From positions 28,350,857 to 28,414,856 of the forward strand of contig OX578155.1 in assembly GCA_951213105.1 (NCBI GenBank): 64,000 bases of DNA, given 5' to 3'. How positions within the stretch are numbered: position 1 is the first letter of the stretch; every line of letters starts with the position of its first letter. Position numbers and translations under genes: made by a program. Below the pieces are notes generated by a model, which saw nothing but the letters and a program-made list of their open reading frames with translations, was not told where the DNA came from and searched no databases. Shown here one piece after another: positions 1-64,000 of the stretch. This DNA is from Amaurobius ferox. Its lineage: Eukaryota > Arthropoda > Arachnida > Araneae > Amaurobiidae.

Positions 1-2350
1 GTCAGATCTTTTTAATCATCAAATTCTTGTAAATTTAAATCAAAATAAAATATATTAAGAGAGATACCTTAACTAATTTCCTTTTCAGCATTTTAAACAA
101 TACTAGAAAATATACATAATACTAGAAAATGCACCCGGCATTGTCCGAGAGTCATGGCATAGTGTACTCATGCAACAGTTTATTTATTTATTTATTTTTT
201 AAACGGGCATATTATTAAAATGCTCTTTGGTTTTCAATAATGTGCTATAAGTTCTGATGAATGAAATTTAAAAACACTTTAATAATACACCCGCTTATAA
301 TACAGGCCACAAATGATGCCTATTCAGACAAAATACTGCAAAAAGTTACAAAAGCTTTATACGTAAATAAGTCAGGATCGAATTAAAATAAATGTATCAA
401 GCACATCTATAGTGATGACTTACTGTGATATTTGGTTTGTATTTTTGCATCGAATATTAGACAATATCTTAAGATTCACAGTAAAAAATATTACATATAT
501 AACATATACTTATGCAGATACCTAACTGAGTAAATCATACAAAATACTTCAAAATATAAAATGTAATACATAAGATTAAAGATAAAGTTATTTCTCTATT
601 TAGCATATGCATAATAATTTAGCAACAGTTTCAATATAATAACAACAGTTTATAAATTTCGCTTGTAATTCTAAATCTTTTATCAGTTGCTTAGCCTCCC
701 TAGTCAAAAATCTCATGCTATGCTACTGAATTGCAGATAAATTTAAATGAAATTATCTTTTACAATAAGAAATTAATGCTTTATGCAATGTACACTGTAT
801 TGGCAAGTGAAAATTTTTTGGTGAGTGAACTCGAAGCTGAAATTTTTTATCATGCTATATATATTAAAATTAAAAATACATAATAAATACGGATAAAGTA
901 TTCATGGCTATCAACTGAGCAGGGAAAAAGACCCAAAAGGTTTGGGGACAAGGATTGCATAAACAGTTTATGAATAAAAAGCAATAACTTGTAAAATAGG
1001 GAGTAGTAGAGTGCTTGCACATTTGTTACAAAGGGTCCTAAAAACTTTGTCGGCAGCAGTGAAATTATTTCTAATGGTTGGATAACCTTATCTTAATATC
1101 CTGTTTAGAACAGATGTCATGATTATGTTCCCCGCATACATAGTATTATATATAGGGATAGTTCTGTAATGGGGTCGAATGTTTTAAATTTGAGTTTTCG
1201 ATGGAATAGCACATTTAAAAGTTTAATGCGCGATACAAGAAAATCAGTGTAAAATATTACCACAAAAAATTCATGAACACAGACTGCATGATACTTTAAA
1301 ATACTCATAAAAAGGTATACAAATCTACTATAAACAATACAATAGTATACTATATTGATGAAAAAGCTTTATATTTGATTACACAATTTCAGAGCATGAT
1401 CTCTAGTCATCAAAAAACCCACTAAGAAATCCAACTACTATGTTCAGGTTTCTAATATACGCTAAACAATAGAGTTAGATCACTAGGATTTAGCTATATG
1501 ACTACCGCTATTAGTGCTTCAAGTACCATGGCAAACAAAGTAGAGCTATAATACACTCCAAATTCACATTGGCTGTCACAAACTTCTAAAATCTCATTCA
1601 AAAGGAAAAAACAAAAAAAATGTCTGTTATCATACAAAATCTCTGAACAATAAATACACGGAAGCTCGGCATAAATAAAATTGAAGGTAAATAATTTAGA
1701 CAAACAATATTTTGATGTAGGAATTCGATGTTACGTGCTATAAACATTAAGTTAAAACCGATACAAAAATATACGATTTACAGATAGAAATTACGTAAAC
1801 CAATAACGTATACATAGAAAGACATATAAACCTTTAAAAAGTTATAAAATGCAAATATATAATAAACGAAAAATTGCAAAATACACTACATCTCTTTACG
1901 TATTATAAGCATTGACGTTAAGGCTTAACAGACGATGCAAGGAAAATGCATCATTTATTGCAAAAGTTATCAAAAAAAATAATTTCTTTTACTGGCGGCG
2001 ACTGCCAGAAACATTAATATACATATAGAAAAGTTTACATACCTGTTATGGGTGTCCAATTATTAAAAAATAAGCTCTTTTCACAAGAGCTCCATATATC
2101 TCCATAAGCTTTACATTAGAGTGCACAATTTTCTAGCACCCTTTTCGGTGACGTCACGAGGGAGTTGGATGGCCTCTTTAGATCTCGAAAGTCATGCATG
2201 CTACCGGGCCGTCCTGACATTTTACTCCAAGTGACGTTGCGTCTTTACGTGCTCTCATTGGCTAGAGCTGAAGTGGTGCAACATTATAGATATAATTCGT
2301 GAGCTGCCTCTGTCTCTAACACCTTCGTCTTTGGTCCTTGTTTTTTGTTA
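1..2350. other. AT-rich intergenic DNA
   Basis: No convincing gene; open frames are under 75 codons and have no recognisable motifs. A decayed relative of the hairpin-ended repeat family lies near 1118-1230 (a palindromic TATA-rich stem, then GGGGTCGAATG and GAGTTTTCGATGG, as in the copies at 39933 and 44320). Around 2145-2290 the base composition becomes less AT-rich and holds a TGACGTCAC (CRE-like) site and an ATTGGCT (CCAAT-like) site. This could be promoter DNA, but no transcript start or adjacent coding exon can be shown. Confidence 0.5.
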
Positions 2351-3139
2351 AGGTGTGTACAGACGATCAGTGAATGTTTGTCAAACAAGCTTGATCACTT
2401 ATTTTTGATCGTCTGAACACGTGTTTGACGTAGTTGTCAAAGTGTGAGGTCAAACATTTTTCTTGTAGAGCCGTTGCCTACGTAATATACAAGGCCGGGA
2501 AATTTCGCGTATTTTCGTCCAAAAACGGGCGACAGCTTAGTTCACTCCAGTGTCCGCTAGGATCGCTTTTATTTCCTGTCCTTTCGCAGTTTTTCATTGT
2601 AAATAATGATGCACTCGTAAGGGTTTGGGTGCATTTTTGTTTATGGTAAAGCTTTTTTTCATAATTTTATATTTGTTATTTTTTATTAAATTATACTGAT
2701 TTTTATAGCATTAATATAACAATATTGTGCAAAAATAATTCGGTAAAAATGGTACATTGTTGTGTACCATATTGCAATTCTGATTGTAACGTAACGTAAG
2801 CAAAAGGTTAAAACTATTTTCTTTAACAAATTTTAATATATTAAATACATATGCTTGGGATAAAAATCCCAAGCATATGTATTTTTATCATAAGCCTTTT
2901 ATTCCAAATAACTCAATTCCCCTTCATTATTGATGGGCAAACCATTAATATGTAATAATTTAATAAGCATTATTATTTTATATAACCCAAACTTATAAAT
3001 ATGAAATAAATTAATGCATGTTCATGTTGTTTAAAATCAATTAATTTAAAAAAGTCACTGATTTTAATGAATATTTTTTTAAAAAAATAAGTGATTTAAA
3101 TCAATAATTTTTTTTAAACCAAGTAATTAAAATCTTGAT

Positions 3140-4715
3140 TTAAATCAATCTATCCTGTCGACACCCCCCCCCCCTTCCAATTTTTTTTAATTATACACTC
3201 CCCAGTTTATGAATCCTGAAGAACTCCCGGCGGGGGGGGGGGGGGGTACTTTATGGCATGTTGATGAAAAATTGGATTTAAAAAAATTAAAAATATTTTA
3301 ATTTTTATTTAATATAATTTATAAAACTTAATTTTTATTTCATAATAACTAAAATAAAAATTGAATATTTTATATAAAATTATTAAAAAAACTTGTTAAT
3401 TAAAAAATTTCGCTTTTAAATTGAAAAAAAAAATTTGCTTCTGTGACATCCCCTCTATGGAAATTTCTGGCTTCGCGCATGTTTACAGTTATATTTCCTT
3501 CTTCCTGTAAAAATTATTTTAACATTTTAAATGCTGATTTAAATCAATCTATCCTGTCGACACCCCCCTTCCATTTTTCTTTTAAATTATACACTCCCCA
3601 GTTTATGAATCCTGAAGAACTCCCGGCGGGGGGGGGGAGGAGGGGGCTACTTTATGGCATGTTAATGAAAAATTGGATTTAAAAAAATTAAAAATATTTT
3701 AATTTTTATTTAATATAATTTATAAAGCTTCATTTTTATTTCATAATAACTAAAATAAAAAATTGAAAATTTTAAAATTATTAAAAAAAACTTGTTAATA
3801 AAAAAATTTCGCTTTTAAATTGGAAAAAATATTCACTTCTGACATTCCCCTTTGGAAATTTCTGGCTTCGCGCATGTTTACAGGTATATTTCCTTCTTGC
3901 TGTAAAAATTATTTTAACATTTTAAATGTTGATTTAAATCAATCTATCCTGTCGAACCTCCCCCTTCCATTTTTTTTTAAATTATGCACTCCCCAATTTA
4001 TGAATCCTAAAGAACTCCCGGCGGGGGGGGGGGGGTACTTTATGGCATATTAATGAAAAACTGGATTTAAAAAAATTAAAAATATTTTAATTTTTATTTA
4101 ATATAATTTATAAAACTTCATTTTTAATTCATAATAACTAAAATAAAAAATTGAAAATTTTAAAATTATTAAAAAAACTTGCTAATAAAAAATTTCCCTT
4201 TTAAATTGAAAAAAAAATCACTTCTGACATCTCCCTATGGTAAATTCTGGCTTCGCGCATGTTTACAGGTATATTTCCTTCTTCCTGTAAAAATTATTTT
4301 AATATTTTAAATGTTGATTTAAATCAATCTATCCTGTCGAACCTCCCCCTTCCATTTTTTTTTAAATTATACACTCCCCAGTTTATGAATCCTGAAGAAC
4401 TCCCGGTGGTGGTGGTGGTGGTGGGGGGGGGGGGGGGGGTACTTTATGGCGGATTTTAAAAAATTAAAAATATTTTAATTTTTATTTAATATAATTTATA
4501 AAACTTCATTTGTATTTCATAATAACTAAAATAAAAAACTGAAAATTTTAAAATTATTAAAAAAACTTGTTAATAAAAAAATTTCGCTTTTAAATTGAAA
4601 AAAAAATCGCTTCTGACATCCCCCTATGGAAATTTCTGGCTTCGCGCACGTTTACAGGTATATTTCCTTCTTCCTGTAAAAATTATTTTAACATTTTAAT
4701 AATTAATAACGTTTG
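3140..4715. repeat. Tandem array, four units of about 390 bp
   Basis: The marker TATCCTGTCGA occurs at 3151, 3550, 3945 and 4330, giving periods of 399, 395 and 385 bp. Each unit has a C-run, a G-run after CTCCCGG, an A/T-rich stretch and the block TCTGGCTTCGCGCA. The last unit is cut off near 4700. In unit 4 the G-run has turned into (GGT)n followed by poly-G. Short open frames across the units are products of the repeat and do not look like protein. Confidence 0.85.
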
Positions 4716-5224
4716 CCTTATTTAATTTACTAAACGATAAAACATATTAAAGACGTTAATTCTGTACCTTTTTTTTTATTTACAAAACTAAAAATGTTCT
4801 ATGTTAAATAAAAAAATAACTACATTTATTAAACAAATAATACGCAAACAGATGCGGATTTTAATTTGTTAGATAATGTAAAGAAATCTAAAAATACAAG
4901 GATTATAAGAACTTTGACAGTAATAAATCAGCTCCGACAGGAAATAACAGCGCCCTCTACCAACTGTTCTGGAACTACACATTCCCCACTTTCTAAATCG
5001 AAATTTCCCGGCCTTTATTATCACGTAGGCAACGGTAGAGCAGGGTCCTACTTTTTCGCCAAACATGGCGGAGCCAGCATGATTGACATTTGTATTGACC
5101 AATCATGAGCATATTACCATTTTGGATTTGCATCCGTATTCATCATATGCGTCGCGTATATTTTTTGCCCGTTTGTTTGTTATTTGTAGTCTTTTTTTCT
5201 GTAATTTTTTTAATTCATTCATTG

Positions 5225-6900
5225 TTTGCTGATTTCAGTGAGCAACCCTGCATTTATTCCATGAATTGAGTATTATTCTATGTACCCTTTCTGTGTGCCT
5301 TTTAATTTCAGTTTTATAAAGTGTAATTACTAGCGAGTTATGCTCTATCTTCCAAGTGTTTTTTGACTGAAAACCTTCAAGGATATATTTTTCATTTCAT
5401 AGAATTGGAAATTGTTTGCTTTTACGTAAGTAGTTGCATGTAATAATTTTAGCATCTTGATATTTTGCATGTTTATAACTTAGTCTAAGTTAGAGTTTAA
5501 GAATTGAAATAGCATGTTTTTAATAAATTACATGAATTCTAACAATTTTGCATGTTTCTGGGAAATAATTAACAGAAGTGTATGTTTTCTAACAAGAGTG
5601 TATTTTGTTTGTTGATTTCAATGTGCAACCCTGCATTTATTTCATGAATTGAGTATTATTCTATGTACCCATTCTGTGTATCTTTTAATTTCAGTTTAAT
5701 GTTTGGATTGTACAATGGGATTTATAAAGTATTTTTACGGTGTCTTCCACTACGTCATGTAAAGCTAAATAATCACTAGAGAGTTATGTTGCTTATAAAA
5801 TGTCAACAATCTTTCTAGCGGTTTTTTGGCTGAAAATCTTCAAGGATATTTATCTCATCTCACAGAATTGAAGAATGTTTGATTTTACGTAAGTAGTTTC
5901 ATGTAATAATTTTAGCATCTTAATATTTTGCATCTTTATAACTTTGTCAAATTTAGAGCTCAAGAATTGAAATAGCATGTTTTTAATAGATTGCATGAAT
6001 TCTAGCAATTTTGCATGTTTCGGGGAAATAATTAACAGAACTGTATGTTTTCTAACAAGAGAGTATTTTGTTTGTTGATTTCAATGTGCAACCCTGCATT
6101 TATTTCATGAATTGAGTATTATTCTATGTACCCATTCTGTGTATCTTTTAATTTCAGTTTAATGTTTGGATTGTACAATGGGATAAAGTATAATTACGGT
6201 GTCTTCCACTACAGTCATATAAAGCTAAATAATCACTAGAGAGTTATGTTGCTTATAAAATGTCAACAATCTTTCTAGTGGTTTTTTGGCTGAAAATCTT
6301 CAAGGATATTTTTCTCATCTCACAGAATTGAAGAATGTTTGATTTTACGTAAGTAGTTTCATGTAATAATTTTAGCATCTCGATAATTTGCCTGTTTATA
6401 ACTTAGACTAAGTTGGAACTTAAGAATTGAAATGGCATGTTTTTAATAGATTGCGTAGATTCTAACAATTTTGCATGTTTCTGGTGAATAATTAACAGAA
6501 CTGTATGTTTTCTAACAAGAGTGTATATTGTTTATTCATTGGAATATGCAGCCAGCCCTGCATTTATTTCATAAATTGAGTATTATTCTGTGTGTCCTTT
6601 CTGTGTTTCTTTTAATTTCAGTTTAATGCTTGGATTGTACAATGAGATTTCTAAACTATAGTTCGGTTTTATCCACTACAGTCATACAAAGATAATAATT
6701 ACTAGAGAATTATGCTGCTTATGTAAAATGTCAGCAATCTTTCTAGTGTTTTTTCTCGTTTTGTTTTTCCTGAAAACTTTTAAGGATATTTTTCTTGTCT
6801 CGCAGATTTGAAAAATGTGTGATTTTATGTACAGTGTGGCATGTAAGTAGCTTCATGTAGTAATTTTAGTATCTTGATGTAGCATGATTATGCATGTATA
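5225..6900. repeat. Tandem array, four units of about 380-464 bp
   Basis: The marker GCAACCCTGCATTTATT (altered in units 1 and 4) appears near 5242, 5624, 6088 and 6548. Units 2 and 3 are nearly identical over about 460 bp; unit 1 is shorter and unit 4 more diverged. The array ends in a (TA)n tract at about 6897-6920. It is unrelated to the array at 3140-4715. Nothing coding is seen. From 6920 to 8384 there is only AT-rich DNA with poly-C and (CA)n tracts near 8053 and 8143. Confidence 0.8.
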
Positions 6901-9354
6901 TATATATATATATATAGTATATATAGATATAGATATGATGATATAGCATGTGCATGATTTAGATTATGATATAGGTGAAGAAGTGAAATTATATATTTTT
7001 AAGAATGTGTCAAGTAAGTAATTGTATGTAAAAAATTTGTATCTTGATATATTGCACGTATATTTTGATGATTATTTGTCTTGGCATAATAAAACAAAAT
7101 TATGTTATGTTCAGGTTGTGTAAATCTGTTTTTATAATATGAATGAACTGTTATTATGTTATTAATTATAGTATATTATATATTTATATGTTATAATATT
7201 TTAAGAACAGTTCATAACTAGTAAACAATGATGTTAATTTGTTTTTGATTAAAAGTACTTTCATTCATGTGTGATATCGTGCATGACTTCTAAAATATTT
7301 CTTTGCATTTATACATAAAAAAAAAGTGCTCATTGAATGCAAATTTACTCTGCTAACATTTTATATTTAATTATTTTGCTTTAAACATACTTCATTAAAT
7401 TAATAACATTACTTTTCATACTTTTTTTAATTTGTAAAACATTTGATGTTTCATAATTTATCGCCTAAAAACTATTAAACAATTAGAATTTTTAAATGTT
7501 TTTTTGAGCCCAAGTTAGCATTTTGTTAATAACTTCACCCAAACTGTTACCGACTCAGATTCCAGAACCCTGGTATGAGATTGGAAGAGGTTTTTAGTCT
7601 TCCTTATTCTGTACTTTGCTGCAGGGTCAAATTATCAAAATCCATCTCATGGTTCAAGATATAGTTGTGTTTTTCCTTTTATATAGAGGACATTTATGTG
7701 AAATGGAAAATACAGAATGAGTCAAAAGTACCATATTTTTTTTATATTTATTTAAAAAAGTAAAAGGTTAAGAAAACAAAACATATATATAAATTATAAT
7801 TTTGATTTAAGCGTCAACCTTGAAACAGTTTTTAGTTCTTTTGCACAAGCAGCTTTAATATTTGCTTGCTTGCTTAGCCATAATTAACTACAGATACGTT
7901 TGCAAACAAAAAAAAAAAATAATCAGCAGGTTCTAATCGATCGAGTACTCTACTGACAATAAAACAAAACTAAATAACAATTATAAAACAATATATTTGA
8001 ATTAATTATATATTGTTAATAGTCATTGTAACCAGTAGCGTATGCTTGCTTGCCCCCCCCCCCCCCAAATTTTCAAGGCTTTTTAATGTTATGCGTATTT
8101 TTCATTTAAAATAACTCTGGCATAAGCAATTGTTAAACATTCCCCCCCCCACACACACACACACACACTTTTTAGAGTCAGGATAAGTCACTGATTGTAA
8201 CGATTTGGGACACTTTTAATTTTGTTTCCACTTTCTTGATTTGAAAACAAACGAAATTATTAAACAAGTACAACAGCGCCATCTACTAGATATGAAAGGA
8301 AACTAGCTCATTATCATAAGACGTCAAATATGTGTGCCCGTGTGGACAAAGCGCACTTCAAACACAATTCTGAGAATCGACATCTTTGACAAACATTCAG
8401 TGACCGTCTGTACACACCTAGAATTGGGATATATATATTAGTTTGTTTTGTCTGTGCGGTTTTTATTTGCGAAAGAAATGTAATTGAGGATACAATTTAT
8501 GTTTGAGAAAAAAAAAGCATTTGAGGAGTTTCTGTTGGATAGAGTTTATATTTCTTATAGTTTTTAGGTTAAAAAACCTAGCATTTCTGATGCTATTCAT
8601 ATCATTTTCGGTAGAGACTTTTTATTCTAGATGCCTGTAAATTACTCTTGACCTAATTCACCAGGAGAATCTTTTACGGTTGCTGTGGCATAATTGTATG
8701 AACTGTTCTATGGAGAAAGAATTTGTGCAGAGAACAAACATTGTTCATATTTTCCTTTCTGTAGTTTAGAGACATGTGATTAAATCCAAAGTTTGTGTTG
8801 TAAAAAAGGAAGAAATTGGTTGAAAGAAGCACAACATATTTTAAAATGAAATTCCTTAATTTATGACTTACAAGCATTTATTCTAACCCCATTATATAAA
8901 TTGTGACAAGTTTTTAATTAAACTTAAAATTTTCATTCAGGAATACATAAAGCATAGTGCCCCATGTGATGGACCCACTTAAATCCAGTGTTAATACTGT
9001 TTAACCAGAAAAAGTCATAAATTTTCTGAATATGTAGAATCACACCAAGTTCTCTAAATTAGAATCCAGAGTTCATTGTAAAATTTTACAGAAAGTGCAT
9101 CATTAAATTGTTTAATTATGTAAACATTGCTTTTCCTAAGAAATCATTTTGGTTGATTTACAAATCTGAGAAAAAACAATTTGTCTGTGCTTATTATAAA
9201 AATCATTTATGCAAAATAAAAAAATGAGGAGAAAATGATTTTTATAAACAAATACTTGAAGCAACTGGTGAAAAGTGATTTATTTGAACATATATCACAA
9301 ACTTTATTTACAAGTATTTTTTTAAATCAATGTATGCTATCGGATTTTCATAAA

Positions 9355-10060
9355 TAGGAGCTTTAAATAGTCACAAACATTTTCACACAGGCGAGAAAGT
9401 ATTTGCATCTAAAGTGTGAGAGAAATAATTTCACAAACATGTACTTCAAATGCATAGACGTATGCACTCAAGCCAGAAACAATTTACATGTGAAACATGC
9501 TAGAACATATTTTTGCAAAATGGTTCTTTAAACAAACTTGTGCATACAGGTGAGAAAGGATATACCTATGAAAAGTGTCTGAACACATTTGCACTAAAAT
9601 GTGGTTTAGTTATTTGCACGTGATATGGAAACCCAGACCATGGCACCCATCACAAATAGCATAGGGCTGCTATAATTATCATACAGTGTTTAAAAAAAAG
9701 CATTTTATCATCATCAACGCAGACATAATGACACAGATGAGAAACAATTTGTATGTGAAATGTGCCAGAAAGTCTTTACCAAAACAGTTACTTAGTTAAA
9801 CACAAACGTGTGCACACAGGTGGAAAATCATTTACTAATTACATGAGCCAGAAAGCATTCTCACAAAAAGTAGTTTAGCTATGGACAAACTTGTGCTTAC
9901 AGGTGAGAAACCATTTGTATGTGAAATGTGCCAGAAGGCATTTTCATATAAAAGTAATTTAAATATACACAAACGTGCACACACTGATGAGAAACCATTT
10001 GCATGTGAAATGTGCCAGAAAGTACTTTCAAATAGTATTATTTTAAATTGACATAAATGT
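9355..10060 (+). pseudogene. Decayed 5' part of C2H2 zinc-finger array A
   Basis: Finger remnants run directly into the open array. Near 9390 a finger linker is still readable, followed by a TGA. Near 9730-9880 a finger is shifted in frame. From ATG 9881 to 10048 the frame is the same as the downstream array and encodes two recognisable fingers, but it ends at TGA 10049-10051. The related finger NSTILNRHKRMH has CGA (Arg) at that place, so this is a CGA to TGA nonsense change. Either the gene is dead or translation begins downstream. Confidence 0.7.
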
Positions 10061-11839
10061 ATGCACACAGGTGAAAAACCATTTTCATGTGGAATGTGCC
10101 AGAAAGCATTTTCATATAAAGGTAATTTAGATAAGCATAAACTTATGCACACAGGTGAGAAACCATTTGTATGTGAAATGTGCGAGAAAACATTCTCGCA
10201 AAAAAGTCATTTAAATCAGCACAAAATGTTACATACAGATGAAAAATCATTTACTTGTGAAATGTGTCAGAAGGCATGTTCAAGTAAAGGTAATTTAAAT
10301 AAACACACACGCATGCACACAGGTGAGAAACCATATGAATGTGAAATGTGCAAGAAAGCATTCTCACAAAAAAGTCATTTAAATCGGCACAAGATTTTGC
10401 ACACAGGTGAGAAACCATTTGCATGCGAAATGTGCCAGGAGGCATTTTCAGATAAAAGTAATTTAAATATACACAAACGTGCACACACTGGTGAGAAACC
10501 ATTTGCATGTGAAATGTGCCAGAAAGTATTTTCAAATAGTACTATTTTAAATCGACATAAACGTATGCACACAGGTGAGAAACCATTTTCATGTGAAATG
10601 TGCCAGAAAGCATTTTCAAATAAAGGTAATTTAGATAAGCACAAACTTGTGCACACAGGTGAGAAACCATTTGTATGTGAAATGTGCCAGAAAACATTCT
10701 CACAAAAATATCTTTTAAATCATCACAGAATGTTACATACAGATGAAAAATCATTTGCTTGTGAAATGTGTCAGAAGGCATGTTCAAGTAAAGGTAATTT
10801 AAATAAACACAAACGCATGCCCACAGGTGCGAAACCATTTGAATGTAAAATGTGCAAGAAAGCATTCTCACAAAAAAGTCATTTAAATCAGCACAAGATT
10901 TTGCACACAGGTGAGAAACCATTTGCATGCGAAATGTGCCAGAAGGCATTTTCATATGAAAGTAATTTAAATATGCACAAACGTGTACACACTGATGAGA
11001 AACCATTTGCATGTGAAATGTGCCAGAAAGTATTTTCAAATAGTACTATTTTAAATCGACATAAACGTATGCACACAGGTGAAAAACCATTTTCATGTGA
11101 AATGTGCCAGAAAGCATTTTCATATAAAGGTAATTTAGATAAGCACAAACTTATGCACACAGGTGAGAAACCATTTGTATGTGAAATATGCCAGAAAGCA
11201 TTCTCACAAAAAATTCATTTAAATAACCACAAATTTGTGCACACAGGTGAGAAACCATTTGCATGTGAAATGTGCCAGAAAGCATTTTCTGATAAAAGTA
11301 GTTTAAATAGACACAAATTTGTGCACACAGGTGAGAAACCATTTCCATGTGAAATGTGCCAGAAGGCATTTTCACGAAAAAGTCACTTAAATCAACACAA
11401 ACGTATTCACACAGGTGAGAAACCATTTGTATGTGAAATATGCCAGAAAGCATTCTCACAAAAAATTCATTTAAATTACCACAAATTTGTGCACACAGGT
11501 GAGAAACCATTTGCATGTGAAATGTGCCAGAAAGCATTTTCTGATAAAAGTAGTTTAAATAGACACACATTTGTGCACACAGGTGAGAAACCATTTCCAT
11601 GTGAAATGTGCCAGAAGGCATTTTCAAAAAAAGGTAACTTAAATAACCACAAACGTTTGCATACAGGTGAGAAACCATTTGCATGTGAAATGTGTGAGAA
11701 AGCATTTTCACATAAAAGTAGTTTAAATGAGCACAAACATATGCACACAGGTGAGAAACCATTTGTATGTGAAATCTGCCAGAAAGCATTTTCATCTAGT
11801 AAGCATTTATATCGACATAAAGTTATTCACATAGGTTAG
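10061..11839 (+). CDS. Poly-C2H2 zinc-finger protein, 21 fingers (array A)
   Basis: 592 codons made entirely of C2H2 fingers of pattern C-X2-C-X12-H-X3-H joined by HTGEKPF linkers; such proteins bind DNA in the nucleus. I count 21 fingers. Finger 9 has lost its last His (HKRMP) and its linker is TGAKP. Fingers 2-7 and 8-13 are a tandem duplication of a six-finger, 504-bp module, and fingers 14-16 resemble 17-19. No KRAB, BTB, ZAD or other effector domain is seen, and the frame opens on a linker (MHTGEKPF), so ATG 10061 is unlikely to be the native start. An in-frame TGA lies 12 bp upstream and broken fingers flank both sides. It may be the surviving core of a pseudogene or one exon of a larger gene. 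The paralogue is 30308-31324. Confidence 0.65.
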   Translation: MHTGEKPFSCGMCQKAFSYKGNLDKHKLMHTGEKPFVCEMCEKTFSQKSHLNQHKMLHTDEKSFTCEMCQKACSSKGNLNKHTRMHTGEKPYECEMCKKAFSQKSHLNRHKILHTGEKPFACEMCQEAFSDKSNLNIHKRAHTGEKPFACEMCQKVFSNSTILNRHKRMHTGEKPFSCEMCQKAFSNKGNLDKHKLVHTGEKPFVCEMCQKTFSQKYLLNHHRMLHTDEKSFACEMCQKACSSKGNLNKHKRMPTGAKPFECKMCKKAFSQKSHLNQHKILHTGEKPFACEMCQKAFSYESNLNMHKRVHTDEKPFACEMCQKVFSNSTILNRHKRMHTGEKPFSCEMCQKAFSYKGNLDKHKLMHTGEKPFVCEICQKAFSQKIHLNNHKFVHTGEKPFACEMCQKAFSDKSSLNRHKFVHTGEKPFPCEMCQKAFSRKSHLNQHKRIHTGEKPFVCEICQKAFSQKIHLNYHKFVHTGEKPFACEMCQKAFSDKSSLNRHTFVHTGEKPFPCEMCQKAFSKKGNLNNHKRLHTGEKPFACEMCEKAFSHKSSLNEHKHMHTGEKPFVCEICQKAFSSSKHLYRHKVIHIG

Positions 11840-13540
11840 AAATTATTTGCATCTGAAATGAGCTAGAAAGCAGTTTCACAAGCAGAAATGGTTTAGTTGT
11901 GCATAAGATTGTGTGTACAAGGGAGAAACTATTTGCACATGAAATGTGCCAGAAAGCATTTTAATACAAAGGTGATCTATATAAGCATCAAATTTTGCAC
12001 ACAGGTTAGAAATCATTTGCATGTAAAATGTGCTGGAAAGCATTTTCACACACAAAAAAAATATTTGTTCGCAAATTTGTACATACCGGTGGAAAACTAT
12101 TTACACATGATATGTGCCAGAAAGCATTTTCACAGAAAAGTACTTTAGCTATACATAAACTTCTGCACACAGGTGGAAAACCATTTGCATATGAAGTGTG
12201 CCTGAAAGCATTTTTACAGAAAAGTCAATTAGCTATGCACAAAACTCTGCCCACAGGTGAGAAACTACTTGCATGTAAAATGTGATAGAAATCATTTTCA
12301 AACAAAGGTGATCTAAAGTATAATATTTTTACCGACATAAGGGAACATTTACATGTGTTTTGTGTCAGAAAGCATTTTCTCTTAAAAATATTTTTGATAA
12401 GAACAAACTTGTTCAAACAGGTGAAAAACCATTTGCATGTGAAATGTACCAGAAAATATTTTCTCGAAAAGTGCTTTAAATGTACATGTGTTGTGTGCAC
12501 TCAACCAAGAAATCATTTGTATGTGAACTGTTACAGAATGTATTTACACGAAACAGTAATTGAAATCAACACAAATTTATGCACACGTGTAAGAAATAAT
12601 TGCATGTGCATTTTGTCAGAAAGCATTTACAGAAAATGTTATTTAGTTAAACACATGTCATTTAGTTAAACACATGTTATTTAGTTAAACGCATTGCATG
12701 TCAAGTGTGCCATAAATAATTTTCACACAAAAGCAACTTGGTTAAACACAACACAGGTGAGAAATTGTTTGCTTGTGAAATCTGCCAGAAAACATTTTCA
12801 CATAAAAGTGGTTTATACGCAAATTTAGGCATACAGATGTGAAACCATTTGCATGTGCAATGTGCCAGAAAATATTTTTACAAATATATGATCTAAATAA
12901 GCATAAATTTTTCACAAAGGGGAGAAAAGCATTTGGATGTGAAATGTGCCGGTTTGCATTTTCTCAAAAAACTAGTTTTGATATGCACAAACTTGGGCTC
13001 ATAGGTTATAAATCATTTGAATGTGACATGTGCCAGAAAGCATTTTCAAATAAAAGTAATTTATTCGAACACAAGCATGTGTACACAGGTTAATCACCAT
13101 TTCTACGTGAAATGGACCATAAATCTTATTCAATAAAAATTTATTTAGATATGCACAAATTTGTGCATGCAGATGAGAAACGATTTGCATGTATTATGTT
13201 CCAAAAAGCATTTTCAAATAAAAGTAATTTAGTTGAACACAAATGTAGACACACATGTGAGAAACTGTTCGCATGTTGAAGACCCAGACCGTCCGACTCG
13301 TCCTGAGGACTTAGAGTAACTAGTTGGACGGCCGGAAACTGTTCGCATGTGAAATGTGCCAGAAAGCATTTTCACTAAAATGTGATTTATTCAGGTTCTG
13401 TGCTCCTGTACCAATTTTACTTATCTGCAAGAAACTGCTTCAAAAACTGCATTTTCAGCTTAATTTGTGCCGCAGAGCATCAATTTTAAGATCAGCTGTA
13501 AAAAATCATGAAAATTGTACAAAAAAAGAAAAATCGTGAA
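11840..13540 (+). pseudogene. Decayed 3' fingers of array A
   Basis: After the TAG at 11837-11839 finger sequence continues with stops and frameshifts. Readable pieces include MCQKAFSQKSTLAIHK (about 12112-12160) and a three-finger piece at 12839-13093 with CAMCQKIF, CEMCRFAF and CDMCQKAF that ends at a TAA. The same broken fingers occur in the other copy (31325-32823), so the decay predates the duplication. One finger near 13260-13350 is split by a 58-bp retroposon in this copy only. After 13540 the sequence is AT-rich without fingers. Confidence 0.75.
13277..13334 (-). mobile_element. 58-bp solo SINE-tail retroposon
   Basis: The insertion is flanked by perfect 16-bp repeats GAAACTGTTCGCATGT (13261-13276 and 13335-13350). 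The other duplication copy has that 16-mer once and no insert (32739-32754), so this is a clean insertion after the duplication. On the minus strand it reads CGGCCGTCC at the 5' end and GGACGGTCTGGGTCTTCA at the 3' end. The arms GGCCGTCC and GGACGGTC pair, and an inner GTCC/GGAC hairpin sits between them. It resembles the last 60 nt of the window's SINEs without head or body. Confidence 0.85.
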
Positions 13541-14013
13541 TAAATAAAATAATTAAAATGTAAAATCAGAATCATAAGATTTTAATGATTTTTGACAAAC
13601 AGAATTATTGTTAATGCTTTAAGCACATTCCGGTTGTTCAGCTGGATGTTTATGAAATACCTTGTTTTCAGCAGCTTTTTCTTCTGTTCCACTTTGCAAT
13701 TTTTAGGTCTGCTATAGTTGGCTATGAAAATAATTTGCAAAATCAAATGGGTTAGGATATAATATGTTTCCTAGTTCATATGTGTGAACGATATGAAACT
13801 GAAATTTCAATTTAAAAGGATTTTTGTCTCATGAATTAGCATGATGTGTCACAAACTTTTCAGTTATAAAGTGGAGGGGGTGCAGAAAAATATATTTTTA
13901 AACTATTAGCAAGATATATGTAAGTAACACTTGTTTAAAATTTTTGCGTCTGGTTCAAAAGTATCTTATCGTAAACATCGTAGTTACAGTAACATGAGTT
14001 CTGAAAACAAATA

Positions 14014-14052
14014 CACTTATTTAAATACAATATGTATATTTTTACATAAGTG
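14014..14052. repeat. 39-bp micro-inverted segment
   Basis: The segment begins CACTTAT and ends ATAAGTG (7-bp inverted ends). Compared with copy B (33421-33459) the interior is its reverse complement, with one mismatch in 39, while both flanks stay collinear. One copy has therefore flipped. Confidence 0.85.
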
Positions 14053-14355
14053 TTGATTGGGTCGACAGTTGACACTCTTTCTCGGTCCCGGCCATTATGG
14101 TATAAACACCTTTTGTCCCAATAATAAATATTTATGCTTTCTGCTTTATTAGAAGTTTTAACAGGTTGTGCCTCATTTCTTTTAGAAATTTTTAGGTTGA
14201 ACTTGGTTTGAGTTAAAAAATTTGGAGTGCATTAAAGATGTTCAAATTCTTATATGAAGAACTGTTAAATTAACCACTTCAAATACATTGTCTCTGGAGA
14301 TTTCTTTCAGAAGGGGAGTAAAAACAAAAGGTTTGTTTTACATTGCTGTTCCTGT

Positions 14356-14742
14356 TATTGATGTTGAGACCCAGACCGTCCGACCTACCAGAAAGGTGTA
14401 AGGTAACTGTTTGGACAGCTGGGAAGTGCCACCCAATTTAGACCAGAACCCAGTGGGGGAGGCATCCACAGGGACCGTACCCTCCTTCCCCTACCACCAA
14501 CCTCTCGGAAGGACTTACTGACCAACATGTTTAACGTGATCATGCTCCGCATGAACACGGTGGCAGTTGTGGCAGTTTGCAAATCCAGCTTGCAAACCAC
14601 CGGGCTACCACGCCCGAAATGTGCCAACAGCATGCGGTGTTTCCAGGTGGTTACCCACCTAAGTACTAACCGCTCCGATGCTGCTTGACTTCAGTGATCT
14701 AACGAGAACCGGTGCTTTCAGCATGGTAGGACCGTTGGCCAG
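14356..14742 (-). mobile_element. 5S-rRNA-headed chimeric SINE
   Basis: It is flanked by 14-bp target duplications ATTGCTGTTCCTGT (14342-14355 and 14743-14756). Read on the minus strand it starts with about 120 nt resembling 5S rRNA: GGCCAACGGTCCTACCATGC, then GGTTCTCGTTAGATCACTGA, then GGTTAGTACTTAGGTGGG. A short tRNA-SINE remnant follows (GGGCGTGGTAGCCCGG), then the common SINE body (GATCACGTTAAACATG, CCTCCCCCACTGGG, CTAAATTGGGTGGCAC) and the hairpin tail ending GGTCTGGGTCTCAAC. It is shared with copy B, so it inserted before the segmental duplication. It is non-coding and would depend on a LINE for movement. Confidence 0.85.
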
Positions 14743-14756
14743 ATTGCTGTTCCTGT

Positions 14757-16546
14757 GACATACCTTATATTTTCATATCCATATGGACAAAAATTAAACT
14801 TTTAAATGCAAAGTTTAAGCATGATGCATTTGCGTTATTCTAATCTAATTTCATTATTTAATAGCTCATATCAATTTATCATAGTATATGCTAAATTTGG
14901 TAGGAATCGGAAAAAAATCAAAAGGTAAAAAAGTACATAATCTTGTTCAAGGTATATCATATGGAGAATAAATTGTCTTTCTTTCCAGAATTTTTTTAAG
15001 TTGTGTGGTATACATCCAACATAGTCATCGAAGTTTTCCTACTAAATCATATATTTATTTCTCTTTTACGGGTAAAGTAAAACATTTCCATTCCATATAA
15101 CTAGAGATGTGCTACACAGATTCCATACCATAGATTTGCTTCGATTCACCTTCCCTGAGAATCCACCATCTCTAGTTAAATTATTCTGTAAAAATTCAAT
15201 GAAACATCCCCCAACACCAAGAAAAAAATATCGCCATCAAGCAAATGTATTGAATATGATGAAGACTGACCTGATGGATTTCTAATGAAGATTACACCTA
15301 ATTTATAGGGAGAAAATGTTACCCTTTTTTAAATTGGTGTGTATGATATTTAAATTTTTGAGGCATTTAAAAAAAATTGATTTAAAGTGGTTAAAGATAT
15401 CAAAAAACAAAAAAAAAATAAAAAAAAATCACCCTGATAGCAGAAATCAACCATTGCTCCTTGAGGTATGTGTTTTGTACACTTTCATTCTTTTAGGAAA
15501 AAATTCGGAGCAAGCGTCCCCTCTACAAATTCTGCAATTTTCCATTGCATATTTTCATTGTAGACTATTAAACAGATTTCTTCTTTCTTTTAGTAGAAAA
15601 TTTGCAGCTAACATCTATATTTTTGGTGACTTTTCATTGCATTTTAGGAGGGGGCGGGGGGCATCTATAAATTCTTCAGTACTATTGTATATATCAATAC
15701 TGCAGATTAAAACACCATGTTTGGAATGTGTCAATGAGGTAGAAATGAAAATCTTTGGTTAAAAAAATGAATACAACAAATATAATGTATATAATTTTGT
15801 TCTACATACATGATCTTGCTTCGAAAAAAAAATTGTAACATCCTAAGATTTCACAGGCTAAATAGTAATGTGGTTGGACTTCGTCAGCACGTAAAGAGAA
15901 TCTTCCCAAATCAGTTTTTTTTTGTATTTTTGAAAAATTAGAAGAAGAGCAATATTGTTTACACATTCATAGAATAGCTTACTTAGCAGAATTTGGTTTC
16001 AATTGGTCGAATGGTTTTGGAGAAAAACTGATACTAAAATTTCATCGTGAAAACTGCACACAATGCCAGAAAGATTTAAACACAAAATTTGGACATTCTT
16101 TTTACAAGCATATAAAAGGCTATCCTTATACAAAATTGAAACAAATTACTCTACGTCGCTTGGGTCCTAAATAAGCACTCACAGCTTATATAATATAAAT
16201 AACGTCACTCACTTAAACAGACTTTCGTTTAAAATGAAACAAAAGAAATTAAAGAACTTGTTTTCCCGATGAATTCTGAAAATTGTACAATGTAATATGA
16301 CAAGAGAATGTTTGCTCAAAATCTCCTGTTCTCCACAATTAAAAATAATAAAATTAAGCCGGGAATCTAGAGTTTAAGAAAATATTATAAACGTGCCCTC
16401 ATCTATTCTTTCCTCTATTACATGAAACAAAACAGAAAGAGTCGAAAGAAAGGATTTTGAATAATTCCGCCCCTTCCTTCAATACATTTAAGACTGTTTT
16501 TTCTCTTTATCTCTTTCAAGACTAGAGTTTGTGACACCATTTGCAG
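14757..16546. other. Non-coding DNA shared by both duplication copies
   Basis: Collinear with 34168-35946. No gene is seen. A 148-codon frame at 15316-15762 looks like AT-rich translation and its start codon is ATT in the other copy, so it is not treated as coding. Oligo-A and oligo-T tracts differ in length between copies. Confidence 0.6.
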
Positions 16547-16610
16547 AGAGACTCCGGCCGCCCAAATTGCTGCTCTCAGTCTTCGGATGAGTCGGTCGGC
16601 CTGGGCTTTC
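16547..16610 (+). mobile_element. 64-bp solo SINE-tail retroposon
   Basis: It lies between 14-bp repeats GACACCATTTGCAG (16533-16546 and 16611-16624). Copy B has a single ACACCATTTGCAGA at 35947-35960 with no insert. The element carries CCGGCCGCCC near its start and GGTCGGCCTGGGCTTTC at its end. The arms GGCCGCCC and GGTCGGCC pair in 7 of 8 positions, with an inner GTC-TTCG-GAT hairpin and a GCTC/GAGT stem. Confidence 0.85.
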
Positions 16611-17119
16611 GACACCATTTGCAGAAACTGGTGTTTATTTTGACTTGGTCAGAATGGAAGTGGAAGGAAAATGTTGTTTGTGTTGGGGATCTTCTAGGGT
16701 TTTAATGAGTTGACATATTATTTCTTGACATATAGTTTAACTTATTATTTATTTTAAAATCTTAAGATAAATAGCTAGTAAAGGTACTTTTACCAGCTGT
16801 AATTTTGCTCACAGTTCTCCAAACTTTCATATGATCTTATTTTATTTTTGATAGTTTGGAGTTATTTGAAAGTTTATTTGGTTGTTTGAAATTTGAAACT
16901 TTGAAATTTTGTTATTGAAATTTACTGCAGCGGTGCTGACTGGACAGATTCCATCAAAACCCCTGAAAGGAGCCAATATGGCCTCTGTATAAAATCACTG
17001 AATTTTTTATTTCATGAAAAGTGGAGTGTTTTTATGCATCCCACGGGATGTGTATATCAAAATATTATGTATCTATTTTCATTTTTTAGAGTTATTTCAC
17101 TTGGACGGTCTGGATCTCA

Positions 17120-17322
17120 ACATGTTATAATGCCCGACCACTCAATTTGCTGATCATGCCTTAGGGCGAGTCGATTGGTCTGGGTTTTCGACATATTACA
17201 ACGCGCCTCCCCCGCTGGGTTCCAGTCAAAATTGGGTGGCATTTCCTGGCCGTCCAAACAGTTACCTTACACCTTTCAGATAGGTCCGACGGTCTGGCTC
17301 TTAACAGTAACATATTCCAACG
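17120..17322 (+). mobile_element. Chain of a tail element and a truncated SINE sharing one target repeat
   Basis: Three versions of one target sequence occur: ACATGTTATAATG (17120-17132), ACATATTACAACG (17191-17203) and ACATATTCCAACG (17310-17322). Between the first two is a 58-bp tail element (17133-17190; GACCACTC pairs with GATTGGTC in 7 of 8). Between the last two is a 5'-truncated SINE (17204-17309) that starts in the body at CCTCCCCC and ends in the SINE tail. Immediately upstream (17100-17119) is a 20-nt remnant of another tail. The segmental duplication breaks inside the first element. Confidence 0.75.
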
Positions 17323-18120
17323 TGTTGGTGATATCACATAATTTGATATCTCTGCTCTATAATGCTAGTTAACTGAGTCAGTTTTGCAATTTCCCTATTC
17401 TACTGTAATAACTACATTAAAATGAAAATAAATTAATGACATTTTACAATTTTATTACAGTGGAACCCCGATTTTATGTTTCTCTGTGGAACTTATATTT
17501 AAATAAATCTGGGGTGAGATATTGCCGAATTAACAATATTCCGTTCAAATAGTACCCTAATTTGTCAGATTTATAGCTAAGTAATAGAAATAAATGGAGA
17601 GAAGAAATTTTCATATATATAAATTACTACTGTTGAATTGTTGGTCATAAAAATATAAAACTATTACACGACTATCTTCTCGTGAATGGAACAAACTAGA
17701 TGCACGAGATTGATGTTAACAAATATGTCGCATAACATAGTATGAAAAACGAACATATTTCATGATAGTTAATACTTTTTGTTTCAACTTTTTTGTAGTA
17801 TTCTGGATAAATCTTTTAGAAAAATATGCAATATCTTGAGAACAGGTTCATGCTAACTTTCTAAAGTTTAAATACGTTTTTAATAAAAAAATTATACAAG
17901 AAATGGTCATTTGCGTAACATTATTGAAAGTTTTTTTCTTAAATATATATATATATATATATTAATAATGATTTTTTCAAAATATCATTCGAAAATATGG
18001 GGTCTTTTGAACATTCAATAGCATTTAAAATCAGCAGACTTCTAGTATTCACTGATTCTGATATTTGTACCAAATTTCATTCAAAACACTCCTTTTGTTT
18101 GTGAGATATCACATCCATAG
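17323..18120. other. AT-rich intergenic DNA
   Basis: No gene seen. Contains a (TA)n tract at about 17943-17962. Confidence 0.5.
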
Positions 18121-18129
18121 ACTCATGGA

Positions 18130-18280
18130 TGCACACATATAAATGGAGAGGTGATCTCAAAAAAGTTAATTCGAATACAGAGATGTTTAAATGTGTTCTT
18201 CCGTCAAAATCTCAAATTCAAATTTTTGAATCTGTCAATACTTTTCCTATACATTATACTATATATATAGGGAAAGTAAT
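18130..18280 (-). repeat. Remnant of the hairpin-ended A/B repeat family
   Basis: The minus strand keeps the family signature of GAATTTGAGATTTTGACGG followed by a terminal stem (CTTTTCCTAT with ATAGGGAAAG, 18241-18276). It is only about 150 bp and too diverged to place in family A or B. 18281-18520 is AT-rich and featureless. Confidence 0.55.
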
Positions 18281-18522
18281 AAATATAAACATTGTTTGGT
18301 TTAAATGTATTTATAAATTTGCGTGTATAAAATTCACACTAAAATATTTCTGATTGCTGGAAAATCTTTTGCATTTTTATTGTAAAAAATTGATCAGAAC
18401 TCGAATATTAATAATTTCAGTTTTTGCAGCATTTAAAGAGGATGGAGGGAATTTATGCTATGTAACATTTTTACAGACAAAAAACACCGCTAAAATGCCT
18501 TTAAAATGGGGGAAAATTTAAC

Positions 18523-18654
18523 TTCGGACGTCCATTGTGCTGCTCATGTCTTCGGACAAGTCTGTCGTCCTGGGCTTTCGACACATCAGTCACTACCGGC
18601 CATCCAAATAGATGCTCAAGTCCACTGGATGAGTCGGACAGTCTGGGTTTTCAA
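18523..18654 (+). mobile_element. Two tandem solo tail elements
   Basis: The first element (about 18523-18581) ends GTCGTCCTGGGCTTTCGA; its arms are GGACG and CGTCC and its inner hairpin is TGTC-TTCG-GACA. The second (about 18596-18654) begins CGGCCATCC and ends GTCTGGGTTTTCAA, with inner GTCC/GGAT. Each is followed by CACATCAG (18582-18589 and 18655-18662), the same target that follows the next SINE in the chain. Confidence 0.7.
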
Positions 18655-18669
18655 CACATCAGTCCACTC

Positions 18670-19054
18670 GCCAACGGCCCTACCATGCTGAAAACACTGG
18701 TTCTCGTTAGATCACTGAAGTCAAGCAGCATTGGGCGCGGTTAGTACTTGGGTGGCTGAGCACCTGGGAACACCGTGTGCTATTAGCACATTTCGGGCGC
18801 GGTAGTCCGGGGTTTGCACGCTGGATTTGCACGCTGCCACAACTGCAGCCGTGTTGATGCGGAGTATGATCACGTTAAACATGTGGGTCCGTAAGTCCTT
18901 CTGAGAGGTTAGTGGTAGGGGAAGGAGGGTATGGCCCCTGTGAATGCCTCCCCCACTGGGTTCCGGTCTAAATTGGGTGGCACTTCCCGACCGTCCAAAC
19001 AGTTACCTTACACCTTTCTGTTAGGTCGGACGGTATGGGTCTCAGCAACAACAG
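18670..19054 (+). mobile_element. Full-length 5S-rRNA-headed chimeric SINE
   Basis: This is the best plus-strand copy. It begins exactly at GCCAACGGCCCTACCATGC, corresponding to the first base of mature 5S rRNA, and stays 5S-like for about 120 nt, including the internal promoter region (AAGCAGCAT, GGTTAGTACTTGGGTGG). From about 18796 there is a tRNA-SINE remnant (GGGCGCGGTAG) that has lost the B box. The common body follows (18850-18985), then the hairpin tail (GACCGTCC pairing with GGACGGTA) and CAACAACAG. Target duplications are CACATCAGTCCACTC (18655-18669) and CACATCAGCCACTC (19055-19068), differing by one base. Length 385 bp. Confidence 0.9.
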
Positions 19055-19062
19055 CACATCAG

Positions 19063-19121
19063 CCACTCATCCTGTTGCTCATACCCTAGGGTGAGTCGGG
19101 TGACCTGGGTCTTCAACACGT
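19063..19121 (+). mobile_element. Solo tail element at the end of the 18.5-kb chain
   Basis: It ends GACCTGGGTCTTCAACA. The inner hairpin ACCC-TA-GGGT is flanked by GCTC and GAGT, the same layout as other tail elements. The outer stem is poor here. It overlaps the 3' target repeat of the 5S SINE, so its exact 5' end is uncertain. Confidence 0.6.
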
Positions 19122-20590
19122 GACAAAGATATACCAAATGAAAAAATATGCAGAAGGATCTGAAAAAATGCCAGATTTTGCAGAATTTCTCATAAAAATG
19201 GCAATATGGCAACCCAATTACTTGTTGCTTACAAAACAGGTCAATTAAAGAACTGCATGTTAGTCAAGTAAGAATCGTGTGCATTTTGTTTCAGTTCCAT
19301 TTTCAATGGAATTTCTCGAGACGTGGGTGAACAAAGGGAGATTTGTCACCCCTGAAAATTCTAATTGGACTGATGCCTAGAGAAAATAAGAAATGTGTTG
19401 GCATTGCACCAGACAAGGTAAAAATATTTTGTTTATTTATGCAAAATATTTTATGCATTTATTTCAGGTAATATATATATAATTGAAATAAGAATTACTT
19501 GATCGTAAGTTATTTGGGTAGACACTGTCTCCCCTGACACTTCGCCACTGCATGTGCGCATAGGAGAAAAACTATTTTCTTATGAAATTTGCATTAACAC
19601 TAAATGTACCGATACTCAATATATACCTATTAGTACTATAACCGGTCAAATGGCAGGATTTCAGATGAAAACTTTTATTTTTTCTGATGAATGCAGGTAA
19701 TAATGATTTTAGTAAGGAAATGTTAAACAAAGTAACTTTAAGGTAATAGACTCTATTTGGTTCCTAAACCTCGATTTGCTTCTTCTATTGTGCATGTTCT
19801 TATATGTTTCATAATATGGTGGTCAATTATCAATGAAAATGCAGTCTTCACTTTACCCTTTATAATATTATGTTGTGCATATTCCATTGGACATGATTCT
19901 TCCCTGAAAATGTTATGAAGTGTTTCTCTCCCATATGTAGCACTTATTTGCATTTCTAATGAAACAAAGCCATCAGTCGGAATTTAAAGCTTAATTTTTC
20001 ATTTTCATCTTCAGAACTTAGTGTCTAACAGATCATTATCATTTTTAAATAATGTATCTTCACTTTCTGAAAGTTCACCTTCATCAGTTTCCGAAAACTC
20101 TTCACTTATGTAAAATATATATCTAACTTGGTGGGTCTTGAATGTTTCGACATTTTTTCAGGGTAAAGTTTAGGAATGGAATAAGGCTGTAAAAACAAAA
20201 TATAAACTAACTAATATTACTTTTTTTTTTGTCACCTTTTTTTGCAACTTGAAATTTTAATCACTTTATTAAAATTTTAATACGCAATTATTTTAAATTG
20301 AATTTATTATGCAATAGTCCTTGCAGAAATGTACAGGAAACTGATGAATATATGTGGAATACATGTATATCACATTTTTTTACCCAGTAACCTTATAAGG
20401 CAATAAATTTTTCTCAAGAAAAGTTCAAATGAATGGTCATGGTAGATAACTGTAGACTATGTATCTTAATCATATAAACCTAAAAAGAAGAAAAATACAC
20501 ATTGAAAAATTGCTTGTATATAGAAAAGATCATGAAGTCAAGTGAGAAAAACGATAACGTTATATGCAAATTCTTTAATCAAAAGTTTAC
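19122..20590. other. Intergenic DNA
   Basis: AT-rich. Open frames on either strand are under 70 codons and have no recognisable motif. No RNA gene or mobile element was recognised. Confidence 0.5.
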
Positions 20591-20594
20591 AACC

Positions 20595-21345
20595 GGTCAT
20601 GATATGTTTAGTGTTATAAATGAATTTAGATGAACACGAACTTGTGGACACAAATGGGAAACCATTTGTATGTTAAATATGCCCAAAACATTTTCATTAA
20701 AAGTAATTTCATAAGCACAAATTGCACATATAGGTGAGAAACAATTTGTATGTGAAATGTGCCAGGAAGTATTTTTGCAAAGAGTCATTTAAATCAACAC
20801 AATTTTATGCTCACTGGTGAGAAACCAGTTATATGTGAAATATACCAGACAACATTTTTATGAAAATGTAGTTTAGATAAATACAAACTTACACACACAC
20901 GTGAGAAACCATTTCCATCTGAAATGTGCCAAGAAATACTTTCATTATAAAGTAATTTAGATAAACACAAACTTCTGCACACATTTGCGAAACCATTGCA
21001 TGTGAAATGTGCTAGAATGCTTTTTCACAAAAAGTAAATTAATTAAACACAAACATCTGGATACACGTGAGAAACTATTTTCATGAAAAATGTGCCAGGA
21101 AGCACTTTTATTGAAAAGTAATTTAGATAATAAGCAAGAACCTGTGCATTTAGTTGAGATACCATTTCAATGTGAAATGTACCAGAAAGCATTTTCACAA
21201 AATAATAATTTAGATGAAGAAGGACTTAAGCACATCAGACTGTGCATTGTGAAAATCATTTGTATGTGAAATATGCCAGAAAGCATTTTCACAAATAAGT
21301 GTTTTAAATGAACACGAACTTGTGCATGCAAGTGAAATAAATGTG
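20595..21345 (+). pseudogene. Third C2H2 zinc-finger array, fully decayed
   Basis: The plus strand repeats the finger template (GAGAAACCATTTG, TGTGAAATGTGCCAG, AAGCATTTTCA, AGTAATTT, CACAAAC) with a spacing of about 84 bp for eight or nine units. Nearly every unit has a frameshift or stop and no open frame spans two fingers. It belongs to the same family as the arrays at 10 kb and 30 kb but is much older and not part of their duplication. Confidence 0.75.
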
Positions 21346-22044
21346 TGCGCTGGGATAAATGCCATGACTCTAAAAATTGATTTGCTACTCACTTCACAAC
21401 AGCTTTAGTGAAATTAACACAATGCCGTGATATGGGAACAGCTGCTAAAGCAAATCTTTTCAAAGGTATATCGCATTGTGAATTCATAATGACCATTCTT
21501 TCGTTGAGTAATTTGATGGTTGAAATTAAACCACTGAACTATAGTTTTTACAGAAGAGCTTGGATGCACCCGAAGCCACTGTAAACATTCAGCAAACGGT
21601 CGAAGTGCTAAGGAGAAGCATACCTACTCTAAGAAGTTCTATACTGAATTACCGAAGGAGGAGGAAAGCGGGAATTGGGAGTCGAACTAACCATCCCAAG
21701 ACTAGCTGGCAGAAAGTAGCACCAAGTTAATAATTTAGCGGAATGAGACTTCTCATTAACAGAGCCTGGAAGTGAACTGTTTGCATTCTTTGGTCAAATA
21801 TATCCTATGATTTTGAGAAAATTTTTGCTCGCCAAATGGTTCTAATTCATTTAAAAAATTAGAGTCTATGGATGTTAAATCATACTTCAGAAGGATAAAA
21901 AATAAATTTTACGAAAACGTAATTTCTTATTCAAGTTAGGTAATTTGAAGATAAAACTTTAAACAGAAAGCTCTGCACGTTATTACAAAACATTTCACTT
22001 GAATATTTTAGTAACAGATGGCAGCATAAGATTTAAAAATAAAA
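21346..22044. other. Intergenic DNA
   Basis: No gene or recognised element. Composition is mixed, without long open frames. Confidence 0.4.
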
Positions 22045-22047
22045 CCC

Positions 22048-22122
22048 GCTCTGATTCGAACCGGAGACCTCTCGATTGCTGAGCGTCCCTCCTACCGCCT
22101 AAGCAAGAGTGCTATGCCATGT
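22048..22122 (-). tRNA. tRNA-like sequence, probably a pseudo-tRNA or SINE head
   Basis: The minus strand has an A-box-like TTGCTTAGGCGGTAGG and a perfect B box GGTTCGAATC about 40 nt downstream, flanked by a T-stem (CTCCG with CAGAG, one mismatch). An orderly acceptor stem cannot be drawn, so a working tRNA is unlikely. It differs from the SINE family of this window and no body or tail was recognised beside it. Confidence 0.4.
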
Positions 22123-23058
22123 TGAGTGTAATAAGAAATTATTGCAACTTAATTAGGTACGGGTAAATATCGCCATATTTCCTCAATTTCTCCAATACGC
22201 CAACCGAAAAAGACTTGCCGAAGTTTGGCCTCCAACAAAGGAATTTTACTTCTGCAGCAATTTGTTGTGGGAAGTCCTGGGGCTCTACCACCAACACATC
22301 GTAAATCCAACCGGGTTCGAAATAACCGGTTATTCCGCACGTCAATCAAATTTTACGAAATGTGGTACCACGAAGTCTTATTTGGGTCCCTAAAGTTGTA
22401 CGAAGGTTCGTAAAAACCCCTTGATAATTTCACCCTCTAAGGAGGCCGTGAAACCTGAAATAAGGTACGCAAAGCAGTATTCAAGATGGCGGTCTTGTAT
22501 TTGCGAGTGATCGTTTTTGAAAGGAAGAAAAATTCAACCATAGAGGTTAAATTAATTATGCTAATTGACAATGAATTTGTTTTATTGCTCAGGTTAAATT
22601 ACCACCAAGTTGCTGACTAAATTAGTATCAAATGCTTCGATAATAATTTCCTTGGAATATTTAAAGCGACGATCTTGGAAATTTTACAAGCACCAATTTT
22701 TCATCAAATCTGAAAATTTTGTTCCACATATATTAAAATAGAAGCTCATTTATTTACTTCAAAGGATCTGCCCTTTCAATTTTCAAAATATTTCTTTTCT
22801 TTTTTTCTGTTTGGAAGTTCTTATAATTATTTAGGTTTCAGCTATGTTAACGTTAGCGAACTCAACTATCTCTCCTTCACGAATCGTTAAATAAACGTCT
22901 GACAGAATTTTAAAAATAAAACCTGCATTTTCTCTATACAATTTTTTTCCCGAAACTATATTAAAACAACTTTAAAATGTATTCTGCTTTTAAAAGAACA
23001 TCCTGAAATAGCACTGTAAGGGTTAGAGCAGCTTTTTAGTTTTAATAGCAATTGCATT
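22123..23058. other. Intergenic DNA
   Basis: Short overlapping frames on both strands at 22139-22413 coincide with a moderately GC-rich patch but show no protein motif. The rest is AT-rich. No gene is supported. Confidence 0.4.
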
Positions 23059-24306
23059 GAGTTTGTTCTTATGAACGACAATGCCCGGCCACTGGTAGTA
23101 ATTGTATAATTATAAGAAAATTAAGTTTTAAACCTTCTGGTGAAGATTCTGTAAAAAGTAATATAAAGAACTTACGTAGAAGTAATTTTGATAAACAAAT
23201 TTTAATAGCAATTGCATAACTAGTAGAATTTTAATATTTTAAAACTCTTAATGGTTTTAATAATAAGTACTAAATTATATGAAGATCAATATTTAATTTT
23301 TTTCTTATTTCAAATGACTCTCAATTTGCACTGTTAATTCAGTTTTCTTTTTTATTTGGTAACTGTACATATATTCAAACACGGCTTAGCGAAAACACGA
23401 AAAAATAAATAAAATATCTCGAGAACAATCAGTTTTCATTCTTGTCATCGCCAAAAATTACGTATAGAACTAGTATTTATTTGTTACATTTAATAACCTT
23501 TTATTTTAGATTTTGACGATTTTTGCGAACTATTTCGTAATAAAGCCAGGTACGTGTTTTCCGAATCGTACTAAAATCTAATGAGCACCAGGGTAATCCA
23601 CAAGTGACTTATCCACTAAATTTTGGGAAACTTAGTCAATTAGATTTTTTAGCTAGAGAGGATACATGAGATTTGTGTCAGCCACTTCGCAAAAAAAGGT
23701 GGTTTCTTTTATCCCGAATCGTACCAAAATCTAATCAGCACCACGGTCATCCAGAAGTGTCATTCACCTGTAAAATTTTATGAAATTTGGTCCATTAATT
23801 TTTGAATTAGAGTGGATACATACATTGCACAAGCAGACACAGACAGACGTCAAGTCAATAGTGTTTTCGTGTGCTAGATGTCTCAAAACGTGTTGATCCG
23901 TCGAAAACTCGAGTTACTATTTTTGACAAAATTCCAATCTTTTCCCTATACATTATTTTCATGTATTGCAGGGAAAGTAAAAATGATTCTTTTGTTTGGT
24001 CACTAAAATATTCCACAGCGAGGCCATCCGAGCTAGACACCATTGACGACAGGGGCGGATCCAGAAATTTTTTTCGGGTGGGGCGCAATGCTAGAAAGCT
24101 AATTCACACCTATTTTGTTAAATTTAAAAGGGTTAAATTGCTAACTTATGCAATTGCTATTAAAATTTGTTTATCAAAATTACTTCTACTTAAGTTCTTT
24201 ATATTACTTTTTACAGAATCTTCACCAGAAGGTTTAAAACTTAATTTTCTTATAATTATACAATTACTACCAGTGGCCGGGCATTGTCGTTCATAAGAAC
24301 AAACTC
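23059..24306. repeat. Inverted repeat made of Tc1 and family A sequence
   Basis: 23059-23218 and 24148-24306 are near-perfect inverted copies (about 160 bp). Each arm contains the same junction between a Tc1 fragment encoding FVLMNDNAR and the end of a family A repeat (GCCCGG then CCACTGGTAG). The interior holds a minus-strand family A element (about 23100-23977) with its terminal hairpin near 23935-23977. Near 24054 there is an unrelated piece beginning AGGGGCGGATCCAGAAA. The same Tc1/A junction occurs once, not inverted, at 37276. Confidence 0.7.
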
Positions 24307-24620
24307 AGAACCTATTGCACCCACATAAGGGTGAACATAAGGATCAAGGACTTCATCGTGATATCGTTGACCAGTCACAGTACCGTTGAGGAAGTAACGG
24401 CGGTCTGTACGTCTGCCTGAGGAAATCCCAGCTCATACAAAGATACCACCACTAGAAAATGAGTGGCGCTGAACGACGTTAATAGCTTGATACCATGTAC
24501 CAGCCTCTCTCCACACAAAAATCCGTCGATACCCCGACTGTAAAGAGAATCTAGACTCATCGGTGAATAGGACCAACCAAGACCAAGACGCTTCATTACG
24601 GGCTTCCATGGGACCGAAGG
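24277..24620 (-). pseudogene. Tc1-type transposase fragment 1
   Basis: On the minus strand, spread over at least two frames, the conserved Tc1 core is readable: FTDESRFSL (first catalytic Asp), RRIFVWREAGTWY, GTVTGQRYHDEVLDPYV and FVLMNDNAR (second catalytic Asp). It stops at the junction with family A sequence, so the last catalytic Glu/Asp region and the C terminus are missing; the N-terminal DNA-binding region is also absent. Non-functional. 24621-25028 is GC-richer and carries a short repeat of CTTGGCGATGGTCTG but no gene. Confidence 0.8.
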
Positions 24621-25028
24621 TCCCTTACGCCCACATCAGAAAATAACAATGTCACTGTGTGTAGTTTTTCAATGGCAATATACGGTCGAAATAGCAATCA
24701 TCCATAAAAGGGCTGCTTGAAGAAGTCAGAGACGGCTGATGGTATGCCGTCTTCGTCTTGGAGTGGTGTAGTACTGAGCTGTGGCTGCAAAGGAATGGGA
24801 GGGCGGGGCCAGGGAAGAGCGGGCCCACAGACTATTATACAGACCTGTCACTCTCGATAGTTTCGTTTTCGCGGCTGCCATTAGAGATAGACCAAACAGA
24901 GGGTTTGCGCGCTCTTGGCGATGGTCTGGTTTGGTCCGAGTGCTTGGCGATGGTCTGATTTGGGTCCAAGACGATTTTCAAAGTTATAACCCTATTTCGC
25001 TCGGCGAAAACTTAGAACAACAGACTAG

Positions 25029-26507
25029 CGTGGTTTGAGTAACTCAGAAGAGAAGCCCGAACCACCCGAAGGTACACGGAAAAAGATGAACCGTCGTCGC
25101 GACCATAATCCAGCCGCCCTCAGCACATGCCCCCCAGTCCAGCGACCACCGGCGGAAGCACCACCGACAGAAGCCGACACCAGCGGGACAGAGCCGACGC
25201 CTCCAAGCCGGAACCCCCACCAGACACGCACCGACACCAAGCGCCGAGCAGGTCGCGGGGGACCAACACGAAAACACGACAAAAAGACCACCAGCCAAAC
25301 AAAACAGATCCTCATCCTCTAACTGGATTAACAAAAGCCAGGCCCCCTTGGCCGGTTACAAACAATACAATAAAATACAGTAAAACATGCACTTTAAATA
25401 CAAAATTCCCTAATCAGGAAAACAGAGCCAACAAAAAACATTTATTAAGCAATACAACAAAACATTGCAACTCCAGCCAACAAAAACACAATTCAAGCCA
25501 TCCAATAAAACTATATAAAAACAACAATTGCAAAACAGCAAGAAACCTATACTAAGCAGTTAGTCCGTAATCGACTTTAGAAGCCACAAAAGAAAGTTCT
25601 TTCATATAAACAGGGCAAGCGGCGTCATTGCACTTGTGATCCGTCTTAAATTTAGAGCCAAATTTTCCATTGTGCTTTTCACAATTTTTGCACTTTACCA
25701 TTTCTGTACAGTCAGTAGCTTTATGTTCTTCAGAACCACATTTGATACAAACAACTTTACCAGGGCAAAATTTTCCGATATGTCCATAATTCCAACACTT
25801 AAAGCAGACATAAGGCCGCAAGTGTTCTCTAAAATTCACTTTATACCACCCTAAACTGATCTTGCTCTTTTTAATTAACTTAGTAAAAGTCTCTGGATCT
25901 ACTTCTAGTATCCAATTTGTGCCTCCTCTACTTATAAAACTGTATTTTGCTTCTACTTTTGGAGGATCGTCGATTTCCTCATTCTGTTCTGTGATCCTCG
26001 CAACTAAGTCTTCTTTTGTGTATTCATCTTGGATATTATATAGTATCAATTGAGGCTTCTTCTTTTTGGGTTTACTTATTGTATAGTTGTTTAAAGCATC
26101 CTTGTCCTTAAACTCTTGGATAAGGACATCAAGGTCTTCACTTTTCGAGGTTTCTACCAATATGCCTCCCTTCCTAATCTTCTTCACCTTTTTTACACTA
26201 ATATTCAACATGGTTGGGTTCACCAGTCCCTGAACTTCTCTTCTTGTTGCTTCAGAGGATTGTTCCATTTTCGGCAATATTGAGACAACATGGGCACTTA
26301 GCACTTAGAGATCTTCCCCGTATTTTGGTTCCTGGGACAACTACTGTCCCTTTTTTTGGTTTATCTTGCTCAGCCAATTTCTGTGCATAGGAAGGAACAA
26401 CAGTCCTTTCTCTTTCCCCTCTTTTAGATTTCTCAACAGCAATTATTTTCTGTTGCTCTATAACAATCTTGATCAAATTACCAAGTTCTTCTCGTGGTTT
26501 GAGTAAC
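25029..26507 (-). mobile_element. Gag-only non-LTR retroelement with 15-bp target duplications
   Basis: Perfect repeats CGTGGTTTGAGTAAC at 25029-25043 and 26493-26507 flank a minus-strand insert of 1449 bp (25044-26492). It opens inside a gag frame (EELGNLIKIVIEQQ), so it is 5'-truncated. The gag stop is followed by only about 508 bp of G/T-rich 3' DNA. There is no room for the endonuclease/reverse-transcriptase ORF that normally follows and no poly-A tail. It is either an ORF2-deleted copy or a member of a gag-only lineage. Confidence 0.8.
25552..26304 (-). CDS. Gag-like nucleic-acid-binding protein (R1/Jockey-group ORF1)
   Basis: 250 codons. The C-terminal half has three cysteine-rich knuckles: CFKCWNYGHIGKFC, CIKCGSEEHKATDC and CKNC...DHKCNDAACPVY, the pattern of ORF1 of R1/Jockey-group non-LTR elements, which binds element RNA and escorts it to chromatin. 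The upstream part (VNPTMLNISVKKVKKIRKGG, then DPETFTKLIKKSKISLGW) fits the same family. The reading continues upstream in another frame to 26476 and beyond (KRGERERTVVPSYAQKLAEQ), so there is a frameshift near 26290 and ATG 26304 is not the original start. The protein is therefore N-terminally broken. No reverse transcriptase follows. Confidence 0.75.
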   Translation of the reverse strand: MLSAHVVSILPKMEQSSEATRREVQGLVNPTMLNISVKKVKKIRKGGILVETSKSEDLDVLIQEFKDKDALNNYTISKPKKKKPQLILYNIQDEYTKEDLVARITEQNEEIDDPPKVEAKYSFISRGGTNWILEVDPETFTKLIKKSKISLGWYKVNFREHLRPYVCFKCWNYGHIGKFCPGKVVCIKCGSEEHKATDCTEMVKCKNCEKHNGKFGSKFKTDHKCNDAACPVYMKELSFVASKVDYGLTA

Positions 26508-28094
26508 GTGAAAAAGGATTATTTGTTAAGTGTTTAGATCATTTCATAGAAATGAATTGATGAAAGAAAACTGGTTGCGTTACAGGGTATGTAATTTATG
26601 TTTATTAAAATTGAAATAATTTTAGTTATCACCATCCTACATACGTGTTCATTATAAGTATACACGTGTTCATAAGTATACACGTGTTCATAAATATACA
26701 CGTGTTCATATAAGTAAACATATGTTCATCGTCATGTTTCGCATATATTGTTATCAGATTGGAGGTAAAAGCCAAAATGGCTAGGAACTCCGTGAAAATC
26801 CACATTACTTGGCGATACGAAATTAGTGCTGTGTTATTACTGCCGGATTAGACTCAATTTTAAGAGGTAGTGGTATTAGTTAAAAAATATTTTCCGTATT
26901 TTTATAAAATGTGAAATAATTGATATTTGGATAGCTTTTTCTTAGTTGCATGTGTATATATTTAAGTAAAATTTTTACTAAGTGCCTTATGGTGGAAAAT
27001 TCACCCCCCCCCCCTCGGGTAATTAATGATTGAGTTCCACAACTTCGATAGTGCATTTATGTAAATTTGATATTTACTATATGAATATTTTTATATTTAA
27101 AAAAGAAAGTCTATTATCAGTATCCCAGAACAAACTAAGGATCACGTAATAAGCGATCAACACGCTAGTATACTTTTTAGACTGAAAATAGTATATAATA
27201 TTTCAGTCTTTTGAGTATGTTAGCTTGTAATTTTTTGTGCATTATGTTTTATAGTGAGACAATGCAATATGTCTATTTTTTAATCTATTTTATGATTATT
27301 TGAATTAAATATATAACTATGTTTATTTAAATATTCTTAAACTAATGAATATATTTATGTTGCAGATTAATGTATTTTTAAATCCTGAAGTTTCAAAAAT
27401 TATAAAAGTACAGTCCTCAACATTTTGTTCCCCTCCCGTTTTAAAAAAAAATCGCCAAGCGAGCGCTAACGCGCCAAATCTGGCAGACGCATCGTAGTTC
27501 AGTTGGTCCAACTCACGAGCTCTAGTGTCTATACGACATCCCATGTTAAAAATGTTGCCATAGGGTCCTATGGGAGTGAACCTTCTGAATATAGTATTCT
27601 GTGAGCGGGCCAATAGAAAAGTCACTGAGCAATGGCTCGGGGAAAATGTACAGTTAAATTAAATATAAGGATTTAACAATTAATCAAAAATACAAATAGT
27701 TATTAAAGTTTAAGTAAAATTAAAGTAAGATTATTACAACAGGGCGGGTTGTTAAGCAACCGGGGAAATAAGTCAAAGCCTGCGAAGCAGGGAGTTACAA
27801 AGATCACTCTCGTTGAAAGAAAAAAGGCCCTTTTCAGGGACACAGGTAAACAAATTAAATAATTTTAAACAAAGTCGATACAAGAGCACCCTTTTGGTGC
27901 GGTGACCGGGCTGGCATTAGAAACAGAACAATGCTAAAGTCGAGTCAACTTCCGAAAGGGAATACATGGCAATGCCAGGTAAACAGCTGGGGGGGGGGGG
28001 GTATCATCTGCGAGCGCGTTATAGCTCTCGAAGATGAACCAAACCAGGTCAATTTGCGTAGTCGCCGTACGCATGTCAGGGAGCGTTCTTTTGA
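26508..28094. other. Intergenic DNA with a short tandem repeat
   Basis: 26640-26730 has four to five copies of a roughly 20-bp unit (TACACGTGTTCATA). A 100-codon minus-strand frame at 27323-27625 (start MTFLLARSQNTIFRRF) lies in a locally GC-richer patch. I do not recognise a domain; it may be repeat-derived. There is a poly-G tract near 27990. No gene is supported with confidence. Confidence 0.45.
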
Positions 28095-28741
28095 ACGCTT
28101 GCAAAATCCCGAAGAGAAGCCACAATCCTAATAACATTACGGACTCAAACACTCCTTACTAACTACCAAAAAGCGAAATGGGACAAAAGCATAAACCCAA
28201 ACTGCCCCAGCTGCAATACACCGGAGACATTAGAGCATGTTATTATACATTGCCCAAAATACAAGACAGAAAGAAACAAATGCTGGAAGGAAATTCAAAA
28301 ACAAAGTGTCACAAACCTAATTGAACTCTTAGACATTGAAAAGTATGCGGAGCCCACTCATGCTGTAGTGAGTATTGTTTCTTTTGTCAAAAAGATGACT
28401 TGTGCCTGAGAGACTGGCTGCGAACTGATCGCTGTAAGAAAACGTGAGCATTTTATAGCCAAACTAATTTACATTCTGCATCGAAATAGCAGAGGTGATC
28501 AAAAAATTTTCTCGGTTAAAAAATTTAAAATGCATGAGTCAGAGATTTGGCACTGATTACTACTAGGTAACTTCCCAACATAATAACTAACAGATAATGG
28601 CTAACTAAATTATGACAGGACACCTGCCACTTGACTAGGAACTCAAGAAGTAGATAGAGGCGGCCATATGACTACTGTGAGCAGTGCTGCCGTAAAAAAT
28701 CGGTTTCAATCGAAACCTTGAAGAAGAAGAAGAAGAGGATT
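28095..28741 (+). mobile_element. 3' end of a non-LTR retrotransposon (LINE)
   Basis: Frame 28095-28409 is open for 104 codons and ends at TGA 28407-28409. It matches the C terminus of LINE ORF2 after RNase H: SRREATILITLRTQTLLTN resembles the REEATIL-LRxxHTxLTH stretch, and CPSCNTPETLEHVIIHC is the terminal Cys/His motif. About 330 bp of 3' UTR follow, ending in (GAA)n at 28722-28736. All earlier domains are absent, so it is strongly 5'-truncated. The (GAA)n tail abuts copy B of the segmental duplication. Confidence 0.8.
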
Positions 28742-28764
28742 GGGATTGGAGTAGTTTGTTTTGT

Positions 28765-28799
28765 CCATGAAGACTAGATAGACTCTCTAGTCTTCATGG
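28765..28799. mobile_element. 35-bp perfect palindromic insertion
   Basis: Arms CCATGAAGACTAGA and TCTAGTCTTCATGG (14 bp, perfect) enclose TAGACTC. The insert is flanked by TTTTGT on both sides (28759-28764 and 28800-28805); copy A has TTTTGT once (8446-8451) and no insert. It could be a minute palindromic transposon remnant or a fold-back repair product. Confidence 0.7.
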
Positions 28800-29824
28800 T
28801 TTTGTCTGTGCAGTTTTCATTTGCGAAAGAAATGCAATTGAGGATACAATTTATATTTGAGAAAGAAAAAGCATTTGAGGAATTTCTGTTGGATGGAGTT
28901 TATATTTCTTATAGTTTTTAGGTTAAAAAACCTAGCTTTTCTGATGCTATTCATATCATTTTCGGTAGAGACTTCTTATTCTAGATGCCTGTAAATTACT
29001 TTTGACCTAATTCACCAGGAGAATCGTTTACGGTTGCTGTGGCATAATTGTATGAACTGTTTAGAATATCAAGTTGTTAAGATATGGTCATTTTGCAATT
29101 TATTGTATGGAATGTGCACATTTTTCTGAAATTCAACTTGCAACTTTCTAGGGATAAAGAATTTGAGGAGAGAACAAACATTGTTCATATTTTCCTTTCT
29201 GTAGTTTAGAGACATCTGATTAAATCCAAAGTTTGTGTTTTAAAAAAAGGAAGAAATTTGTTGAAGGAAGCACAACATATTTTAAAATGAAATTCCTTTA
29301 TTATGACTTACAAGCATTTATTCTAACCCTATTATATCAATTGTGACAAGTTTTTAACTAAACTGAAAATTTTCATTGAGGAGTACATAAAGCATAGTGC
29401 CCCATGTGATGGACCCACTTAAACCCACAATACTGTTAATACTGTTTAACCAGAAAAAGTTTTATATCATAAATTTTCTGAAGTAGAGTCACACCAAGTT
29501 CTCTAAATTAGAATCCAGAGTTCATTGTATAACTTTACAGAAAGTGCATCATTAAATTGTTTAATTACAGAAAGTGCATCATTAAATTGTTTAATTATGT
29601 AAACATTACTTTTCCTAAGAAATCATTTTGGTTGATTTAGAAATCTGGGAAAAAACAATTTGTCTGTGCTTATTATAAAAATCATTTATGCAAAAAGAAA
29701 AATGAGGAAAAAAAGATTTTTATAAACAAATACTTGAAGCAACTGGTGAAAAGTGATTTATTTGAACATATATACACAACACTTTTTTGCAAGTATTTTT
29801 TAAATCAATATATGCTATCAGAAT

Positions 29825-30307
29825 TTTCACAAATAGAAGCTTTAAATAGTCACAAACATGTTCACACAGGCGAGAAAGTATTTGCATCTAAAGTGTGAGA
29901 GAAATAATTTCACAAAAATGTACTTCAAATGCACAGACTTATGCACTCAAGCCAGAAACAATTAACATGTGAAACATGCTAGAACACATTTTTATAAAAT
30001 GGTGCTTTAAACAAACTTGTGCATACAGGTGAGAAAGGGCTTGCATGTGAAAAGTGTCTGAAAACACTTGCACTAAAATGTGGTTTAGTTATTTGCATGT
30101 GAAATGTATCAGATAGTGCTGAAAAAAAAAGCAATTTAGATCAACACAAACATAATGACACAGATGAGAAACAATTTGTATGTGAAATGTGCCAGAAAGT
30201 ATTTACCAAAACAGTTACTTAGTTAAACACAAACGTGTGCACACAGGTGGAAAATCATTTACAAATTACATGTGCCAGAAAGCATTCTCACAAAAAGTAG
30301 TTTAGCT
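29825..30307 (+). pseudogene. Decayed 5' fingers of array B
   Basis: Counterpart of 9355-9880: linker and Cys motifs are visible (GGTGAGAAA, GTGAAATGTGCCAGAAAG) but interrupted by TGA and TAG codons and frameshifts. The same defects are present in copy A. Confidence 0.7.
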
Positions 30308-31324
30308 ATGGACAAACTTGTGCACACAGGTGAGAAACCATTTGCAACATTCTCGCAAAAAAGTCATTTAAATCAGCACAAAATGTTACATACAGGTGAA
30401 AAACCATTTGTGTGTGAAATGTGTCAGAAGGCATGCTCAAGTAAAGGTAATTTAAATAAACACAAACGCATACACACAGGTGAGAAACCATTTGCATGTG
30501 AAATGTGCAAGAAAGCATTCTCACAAAAAAGTAAATTAAATCAGCACAAGATTTTGCACACAGGTGAGAAACCATTTGCATGCGAAATGTGCCAGAAGGC
30601 ATTTTCATTTGAAAGTAATTTGAATATGCACAGACGTGTACACACTGATGAGAAACCATTTGCATGTGAAATGTGCCAGAAAGTATTTTCAAATAGTACT
30701 ATTTTAAATCGACATAAACGTATGCACACAGGTGAAAAACCATTTTCATGTGAAATGTGCCAGAAAGCATTTTCATATAAAGGTAATTTAGATATGCACA
30801 AACTTGTGCACACAGGTGAGAAACCATTTGTATGTGAAATATGCCAGAAAGCATTCTCACTAAAAAGTAATTTAAAGAACCACAAATTTGTGCACACAGG
30901 TGAGAAACCATTTGCATGTGAAATGTGCCAGAAAGCATTTTCAGATAAAAGTAGTTTAAATAAGCACAAATTTGTGCACACAGGTGAGAAACCATTTGCA
31001 TGTGAAATGTGCCAGAAGGCATTTTCACGAAAAAGTCACTTAAATCAACACAAACATATTCACACAGGTGAGAAACCCTTTGCATGTGAAATGTGCCAGA
31101 AGGCATTTTCACAAAAAGGTAACTTAAATAACCACAAACTTGTGCATACAGGTGAGAAACCATTTGCATGTGAAATGTGCCGGAAGGCATTTTCACGAAA
31201 AAGTCACTTAAATCAGCACAAACATATGCACACATGTGAGAAACCATTTGTATGTGAAATCTGCCAGAAAGCATTTTCATCGAATAAGCATTTATATCGA
31301 CACAGAGTTATTCACATAGGTTAG
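30308..31324 (+). CDS. Poly-C2H2 zinc-finger protein, 11 fingers (array B)
   Basis: 338 codons from ATG 30308 (MDKLVHTGEKPF) to TAG 31322-31324. There are eleven complete C2H2 fingers with TGEKPF linkers, preceded by a finger lacking its Cys half (EKPFATFSQKSHLNQHK) after a small deletion. The linker before the last finger is HTCEKP. The order matches array A without the second six-finger module and with fewer C-terminal fingers. DNA-contact positions differ from A in some fingers (QKSKLNQ versus QKSHLNR; LKSNLKN versus QKIHLNN). No effector domain is visible and the flanks are broken fingers, so function is uncertain. It would be nuclear and DNA-binding if expressed. Confidence 0.65.
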   Translation: MDKLVHTGEKPFATFSQKSHLNQHKMLHTGEKPFVCEMCQKACSSKGNLNKHKRIHTGEKPFACEMCKKAFSQKSKLNQHKILHTGEKPFACEMCQKAFSFESNLNMHRRVHTDEKPFACEMCQKVFSNSTILNRHKRMHTGEKPFSCEMCQKAFSYKGNLDMHKLVHTGEKPFVCEICQKAFSLKSNLKNHKFVHTGEKPFACEMCQKAFSDKSSLNKHKFVHTGEKPFACEMCQKAFSRKSHLNQHKHIHTGEKPFACEMCQKAFSQKGNLNNHKLVHTGEKPFACEMCRKAFSRKSHLNQHKHMHTCEKPFVCEICQKAFSSNKHLYRHRVIHIG

Positions 31325-32823
31325 AAATTATTCACATCTGAAATGAGCCAGAAAGCATTTTCACAAACAGATATAGTTTAGTTGTGCATAAGCTTGTATG
31401 TACAAGGGAGAAACTATTTGCACATGAAATGTGCCAGAAAGCATTTTAATACAAAGGTGATCTATATAAGCATCAAATTTTGCACACAGGTTAGAAATCA
31501 TTTGCATGTAAAATGTGCTGGAAAGCATTTTCACACACAAAAAAAAATATTTGTTCGCAAATTTGTACATACCTGTGAAAAACTATTTACACATGATATG
31601 TGCCAGAAGGCATTTTCACAGAAAAGTACTTTAACTACATAAACTTCTGCACACAGGTGAAAAACCATTTGCATATGAAGTGTGCCTGAAAGCATTTTCA
31701 CAGAAAAGTCAATTAGCTATGCACAAAACTCTGCCCACAGGTGGGAAACTACTTGCATGTAAAATGTGATAGAAAGCATTTTTAAACAAAGGTGATATGA
31801 AGCATAATATTTTTACAGAGATAAGGGAACATTTACATGCGTTTTGTGTCAGAAAGCATTTTTTCATAAAAATATTTTTGATAAGAACAAATGTGTTCAA
31901 ATAAGTGAAGAACCATTTGCATGTGAAATGTGCCAGAAAATATTTTCTCGAAAAAATGCTTTAAATGTACATGTGTTGTGTGCACTCAACTAAGAAATCA
32001 TTTGTATGTGAACTGTTACAAAAAGTATTTACACGAAACAGTAATTGAGATTAACACAAATTTATGCACACGTGTAAGAAATAATTGCATGTGCATTTTG
32101 TCAGAAAGCATTTATAGAAAATGTTATTTAGTTAAATGCAACTATGTGCACATGAGTAAAAAACAATATATATGCATGTCAAGTGTGCCAGAAATTATTT
32201 TCACACAAAAGAAACTTGGTTAAACATGACACAGGTGAGAAACTGTTTGCTTGTGAAATTTGCCAGAAAACATTTTCACATAAAAGTAGTTTATACACAA
32301 ATTTAGGCATACTGATGTGAAACCATTTGCATGTGCAATGTGCCAGAAAATATTTTCACAAATATATGATCTAAATAAGCATAAATTTTTCACAAAGGGG
32401 AGAAAACAATTTGGATGTGAAATGTGCCAGTTTGCATTTTCTCAAAAAACTAATTTTGATATGCACAAACTTGTGCTCATAGGTTATAAATCATTTGAAT
32501 GTGACATGTGCCAGAAAGCATTTTCAAGTAAAAGTAATTTATTCGAACACAAGCATGTGTACACAGGTTAATCACCATTTCCATGTGAAATGGACCATAA
32601 AGCTTATTCACTAAAAATTTATTTAGATATGCACAAATTTGTGCATGCAGGTGAGAAACGATTTGCATGTATTATGTTCCAAAAAGCATTTTCAAATAAA
32701 AGTAATTTAGTTGAACACAAATGTAGACACACACGTGAGAAACTGTTCGCATGTGAAATGTGCCAGAAAGCATTTTCACTAAAATGTGATTTATTCAGGT
32801 TCTGTGCTCCTGTACCAATTTAA
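31325..32823 (+). pseudogene. Decayed 3' fingers of array B
   Basis: Same remnants as 11840-13540, including the three-finger piece at 32317-32571 (CAMCQKIFSQIYDLNKHK, CEMCQFAFSQ, CDMCQKAFSSK). The piece 32590-32823 carries [16 protein letters not shown] and is uninterrupted here, whereas in copy A the equivalent finger is split by the 58-bp retroposon. Confidence 0.75.
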
Positions 32824-33420
32824 CTTATCTGCAAGAAACTGCTTCAAAACTGCATTTTCAGCTTAATTTGTGCCGCAGAGCACCAATTTTAAGATCAGCT
32901 GTAAAAAATCATAAAAATTGTACAAAAAAAGAAAAATCGTGAATAAATAAAATAATTAAAATGTAAAATCAGAATCATAAAATTTTAATGATTTTTGACA
33001 AACAGAATTATTGTCAATGCTTTAAGCGCATTCCGGTTGTTCAGCTGGATGTTTATGAAAAACCTTGTTTTCTGCAGCTTTTTCTTTTGTTCCACTTTGC
33101 AATTTTTAGGTCTGCTATAGTTGGCTTTGACAATAATTTGCAAAATCAAATGGGTTAGGATATAAAATGTTTCCTAGTTCATATGTGTGAACGATATGAA
33201 ACTGAAATTTCAATTTAAAAGGATTTTTTTTTGTCTCATGAATTAGCGTGATGTGTCACAAACTTATCAGTTATAAAGTGGAGGGGGTGCAGAAAAATAT
33301 ATTTTTAAACTATTAGCAAGATATATGTAAGTAACACTTGTTTAAAATTTTTGCGTCTGGTTCAAAAGTATCTTATCATAAACATCGTAGTTACAGTAAC
33401 ATGAGTTCTGAAGACAAATA

Positions 33421-33459
33421 CACTTATGTAAAAATTTACATATTGTATTTAAATAAGTG
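33421..33459. repeat. 39-bp micro-inverted segment, partner
   Basis: CACTTATGTA...AAATAAGTG; reverse complement of 14014-14052 with one mismatch, in collinear flanks. Confidence 0.85.
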
Positions 33460-33759
33460 TTGATTGGGTCGACAGTTGACACTCCTTCTCGGTCCCGGCC
33501 ATTATGGTATAAACACCTTTTGCCCCATTAATAAATGTTTATGCTTTCAGCTTTATTAAAAGTTTTAACAGGTTGTGACTCATTTCTTTTAGAAATTTTT
33601 AGGTTGAACTTGGATTGAGTTAAAAAATTTGGAGTGCATTAAAGATGTTCAAATTCTTATATGAGGACTGTTAAATTAACCACTTCAAATACATTGTCTC
33701 TGGAGATTTCTTTCAGAAGGGGAATAAAAACAAGAGGTTTGTTTTACATTGCTGTTCCT

Positions 33760-34153
33760 ATTGTTGATGTTGAGAACCAGACCGTCCGACCTACCAGAAA
33801 GGTGTAAGGTAACTGTTTGGACGGACGGGAAGTGCCACCCAATTTAGACCAGAACCCAGTGGGGGAGGCATCCACAGGGACCGTACCCTCCTTCCCCTAC
33901 CACCAACCTCTCGAAAGGACTTGCGGACTGACATGTTTAACGTGATCGTGCACCGCATGAACACGGCAGCAGTTGTGGCAGCGTGCAAATCAAATCCATA
34001 TCGCAAACCACCGGGCTACCTCGCCCGAAATGTGCCAACAGCACGCGGTGTTTCCAGGTGGTCACCCACCCAAGTACTAACCGCACCGATGCTGCTTGAC
34101 TTGAGTGATCTAACGAGAACCGGTGTTTTCAGCATGGTAGGGCCGTTGGCCAG
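33760..34153 (-). mobile_element. 5S-rRNA-headed chimeric SINE, copy B orthologue
   Basis: Same insertion as 14356-14742: target repeats ATTGCTGTTCCT (33748-33759) and ATTGCTGTTCCTGT (34154-34167). The head is 5S-like (GGTTAGTACTTGGGTGGG on the minus strand), followed by tRNA remnant, body and tail. Divergence between the two copies gives the clock for the segmental duplication. Confidence 0.85.
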
Positions 34154-34167
34154 ATTGCTGTTCCTGT

Positions 34168-36454
34168 GACATACCTCATATTTTCATATCCATATGGACA
34201 AAAATTACACTTTTAAATGCAAAGTTTAAGCATGATGCATTTGTGTTATTCTAGTCTAACTTCATTATTTAATAGCTCATGTCAATTTATCATAGTATAT
34301 GCTAAATTTGGTAGGAATCGGAAAAAAATCAAAAGGTAAAAAAGTACATAATCTTGTTCAAGGTATATCATATGGAGAATAAATTGTCTTTCTTTCCAGA
34401 ATTTTTTTAAGTTGTGTGGTATACATCCAACATAGTCATCGAAGTTTTCCTACTAAATCATATATTTATTTCTCTTTTACGGGTAAAGTAAAACATTTCC
34501 ATTCCATATAACTAGAGATGTGCTACACAGATTCCATACCATAGATTTGCTTCGATTCACCTTCCCTGAGAACCCACCATTTCTTGTTAAATTATTCTGT
34601 AAAAATTCCATGAAACATCCCCTAACACCAAGAAAAAACTTTCGACTTAAAGTAAATGTATTGAATATGATGAAGACTGATATGATGGATTTCTAATGAA
34701 GATTCACCTAATTTATAGGGAGAAAATTTTACCCTTTTTTAAATTGGTGTGTATGATGTTTAAATTTCTGAGGCATTTAAAAAAAATTGATTTTAGAAAG
34801 TGATTAAAGATATCAAAAAACAAAATAAAAAAATCGCCCTGATAGCAGAAATCAACCATTGCTCGTTGAGGTATGTGTTTTGTACACTTTCATTCTTTTA
34901 GGGAAAAATTTTGAGCAAGCGTCCCCTCTACAAATTCCGCAATTTTCCATTGCATTTTTTCATTGCAGACAAATAAGCTGATTTCTTCTTTCTTTTAGTA
35001 GAAAATTTGCAGCTAACATCTATATTTTTGGTGACTTTCCATTGCATTTTAGGAGGGGGCGGGGGGCATCTATAAATTCTTCAGTACTATTGTATATATC
35101 AATACTGCAGATGAAAATATCATGTTTGGGATGTGTCAATGAGGTAGAAATGAAAATCTTTGGTTAAAAAAATGAATACAGTAAATATAATGTATATAAT
35201 TTTGTTCTACATACATGATCTTGCTTCAAAAAAAAATTGTAACACCCTAAGATTTCACAGGCTAAATAGTAATGTGGTTGGACATCGTCAGTATGTAAAG
35301 AGGATCTTCCCAAATCAGTTTTTTTTTTTTGTATTTTTGAAAGACTAGAAGAAGAGCAACATTGTTTACACATTCATAGAGTAGCTTACTTAACAAAATT
35401 TTAGTTTCAATTGGTCGAATGGTTTTGGAGAAATTGATAATAAAATTTCATAGTGAAAACTGCACATGATGCCAGAAAGATTTAAACACAAAATTTGACA
35501 TTCTTTTTACAAGCATATAAAAGGCTATCCTTATACAAAATTAAAACAAATTTCTCTACGTCGCTTGGGTTCTAAATAAGCACTCACAGCTTATATAATA
35601 TAGATAATGTCACTCACTTGAACAGACTTTCGTTTAAAATAAAACAAAAGAAATTAAAGAACTTGTTCTGCCGATGAATTCAGAAAATTGTACAATGTAA
35701 TATGACAAGATAATGCTTGCTCAAAATCTCCTGTTCTCCACAATTAAAAATAATAAGATTAAGTTGGGAATCTAGAGCTTATGAAAATATTATAAACATG
35801 CCCTCATCTATTCTTTCCTCTATTACGTGAAAAAAACAGAAAGAGTTGAAAGAAAGGATTTTGAATAACCTTTGAATAACGCCCCTTCCTTCAATACATT
35901 TAAGACTGTTTTTTTCTCTTTTTATCTTTCAAGACTAGAGTTCGTTACACCATTTGCAGAAACTGGTGTTTATTTTGACTTGGTCGGAATGGAAGTGGAA
36001 AGAAAATGTTGTTTGTGTTGGGGATCTTTTAGGGTTCTAATGAGTTGACATATTATTTCTTGACATATAGTTTAACTTATTATTTATTTTAAAATCTTAA
36101 GATAAATAGCTAGTAAAGGTACTTTTACCAGCTGTAATTTTGCTCACAGTTCTCCAAACTTTCATATGATGTTATTTTATTTTTGATAGTTTGGAGTTAT
36201 TTGAAAGTTTATTTGGTTGTTTGAAATTTGAAACTTTGAAATTTTGTTATTGAAATTTACTGCAGCGTTGCTGACTGGACAAATTCCAGCAGAACCCATG
36301 AAAGGAGCCAATATGGCCTCTTTATGAAATCACTGAATTTTTTATTTCATGAAAATTGGAGTGTTTTTATGCATCCCACGGGATGTGTATATCAAAATTT
36401 TATGTATCTATTTTCATTTTTTAGAGTTATTTCACTTGGACGGTCTGGGTCTCA
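34168..36454. other. Non-coding DNA of copy B
   Basis: Collinear with 14757-17119 of copy A; no gene. The 148-codon frame of copy A is not conserved here. Confidence 0.6.
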
Positions 36455-36506
36455 ACATATTATAATGCCCGGCCACTGAATTTGCTGCTCATGCCTTAGG
36501 GCGAGT

Positions 36507-37275
36507 TGAAATTAGCTTGATGTCTGTGTGTGTCTGTCTGTGCAATGTATGTATCCACTCTAATTCATAAATTAATGGACCCAATTTCATAAAATTTTAT
36601 AGTAAAGTCACTTGTGGATGACCGTGGTTAGATTTTGGTATTATTCAGGATAAAAGAAACCGCTTTTTTTTGCCAAATGGCCCGCACAAATCTCATGTAT
36701 ACCTCTAGCTAAAAAATCTAATTGACTAAGTTTCACAAAATTTAGTGGATAAGTCACTTGTGGGTTACCCTGGTGCTGTTTAGATTTTAGTACGATTCGG
36801 AAAACATGTACCTGGTTTTATTACGAAATAGTTCGCAAAAATCGTCAAAATCTAAAATAAAAGGTTATTAAATGTAACAATTAAATACTAGTTCTATACG
36901 TAATTTTTGGCGATGACAAGAATGAGAACTGATTGTTCTCGAGATATTTTATTCATTTTTTCGTGTTTTCGCTAAGCCGTGTTTGAATATATATAGAGTT
37001 ACCAAATAAAAAAGAAAACTGAATTAAAAGTGCAAATTGAGTGTCATTTAAAATAAGAAAAAAAAAATTAAAAATTGATCTTCATATAATTTAGTACTTA
37101 TTATTTAAACCATTAAGAGGTTTAAAATATTAAAATTCTAATAGTTATGCAATTGCTATTAAAATTTGTTTATCAAAATTACTTATACTTAAGTTCTTTA
37201 TATTACTTTTTACAGAATCTTCACCAGAAGGATTAAAACTTAATTTTCTTATAATTATACAACTACTACCAGTGG
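36507..37275 (+). repeat. Partial family A repeat
   Basis: The interior of the hairpin-ended family A in plus orientation: it starts near ATGTCTGTGTGTGTCTG and runs to AGTGG at the Tc1 junction. It is the reverse complement of about 23100-23870 and lacks the terminal hairpin because it begins at the duplication breakpoint. Confidence 0.7.
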
Positions 37276-37800
37276 CCGGGCATTGTCGTTCATAAGAACA
37301 AACTCAGAACCTATTGCACCCACATAAGGGTGAACATAGGGATCAAGGATTTCATCGCGATATCTTTGACCAGTCACAGTACCGTTCAGGAAGTAACGCC
37401 GGTCAGTACGTCTGCCTGAGGAAATCCCAGCTCATACAAAGATACCACCACTAAATATGAGTGGCGCTGGACGACGTTAATAGCTTGATACCATGTACCA
37501 GCCTCTCTCCACACAAAAATCCGTCGATGCCCCGACTGCAAAGAGAATCTAGACTCATCGGTGAATTGGAAGGACATTGCTATAATCGTCTGTGGTCCAA
37601 CTGACGTCTTTCTGACACCATTGGAGACGAACTGGTCTATGCCTCGCAGACGATGGAACACAAATGGTTGGCCTCCGCGCATAAAAGCCATGTGTGTGCA
37701 GTCTCCATCTCACAGTTATACAGATACCGATACAGGCCTATCCAGCGAGGTTAGAACGTAAAGCAGGTGCTGTTGCTTGCCTGTTGCATCTGACCAATAA
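37276..37800 (-). pseudogene. Tc1-type transposase fragment 2
   Basis: The minus strand encodes QFTDESRFSLQSGHRRIF (first catalytic Asp), WREAGTWYQAINVVQRHS and, in another frame, GTVTGQRYRDEILDPYV and FVLMNDNAR (second Asp), with an upstream part MRGGQPFVFHRLRGIDQFV. It ends at the same family A junction as the copy at 24277, so the two loci descend from one Tc1/A composite. Frameshifted and truncated, not functional. Confidence 0.8.
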
Positions 37801-37804
37801 CGCT

Positions 37805-38167
37805 AAGTAGCTGTCATGTTGAAGACCCAGACCATCCGACTCGTCCAAGTAGCGGTCATGTTGTTGTTGTTGTTGAGACCCAGACCGTCCGACCTACCAG
37901 AAAGGTGTAAGGTAACTGTTTGGACGGCCGGGAAGTGCCACTCAATTTAGACCGGAACCCAGTGGGGGAGGCATCCACAGGGACCGTACCCTCCTTCCCC
38001 TACCACCAACCTCTCGGAAGGACTTACGGACCCACATGTTTAACGTGATCGTACTCCGCGTGAACACGGCGGCAGTTTTGGCAGTGGCTGGAATCGAACC
38101 CGGGCCTACCAAGTGCAACTCCAGCGCGCTAACCAATGGGCTACCGCGCCCGGAAGTAGCGGTCATG
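37805..38167 (-). mobile_element. Chain of a 28-bp tail and a tRNA-headed SINE on one target
   Basis: The target AAGTAGCKGTCATG occurs three times: 37805-37818 (one mismatch), 37847-37860 and 38154-38167. Between the first two is a 28-bp truncated tail (37819-37846; 3' arm GGATGGTC). Between the last two is a full SINE (37861-38153). Its tRNA-derived head (minus strand) has GGTAGCCCATTGGTTAGCGC as A-box region and GGGTTCGATTCC as B box. Body and hairpin tail are as in the 5S-headed copies, with a (CAA)5 terminus. Confidence 0.9.
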
Positions 38168-38553
38168 TGTTGTAACTCGAGGTAAGATGTTGTAACTCGA
38201 GGACAACTCGATCCTTGCCATCTGCTTATTGTTAAGCTGGTTTGGAATTGGGTCCATAAGCGTGAATCAGCAACTTCTCAAATAGATTGGTCGGATTTTA
38301 AACTGTCCACGGCTTGCCATCGTTGACCATCATCTGAACGCCTTCTTTGAGACTTATCGAATGAAATGGCTATTTCGGATTTTCAGCCTAACGTCCGTAG
38401 TAGAAGTAGGGACGGACAGAAGAAACACCTGCTTTTACCAAGACGCTGATTTACGTATTTGGCACGGATCCATTTGCTATTCTGCACGTGTTTCTATATT
38501 TGCATATTGTACTTTAAGTATACAGAAAGTTCCGTCGTATAAAATTCATTCGT

Positions 38554-39111
38554 TTGCCCGTGGTCTTAGAATTTGCATTTCCTGCTTATTTTTTGGAGGG
38601 GAGTGTACATCCGTTACTTAATTTCGTTTCCTCTTCATTACATTTCTGTCATCATTCAGACACTGGAATATTTACAATTCACTTTTACTCATATCACGTC
38701 AACAACCCAACTGAACGATGTAAAGCTTATATAATACCGTCTGTGGAATACTCTGGTAAAAACACGGAACTCGATAGAAGTGGCCCAGTTCGCGATATCT
38801 CCACAAATTCCACCATGACCATCGAATTTGTCACCAAAGTCCAGCGTTCCAGGACTTCAAATTATAACGATGATTTTCTACTACGTATTCGTTACAATAT
38901 GACGTCACTTTCGTTACATACTTCCGTTTCATTTCCGTCGCATTTCTTTCATGATTTACTCCGCCCCCCCCCCCCCTGGCCTAAAGATCCTTCATATCAA
39001 AAGTTTGAGAACCCTTGGCTTTATATCAGTGTTTCTCAACCGTCAGATCCTGGTATTAAATATACCAGGTCACAGGAGATTCTTTTGGAATTTGGCTCTT
39101 CAGTTTTCTAG
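38554..39111 (+). CDS. Unrecognised 185-codon frame with a weak CUB-like stretch
   Basis: The middle reads IFTIHFYSYHVNNPTERC and then STNSTMTIEFVTKVQRS and DDFLLRIRY, which resembles the second half of a CUB domain (extracellular, protein-binding). The N terminus has no clear signal peptide. The last third overlaps a poly-C run and two hAT-type ends (39004-39018 and 39027-39043), so it is not natural coding sequence. At best this is one exon or a decayed exon. 38168-38553 contains no supported gene. Confidence 0.25.
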   Translation: MPVVLEFAFPAYFLEGSVHPLLNFVSSSLHFCHHSDTGIFTIHFYSYHVNNPTERCKAYIIPSVEYSGKNTELDRSGPVRDISTNSTMTIEFVTKVQRSRTSNYNDDFLLRIRYNMTSLSLHTSVSFPSHFFHDLLRPPPPWPKDPSYQKFENPWLYISVSQPSDPGIKYTRSQEILLEFGSSVF

Positions 39112-39336
39112 GCATTTTTAAAGAATAAATATTTGATAGTGAAAATATTGTAAAGAGAATAATATTCGTGAATGCGTCTAAAAGCTCAGAATCAGAACGT
39201 TAAGTAGCATCTACGTAGCAAATTGTCAGTGACCAAGCTACACTTAAATGTTAACATGAACAAGAGAGACTGCTCAGCTAACTTCTATCGTGAATTACAA
39301 TAGGTAAATATTTTTCTCTCTCGATGCCGTTTTTTA

Positions 39337-39721
39337 CTTTCCCTGCAATACATGGTAAAGTACAGGGAAAGTATTGGAATCGTGCCGAAAATCGCAGTTC
39401 GAGTTTTCGACGGATCTACACGTTGCAGGACCTCTAGAACACGATAAAACCATTTTTAGCGATTGTTGACGATAAAAAGACACTAGGACTAGCCGTTCTC
39501 GAGATATTTCAGTTTTTCGCCATGTTCGCTACGTCACCTTTGAAAATAAATCCAGTTACAAAATAAGAACAAAAATTGAATTAAAATTACAAATTCAGTG
39601 TAATTTAAAATAATAAAGGGTGTTATTTTATGCAATTAAACTCAATTTAATGAATTATTGAAGAAATAAAGAGAACGTTAATGCGAGTCTGCATGGAACG
39701 TCATGTGCTGCCCACATCAGA
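39337..39721 (+). mobile_element. Hairpin-ended repeat, family A, short copy
   Basis: It starts with a hairpin (CTTTCCCTGCAATAC...GTACAGGGAAAG), then ATTGGAATCG and GAGTTTTCGACGG. It ends with a diverged TGCATGGAACGTCATG followed by TGCTGCCCACATCAGA. The interior is deleted relative to the 43461 copy. No coding capacity. Confidence 0.7.
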
Positions 39722-39932
39722 TATTTTTTAGTCAAAGCAACATCAATAAAATGAATTTAATAACACAAATATCCATTTTATACTGAATAACAGTATAAAT
39801 TTGTGGTAATAAGAATGTGACATGTGAAGGAAAATCAGTAAAAATGGATTGAATAATGTGGGTGTGAGGAAATTACAATATGCTACCCCATTTCATGAGT
39901 TCAGCGATTGATAACTTATTTAAATGTAATTA

Positions 39933-40839
39933 CTTTCCTTATATACATAATGTATAAGGAAAGTATTGTGACGGGGTCGAAAATTCGAATTCGAGTTTTC
40001 GACGGGAGAGCACGTTTCAAGCATCCCTGATTAAGAATAAAACATTTTTGAAGTGATGTCTCTGTGTGTGTGTCAGTGAGTCTGTGGAGACGATAACTGA
40101 CGAACGAATGGACCGATTGGAACCAAATTTGGTACAAAAATCGCAATCCGTAAACACTGGAAGCCTATTGTTTTTATACGCAATCGAATGTTCAGAACCC
40201 ACCTAAATTTTCGAATGAAATTTTGAAAAAATCGTCAAAAAATCAAAACCAATAATAAAGTTACATAAATAGACATTCCTTATGTAATTTTTCATTAGAA
40301 AACGATTGACATAAATTTTAGAACGCTAACATGAACCGTTCTCGAGATATTGCACATTTTTCAAAAAAAGTATCAAAAAGTCATATAAAATAGAAAAAAA
40401 AATCCTATTGAGAAACATGTTTACTTTTCATATGTAATACCATGCGATAAATTGAGTGACATCCTTCTCGTGGATCTAGCTCGTTCCATTCATGAAAAAA
40501 GATACTTTGAATAATACTTTTGTATTTGAACGCCAATAATCATTTATCTGCTTTAAGAAAAACTTATTTCTTAGTGCATAATGCTTGGCGAGCTTTTGGC
40601 GACGAATTTGGCGGAATGTCGCCAACTTGGCGACTTTTTTGAAATGTTGCCAAATTAACGAAAATCTCGCCAAATGGATAAAAATGACGCTAAATCAATG
40701 AAAATGACGACTAATTGTCGAAAATTCAATATCTTGGAAAGAATATTAGTATCTACTATAAGAAAATCCTATTTTTTTACTGTAAAAGTAGTAAATTCAT
40801 TACATTATATAAGGAAAGTCATGTGCTGCCCACATCAGA
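39933..40839 (+). mobile_element. Hairpin-ended repeat, family B, copy 1
   Basis: 907 bp. The left end is a near-perfect hairpin: CTTTCCTTATATACAT then ATGTATAAGGAAAG. The right end is TATATAAGGAAAGTCATG followed by TGCTGCCCACATCAGA. The outer left arm CTTTCCTTATATA is complementary to the motif near the right end. The interior has a (GT)n stretch, GGACCGATTGGAACCAAATT and a TTGGCGA-rich block. No transposase. Closely similar to 44320-45238. Read on the minus strand it begins TCTGATGTGGGCAG and ends with the hairpin and GTAA, reminiscent of Helentron-type elements. Confidence 0.75.
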
Positions 40840-42353
40840 TTTTTTTATATTTGGCACTGTATGCACATAAATGTACTAATACGCTTTATGATTAAGCCAT
40901 GATAAATTATTAATATTTATGTTAGTTTAATGCATGTAAATGATGTCATTGATGTCAGCCATCCTCTAGGCTTTATCTATAGCCAATCATGGGAAAAAGA
41001 TGGTTCAAGTAAAAGGAAAATTCTTATTCGGTAAACGGAAAAAGAATTAGAAGTGAAAATCCTTAATGAATTCCCCAGTCTCCTCAAAAATTTGATGCTG
41101 AAACCAAATTAGTCTTCATTCAAGCTTTATCTATAACAGATTCTGATAAATAAATATTTCAAGGAAAAAAACTGTAAAGTCAATAATGTTCCAAAATTTT
41201 TGCCACCAATTAATGTGAGACAATGAAAGTATAAATAATTTATTTATTTATTTTAATGCGTCACATTATAGTAAAATCGTCCTAATACCGAATGTCGTAT
41301 TTTCGTACCAGTACCTGTATTAAAATACCAACAAAATTTTACCGGAACACCAGTTGAGTTTCAGCATGCTGGTACTGCAGACGCAAATTGAAACATCCCC
41401 CCCCCCCCCACACCCACTTTCCCCAGGAATTAATTTAAATCTACGGAAGAGTTTTCATAGTTAGAATAATTATAACAATATGGTACAAAGAGCACATTAT
41501 CTTTGCCACATTCTTATTTTCATTTTGATAACATGATATCAAAGTGTCTCTTTATCTAACTTTGCTTTTGATTATGAGATGTTAAAAAATACTTTCACAG
41601 AATATCTTGAAACAAAGTTGTAACTTGATACAAAGGATAGCTGTGTTCATCATGTACGTTTGTTCCTTGTTTACTTTCTTATCCTTAGTATGTTTGTGGT
41701 CATCAAGTGGTAAGTACCGAACTACTGCTGTTTACATTTAATCTTTAAAACTGCAAAACTCCTGCAAAAGTAACTAAAAATTAAAATATTTTCTCTAAAA
41801 CGTAAAATAAAACATATTAGTATGGGTTTCGAAGTGTAGGGTTGCTCCTTCTTCTGAAAAAAAGATATATAAATCACCCCAGCAAATGCAAGAAAGTCTT
41901 TGTTAAGAAAGAGTTAGATCACGTGACCCAGGAAGAAATCGTTGCCAAACAAAAATAGAAAAGACCAAAAGAAAATGCTTGCAAAGTAAGAAAAGAAAAG
42001 AAAAGCAGAAAGACTTTAAATGTTTTCTTAGTGCATAAGACTATTCTTAGTGCATAAGTAAGTGCCCCATATAAGAAAATACGCTGTATCTGTCTGTCCA
42101 TTTAGACACATTTGGCGCAGTATCGCAAATTTGGCAACTTTTGGGAAATATCTCCAAATTGAAGATAATTCAATGTCTCTAAAAATCATGTACAATTACA
42201 TTGGCAATCCCTGTCTCTTTGTAGAAATTATTAATTTACTATTATTGATTCAAACGGCATTTCTCACTGTTCATTGGACAGGCATGTTTCATTAGGGGGG
42301 TCCTAGATGGTCGTGCAATATTCGCGTTTTATTAAAGGTCGTAAAGCAGTTAC
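40840..42353. other. Intergenic DNA
   Basis: No gene. There is a poly-C tract near 41398 and a diverged family B interior at about 42060-42180 (TTGGCGCAGTATCGC, AATTTGGCAACTTTT). Confidence 0.5.
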
Positions 42354-42354
42354 G

Positions 42355-42600
42355 CTAGGGAGCAGGATATCCAGTGGTTAGAACAGGGTGATTGCACTTG
42401 GAAGACCCGAGTTCAATTCCGGGTTTTGTCCAAACTACTCACGTATCTACGAGGAGTACGGGAATGTTGAATCTGTGAGTCCGAAAGTCTTTCCGAGAGG
42501 TTGCTGGCAGGGGAAGGAGGGTACGGTCACTGTGGATGTCACCACCACTGGGTTTCGATCATAGACATAGATAGTCTATGATGTACCAGAACGGTGTGTC
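42355..42600 (+). mobile_element. tRNA-headed SINE, diverged
   Basis: Head with ATCCAGTGGTTAGAACAG (A-box region) and GAGTTCAATTCCGGG (B box), then the common body (GAGTACGGGAATGTTG, TTTCCGAGAGGTTGC, GGAAGGAGGGTACGG). The tail is missing. A separate tail with a little body lies at about 43020-43115 (CTAAATTGGGTGACAC, then CCGTCCAAACAG and GGTCGGACAGTCTGGG). The stretch between them has no gene. Confidence 0.75.
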
Positions 42601-43460
42601 CATTTTGTGGAGCTGACATGCCAACTTTAATACGTGACAAGGGGATCGTCACCTGCATCTACTCAAGATGCTGAGATCGGTTTCGTGTGTTGCTTGACGT
42701 GGCCCGCTCGTACAAGAAGAACTACAAGTTTAAAAACATATTATTTTAATAACAAGAAACTTTAACATAACAAAGAAGTAGATTTACATTACGTGCTAGG
42801 CTCAAACTGTCATAGCGTAACTCATCTAATTTAATACATGCATGTTGGAGTTGAGCTGACGACACTCGTGACAACCAACGATTCTGCAGTTGGCGAGACA
42901 AAACTTGATGTGGCGGAATCTGAAGTTGTGGCAATTGCATCGTCTTAAATACTGACCCACAGGCATGCGCATTACAGCATTTACTGGTCAAGCAGAAACT
43001 GCGTAGTTCCGCAGCTACGGTGGCACCACAAGTCTATGGTTCCAGTCTAAATTGGGTGACACTGTTCCTGCCGTCCAAACAGATACTTTACACCTTCTGG
43101 TAGGTCGGACAGTCTGGGTTGAAAGTACAGAAAAAACAAAGTAATTATGCTTTGTTAAGGATATAATATATAATGATTCATAGTAAATAGTGGTTCATAG
43201 TAAATAATGGTATTGGTCGGAAGATGTGTATGATCCGCATGTGTCCGGTAATTTTAGGAACACAAAGGATGTAGATGTCGGCTGGTAATCCTATACTTAA
43301 CAATATGCACCTGTAATGTAACGACTTAATAACCAGTTATAAAATTAAAGAAAAATAATCTGTTTCTGAAATTATATGAGCAATATCATCAACTAACTTA
43401 AGAAAAGCGCTTAAGAGAAAACTATTTTCATTAAAGAATAACTCGTTTTTCTTTCTTTTT

Positions 43461-44224
43461 CTTTTCCCTGCAATACATGGTACTGTATAGGGAAAGTATT
43501 GGAATCATACCGAAAATCGCAACTCGAGTTTTGGATGAATCTACACGTTTCGAGACCTCTAGAATATGAAAAAACCATTTTTAGCGTGACGTCTGTGTGT
43601 GTGTCTGTATGTCTGTCTGTCTGTGCAGATTTTGTATCCACTCTAACTAAAAAACTAATTGACCGAATTTCATAAACTTGGGTAGGTAAGTCACTTGAGG
43701 GCGAATCTGGTGCTGATTTGTTTTGCGTTCAATTCGAGATAAAAGAACCCGTCTTTTTTTGTGAAATGACCCGCGAAAGCCTGTATCCACTCTAGCTGAA
43801 AAACTAATGAACCGAATTTCACAAAATTCGGTAGATATGTCGCTTGTGGGTCATCCTGGTGCTGATTACATTTTGGGAGGATTCGGAAAAAAACAACCTG
43901 CCTTTTTTGGCAAAATGGTCAAAATGATCAAAAATGGTCAAAAATCATTAAAATCTAAAATAAAAAACTACGTATGCCCAAATATATCGATGCTTGTTTT
44001 ATACGTAATTTTTAGCGATGAAAAGTATAAGATCAACCCCATTACACTAGGACTAGCCGTCCTCGAGATATTTGTTTTTTCGTATTTTCTCTACGCCACC
44101 TTTGAAAATAAGTCAAGTTACCAAATGAGAACGAAAATTGAATTAAAAGTGAATTAAATCTAGTTAATATAAAAAGAACGTGGATATAAGTCTGCAGGGA
44201 AAGTCATGTGCTGTCCACGTCAGA
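43461..44224 (+). mobile_element. Hairpin-ended repeat, family A, long copy
   Basis: 764 bp. The left hairpin has TTTCCCTGCAATACA and TGTATAGGGAAAG; the right end is TGCAGGGAAAGTCATG then TGCTGTCCACGTCAGA. The left arm CTTTCCCTGCA pairs with the right TGCAGGGAAAG. The interior has (GT)n and two related internal blocks (near 43630 and 43790: CCACTCTAACTAAAA, CCGAATTTCA). Non-coding. Confidence 0.75.
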
Positions 44225-44319
44225 TTTTATGTTTTTCCTACAAAGTTTGATAGAATGTTTTTGAAATGTCTGATGAAGATAATTAATTTCGATTCTGAAA
44301 GAGTTCGCTTTCTTTATTA

Positions 44320-45238
44320 CTTTCCTTATATACATAATGTATAAGGAAAGTATTGTGACGGGGTCGAAAATTCGAATTCGAGTTTTCGACGGGAGAGCAC
44401 GTTTCAAGCATCCCTGATCATGAATCAAACATTTTTGAAGTGATGTCTGTGTGTGTGTGTGTGTGTCAGTGGGTCTGTGGAGACGATAACTGACGAACGA
44501 ATGGACCGATTCGAACCAAATTTGGTACAAAAATCACAATCCGTAAACACTGGAAGCCTATTGTTTTTATACGCAATCGAATGTTCAGAACCCCCCTAAA
44601 TTTTCGAATGAAAATTTGAAAAAATCGTCAAAAAATCAAAACCACTAATAAAGTTACGCAAATAGACATTTCTTATGTAATTTTTCATTAGAAAACGATT
44701 GACATAAATTTTAGAACGCTAACATCAACCGTTCTCGAGATATTGCACATTTTTCAAAAAAAATATCAAAAAGTCATATAAAATTGAAAAAAAAATCTTG
44801 TTGAGAAACATGTTCACTTTTCATATGTAATACCATGCGATAAATTGGGTGACATCATTCTCGTAGATCTAGCTTGTTCCATTCATGAAAAAAGATACTT
44901 TGAGAAATACTTTTGTATTTGAACGCCAATAATCATTTATCTGCTGTAAGAATAACTTATTTCTTCGTCCATAACGCTTAGCGAGATTTTGGCGACAAAA
45001 TTGGCGGAATGTCGCCAACTTGGCGACTTTTTGAAATGTTGCCAAATTAACGAAAATCTCGCCAAATGGATAAAAATGACGCTAAATCAATGAAAATGAC
45101 CACTAATTGTCGAAAATTCAATATCTTGGAAAGAATATTAGTATCTACTATAAGAAAAACCTATTTTTTTTATTTTTACTGCAACAGTAGTAAATTCATT
45201 ACATTATATAAGGAAAGTCATGTGTTGCCCACATCAGA
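44320..45238 (+). mobile_element. Hairpin-ended repeat, family B, copy 2
   Basis: 919 bp, nearly identical to 39933-40839 apart from (GT)n length and scattered substitutions. It follows a family A element at a similar distance as in the other copy (A then B within about 100-210 bp), so the pair may have been duplicated together. Its right end directly abuts Helitron-type coding sequence. Confidence 0.75.
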
Positions 45239-45257
45239 TTTTTTTGTTATATACAGT

Positions 45258-45960
45258 GGTGCTGAAAATAAAATTGTATCATCCACATATTTCAATGCCT
45301 TTGAGGTTGTGTGCATATGGATTGGCTTCCCTCCATACTGCATCCATTTCCCTTTACTCAAGTCTAAAAGCATTTTAACTGCCTCTTCCAGATTGTCATA
45401 AACGTAGATTTGGCCATTCCTAGGAGTTTTGTTTCCTATGCTAGTGAGAGATGTTGCTGCACGATGATACATTTCACATTGAATCTTAGAAATAAATCAA
45501 TGGAGGTCCTCCTCCTTCAAAACCTTCAATGTGACAACCGAAGGTTGTAAAAGCGAAAGAAGAATTGTATGTCCGTATATGCTGTCTGAAATATTTTACT
45601 TCCTCCGTTTGTGAGGTCAGGAATTCCCTTAATTTAGTTGGATATTCATACAGGGGAGGTATTTTAACTTTCCCCTGGTGACAGCAAGAGTGAACCAATC
45701 TTACTAATGCATATCTAACAGCTTCGCAATGTTGGCACTCTATTTCTGGCATTTTGCCAATGGTATTGTATGTCTTTTTAATGTATAAGAAGTTGTTGTT
45801 GATATATATCCGGCATACTTTTGTTTTGGTTGCCTCACTTCACGTTGACATTTATTCTGGTGAATTCGCTCATCAGTAATTTGGTTGATCTGGTTAGATA
45901 TCTTCTTCTCTTGAGGTCGATCATCAGTCGTATTCAGCGATGTAGATTCAGTATCCAATA
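45258..45960 (-). pseudogene. Helitron-type transposase, N-terminal remnant
   Basis: The minus strand in three short frames reads ERIHQNKCQREVRQ (basic N terminus), then CQHCEAVRYALVRLV, CCHQGKVKIPPLYEYP, FRQHIRTYNSSFAFTTFG, then MYHRAATSLTSIGNKTPR and GQIYVYDNLEEAVKMLL. This matches the conserved region upstream of the Rep nuclease of Helitron proteins (Cys motif, then FRxxIRxYNSxFAFTSFG, then IYHR). The Rep motifs and helicase are absent; it ends against the family B repeat. Frameshifted and dead. Confidence 0.7.
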
Positions 45961-46310
45961 GACTTTTTTTTTAATCCAATACATTAACTTTACGTAATAC
46001 TACCTATTGTAGAGCAACATATGTGAATGAAACATCTCTTGTTTAAATATTTTATTCTCTAAAGCGAATGACTCTATTTATATATTGATAACTAGGCATG
46101 CTAGTCCTTGAATCACAGCTAAAAAGTTTATTCCATAATCCCGATTTTTATCTCAGTTATTTTGAAGTTTATAAAATAATGTTTCCTTAAAACTAAAATT
46201 ATATCAAAAGTGTTATGGGGAGTGATGTCATCAATATGATGGATTAAGACACCATCAAAATAATAGTATATAATTTTAGAAAAAAATGTCTGTTTGAAAA
46301 AAACATATAC
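45961..46310. other. Intergenic DNA
   Basis: AT-rich; no gene seen. Confidence 0.4.
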
Positions 46311-46599
46311 GTTTGTTTTGTAAAAATTGCAACACCATAAAGGAATCATCAGAATTGGATGAAATTTATTCCACAAACGATCTGTATTGATACAAATAAC
46401 CGATTAAAAATGCAAAGCAAAGAAAATATTACATGTCGAAAATCAGTATTTGGTGAGGCGACGCGCTACAATAAGTGCTTCTATACGACATGGCATCGAA
46501 TCAAACAGATTTTGAAATTGTACCTGAAGAAAAGCACACCAGATTTCTTCTATGCAAACCCAAAATTCAGCTGTACTAGCTACGGGACGAGCGCCACGA

Positions 46600-47347
46600 G
46601 TGAGACGCCGACCGACGAAATCCTAAACATGTTCCATGGGCGACATATCCAGTGAATAGGCAGGCCAAGGAAGAAGATGTATCTGTTGTACTGAAAAGAT
46701 GTCTTGAACATTTCTAGCAACAAGTGCACGGCCATTGTCCTTTTGAAATACAGCTCCAGGAATGAATTGAAGGAAGGGTACGACTTCAAGCTCCAGAACT
46801 TCTCTGATGTACCGGTTGCTGTTGAGATTACCCACAATTCTTAGCAGCTGAGATCCAAAACACCCAATGGTGACTCAGACCATCAAGCTTGGCGTTCGTC
46901 CACTATGACGCTGGATAATGCACTCTGGGAGGTGGTGTTCACCGCTATAGTGTCTAACGTGGATGCGGCCATCACTGTACCCCACATTAAAGCGGTATTC
47001 GTCGGAAAAGACGACTACAAGACAACCAGTCGCCATGCCAGTGTCTATGTTGTTGAGCCTATTGTAGGTGGTTTTGCGTAGAGGAATCCTGTACAAAGGA
47101 ATTCTTTCAGACAGTCCACAGTGCAGCAGATGCTGACGAATTGTTAGAACAGGCAATGACACACCTGTAGTAGTGCTCCAAAGTTCTGCCAACTGTCAAG
47201 ATGAAGTTGCGCTGTCCATAACTGACATGTGGATGATTCGTCTATCATCCCGTGCTGACGCAACATTTCGTCGACCACTGCAAGATTTGCAACTCGTCCA
47301 GTTCTATTTAGTCCACTGTTTCCGCACTCGCATGACCGGCCGGCCAC
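46600..47347 (-). pseudogene. Tc1-type transposase, broken
   Basis: Successive frames on the minus strand: an N-terminal helix-turn-helix part (GRVANLAVVDEMLRQHG), then RQHLLHCGLSERIPLYRIPL, VVFSDEYRFNVGYSDGRIHV (first Asp), PSLMVWGAIGY, VGNLNSNRYIREVLELEVVP, FQKDNGRALVARN (second Asp) and LPWPAYSLDMSPMEHVWD (catalytic Glu). All three catalytic positions survive but the frame is broken at least twice, and NGRAL replaces the usual NARPH. It is a different lineage from the Tc1 copies at 24 and 37 kb. Confidence 0.8.
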
Positions 47348-47396
47348 TCAAATGGCTACTGTAAACCTTTGGGTCAGTCGAGTGGTCTGTCTTCAA
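47338..47396 (+). mobile_element. Solo tail element inside Tc1
   Basis: Target repeats CACTCGCATGACC (47325-47337) and CACTAGCATCACC (47397-47409) differ at 2 of 13. The element starts GGCCGGCCACTC and ends GAGTGGTCTGTCTTCAA. The arms GGCCACTC and GAGTGGTC pair along all 8 positions (one G-U), a different sequence from the GTCC/GGAC arms of the 13277 copy. Confidence 0.7.
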
Positions 47397-48043
47397 CACT
47401 AGCATCACCGTAGCATTGCCCTCCCTACGAGCTGCTATTGCAGGATATGAAAAACTCCCTTCAAGCCGATCATGCGTCCCCGTTCAAACTCCGTAACTTG
47501 CTCATATGGCGCCCTCTGCCGTCGTAGAGGCATTGTGACTTCTCATGAAACGTTTACCGCTGGCAGACAACCATAGACTATTTTCAACGTCCCGCTACGT
47601 TTCTCCAATTATACGACTACATCAGCAGTTTAGAGGGCGCTGCTCAGCCCACGCAAGCGCGGTGCCTCTGAAACTCTAATCATTTTCATAGCACACCCTA
47701 ATTTGTATTTTCTGTAAGTTTCAGCTCAATCTCGTGACTCCTTCATGTTGTTGCAGTTTTTACAAACAAGGCTTTAGTATATATACAATTTAAAAAGTTC
47801 TAATTCTAATCACACATCCTCATGCTAAATTAAATAGAAAGAATATATTTTAAAATTTTGTATAATATTTTGCTTTCAAATTGTTTCGTCTGACTTATTA
47901 AATGAATTAAATTATCAAAAGAAGTTTATTGCTGAACATCATTTTATTTTATAATATTGTAATTTAGAGATTGACTGCTGAAACAGAAGAAATTGCACTG
48001 TAATGTAATTCTATAGAAACACATAATGCACATGCACAATCTT

Positions 48044-48550
48044 CTATGTGCCTATTGCCTGAGATATATGAGATAAACACTTCTTCATAGTATAAACATC
48101 GGGTTGAAGATCAGGAGAATAGAGTGGATGTTCTATCACTTTAATGTTTATTTGTTCAAGAAATTCGACTGTCATTCTTGCTGAATGAGAAGATGCATTA
48201 CCATAGTGAAGCATAAGTCCCCTAACATTCACTTCCTGAAGAATTTCTGGAAAACACTTAGTGACGTACCAGTTAGCTGTAACTGTCTTCTGTCCCTCTA
48301 GCTTTATGACTTTGACCAGACCTGTACATCTAAAGAACACTGCGTACACTACTTTTTTCTTTGCTCGTTGTCTTTTCACCATTGTTGGTTTGGAGTCATC
48401 TTCAACGACCCATACTTTACTTTCTTGACGTGTTGGAACGTCAAAAAACGGTATGTACGTTTCATCACCAGTTATGATTTTAGAATTAATGCGATGTCCA
48501 CCATCATTGAGTAATTTTAGGGTTTCTTTACTGATTCTGGCATGCTCCAT
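48044..48550 (-). pseudogene. Mariner-type transposase, 168-codon fragment
   Basis: The open minus-strand frame has the mariner catalytic core: IITGDETYIPFFDVPTRQES (first Asp), KKKVVYAVFFRCTGLV, LMLHYGNASSHSARMTVEFL and EHPLYSPDLQP (third Asp of the DD34D triad). The second Asp, normally in HxDNASSH, is Gly (HYGNASSH), so it cannot be catalytic. About half the usual length of around 345 residues; the N-terminal DNA-binding half is missing. 47776-48043 has no gene. Confidence 0.85.
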
Positions 48551-48654
48551 TTTTTGGTGATCTGTTAAATTATGTGGGACCCAACAAATTATCGTCTGCG
48601 AACATAAAAGAGTTCAAATTATTGGTCGGATAAAGTTCATATTATTGGTCGGTC

Positions 48655-48696
48655 AAAAAGTTATTGGTCGGATATTTATCCGACCAATAACTTTTT
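48655..48696. repeat. Perfect 42-bp palindrome
   Basis: Arms AAAAAGTTATTGGTCGGATA and its exact reverse complement with a 2-nt centre. TATTGGTCGG also occurs twice as a direct repeat just upstream (near 48619 and 48642). It may be two fused inverted ends of a small element; there is no direct link to the nearby mariner. Confidence 0.8.
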
Positions 48697-50036
48697 TCTA
48701 ACGTGTATCGGCTATCCCTGTCTCAAAAATTTTAGCGTGACCCTCCTATTAATATAAGACCAATAGTTGATCTGCCGATGATTTTACCTTCCTTACAATT
48801 GTTATCTCGACGTCACTATTTGCAATTCACTAGTATTACCACGTATTTTTAACACTTTACAACATAGCTGAAAAGTGTTTATGACTTTGTTCATTCATTC
48901 TGTCTGTCTGTCTTCTATCCGTTAGCACGATAACTGCCGTAAAAATGCCTTTATCAAAATAAAATTTTAGTATGTTGTTCAGACGGTCTATGGGACTTAT
49001 GGAAATATAAATGAATTATATCATCCAATTAGATTTGGATTGAACCCGGGATGAAAAAATGAAATACACTGAACACTATGGGACCTAATGTTTCAAACTT
49101 TTTTAAGCAAATTTAAAATTCACAAATTGTTTCGAAAGTTTTAGGAAATATTCAAATTATCCCATAAAATATATAAAAAAATTTCAACAAAATATATTCA
49201 GTAGTTTTTAAATAAAAATTAAAATAGTAATTGCATGCTTTATATGAAGAGACTACGTGACCATTATATCAAAAGATCACGTGAGCCACTTTAAAATAAA
49301 ATATGGCACCCATCTTGTGTCAAAATCGTGATTGTTAAAGTTCTTTTTAATTTATATTTAGTGTTGCATCCGTCCTAAAACTGCTTTATTTTTGCTTAAA
49401 TTACATTCTGAAACAACGCAATTACAATATATTTGAGGTTAAGTGGTCATCAAACTTTGATTATTTCTACGACGAAGCCTAATTTTCACTTATGGAGAAA
49501 GTAAACACCATAAGATGTAGAATGAGTTGTATAAGAATTGCTGCATTTCTTTAACGCAAAATTATTTACCTCATGGAGTCTGCAATATAGCTGATAATAA
49601 TGAAAACTTCATTGATTTTACATGGAGAAGCAGACGATATTTTCGATGAAGTTTTAAGCATTGAGTTAAATTACTTGTACCTCCATGGTTTTTAGTTCTT
49701 AAATAAAATAAATTATTGTAGTATTGTGATGAATGTCAGCCGATTTATATTTTGATGACGTCATTTGATTAAGGTTCATTTGTTTTCGAAGAAGTTTTCA
49801 AATATAATAAGTTATTGTAGTATTATGATAATTTTAAAAGTATTACCGAGGAAGGTATCACATTTTAGAGATGGTTAAATAAAATTGCATTGAAGTTGGA
49901 AAGTGTTTCATAATCAATGCTTTATGCATGATTGATCTTTTTTGTTAATTTTTAAATTTAAACAGTATTACTTATATTCCGTGCCCTGACCTTTCGTTAA
50001 TTTTTCCCTGCGTCATTCCCCAACGCTGATTTTATC
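48697..50036. other. Intergenic DNA
   Basis: AT-rich, no gene; a decayed A/B-type patch may be present near 48880-49020. Confidence 0.4.
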
Positions 50037-52815
50037 GGCTAGACCAGGGGTCGGCAACCTATTGAAACGGAAGAGCCAAAAGTTGCAATTTACAAAATTT
50101 CCCAATTTTTAAAGAGCCACTAAAAATTTTCGTTTCAATATTACAGTATTTGCTTATATATATTGGATTTTGATTTAAAATAAACGGCTTTAAATACGTA
50201 ATAATATTTATTCATATAAAAACACAAATATAGATAGTTACATCAATGGGAGCATTGGCTTTGCATGCCTTTTGAAAGTTTGATTAAATCTGGCTTATAA
50301 CTTGTTATTTTAAGTTTCAAGCACGACTCTAGATTTTTATTTGTTAGTTGACTTCTAACTTTACTTTTTATTATATTCATGCAAGAGAACGCTTGCTCGC
50401 ACGAATATGTCGACTCGAAGATCGCCAGCACTCCATATGCCAACTTCTTCACCTCACTGTAGCATTCTGGAAGACTATTCCATGCGCCGAATATGAGGGC
50501 CTCAACTCTAGGAATTTCTTTTAGAGCTGTCCACTTGTGCTGCGCGATATGCATGCATTTCTGGATCCCCAACTCTTCCAACTGGCTCTTGAGTTCTGTG
50601 AACTTGCCACTCCACAAGTCTTTCCTTTTCAAATCTAGCAATTGCGTTTGGAGCGATCCAGCGTCAATTCCAAATGGCTCAATGTTGATCTCATTTGCAT
50701 TTGTGTTGAGAGGATTTACTATGAACGCGAGAGTACTTTTGTTTGTTTTGAATTGGTCGAATCTCTCAGCGAATCCATCCTTCATGTTTTTTAAAGCTAG
50801 GCTGAAGTAATTCGTGTCAATAGTTTCATTGGTCTCATCGCGATATTGCTTCAGATTTTTAAAATGAAGTAATTTACCGCTTCCCATGTTTCAACAAAAA
50901 GAAGTAATTTTTTTTTCGAAACAAACTACTTCAAGCAAGGCGTAGGCTGGGTTGCCCTTTCCTTGCGGTTTTAGATTTAGTTCATTTAGTTTCATTGTGG
51001 TATCTACCAAGAAGTTGAATTTCTGCAGCCATTTGTCTTCTTCCAATTCGGGATGGTCAATGCTTTTTTCATTGAGGAATATTTTTATTTCACTCAAGCA
51101 CAAAGCAAAACGTTGCAATACGTTACCTCTGGAAAGCCATCGCACTTTATTGTGCAGAAGTAGGTCAGAAAACTGGCTATCTATTTCTGCAAGGAAATCT
51201 TTAAACTGGCGATGGTAGAGTGTTTTTGCCAAGATGCTGTTAATAATCTTAATTACCAAGTTCATGACCTCAACTATTTCGGCCGGAAATGCTTGGGCAC
51301 AAAGCGCTTCTTGATGAATTACGCAGTGAAACGTTAGAATTTAGTGGTTTATTTTTTCTGAAGAATTGATGTTACCCCTCTATATATTCCTGTCATACTT
51401 CTGGCTCCATCAGTTGCTATAGAGACGATTTTATTTATATCGATTCCATTGTCTTCCAGGCATTTTTGCACAGCATTTGCTGTATCTTATCCACGAGTTT
51501 GCCCTGAGAGCGGTAGCAATCCTAGCAGTTCTTCTTTTGGACCTTGGGACGACATATACCTGACGCAAAGGGTAACTTGTGCCGTGTCTTTTATGTCGCA
51601 AGACTCATCTATAGCAAGTGATAAGGCAGAAGCCAGTTGAATGTCTTCCACTTGCATATGTGTTACGTTTGAAGACATTTTAGCAGTTCTGTTTTAGCAG
51701 ATAATGGCAAATCTTTGATTTTTTTTCATGATTTCTGCTTTGTTTTTAAAATCACGAAACAGTTCTCCAGATGCACGTATAAAACAATCTTTGACGTACT
51801 CACCATCTGTGAATGGTTTTCCTCTTTTTGCAATTTCTAATGATACTGCAAAGTTTGCCAGATTTACATTATTGGAAGGTTGCGCCCAGTTACTTAGCAT
51901 GGAACTTGACTGTTGTTGTTTTTTTGGAGCTCTTCAACAGCTTTTTTTCGTGCGTCACCGGTTGGATATTTACCAGCAAACTGGGTATGTTTTGTAGTGA
52001 AGTGTCTCTCCAAATTTGACTTCTTATTGTGTGCGAGTGTTTCGTCGGCAAATGAGACAAGTCGGAAGGCCATCTGTGTTGCATATGAATGCAAACAACT
52101 CCGTCCAATCCTGATTGAATTCTCGGTTTTCTTCTTCAGTTCTTCTCTTTCCTTTACCAGATGCCATGATGGCGCGGAGCTGAAAAAATGACTTTTTAAA
52201 TTTTTGCTTAGCTATCTAAAACGGCAAACAATTTATTTACCATTATTACTTCGTTAGCACGATCCTCATATATGTAATTCAATTCTGTTACTGATTTTAT
52301 TATATTATACGCGTACATACATTTAAGAAGATAATTCGCATCTAAATCGTATTCTTCTTGAAACAACAAGCGAATAGACACGCAGAAACCGCAAGCGATT
52401 AAATTAACACACATGCAACGTAACGTCGACCGCGATATCCGAGGATGACTGACTGACAACACGTCTAGAGCCTAGACGTGTTGTCTAAACTCTAGACGGT
52501 GGCTGTTTGGGTGAGACGGAAATGAAATTCAATTGGCTGAAAGATAAACATGGTCACGGAGTCTCATCTCTAAGAACAAAACAATAGTTCAAATTTATCT
52601 CATTACGGTCATGTTAAGCGTAGCGATTTGTAATTAGCGATTATGAAAATAGAAGCTATTGAGAAATTAGGTACTTAAAAATATATTTTCTTATTTTTTA
52701 AGGGTTTTGATAATAAAATATTAATTTTTTCGTATGGAACTGGAGAGCCGCAACCTTACATCAAAAGAGCCACATGCGGCTCGCGAGCCGCAGGTTGCCG
52801 ACCCCTGGGCTAGAC
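50037..52815 (-). mobile_element. Complete hAT transposon, Buster-type
   Basis: Perfect 8-bp target duplication GGCTAGAC at 50037-50044 and 52808-52815. The element (50045-52807, 2763 bp) has perfect 16-bp inverted ends CAGGGGTCGGCAACCT. The duplication has TA at its centre (GGC-TA-GAC), matching the nnnTAnnn preference reported for the Buster branch of hAT elements. It encodes a decayed transposase on the minus strand. Flanks give the exact pre-insertion site. Confidence 0.95.
50243..52167 (-). pseudogene. hAT transposase (ZBED5/GTF2IRD2-like), broken
   Basis: From ATG 52167 (MASGKGKRRTEEENREFNQD) a BED-type finger is readable (CLIC, then KSNLERHFTTKH) with a frameshift between its halves. 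Further parts in several frames: [39 protein letters not shown] (first catalytic Asp), VSIATDGARSMTGIYRG (second Asp), [17 protein letters not shown] and the C-terminal hAT dimerisation block FESTYSCEQAFSCMNIIKSK (catalytic Glu) ending near QCSH. The longest single frame is 50243-50887 (214 codons). At least four stops or frameshifts separate the pieces. The catalytic residues are still visible but no full protein can be made. Confidence 0.85.
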
Positions 52816-55800
52816 GCTTGTTGATTACATTGCCATAATTTTCCCTACACGCATAAAAGGAAAATTTTCAATGTGTGGACAACTTTTTCAAAGCTCTCAT
52901 TTCGACAGCTTATTACCTTGACAGACTCCGTACTGTTAAGACGTGTATAGATTGAACGAAATTTTACAATTTGAAAAATATTCTAAAAAGTTATTTGTGG
53001 TAGATAAATATATCATTTACAAAATTTATAAACAAATTAGGGATCTGAGAATCAGGGTATCTTATCCCAGTATATCCGTATAATCGGATATTTGACATAA
53101 GGATATATATATATATAATTTATTTTAATATTTTTTATTCACACTATTCCTTAAATGCCTCAGAATTAAAATTTTTGTTATGTTTAATACACACACTGTT
53201 TATAACTCCAGACTTATCTAGCATGTGATACGATACCATATTAATTAGGTTTTTATAGTAAAAAGAGCATAACTGAATTGTTATGAACGATATTTACTAA
53301 CAATTGTACAATATAAAATTAGAATTCTAAACTATTTTATAATAATAATTACGCACATGACAAATTAACGCATAATACAAGACAACCATCAATAATAGAT
53401 CCAGCTGAAAAATAATACATCGCGCCAATTCAGATCCTGACCAATCAGAGTCAGTCTTTGAAAATTCACCATGTCTTGAAATTTTAGGACTTTTTCACTA
53501 TGTGCAGAGGCTTCTGTATACTACTTCTTATAAGTCGTCATTTCGACAGCTTATTACTTTGATATGTAATTCAAAGCGGTAGGTTCTGTGCTTATTAAAC
53601 GAAATTTAACATTTTGAAAAATATTTCAAAAGGTAGATAAATGTAGTAGATAAATTTGTGGTAGATAAATATATCATTTATAAAATTTATATAAAAACTA
53701 TGGATTTGAGAATTAGATTTTTTTAAATCTCCGTATAATCGCCACCTTTGTTAAATATCCGTATGCTATTTGACATTAATCACCGTTATTATCTAATTGC
53801 ATGTCCATTTTCTCCCACTCCATTGTTAAAAAATGGAAACCCCAACACACCGTCAACAGCTGGTTATAGCATTGCTAACTACCGGCTATGGCTGTCACAA
53901 GATTAAAATGATTTATGAATATGAGTGGGCTTTCATTCGCGTTGCCTTCATCAAGAAATTAAAAAAATATGTCTAACAGAGCAATTTTTGTTAAATTGTC
54001 AGTACTCCTAACAAATAATTTGAGTAAATGAGTATGTGTGACGTACGTTTTGCAAACACGAATAAATTAAAAATATATGTCTTAACATTGCAATTTAATT
54101 CTAATTCATTGTTCTTTTCTTATCTCATTTAAGTTATTCTGTTTCTATTTTAGGAGAGTTATCTCGCAAATATTGAAAAATAAAGCATTATGGGATCGAT
54201 TTATAACTTAATCATTTAACAGAATATTACAAAATAAGAAATCGTTTTTTAATATAATTATAAACTAAAAAAAACTAGTACTGCATTTATAAAATTATTT
54301 TTGCCATGCCAAAACTGTTCTTTAATCTTTCTGATGATTACTGGTGAGATTCTATGGCATTGACCACGGAATTTGTTCCCGATACCAAACAGTTTGCAAA
54401 GACAAAAGTTTTCATTATTGAATAACTACGATATTTTCACATTATTTTTCTTTAATTAAGAGTCATTTTATTATTATTTATTGCCAATTTGATTTCTAAA
54501 GACTTTTTCATATTAGTTTAATCGCAGTTTTATTGTCATTTATTGCATTTTGGTTTTTAAAAACAAATCCAAAAACCATTTGACTCGTATAGTTTAAATT
54601 TAAAGTAATCAATCATTGGAAAAGTACTGTAATTAAATACATAACACAGTGTAATTCTTTTTAAGTAATACTAGTTATTGTTTCTTTGTTTTACAGCTAA
54701 TTAACTTTACAATGCACTTTCAGCAATACCATTGAAAATATTCCTTATTTTTTCGTTCTTTCCCAAAATATATTCCAGCTATTAGTTAGTGCATATTAGT
54801 TTAAGAGCAATTTTATGTTCATTTATCGCATTTTGATTTTTAAAGGCTTATCCAAAAACCATTTGACTCGTATAGTTTGCAATCAAAGTAATCAATCATT
54901 GAAAAAATATTGTAATTAAAAACATAACATAATGTCATTCCTTTTTTAAGTAATACTGGTTTTATTTTCTTGTTTTACAGGTAATTAATTTTACAATGTG
55001 CTTTCAGCAATACAATAAACAAATATTCCTTTCTTTTTTTTGTTTTTCCTTAGAATATATCCTATCGAGTCAGAGTGTGTTAACATCTAACACCATTTTT
55101 TTCCTTCCATTTACCATTTTAATTTTACTTTCGCCACTACCGCAAAATCATTAAACTACTTGAGAAAATAGTATTTACTAACCGTTTCTTAAATAGAAAG
55201 GTGGTTCTCCTCATTACTTTATATGTTCAGAAATGGGCGTGGCAAGATCAATGCACAAAATCAATACATAAATGTATGTTTAATTTAGAGCTAAACTTTT
55301 ACATTCCTTTTCTTATACAAACAATTCGGGTGTTCAGCAAGCTCGATAATTAAAAAAATTCCTGCTAATTTTTTAACAAAAATTCTACAAAGTATACCAT
55401 TGAAAGTAAGTTGATAGCTGTCGCCATTCTTTAAAGGTTTGAAAGGAAATTACGTAATAAATATTCCGATAGTCTACGTATTAACAAATAATAGGTAATA
55501 TGCTACATATATGCAGGAAATTAATTATTCGATGAATAATTAGCGATACCATAAAAGTTTTTATTTATTTACTTTTTACTTTCTAGAGTATACTTTAATT
55601 ATTGGGCGTGATTTGAAGAGCATAACAATTCCTTTTCTCAGTATTTACCATATTTTACTCTTTACAGAAAAACATTAAACTAGAGAAAATATTTTCTAAC
55701 TATTTTATAAATGAAAAGTTGGTTTGATTTATTGTTTTATATGTTATGCTGTATCTTCAGAAATGGGCGTGGCAAAATCATAAATCAATCAATGCACAAC

Positions 55801-57245
55801 ATCAATACAGAAATCAAACAGATTTTCGAGTGTGAGTAATTTATGCACGTTATTATCGTGTGCGAAAGGCAACAAGCATATACACATGCTGAAAATTTGT
55901 ATTTACGTTATTTATTACTTTAGTCTTGATTACGTAAATTACGTTATTTTAAAATGACGTTTTGCAATAATAGCCTTTCATGCACAATATTTTTGTCTTG
56001 TTTTATCAGCTGATTAATTAAATCTTAAACTGGAATAACAGTTCCATATGCTCATCGAATATTCATCGTAAGCGTGCAGTTAGGCTTAACTGACACTTAG
56101 CACTACAGTGAATAGAACTATACTTAGCATTTCCACCATTAGTCTCCGGTCACTTCAAGAAGAGAATATTGCTTGAGAACTGAAATCAATTCCAGTCGTT
56201 TTATTAAGTTAAATAATGTGTACTATAGAAAATTTATACTAAAAATACTCCTTTTGAAGATGTTCTTTCACATAAAAAAAATCAAACTTAAAGATCTTTG
56301 ACATTTACCAACTATCAGGTTATTAAAATGTTCTCGTGATTTTTTAAGGGTACTTATTTACTAGTCTATATTTAATTTAGAGTTTAATATTTCAATTCCT
56401 TATCATTTGTTGCGTTTGCAATAAAACCTGCTGTGTATAAAATTAAAGAAGGGGCATAATAATTAGTTTAGAAATTTGTTTATTAAATTAATACTTCAAA
56501 TTAGTTCAAAGAACAAATTACAAAACTCTGTTTACAGGCAGGCAATTCAGAAAGAATTAACAAGTTTAAATTTAATCACAGACATATTTAAAATATTAGA
56601 ATTATCAACGTAGTTAAATTAAAGAATCATTATAAGAATTTTACTCTAGATTAAGACATATTTAAATCCCATCATAAAGTATTAGCAACAGAATATTAAA
56701 TTTTAAAATTAAGAATTTTTCCAGGCCCTAATAAATTAAGAAGGTTTAGAAAATTGCTCTCTAGGAAAACGCTATTGACACTTAACATTTAAAGAATCAC
56801 AAGACCCAGAGATATGAAAAGACAAAAATGCTGACTTAAACCACTTTTTGATGTATCGACATGGGTTCTCAGAGGGAAAAAATCATGTCGGCATATCGCG
56901 TTTCAGGGGTCATACACCAATTACGAAAGAAAACAATAATTACATAAATAAATAATAATTTTGCTATTTATTGGTACAAAAGTATTTACACTGTGTAGAA
57001 ATAATAACTTTACACAAAGATTACAAAGTTTGTTCAAAATGATTTCCATCCATACCAGAGATCCATTAAAGATAAGAGGCAGATATTAATTGCCTATGAT
57101 GCATTTCTGCGTTGCGTCATTTGCAATCTTGTTGTAAGCATTTACATTTTAATTTGTGATCACTTCCTCACCACCTTTGTTTAAACAAATCTCTGGGACT
57201 TTTTATGATAAAATGCTAAAATTTTGTACATCACCTTATTAGTGT
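52816..57245. other. Gene-free AT-rich DNA with old duplications
   Basis: No coding sequence recognised. Diverged direct repeats: 52900-53060 with 53530-53720 (CATTTCGACAGCTTATTAC, GTGGTAGATAAATATATCAT); 54505-54735 with 54795-55020 (CCAAAAACCATTTGACTCGT, AGTAATCAATCATTG); 55140-55280 with 55670-55810 (AGAAATGGGCGTGGCAA). A (TA)n tract lies near 53104. Confidence 0.55.
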
Positions 57246-58367
57246 ATGGGGCATATTTTACTTATTGGAAATGTTTTTGTATGGGGACCGTATAAAAATT
57301 TAAATTTTGTATTTCTTCAAATTTTATCCCCTGAAAATGTGTATCGATTTCATAAATTTCTGTACCTCTGTTTACGCAACTTTGAAATTTATTATATATG
57401 TCTAAGATCAATATTTCTATATAATAAAAGGCAATGTCTGTGTGTCTGTCTGTGTGTCTGTCTTATACACTATACGTTTCGCGACCGCGCGTCGGAGAGC
57501 TACGAAATTTGGCAATCGGAGACCCGGGGGGGAGGGAAGGGGACACGTGAAAACCGATTTTTAAAATTTTAATTATTTTTTTATTTATTTAATGTTTTAT
57601 GCGATTTCGACCGTTTTTTGCCCTTTTTTCTCCACGATCCAGACATCGTAGAAAAAAACAAATTACACCATCGGAAAGAGCAGAGAATTTCGAGTAAAAA
57701 TATATCAATTTCAAATCTGAATTTCGATTTCTAATATTTTTTAAAGATTTTAAAACAAAAGTCACTTTTTGCTCAAGAAAACGATTTTTGGTTTTTAAAT
57801 TCTCGCATCGTGAAAAGTACTCATAATTTCGACTAATAATTTACATTTTCAGAAAGGTCAAACATCTGGCATTCTTACAAGTCCAATCTGGTCCAGAAAT
57901 AATGAAAATTGCCTTCAGGATGGCAATTTTAAAGACGCCATGATTTTAAATTTGTCGGCTACCGGCTCAGTTCCTCAAGGCATTTTCCCCCCATCCGCAT
58001 TAGTTTCTTCCCCGTCTCCATGGAGACTGCGCTTTCGGTTTTAACTGAATTACGAGCATAAGTGTTGTATACATCGGGCGAAATTATTATATTTATATGA
58101 TATTTTAAATGGATATTTTAAATAATTTAAATGATTGAATTATGGTGGTTTGAATTGTGGTGATGTATTTGAAATTATTATATTTATGGATTGGTGGAAC
58201 GATATGGTTGATTTTTTTATTTTAAATGGATATTTTAATTTATGGATATTTTAATTTATAGATATTTTAAATGGATATTTTAATTTTATGGCTATTTTAA
58301 ATGATGGAACGATGGAACGAGGATGGTGGAATTAAGAGCCTAGCATATGGTCGTTATAAATTTAAAT
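57246..58367. repeat. Unclassified interspersed repeat with (TGTC)n
   Basis: From about 57418: ATATAATAAAAGGCAATG, then repeated TGTGTGTCTGTC, then CGCGACCGCGCGTCGG, a layout common to dispersed non-coding repeats of arthropods. The remainder (57600-58030) is AT-rich. 58080-58330 is a short-period tandem of GGATATTTTAA-like units. The 108-codon frame at 57246-57572 spans these repeats and is not considered a gene. Confidence 0.4.
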
Positions 58368-58374
58368 TAGCGCG

Positions 58375-59310
58375 CGGGAAGTTAGCGCGCGAGAATTGCA
58401 CTCGGTAGGCCTGGGTTCGATTCCCGCCACTGATGCGGAGTACGATCACCTTAAACATATGGGTCGATAATTCCTTCCGAGAGGTTGGTGGCAGGGAAAG
58501 GAGGGTACGGTCTCTGTGGATGCCTCCCCCACTGGGTCCTGGTCCAAATTGGGTGAATAAAAAGGTTATGGAGATTGTCGCGGAGGGCGCGGTAGCCCAG
58601 TGGTTAGCGTGCGGGAATTTCACTCGGTAGGCCCGGGTTCGATTCCCTCCACTGACAAAACTGCTGCCGTGTTCACGCGGAGTACGATCACGTTAAACAT
58701 GTGGGTCCGTAAGTCCTTCCGAGAGGTTGGTGGTAGAGGAAGGAGGGTACGCACCCTGTGGATGACTTTCCCACTGGGTTCCGGTCTAAATTGGGTGAAT
58801 AAAAAGAAGGTTATGGAGATTGTCGCGGAGGGCGCGGTAGCCCAGTGGTTGGCGCGCGGGAATTGCACTCGGTAGGCTAGGGTTCGATTGCCGCCACTGC
58901 CAAAACTGCTGCCATTTTCACGCGGAGTACGATCACGTTAAACATGTGGATCCGTAAGTCCTTCCGAGAGGTTGTTGGTAGAGGAAGGAGGGTACGGACC
59001 CTGTGGATGCCTCCCCTACTGGGTTCCGGTCTAAATTGGGTGAATAAAAAGAAGGTTATGGAGATTGTCGCGGAGGGCGCGGTAGCCCAGTGGTTAGCGC
59101 GCGGGATTTGCACTAGGTAGGTCCGGGTTCGATTCCCGCCACTGCCAAAACTGCCGCCGTGTTCAGGCGGAGTACGATCACGTTAAACATGCGGGACCGT
59201 AAGTCCTTCCGAGAGGTTGGTGGTAGGGGAAGGAGGGTACGGTCCCTGTGGATGCCTCCCCCACTGAGTTCCTGTCTAAATTGGGTGGCACTTCCTGGTA
59301 GGTCGTTCCT
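58375..59310 (+). repeat. Tandem array of four tRNA-headed SINE units
   Basis: The head GGGCGCGGTAGCCCAG starts at 58585, 58830 and 59075 (period 245 bp); a first unit lacking the beginning of its head starts near 58375. Each unit has the A-box region (GTAGCCCAGTGGTTAGCG), the B box (GGGTTCGATTCC) and the body. Units 1-3 do not end in the usual hairpin tail but in AATAAAAAG, GGTTATGGAGATTGTCGCGG, leading straight into the next head. The last unit runs on into GGCACTTCCTGGTAGGTCG. No target repeats separate units, so this looks like satellite-style amplification. Confidence 0.85.
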
Positions 59311-59984
59311 TCTGGTAGGTCGCGCCAGCGAGTGTGCCACGGTTAGAATTTGCCACGGTCAGAATTTTCAAGGGTAGCGAACAGGCTGGTCGCCAAAGGC
59401 GGCTAGTAAGGAATAAAAGAAGAGGTCAATGTTTTTGGGACACCCTGAACATATAGATATTAGGTATATATTTTCAAGGATTTACAGGAATATGCTATGA
59501 AGATCCGCTGCCAGGTAAGTTTTATTATTTATTTAGTTATACTAAGATAGATTTGATTATATCTTTCCCCAAACACAACTCACAAAAGGATTTATTTACA
59601 AAAAAAATTTTCAAGTTTTATGAGAGCTATTTTATTTAATTGTTTTGTATAAAAGAAATCTTATATGAATTTCTGTCTACTAATGCATTATTTAGAACAA
59701 ATTTAGCGTAAATTTACATTCGTTTTGTATCCCTCCCTAAGTTGCAAGATGAAATTGTATGATTCTATATATATTTTATGTAATTATATAAAATAGCGTT
59801 TGCTTACCAAATAGTAATGAAATGCTTTTACAAATAAAACTGAAAATAAAACGGAAAATTTACCGCATCACAGACCAATGAAATAGTCTGTTTTAGTGCA
59901 ACAAACGAATTTAAAAAATATATATTTTGCATTAAGATCTCCGTGCTAACTATAATAGGAATTGTTTCTGCAGAAAAATAATTC
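59311..59984. other. Intergenic DNA
   Basis: No gene or element recognised. Confidence 0.4.
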
Positions 59985-60865
59985 TCCTGAATCCCTATTT
60001 TGAAGTCAAAACATATTTTAAACACTTAGTTTATTTAAATTTTTAATTTCAAATGACTTATTTTTTGTATAGAAAAGAATAGAGTTGTCTGCAATGAGCG
60101 GGTCAGTTTTGACTGCAGCGCCATCTTTTGTATTTCCTGAACAATTCTCCCTATTTTTCCCCTTGAACTCGATACTAGGTATTCCAGTCACTATACCAAG
60201 GGTCAGCAGTTTTTTTTACACTGGCTGGCCGCATTTGAATTTTGTGTTAAATAAAAGGGCCGAATGGAGTCAAGACAGCTTGATGATCGGGAAAGGGGCA
60301 TAAAATCATTATAGTAAATAATTTTCCAACTTTAACACTTTTTAAAAATATACATTAACAACAAGGATAACAAAATAGTATTTTAAAATTTATGCTGAAA
60401 TATTAAAAATTAAAATCAATGTCATCCTGAAACCCTATTTTGAAGTCAAAACATATTTTAAACACTTAGTTTATTTAAATTTTTAATTTCAAATGACTTA
60501 TTTTTTGTATAGAAAAGAATAGAGTTGTCTTTAATGAGCGGGTCAGTTTTGACTGCAGCGCCATCTTTTGTATTTCCTGAACAGTTCTCCCTATTTTCCC
60601 CCTTGAACTCGATACTAGGTATTCCAGTCACTATACCAAGGGTCAGCAGTTTTTTTACACTGGCTGGCCGCATTTGAATTTTGTGTTAAATAAAAGGGCC
60701 GAATGGAGTCCAGACAGCTTGACGATCGGGAAAGGGGCATAAAATCATTATAGTAAATAATTTTTCAACTTTAACACTTTTTAAAAATATACATTAACAA
60801 CAAGGATAACAAAATAGTATATTAAAATTTATGCTGAAATATTAAAAATTAAAATCAATGTCATC
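59985..60865. repeat. 440-bp tandem duplication with a hAT-like end
   Basis: CCCTATTTTGAAGTCAAAAC occurs near 59993 and 60433, and the two units are almost identical, so the duplication is recent. Each unit contains CCAAGGGTCAGCAG followed by GGCTGGCCGC and AAAAGGGCCGAATGG, which resembles a diverged hAT terminus (compare CAGGGGTCGGCAACCT at 50045). No coding capacity. Confidence 0.8.
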
Positions 60866-61539
60866 TTTAGCACTGCTATCTATGTATTCCACATGCTCGA
60901 CACTGTACAATAATCACAAGGATAAACAAATACTGTTTTAAACTAAAATTATCTCGTGAGCGACATACTGAGAAATGAATATAAATCCTAGATTTAGATA
61001 TTCCATTACCAATATATAGGAAATATAAAAGACGTCGCAACAATGTTGTCAAATACAAAGTAAAAACACAGTGGAACGATATATGTGAGGATAACAGTGC
61101 ACAACTAAAAAGTTCTAATTCTAATCAGATATCATCATGGTAATTAAAGTAAAAAAAAGAATTTTAAAATTCTGTATAATATTTTTTTTTCTAGCTATTT
61201 TGTCGGACTTACTAAATGAAATTTTCTTCCCTTTCGTGCTTAGTTTTTTCCCTAATAATTTGACCTATTCCCTTTTAGTTTTCTGTTCATATTATTGCCT
61301 AACCATAGCAAGCATCTGATAGAGCATCCCCTACGAGTTAGTTGACATAGTATTTTGGATCTGGCCTGGCTGGGTAACATTTTGGATAACGCAGCGGTTT
61401 TATCTTTAGTTCTCTGTGACACGTCATGCGAGGTATTCTATGGGAGCACCTGGGGGTTGAGTTCAATTTTTTTGCTTCCATGCTGGGATTTTAGTTTTAG
61501 GTGGTCGGCTAAAGGTGGCGTTCAGTGTTGATGCCTTTT
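60866..61539. other. Intergenic DNA
   Basis: AT-rich with a 60-codon AT-rich frame at 61137-61319; no gene supported. Confidence 0.4.
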
Positions 61540-62864
61540 CTTGATTCCGCGGGTTCTTGGAGCATTATCGAAAGTTGGCCTGATAGTCACCTTCACAAGG
61601 TACGTACTTTGCTTTTTCAGTGCGTAGCCGCTTGCAATTACGCATACGGTGATCCTCGGCACACTTCAGGCACTTAGGAGAAGTTTTCAGAGCTGTGATT
61701 GAAATCCTGGCACAGGTAGCACATTTTAAGGAGGCTAAGGGCTCTTGAAAGTGAAAACTAGATTACTACTCCCCATTTATCTGCTCAGGTCATTGGAAAA
61801 CTGGCAGAGAGTTTACAGACTCAAAAGGGTTGAGCGTTGTGAAAGCAGAGAGACTTTCAGAACACGTGGCTTTAAAGGGGCCCAGGGCTCTTGAATGTGT
61901 CATAAACAGAGAGTATTTCCATGTTTCACGTTTTATTTTGTACCTCTTCTCCTATACATCGATAGTACCTACACTTTTTATGGCTAATAAGCGAATTCCT
62001 GTAGCATATATGATAATTTATTCAATGAGGTGAATCTGACAATAATATTTTTAAAAATTGTATAAAGTTCATGTATTTATTAAAATTTTATTTTGAAATT
62101 GGTTGCTTGGGCTCATGATTGCAACAAAACCATTGCTTCCTGAAACAAAAAATAGTGCTGATTTGATGATGATGATGATGCAAACGTATCCATTGAAGGG
62201 AACTTTGATCAAAATCAAAATATTTGCATAAGTTTTTAAAAATTAAATTTAAATTTAAATTACATTTTTAATTTTTAATATGTTCATTTTTTTATTGTGT
62301 AAATGCTTTGATTTTGATCAAAGTCTTCTTGAATGGATAGTTTTACATCATAATCAGCAATATTTATGTTCCATGAACCATTATTATGAACCATTAGTTT
62401 GTTGTAATCATGCTAACAAGCAACCTGTATCAAAATAGAATTTTAATAGATACATGAACATGATACTAGTTTTAAAAATATTATTATCAGATTCACCTTA
62501 TTGAAAAATTATCATATGCGCTACAGGAATTTACTTATTAGCCATAAAATTTTTAGGTATTATCGATGTGTAGGAGAAGAGGCACAAAATAAAACTTGAA
62601 ACGTGGAACTTCACTCTGTTTATGGCTTCTTAAGAGTACTGGCCCTTTAAAGCCAAGTGCTCTGAAACTCTCTGCTTTCGCAACAAGAAGCTCAACCCTT
62701 TTGAGTCTGTAAACTCTCTGCCGGTTTTCTGACGACCTGAGCAGAAAATTTGGGAGTAGTAATCCAGTTTTTGTGTTGCTCAGTTGAAAAAATTTGACAA
62801 TGGCTTCTGAAGTTAAGACTGATTTGAACTCCTCAATGTTAAAACCTACTGGTAGCCCCTTCAA
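61540..62864 (-). pseudogene. Retroelement gag (Jockey-group ORF1) split by a palindrome
   Basis: The minus strand from 62864 reads MKGLPVGFNIEEFKSVL, then KTGLLLPNFLLRSSENRQRV, YRLKRVELLVAKAESFRALG, the region just before the zinc knuckles of Jockey-type gag. The knuckles lie about 850 bp away at 61600-61735: CYLCQDFNHSSENFS (last Cys lost) and, after a frameshift, CLKCAEDHRMRNC. The gap is filled by a 1-kb inverted repeat. Stops and frameshifts make it non-functional. No reverse transcriptase is adjacent on this strand. Confidence 0.7.
61750..62775. repeat. 1-kb imperfect palindrome containing gag sequence
   Basis: Arms 61750-62245 and 62280-62775 are inverted copies centred at about 62262; for example GATTACTACTCCCCA at 61761-61775 faces TGGGAGTAGTAATCC at 62751-62765, and ATGGCTAATAAG at 61980 faces CTTATTAGCCAT ending at 62545. 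The outer 150-180 bp of both arms is gag coding sequence, in opposite orientations. The centre is AT-rich (62230-62300). Confidence 0.8.
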
Positions 62865-62880
62865 AACTATCTTTTATGGT

Positions 62881-63316
62881 CTTTCAATTTTTTAGGTTAA
62901 GTCTGTGAAAGGGGATTTTCTCAGGGGTTGCTCGTCCCGGGGCATGGCTGACTTGATAAGTTTTACATGGCTCTGCGAAAATGACGACATGGGAATTTAG
63001 AACTTGCGAATTTCATTCTTGGTGTCTCAAGAGGGACCGAATTTGTTAACTTCGACTGTCATCTTACTCCAACGACGTCACTGGATCCTGTGTGCACAGA
63101 ATATTTTAAAATCTTTGTGCAAGTTGTTTATATCCGGATATTGTTACTTCAACTATTTTTAACTATAATAATGCGTGTGGTTTGGCAAGTTCCCTCAAAG
63201 TTTACGCTGAGCTATGATATCACGAATGAGAAACTGTAATTCCCATTACGTCAGGATAATAATTTTTTCATTGGTTGCCGTGCTGAGCGCCTAACCTTAT
63301 AAAGAGCTTTGGATTT
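62881..63316. other. Intergenic DNA
   Basis: No gene recognised. An ACGTCAC site lies near 63074 in a context partly similar to 2200-2240 (CATYTTACTCCAA). Confidence 0.4.
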
Positions 63317-64000
63317 GATCACATTCTAGGTGATGAGAATGACATTAACATTCCGGAGCAGTTTGGATTTCGGCCAAAACACTCCACCACTCATCAATTG
63401 CTGAGAGTGGTAGAGTACATATCTTCTGGATTTAATAGTAAGACACCCACAGCTGCAATTTTCCTGGATATACAAAAAGCTTTTGATAAAGTGTGGCACT
63501 GTGGATTAGCATACAAATTGATCACGCTAAAAGTCCCTGACGCACTAGTCAAACTTTTAATCTCATACTTAAATAACAGACACTTTCAAATCAGAATTAA
63601 AGATAGCTTATCTACACATAAGCTCATAAAAAGCAGTGTACCGCAAGAATCCATCCTGGACCCGACACTTTTTAACATATACCTGAATGACATCCCCAGG
63701 ACTCCAAACACCGAGCTAGCACTCTATGCAGACGACAGTGCGATACTTGCAAAACATACTTACCTCTCAGTAATGCACAGACAACTGCAACAACACTTAG
63801 ACATACCCCAAACATGGCTGGAAAAATGGCGAATAAAATTAAACCCCAATAAATGTCATTGGATCTACTTCTCTAGGAAGCATAAACCCCCGCCGCCTTT
63901 GTATATAAACAACCATGCACTACGTGCTGAAAAATCAACCAAATACCTAGGTGTAACGATAGACTCCCACCTAATCTGGAAATTGCACGTAACAGATATA
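63317..64000 (+). CDS. Jockey-type non-LTR reverse transcriptase, partial (runs off the window)
   Basis: Open without stops from about 63317 to the last base, with no native start. Reverse-transcriptase blocks in order: EQFGFRPKHSTTHQLLRVVE, FLDIQKAFDKVWH (catalytic Asp of motif A), SVPQESILDPTLFNIYLNDI, ALYADDSAIL (motif C, YADD), WRIKLNPNKCHWIYF and STKYLGVTIDSHLIW (thumb boundary). It copies element RNA at a nicked target. Two usually invariant glycines of VPQGSVLGP are changed (QES and LDP), so activity is doubtful. The element is 5'-truncated close to 63317-63332 because endonuclease and early RT segments are missing. The rest lies beyond the window. Confidence 0.85.

Follow-up and report, generated by a model that had tools for sequence, protein, structure and literature searches.

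The rodent ID/BC1 element, at about 75 bp among the shortest SINEs, has an internal pol III promoter and an A-tail. In the accessible part of PMC3747384, truncated LINE members range from 100 to 1,000 bp, and SINE/LINE pairs with a common tail carry hairpins whose stems show compensatory changes. The accessible part of PMC5322556 describes tailless retropseudogenes, from which the 3' end is missing, and many copies of Bov-B are shorter than 1 kb according to the portion available of PMC13295347. Here we compare with these systems a 58-bp insert found in a 64,000-nucleotide stretch of Amaurobius ferox DNA, the whole of which is called the window below.

The insert occupies positions 13277-13334 and is bounded by perfect 16-bp repeats, GAAACTGTTCGCATGT, at 13261-13276 and 13335-13350. 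It lies in copy A of a duplicated region, and copy B has a single copy of the repeat, at 32739-32754, with no insert. Copy A (12501-13900) and copy B (32001-33350) have the same base at 1238 of their 1303 ungapped positions (95.0%). At the insert site their alignment has a gap of exactly 74 bp, equal to the insert plus one repeat (58 + 16), and the other gaps of 5 bp or more are one of 7 bp and two, of 15 and 43 bp, at or near the alignment ends. The sequence-only reading had claimed such a filled and an empty site, and from them the mobility of a retroposed unit consisting of a 3' tail alone; the alignment bears out both. Random drawing from the window, with a spacer of 56-66 bp, produced a perfect repeat of at least 16 bp once and of at least 10 bp seven times in 200,000 draws, a control that counted real repeats of the window as well. 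In the sense orientation the boundary is ambiguous by one base, and 58 nt with a 16-bp duplication and 59 nt with a 15-bp duplication fit equally well. The insert introduces a stop into the finger frame of copy A right after CRHTCEKLFAC, where copy B continues. The frame of copy B has a stop a little upstream (HTG*), and the same bases are present in copy A; thus, the end of the finger gene was already damaged.

A 5S-headed SINE on the plus strand at 18674-19052 (5S match at 18670-18788) terminates in a tail homologous to the insert, followed by (AAC)n, which makes minus the sense strand of the insert. On that strand the insert, classed from the A/B alignment and the genomic loci as a hairpin-only retroposon of subfamily I, runs from CGGCCGTCC to GGGTCTTCA and reads 5'-CGGCCGTCC...GGACGGTCTGGGTCTTCA-3', followed by a target starting ACA. 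It follows that the constant end beside TGT is the 3' priming end and that the 5' end is the one that varies slightly; the duplication at 13261-13276 (ACATGCGAACAGTTTC on the minus strand) lies on the 3' side of the unit and that at 13335-13350 on its 5' side.

The window contains further elements with the same tail. Two 5S-headed SINEs on the minus strand, at 14358-14735 and, on the copy B side, at 33763-34146, were recognized by their 5S match and by tail comparison, and the same SINE body and tail, with a homologous hairpin, are also found under a head judged by eye to be tRNA-like (37866-38084, minus strand). An older hairpin copy of 63 nt (16548-16610, plus strand) lies between copies of GACACCATTTGCAGA at 16533-16547 and 16611-16625, and two old copies on the plus strand, at 17134-17193 and 47340-47398, have no clear target duplication that we could find. 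Another repeat, at 17102-17122 and 36437-36457, ends in ...ACTTGGACGGTCTGGGTCTCAACA (ATCTCAACA at 17102) without the 5' strand of the hairpin, and is perhaps a further element with the same 3' end. At 58435-59287 a 245-bp unit is repeated in tandem about 3.5 times; this array contains the SINE body and is a SINE-derived satellite.

In the insert itself no SINE head derived from tRNA, 5S or 7SL RNA with an internal pol III promoter was found; what it has in common with SINEs is a 3' tail shared with a partner LINE. Rfam placed no family on the insert in a search of 13200-13420, with merely a chance-level match beside it, and ARAGORN in its bacterial setting reported no tRNA in the whole window, a weak test that missed the tRNA-like SINE heads as well. 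A pol III head was accordingly set aside, as was a hammerhead or other ribozyme: the string CTGAGGA on the plus strand is suggestive, but it is antisense, and Rfam gave no match over the insert. We also rejected the idea that the unit is merely a SINE tail, since among the fetched loci the hairpin subtype of the insert occurs on no SINE body and is carried by LINE-like bodies. SINE-type tails occur as solo copies too, and three of the five seen share the same boundary. The earlier description of the insert as a SINE-like 3' tail without head or body thus stands as regards a tail-only unit; the tail is, however, also that of a LINE, with which the SINEs share it.

The host assembly that we searched comprises 3.56 Gb in 276 contigs. 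A similarity search with the insert and its flanks gave 963 candidates, of which 40 were scored, with 43 matches listed. In all 39 other loci among the matches listed, which were picked by similarity, the constant end lies beside TGT/ACA. One of these loci repeats another (L035 and L026), and abutting target duplications were recognized by a script rule in 37 of the 38 distinct similarity-picked loci, the exception being L046. The exact sense 24-mer of the 3' end, GTCGGACGGTCTGGGTCTTCAACA, has 11,459 copies in the genome, and its reversed control has none. This query requires an intact 3' end, so that 3'-truncated copies are invisible to it, and LINE families with a different 3' end (TCTTCTACA, TCTTCACAC) fall outside the sample that it defines.

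As an unselected sample we took the first 50 places of the 24-mer in chromosome order, all on C1 below 15.6 Mb (L048-L097), ignoring length, and removed three duplicates. Units of 57-64 nt with target duplications make up 28 of the remaining 47 loci, and four others (L051, L068, L052 and L080, scored at 67-125 nt) are the unit blurred by filler, a repeat or an internal change. Seven loci carry inserts of 28-53 nt, one (L072) has a 396-nt LINE-like piece of 3' UTR with a perfect 14-bp duplication, and seven (L066, L073, L075, L079, L093, L094 and L096) have no duplication under the strict rule. Among all 88 distinct loci with the exact 24-mer, partly picked by similarity, 78 have a duplication in a scan whose start at ACA was imposed by the query and the script. 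The inserts in 63 of these 78 measure 57-65 nt, with 30 at 59 nt, the commonest length, and 16 at 63-64 nt, and the duplication is 14 or 15 bp long in 58. The eight longer than 65 nt were inspected and consist of nested pairs (L043, L045), units with filler (L028, L037, L051, L080), one with an AC repeat (L068) and an internally changed copy (L052). The lengths therefore form a sharp peak at 59 and 63-64 nt and no smooth truncation series, in agreement with the earlier proposal of a discrete short unit.

This unit is a hairpin, with an outer stem CCCGGCCGUCC...GGACGG-U-CUGGG and two inner stems, ACUC/GAGU and GUCC/GGAC. We aligned 21 non-redundant units, solo copies and a SINE tail (one of 22, L108:80-128, was left out as short), and the alignment supports an outer stem of 11 pairs and an inner stem of 4+4 pairs. 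In it 94.5% of the cells are paired, compared with 25-50% in slid controls, and 42 cells are compensatory, compared with 14.4 (s.d. 3.7) after shuffling, none of 500 shuffles being as high. Eight pairs show changes in both strands, a number reached in 7 of 500 shuffles, the number of further pair types is not unusual (73 of 500), and RNAalifold returned nearly the same fold. Taken singly, the window copy has an unremarkable fold energy (z -1.53). These results support a conserved hairpin, backed by covariation, and the LINE and SINE tails adopt the same shape. The outer stem begins at position 60 from the 3' end (..TTCA), and the 5' ends of solo copies lie either one base inside it (59 nt) or 3-4 nt before it (63-64 nt).

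Among 18 loci chosen for unusual hairpin variants, two of which (L098 and L099) have the same flanks, 10 run upstream into a LINE-like 3' UTR of one of two types. One LINE locus, L117 (which includes L102), has an open reading frame with a Pfam RNase_H match (6.1e-15), then the 3' UTR and then the hairpin. L101 shares the end of the reading frame, the 3' UTR and the hairpin with it at 98.9%, and L115 shares the 3' UTR and the hairpin at 98.8%. The unit corresponds exactly to the terminal 59-64 nt of LINE 3' UTRs of the host genome. The sequences closest to the RNase H of L117 are six proteins of Araneus ventricosus (41-53%), and the C-terminal part of its open frame bears a tentative resemblance to I-group LINEs. 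Within the fetched pieces no open frame of at least 90 aa has an RT-like ADD motif, the RNase_H match being seen without RT, and the link between the LINE enzyme and the hairpin therefore rests on the shared tail and target. A pattern of one 3' UTR type plus the hairpin (TAACTN{3,4}TTCCCGGCCGTCCAANTAG) occurs at 564 places, and of the solo subfamilies only I and II were also seen in LINE-bodied form. Given that LINE bodies also end in the hairpins of these two subfamilies, and that SINE tails yield solo copies, we favour LINE RNA as the template and consider it somewhat probable that the insert copies no more of an RNase H-bearing LINE than its 3'-terminal hairpin.

Other coding remnants are present in the window. 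A 250-aa open frame with zinc knuckles on the minus strand at 25552-26304 is LINE ORF1-like, its Pfam zf-CCHC match lying just under the cut-off, and a search for its relatives found none. Open frames on the same strand at 48044-48550 and 50243-51265 resemble, by eye, remnants of mariner and hAT transposases.

The units sit at TTAC^ACA-like targets with duplications of 14-15 bp, the end beside ACA being constant and the opposite end lying at the base of the hairpin. The target consensus from 78 loci is A, A/G, N, T/A, N, T/C, T, A/T, C^ACA(C/T), with 9.9 bits of information, the ACA having been imposed by the query and the script; 9.9 bits correspond to about 7.7 million such sites. The features read directly from the sequences are a LINE-type insertion, a constant 3' end, an ACA target and a 5' end at the hairpin. 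From them we infer a pathway in which the LINE endonuclease would nick after TGT, the resulting TGT-3'OH would pair with the terminal ACA of the RNA, and a reverse transcriptase tethered by the hairpin would copy the hairpin and then release, leaving the 5' end there; alternatively, the template may be a fragment of LINE RNA protected up to the hairpin. Some observations count against release. The 5' ends form two peaks and not one, and release after the hairpin would be expected in every lineage, whereas one subfamily, AATTAGATACTC, is mostly LINE-bodied.

The figures by subfamily are as follows. Subfamily I, that of the window copy, is represented by GGCCGTCCAACTAGTTACTC at 1,952 places, of which 19 match on into the LINE 3' UTR (AACTTTCCTTCCCGGCC...); the one of these 19 that we read (L119) has 98 nt between its duplications, with 5 nt of filler. 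On C1:0-93.6 Mb, 26 of the 55 places of subfamily I reach TTCCC (at least 62 nt), 29 fall short and none overlaps the LINE pattern. The group of subfamilies II, III and V (GGCCGTCCAAATAGNTGCTCTTAGTCC) has 4,579 places; 24 of the first 100 reach TTCCC and one, of subfamily II, overlaps the LINE pattern, with no LINE-bodied version of III or V among those 100 by a pattern that represents one LINE 3' UTR type. The subfamily AATTAGATACTC has 792 places. Of its 16 on C1:0-93.6 Mb, 14 reach TTCCC, seven overlap the LINE pattern and three more (L101, L102 and L115) were read as LINE, giving a LINE body in at least 10 of the 16. The ratio of solo to LINE-bodied copies is therefore about 100:1 in subfamily I and reversed in AATTAGATACTC, the LINE-bodied share of about 1% being a lower estimate because exact matching and the use of one 3' UTR type undercount.

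Given the reversal of the ratio in one subfamily, and with no LINE-bodied III or V seen among the 100 places, a separate short RNA has to be weighed. Under this alternative, a doubtful one in our judgement, the unit would be an independent minimal retroposon whose template is an RNA of about 64 nt from its own source gene or genes, with only the enzyme coming from the LINE, and different lineages of this RNA would account for the solo subfamilies. The ratio near 100:1 in two subfamily groups speaks for it, as do the 5' ends that cluster at CCTTCCC/CTTCCC (63-64 nt). The commonest 5' end, however, is at 59 and not 64, one base within the stem; neither Rfam over the insert nor ARAGORN, weak as it is here, gave a promoter head; and LINE versions bear the hairpins of subfamilies I and II, while SINE tails yield solo copies. 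We regard as equally tentative its fullest form, a free-standing hairpin of about 60 nt without promoter, head or body, copied by a LINE from its own short RNA, outnumbering LINE-bodied copies by about 100:1 within its subfamilies, and making or reusing landing sites where SINEs and more hairpins pile up on one target.

It is improbable that the family stems from ordinary 5' truncation, in which LINE or SINE copies of widely varying length would arise and 58 bp would be one draw. Some ordinary truncation does happen, because seven of the 47 unselected copies measure 28-53 nt and L119 has 98 nt, and the 396-nt piece at L072 is a further length. Target duplications and a consistent 3' priming end, as in truncated LINEs, are found at 78 of the 88 loci. 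The breakpoints, however, are not spread over a range of lengths: 28 of the 47 unselected loci lie at 57-64 nt and just one holds a longer LINE fragment, about 1% of the subfamily I places continue into the 3' UTR (a lower estimate, from exact matching), and the usual range of truncated LINEs in the accessible part of PMC3747384 is 100-1,000 bp. It is very improbable that the units moved as DNA, whether through segmental duplication or as a small DNA transposon whose inverted repeat would be the outer stem. Four pairs of loci were indeed copied as DNA (L066/L067, L082/L086, L083/L087 and L026/L035), and seven unit pairs 82 bp apart within 180 kb (C1:64398092-64580565) are probably a segmental duplication. 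Dozens of loci, however, differ in their 14-15 bp duplications and have flanks that are unrelated; on the ACA side the inverted repeat does not reach the end of the unit, and the ends are asymmetric, one constant at ACA and one variable.

Chains of insertions at a single target are frequent. When the similarity-picked and unselected loci with duplications are taken together, the target 12-mer recurs within 700 bp in 28 of 74, compared with 0-0.05 per locus for shuffled words. In 19 of these 28 a hairpin-bearing unit lies between the target copies, the diverged hairpins of L031, L081 and L089 having been judged by eye, and L055 and L056 forming one chain. Nine of the 19 units are spaced at +66 to +76, four lie upstream, four are at +299 to +307 (tRNA-like SINE) and two at +399 (5S SINE). 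L022 has unit-like spacing, but was rejected as a local repeat of the target with no unit, and the remaining eight loci are simple repeats or ambiguous. The window has such a chain at 18581-19068, in which repeat, hairpin unit, repeat, 5S SINE and repeat follow head to tail: an older hairpin copy (18596-18656, plus strand) lies between repeats ACACATCAGTC starting at 18581 and 18654, the next link is the 5S-headed SINE at 18674-19052 with its homologous hairpin and (AAC)n end, and CACATCAGCCACTC follows at 19055-19068. We read the chains most simply as repeated use of a good target, in which the left copy would remain intact and the right copy would start TTCA^ACA, and a single multi-step event is possible; we do not claim a dedicated stacking mechanism, because at a large copy number favoured sites may be reused by chance.

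These findings suggest that the smallest RNA needed by this type of LINE consists of a hairpin plus 7 nt and ACA. Natural insertions with exact ends, of which there are thousands, would provide a direct record of where reverse transcription started and stopped, a record usually blurred by ragged truncation, and the hairpin-only and LINE-bodied subfamilies make the determination of the 5' end of LINE copies testable. The same-site chains, present in 19 of 74 loci, pose another puzzle.

In the open-access literature, at the level of titles and the beginnings of abstracts and with subscription journals mostly outside that scope, no retroposon family consisting of a LINE tail alone is described. 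The claim that the unit belongs to no described class is uncontradicted within the same limits. LINE copies 5'-truncated during target-primed reverse transcription are alike in their intact 3' end, target duplication and LINE 3' UTR, but they have varied breakpoints at 100-1,000 bp in the accessible part of PMC3747384, whereas the hairpin units are concentrated at 59-64 nt. Tailless retropseudogenes, as far as the available part of PMC5322556 describes them, are likewise very short retroposed pieces of RNA with target duplications and defined breakpoints; they miss the 3' end, whereas in the hairpin unit the 3' end is complete and constant and the 5' part is missing. The SIDER and TSIDER elements of trypanosomatids, short, non-autonomous and related to the ingi clade, have a 79-bp signature common to trypanosomatid retroposons (PMC2323293, PMC3820030, in the parts available), and are set apart by their description there as short degenerate retroposons and not as hairpin-only units. 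Neither the internal pol III promoter nor the A-tail of rodent ID/BC1 was found in the hairpin unit. There is also a likeness to the 'stringent' tail-sharing SINEs, such as those of the eel LINE/SINE pair and the maize and sorghum SINEs that accompany L1, which have a stem-loop tail in common with a LINE (PMC3747384, accessible part). The tail of the window unit is likewise common to 5S-headed and tRNA-like-headed SINEs in the same window, but, in contrast to the stringent-type SINEs, the hairpin unit has neither head nor body, and the tail alone is mobile.
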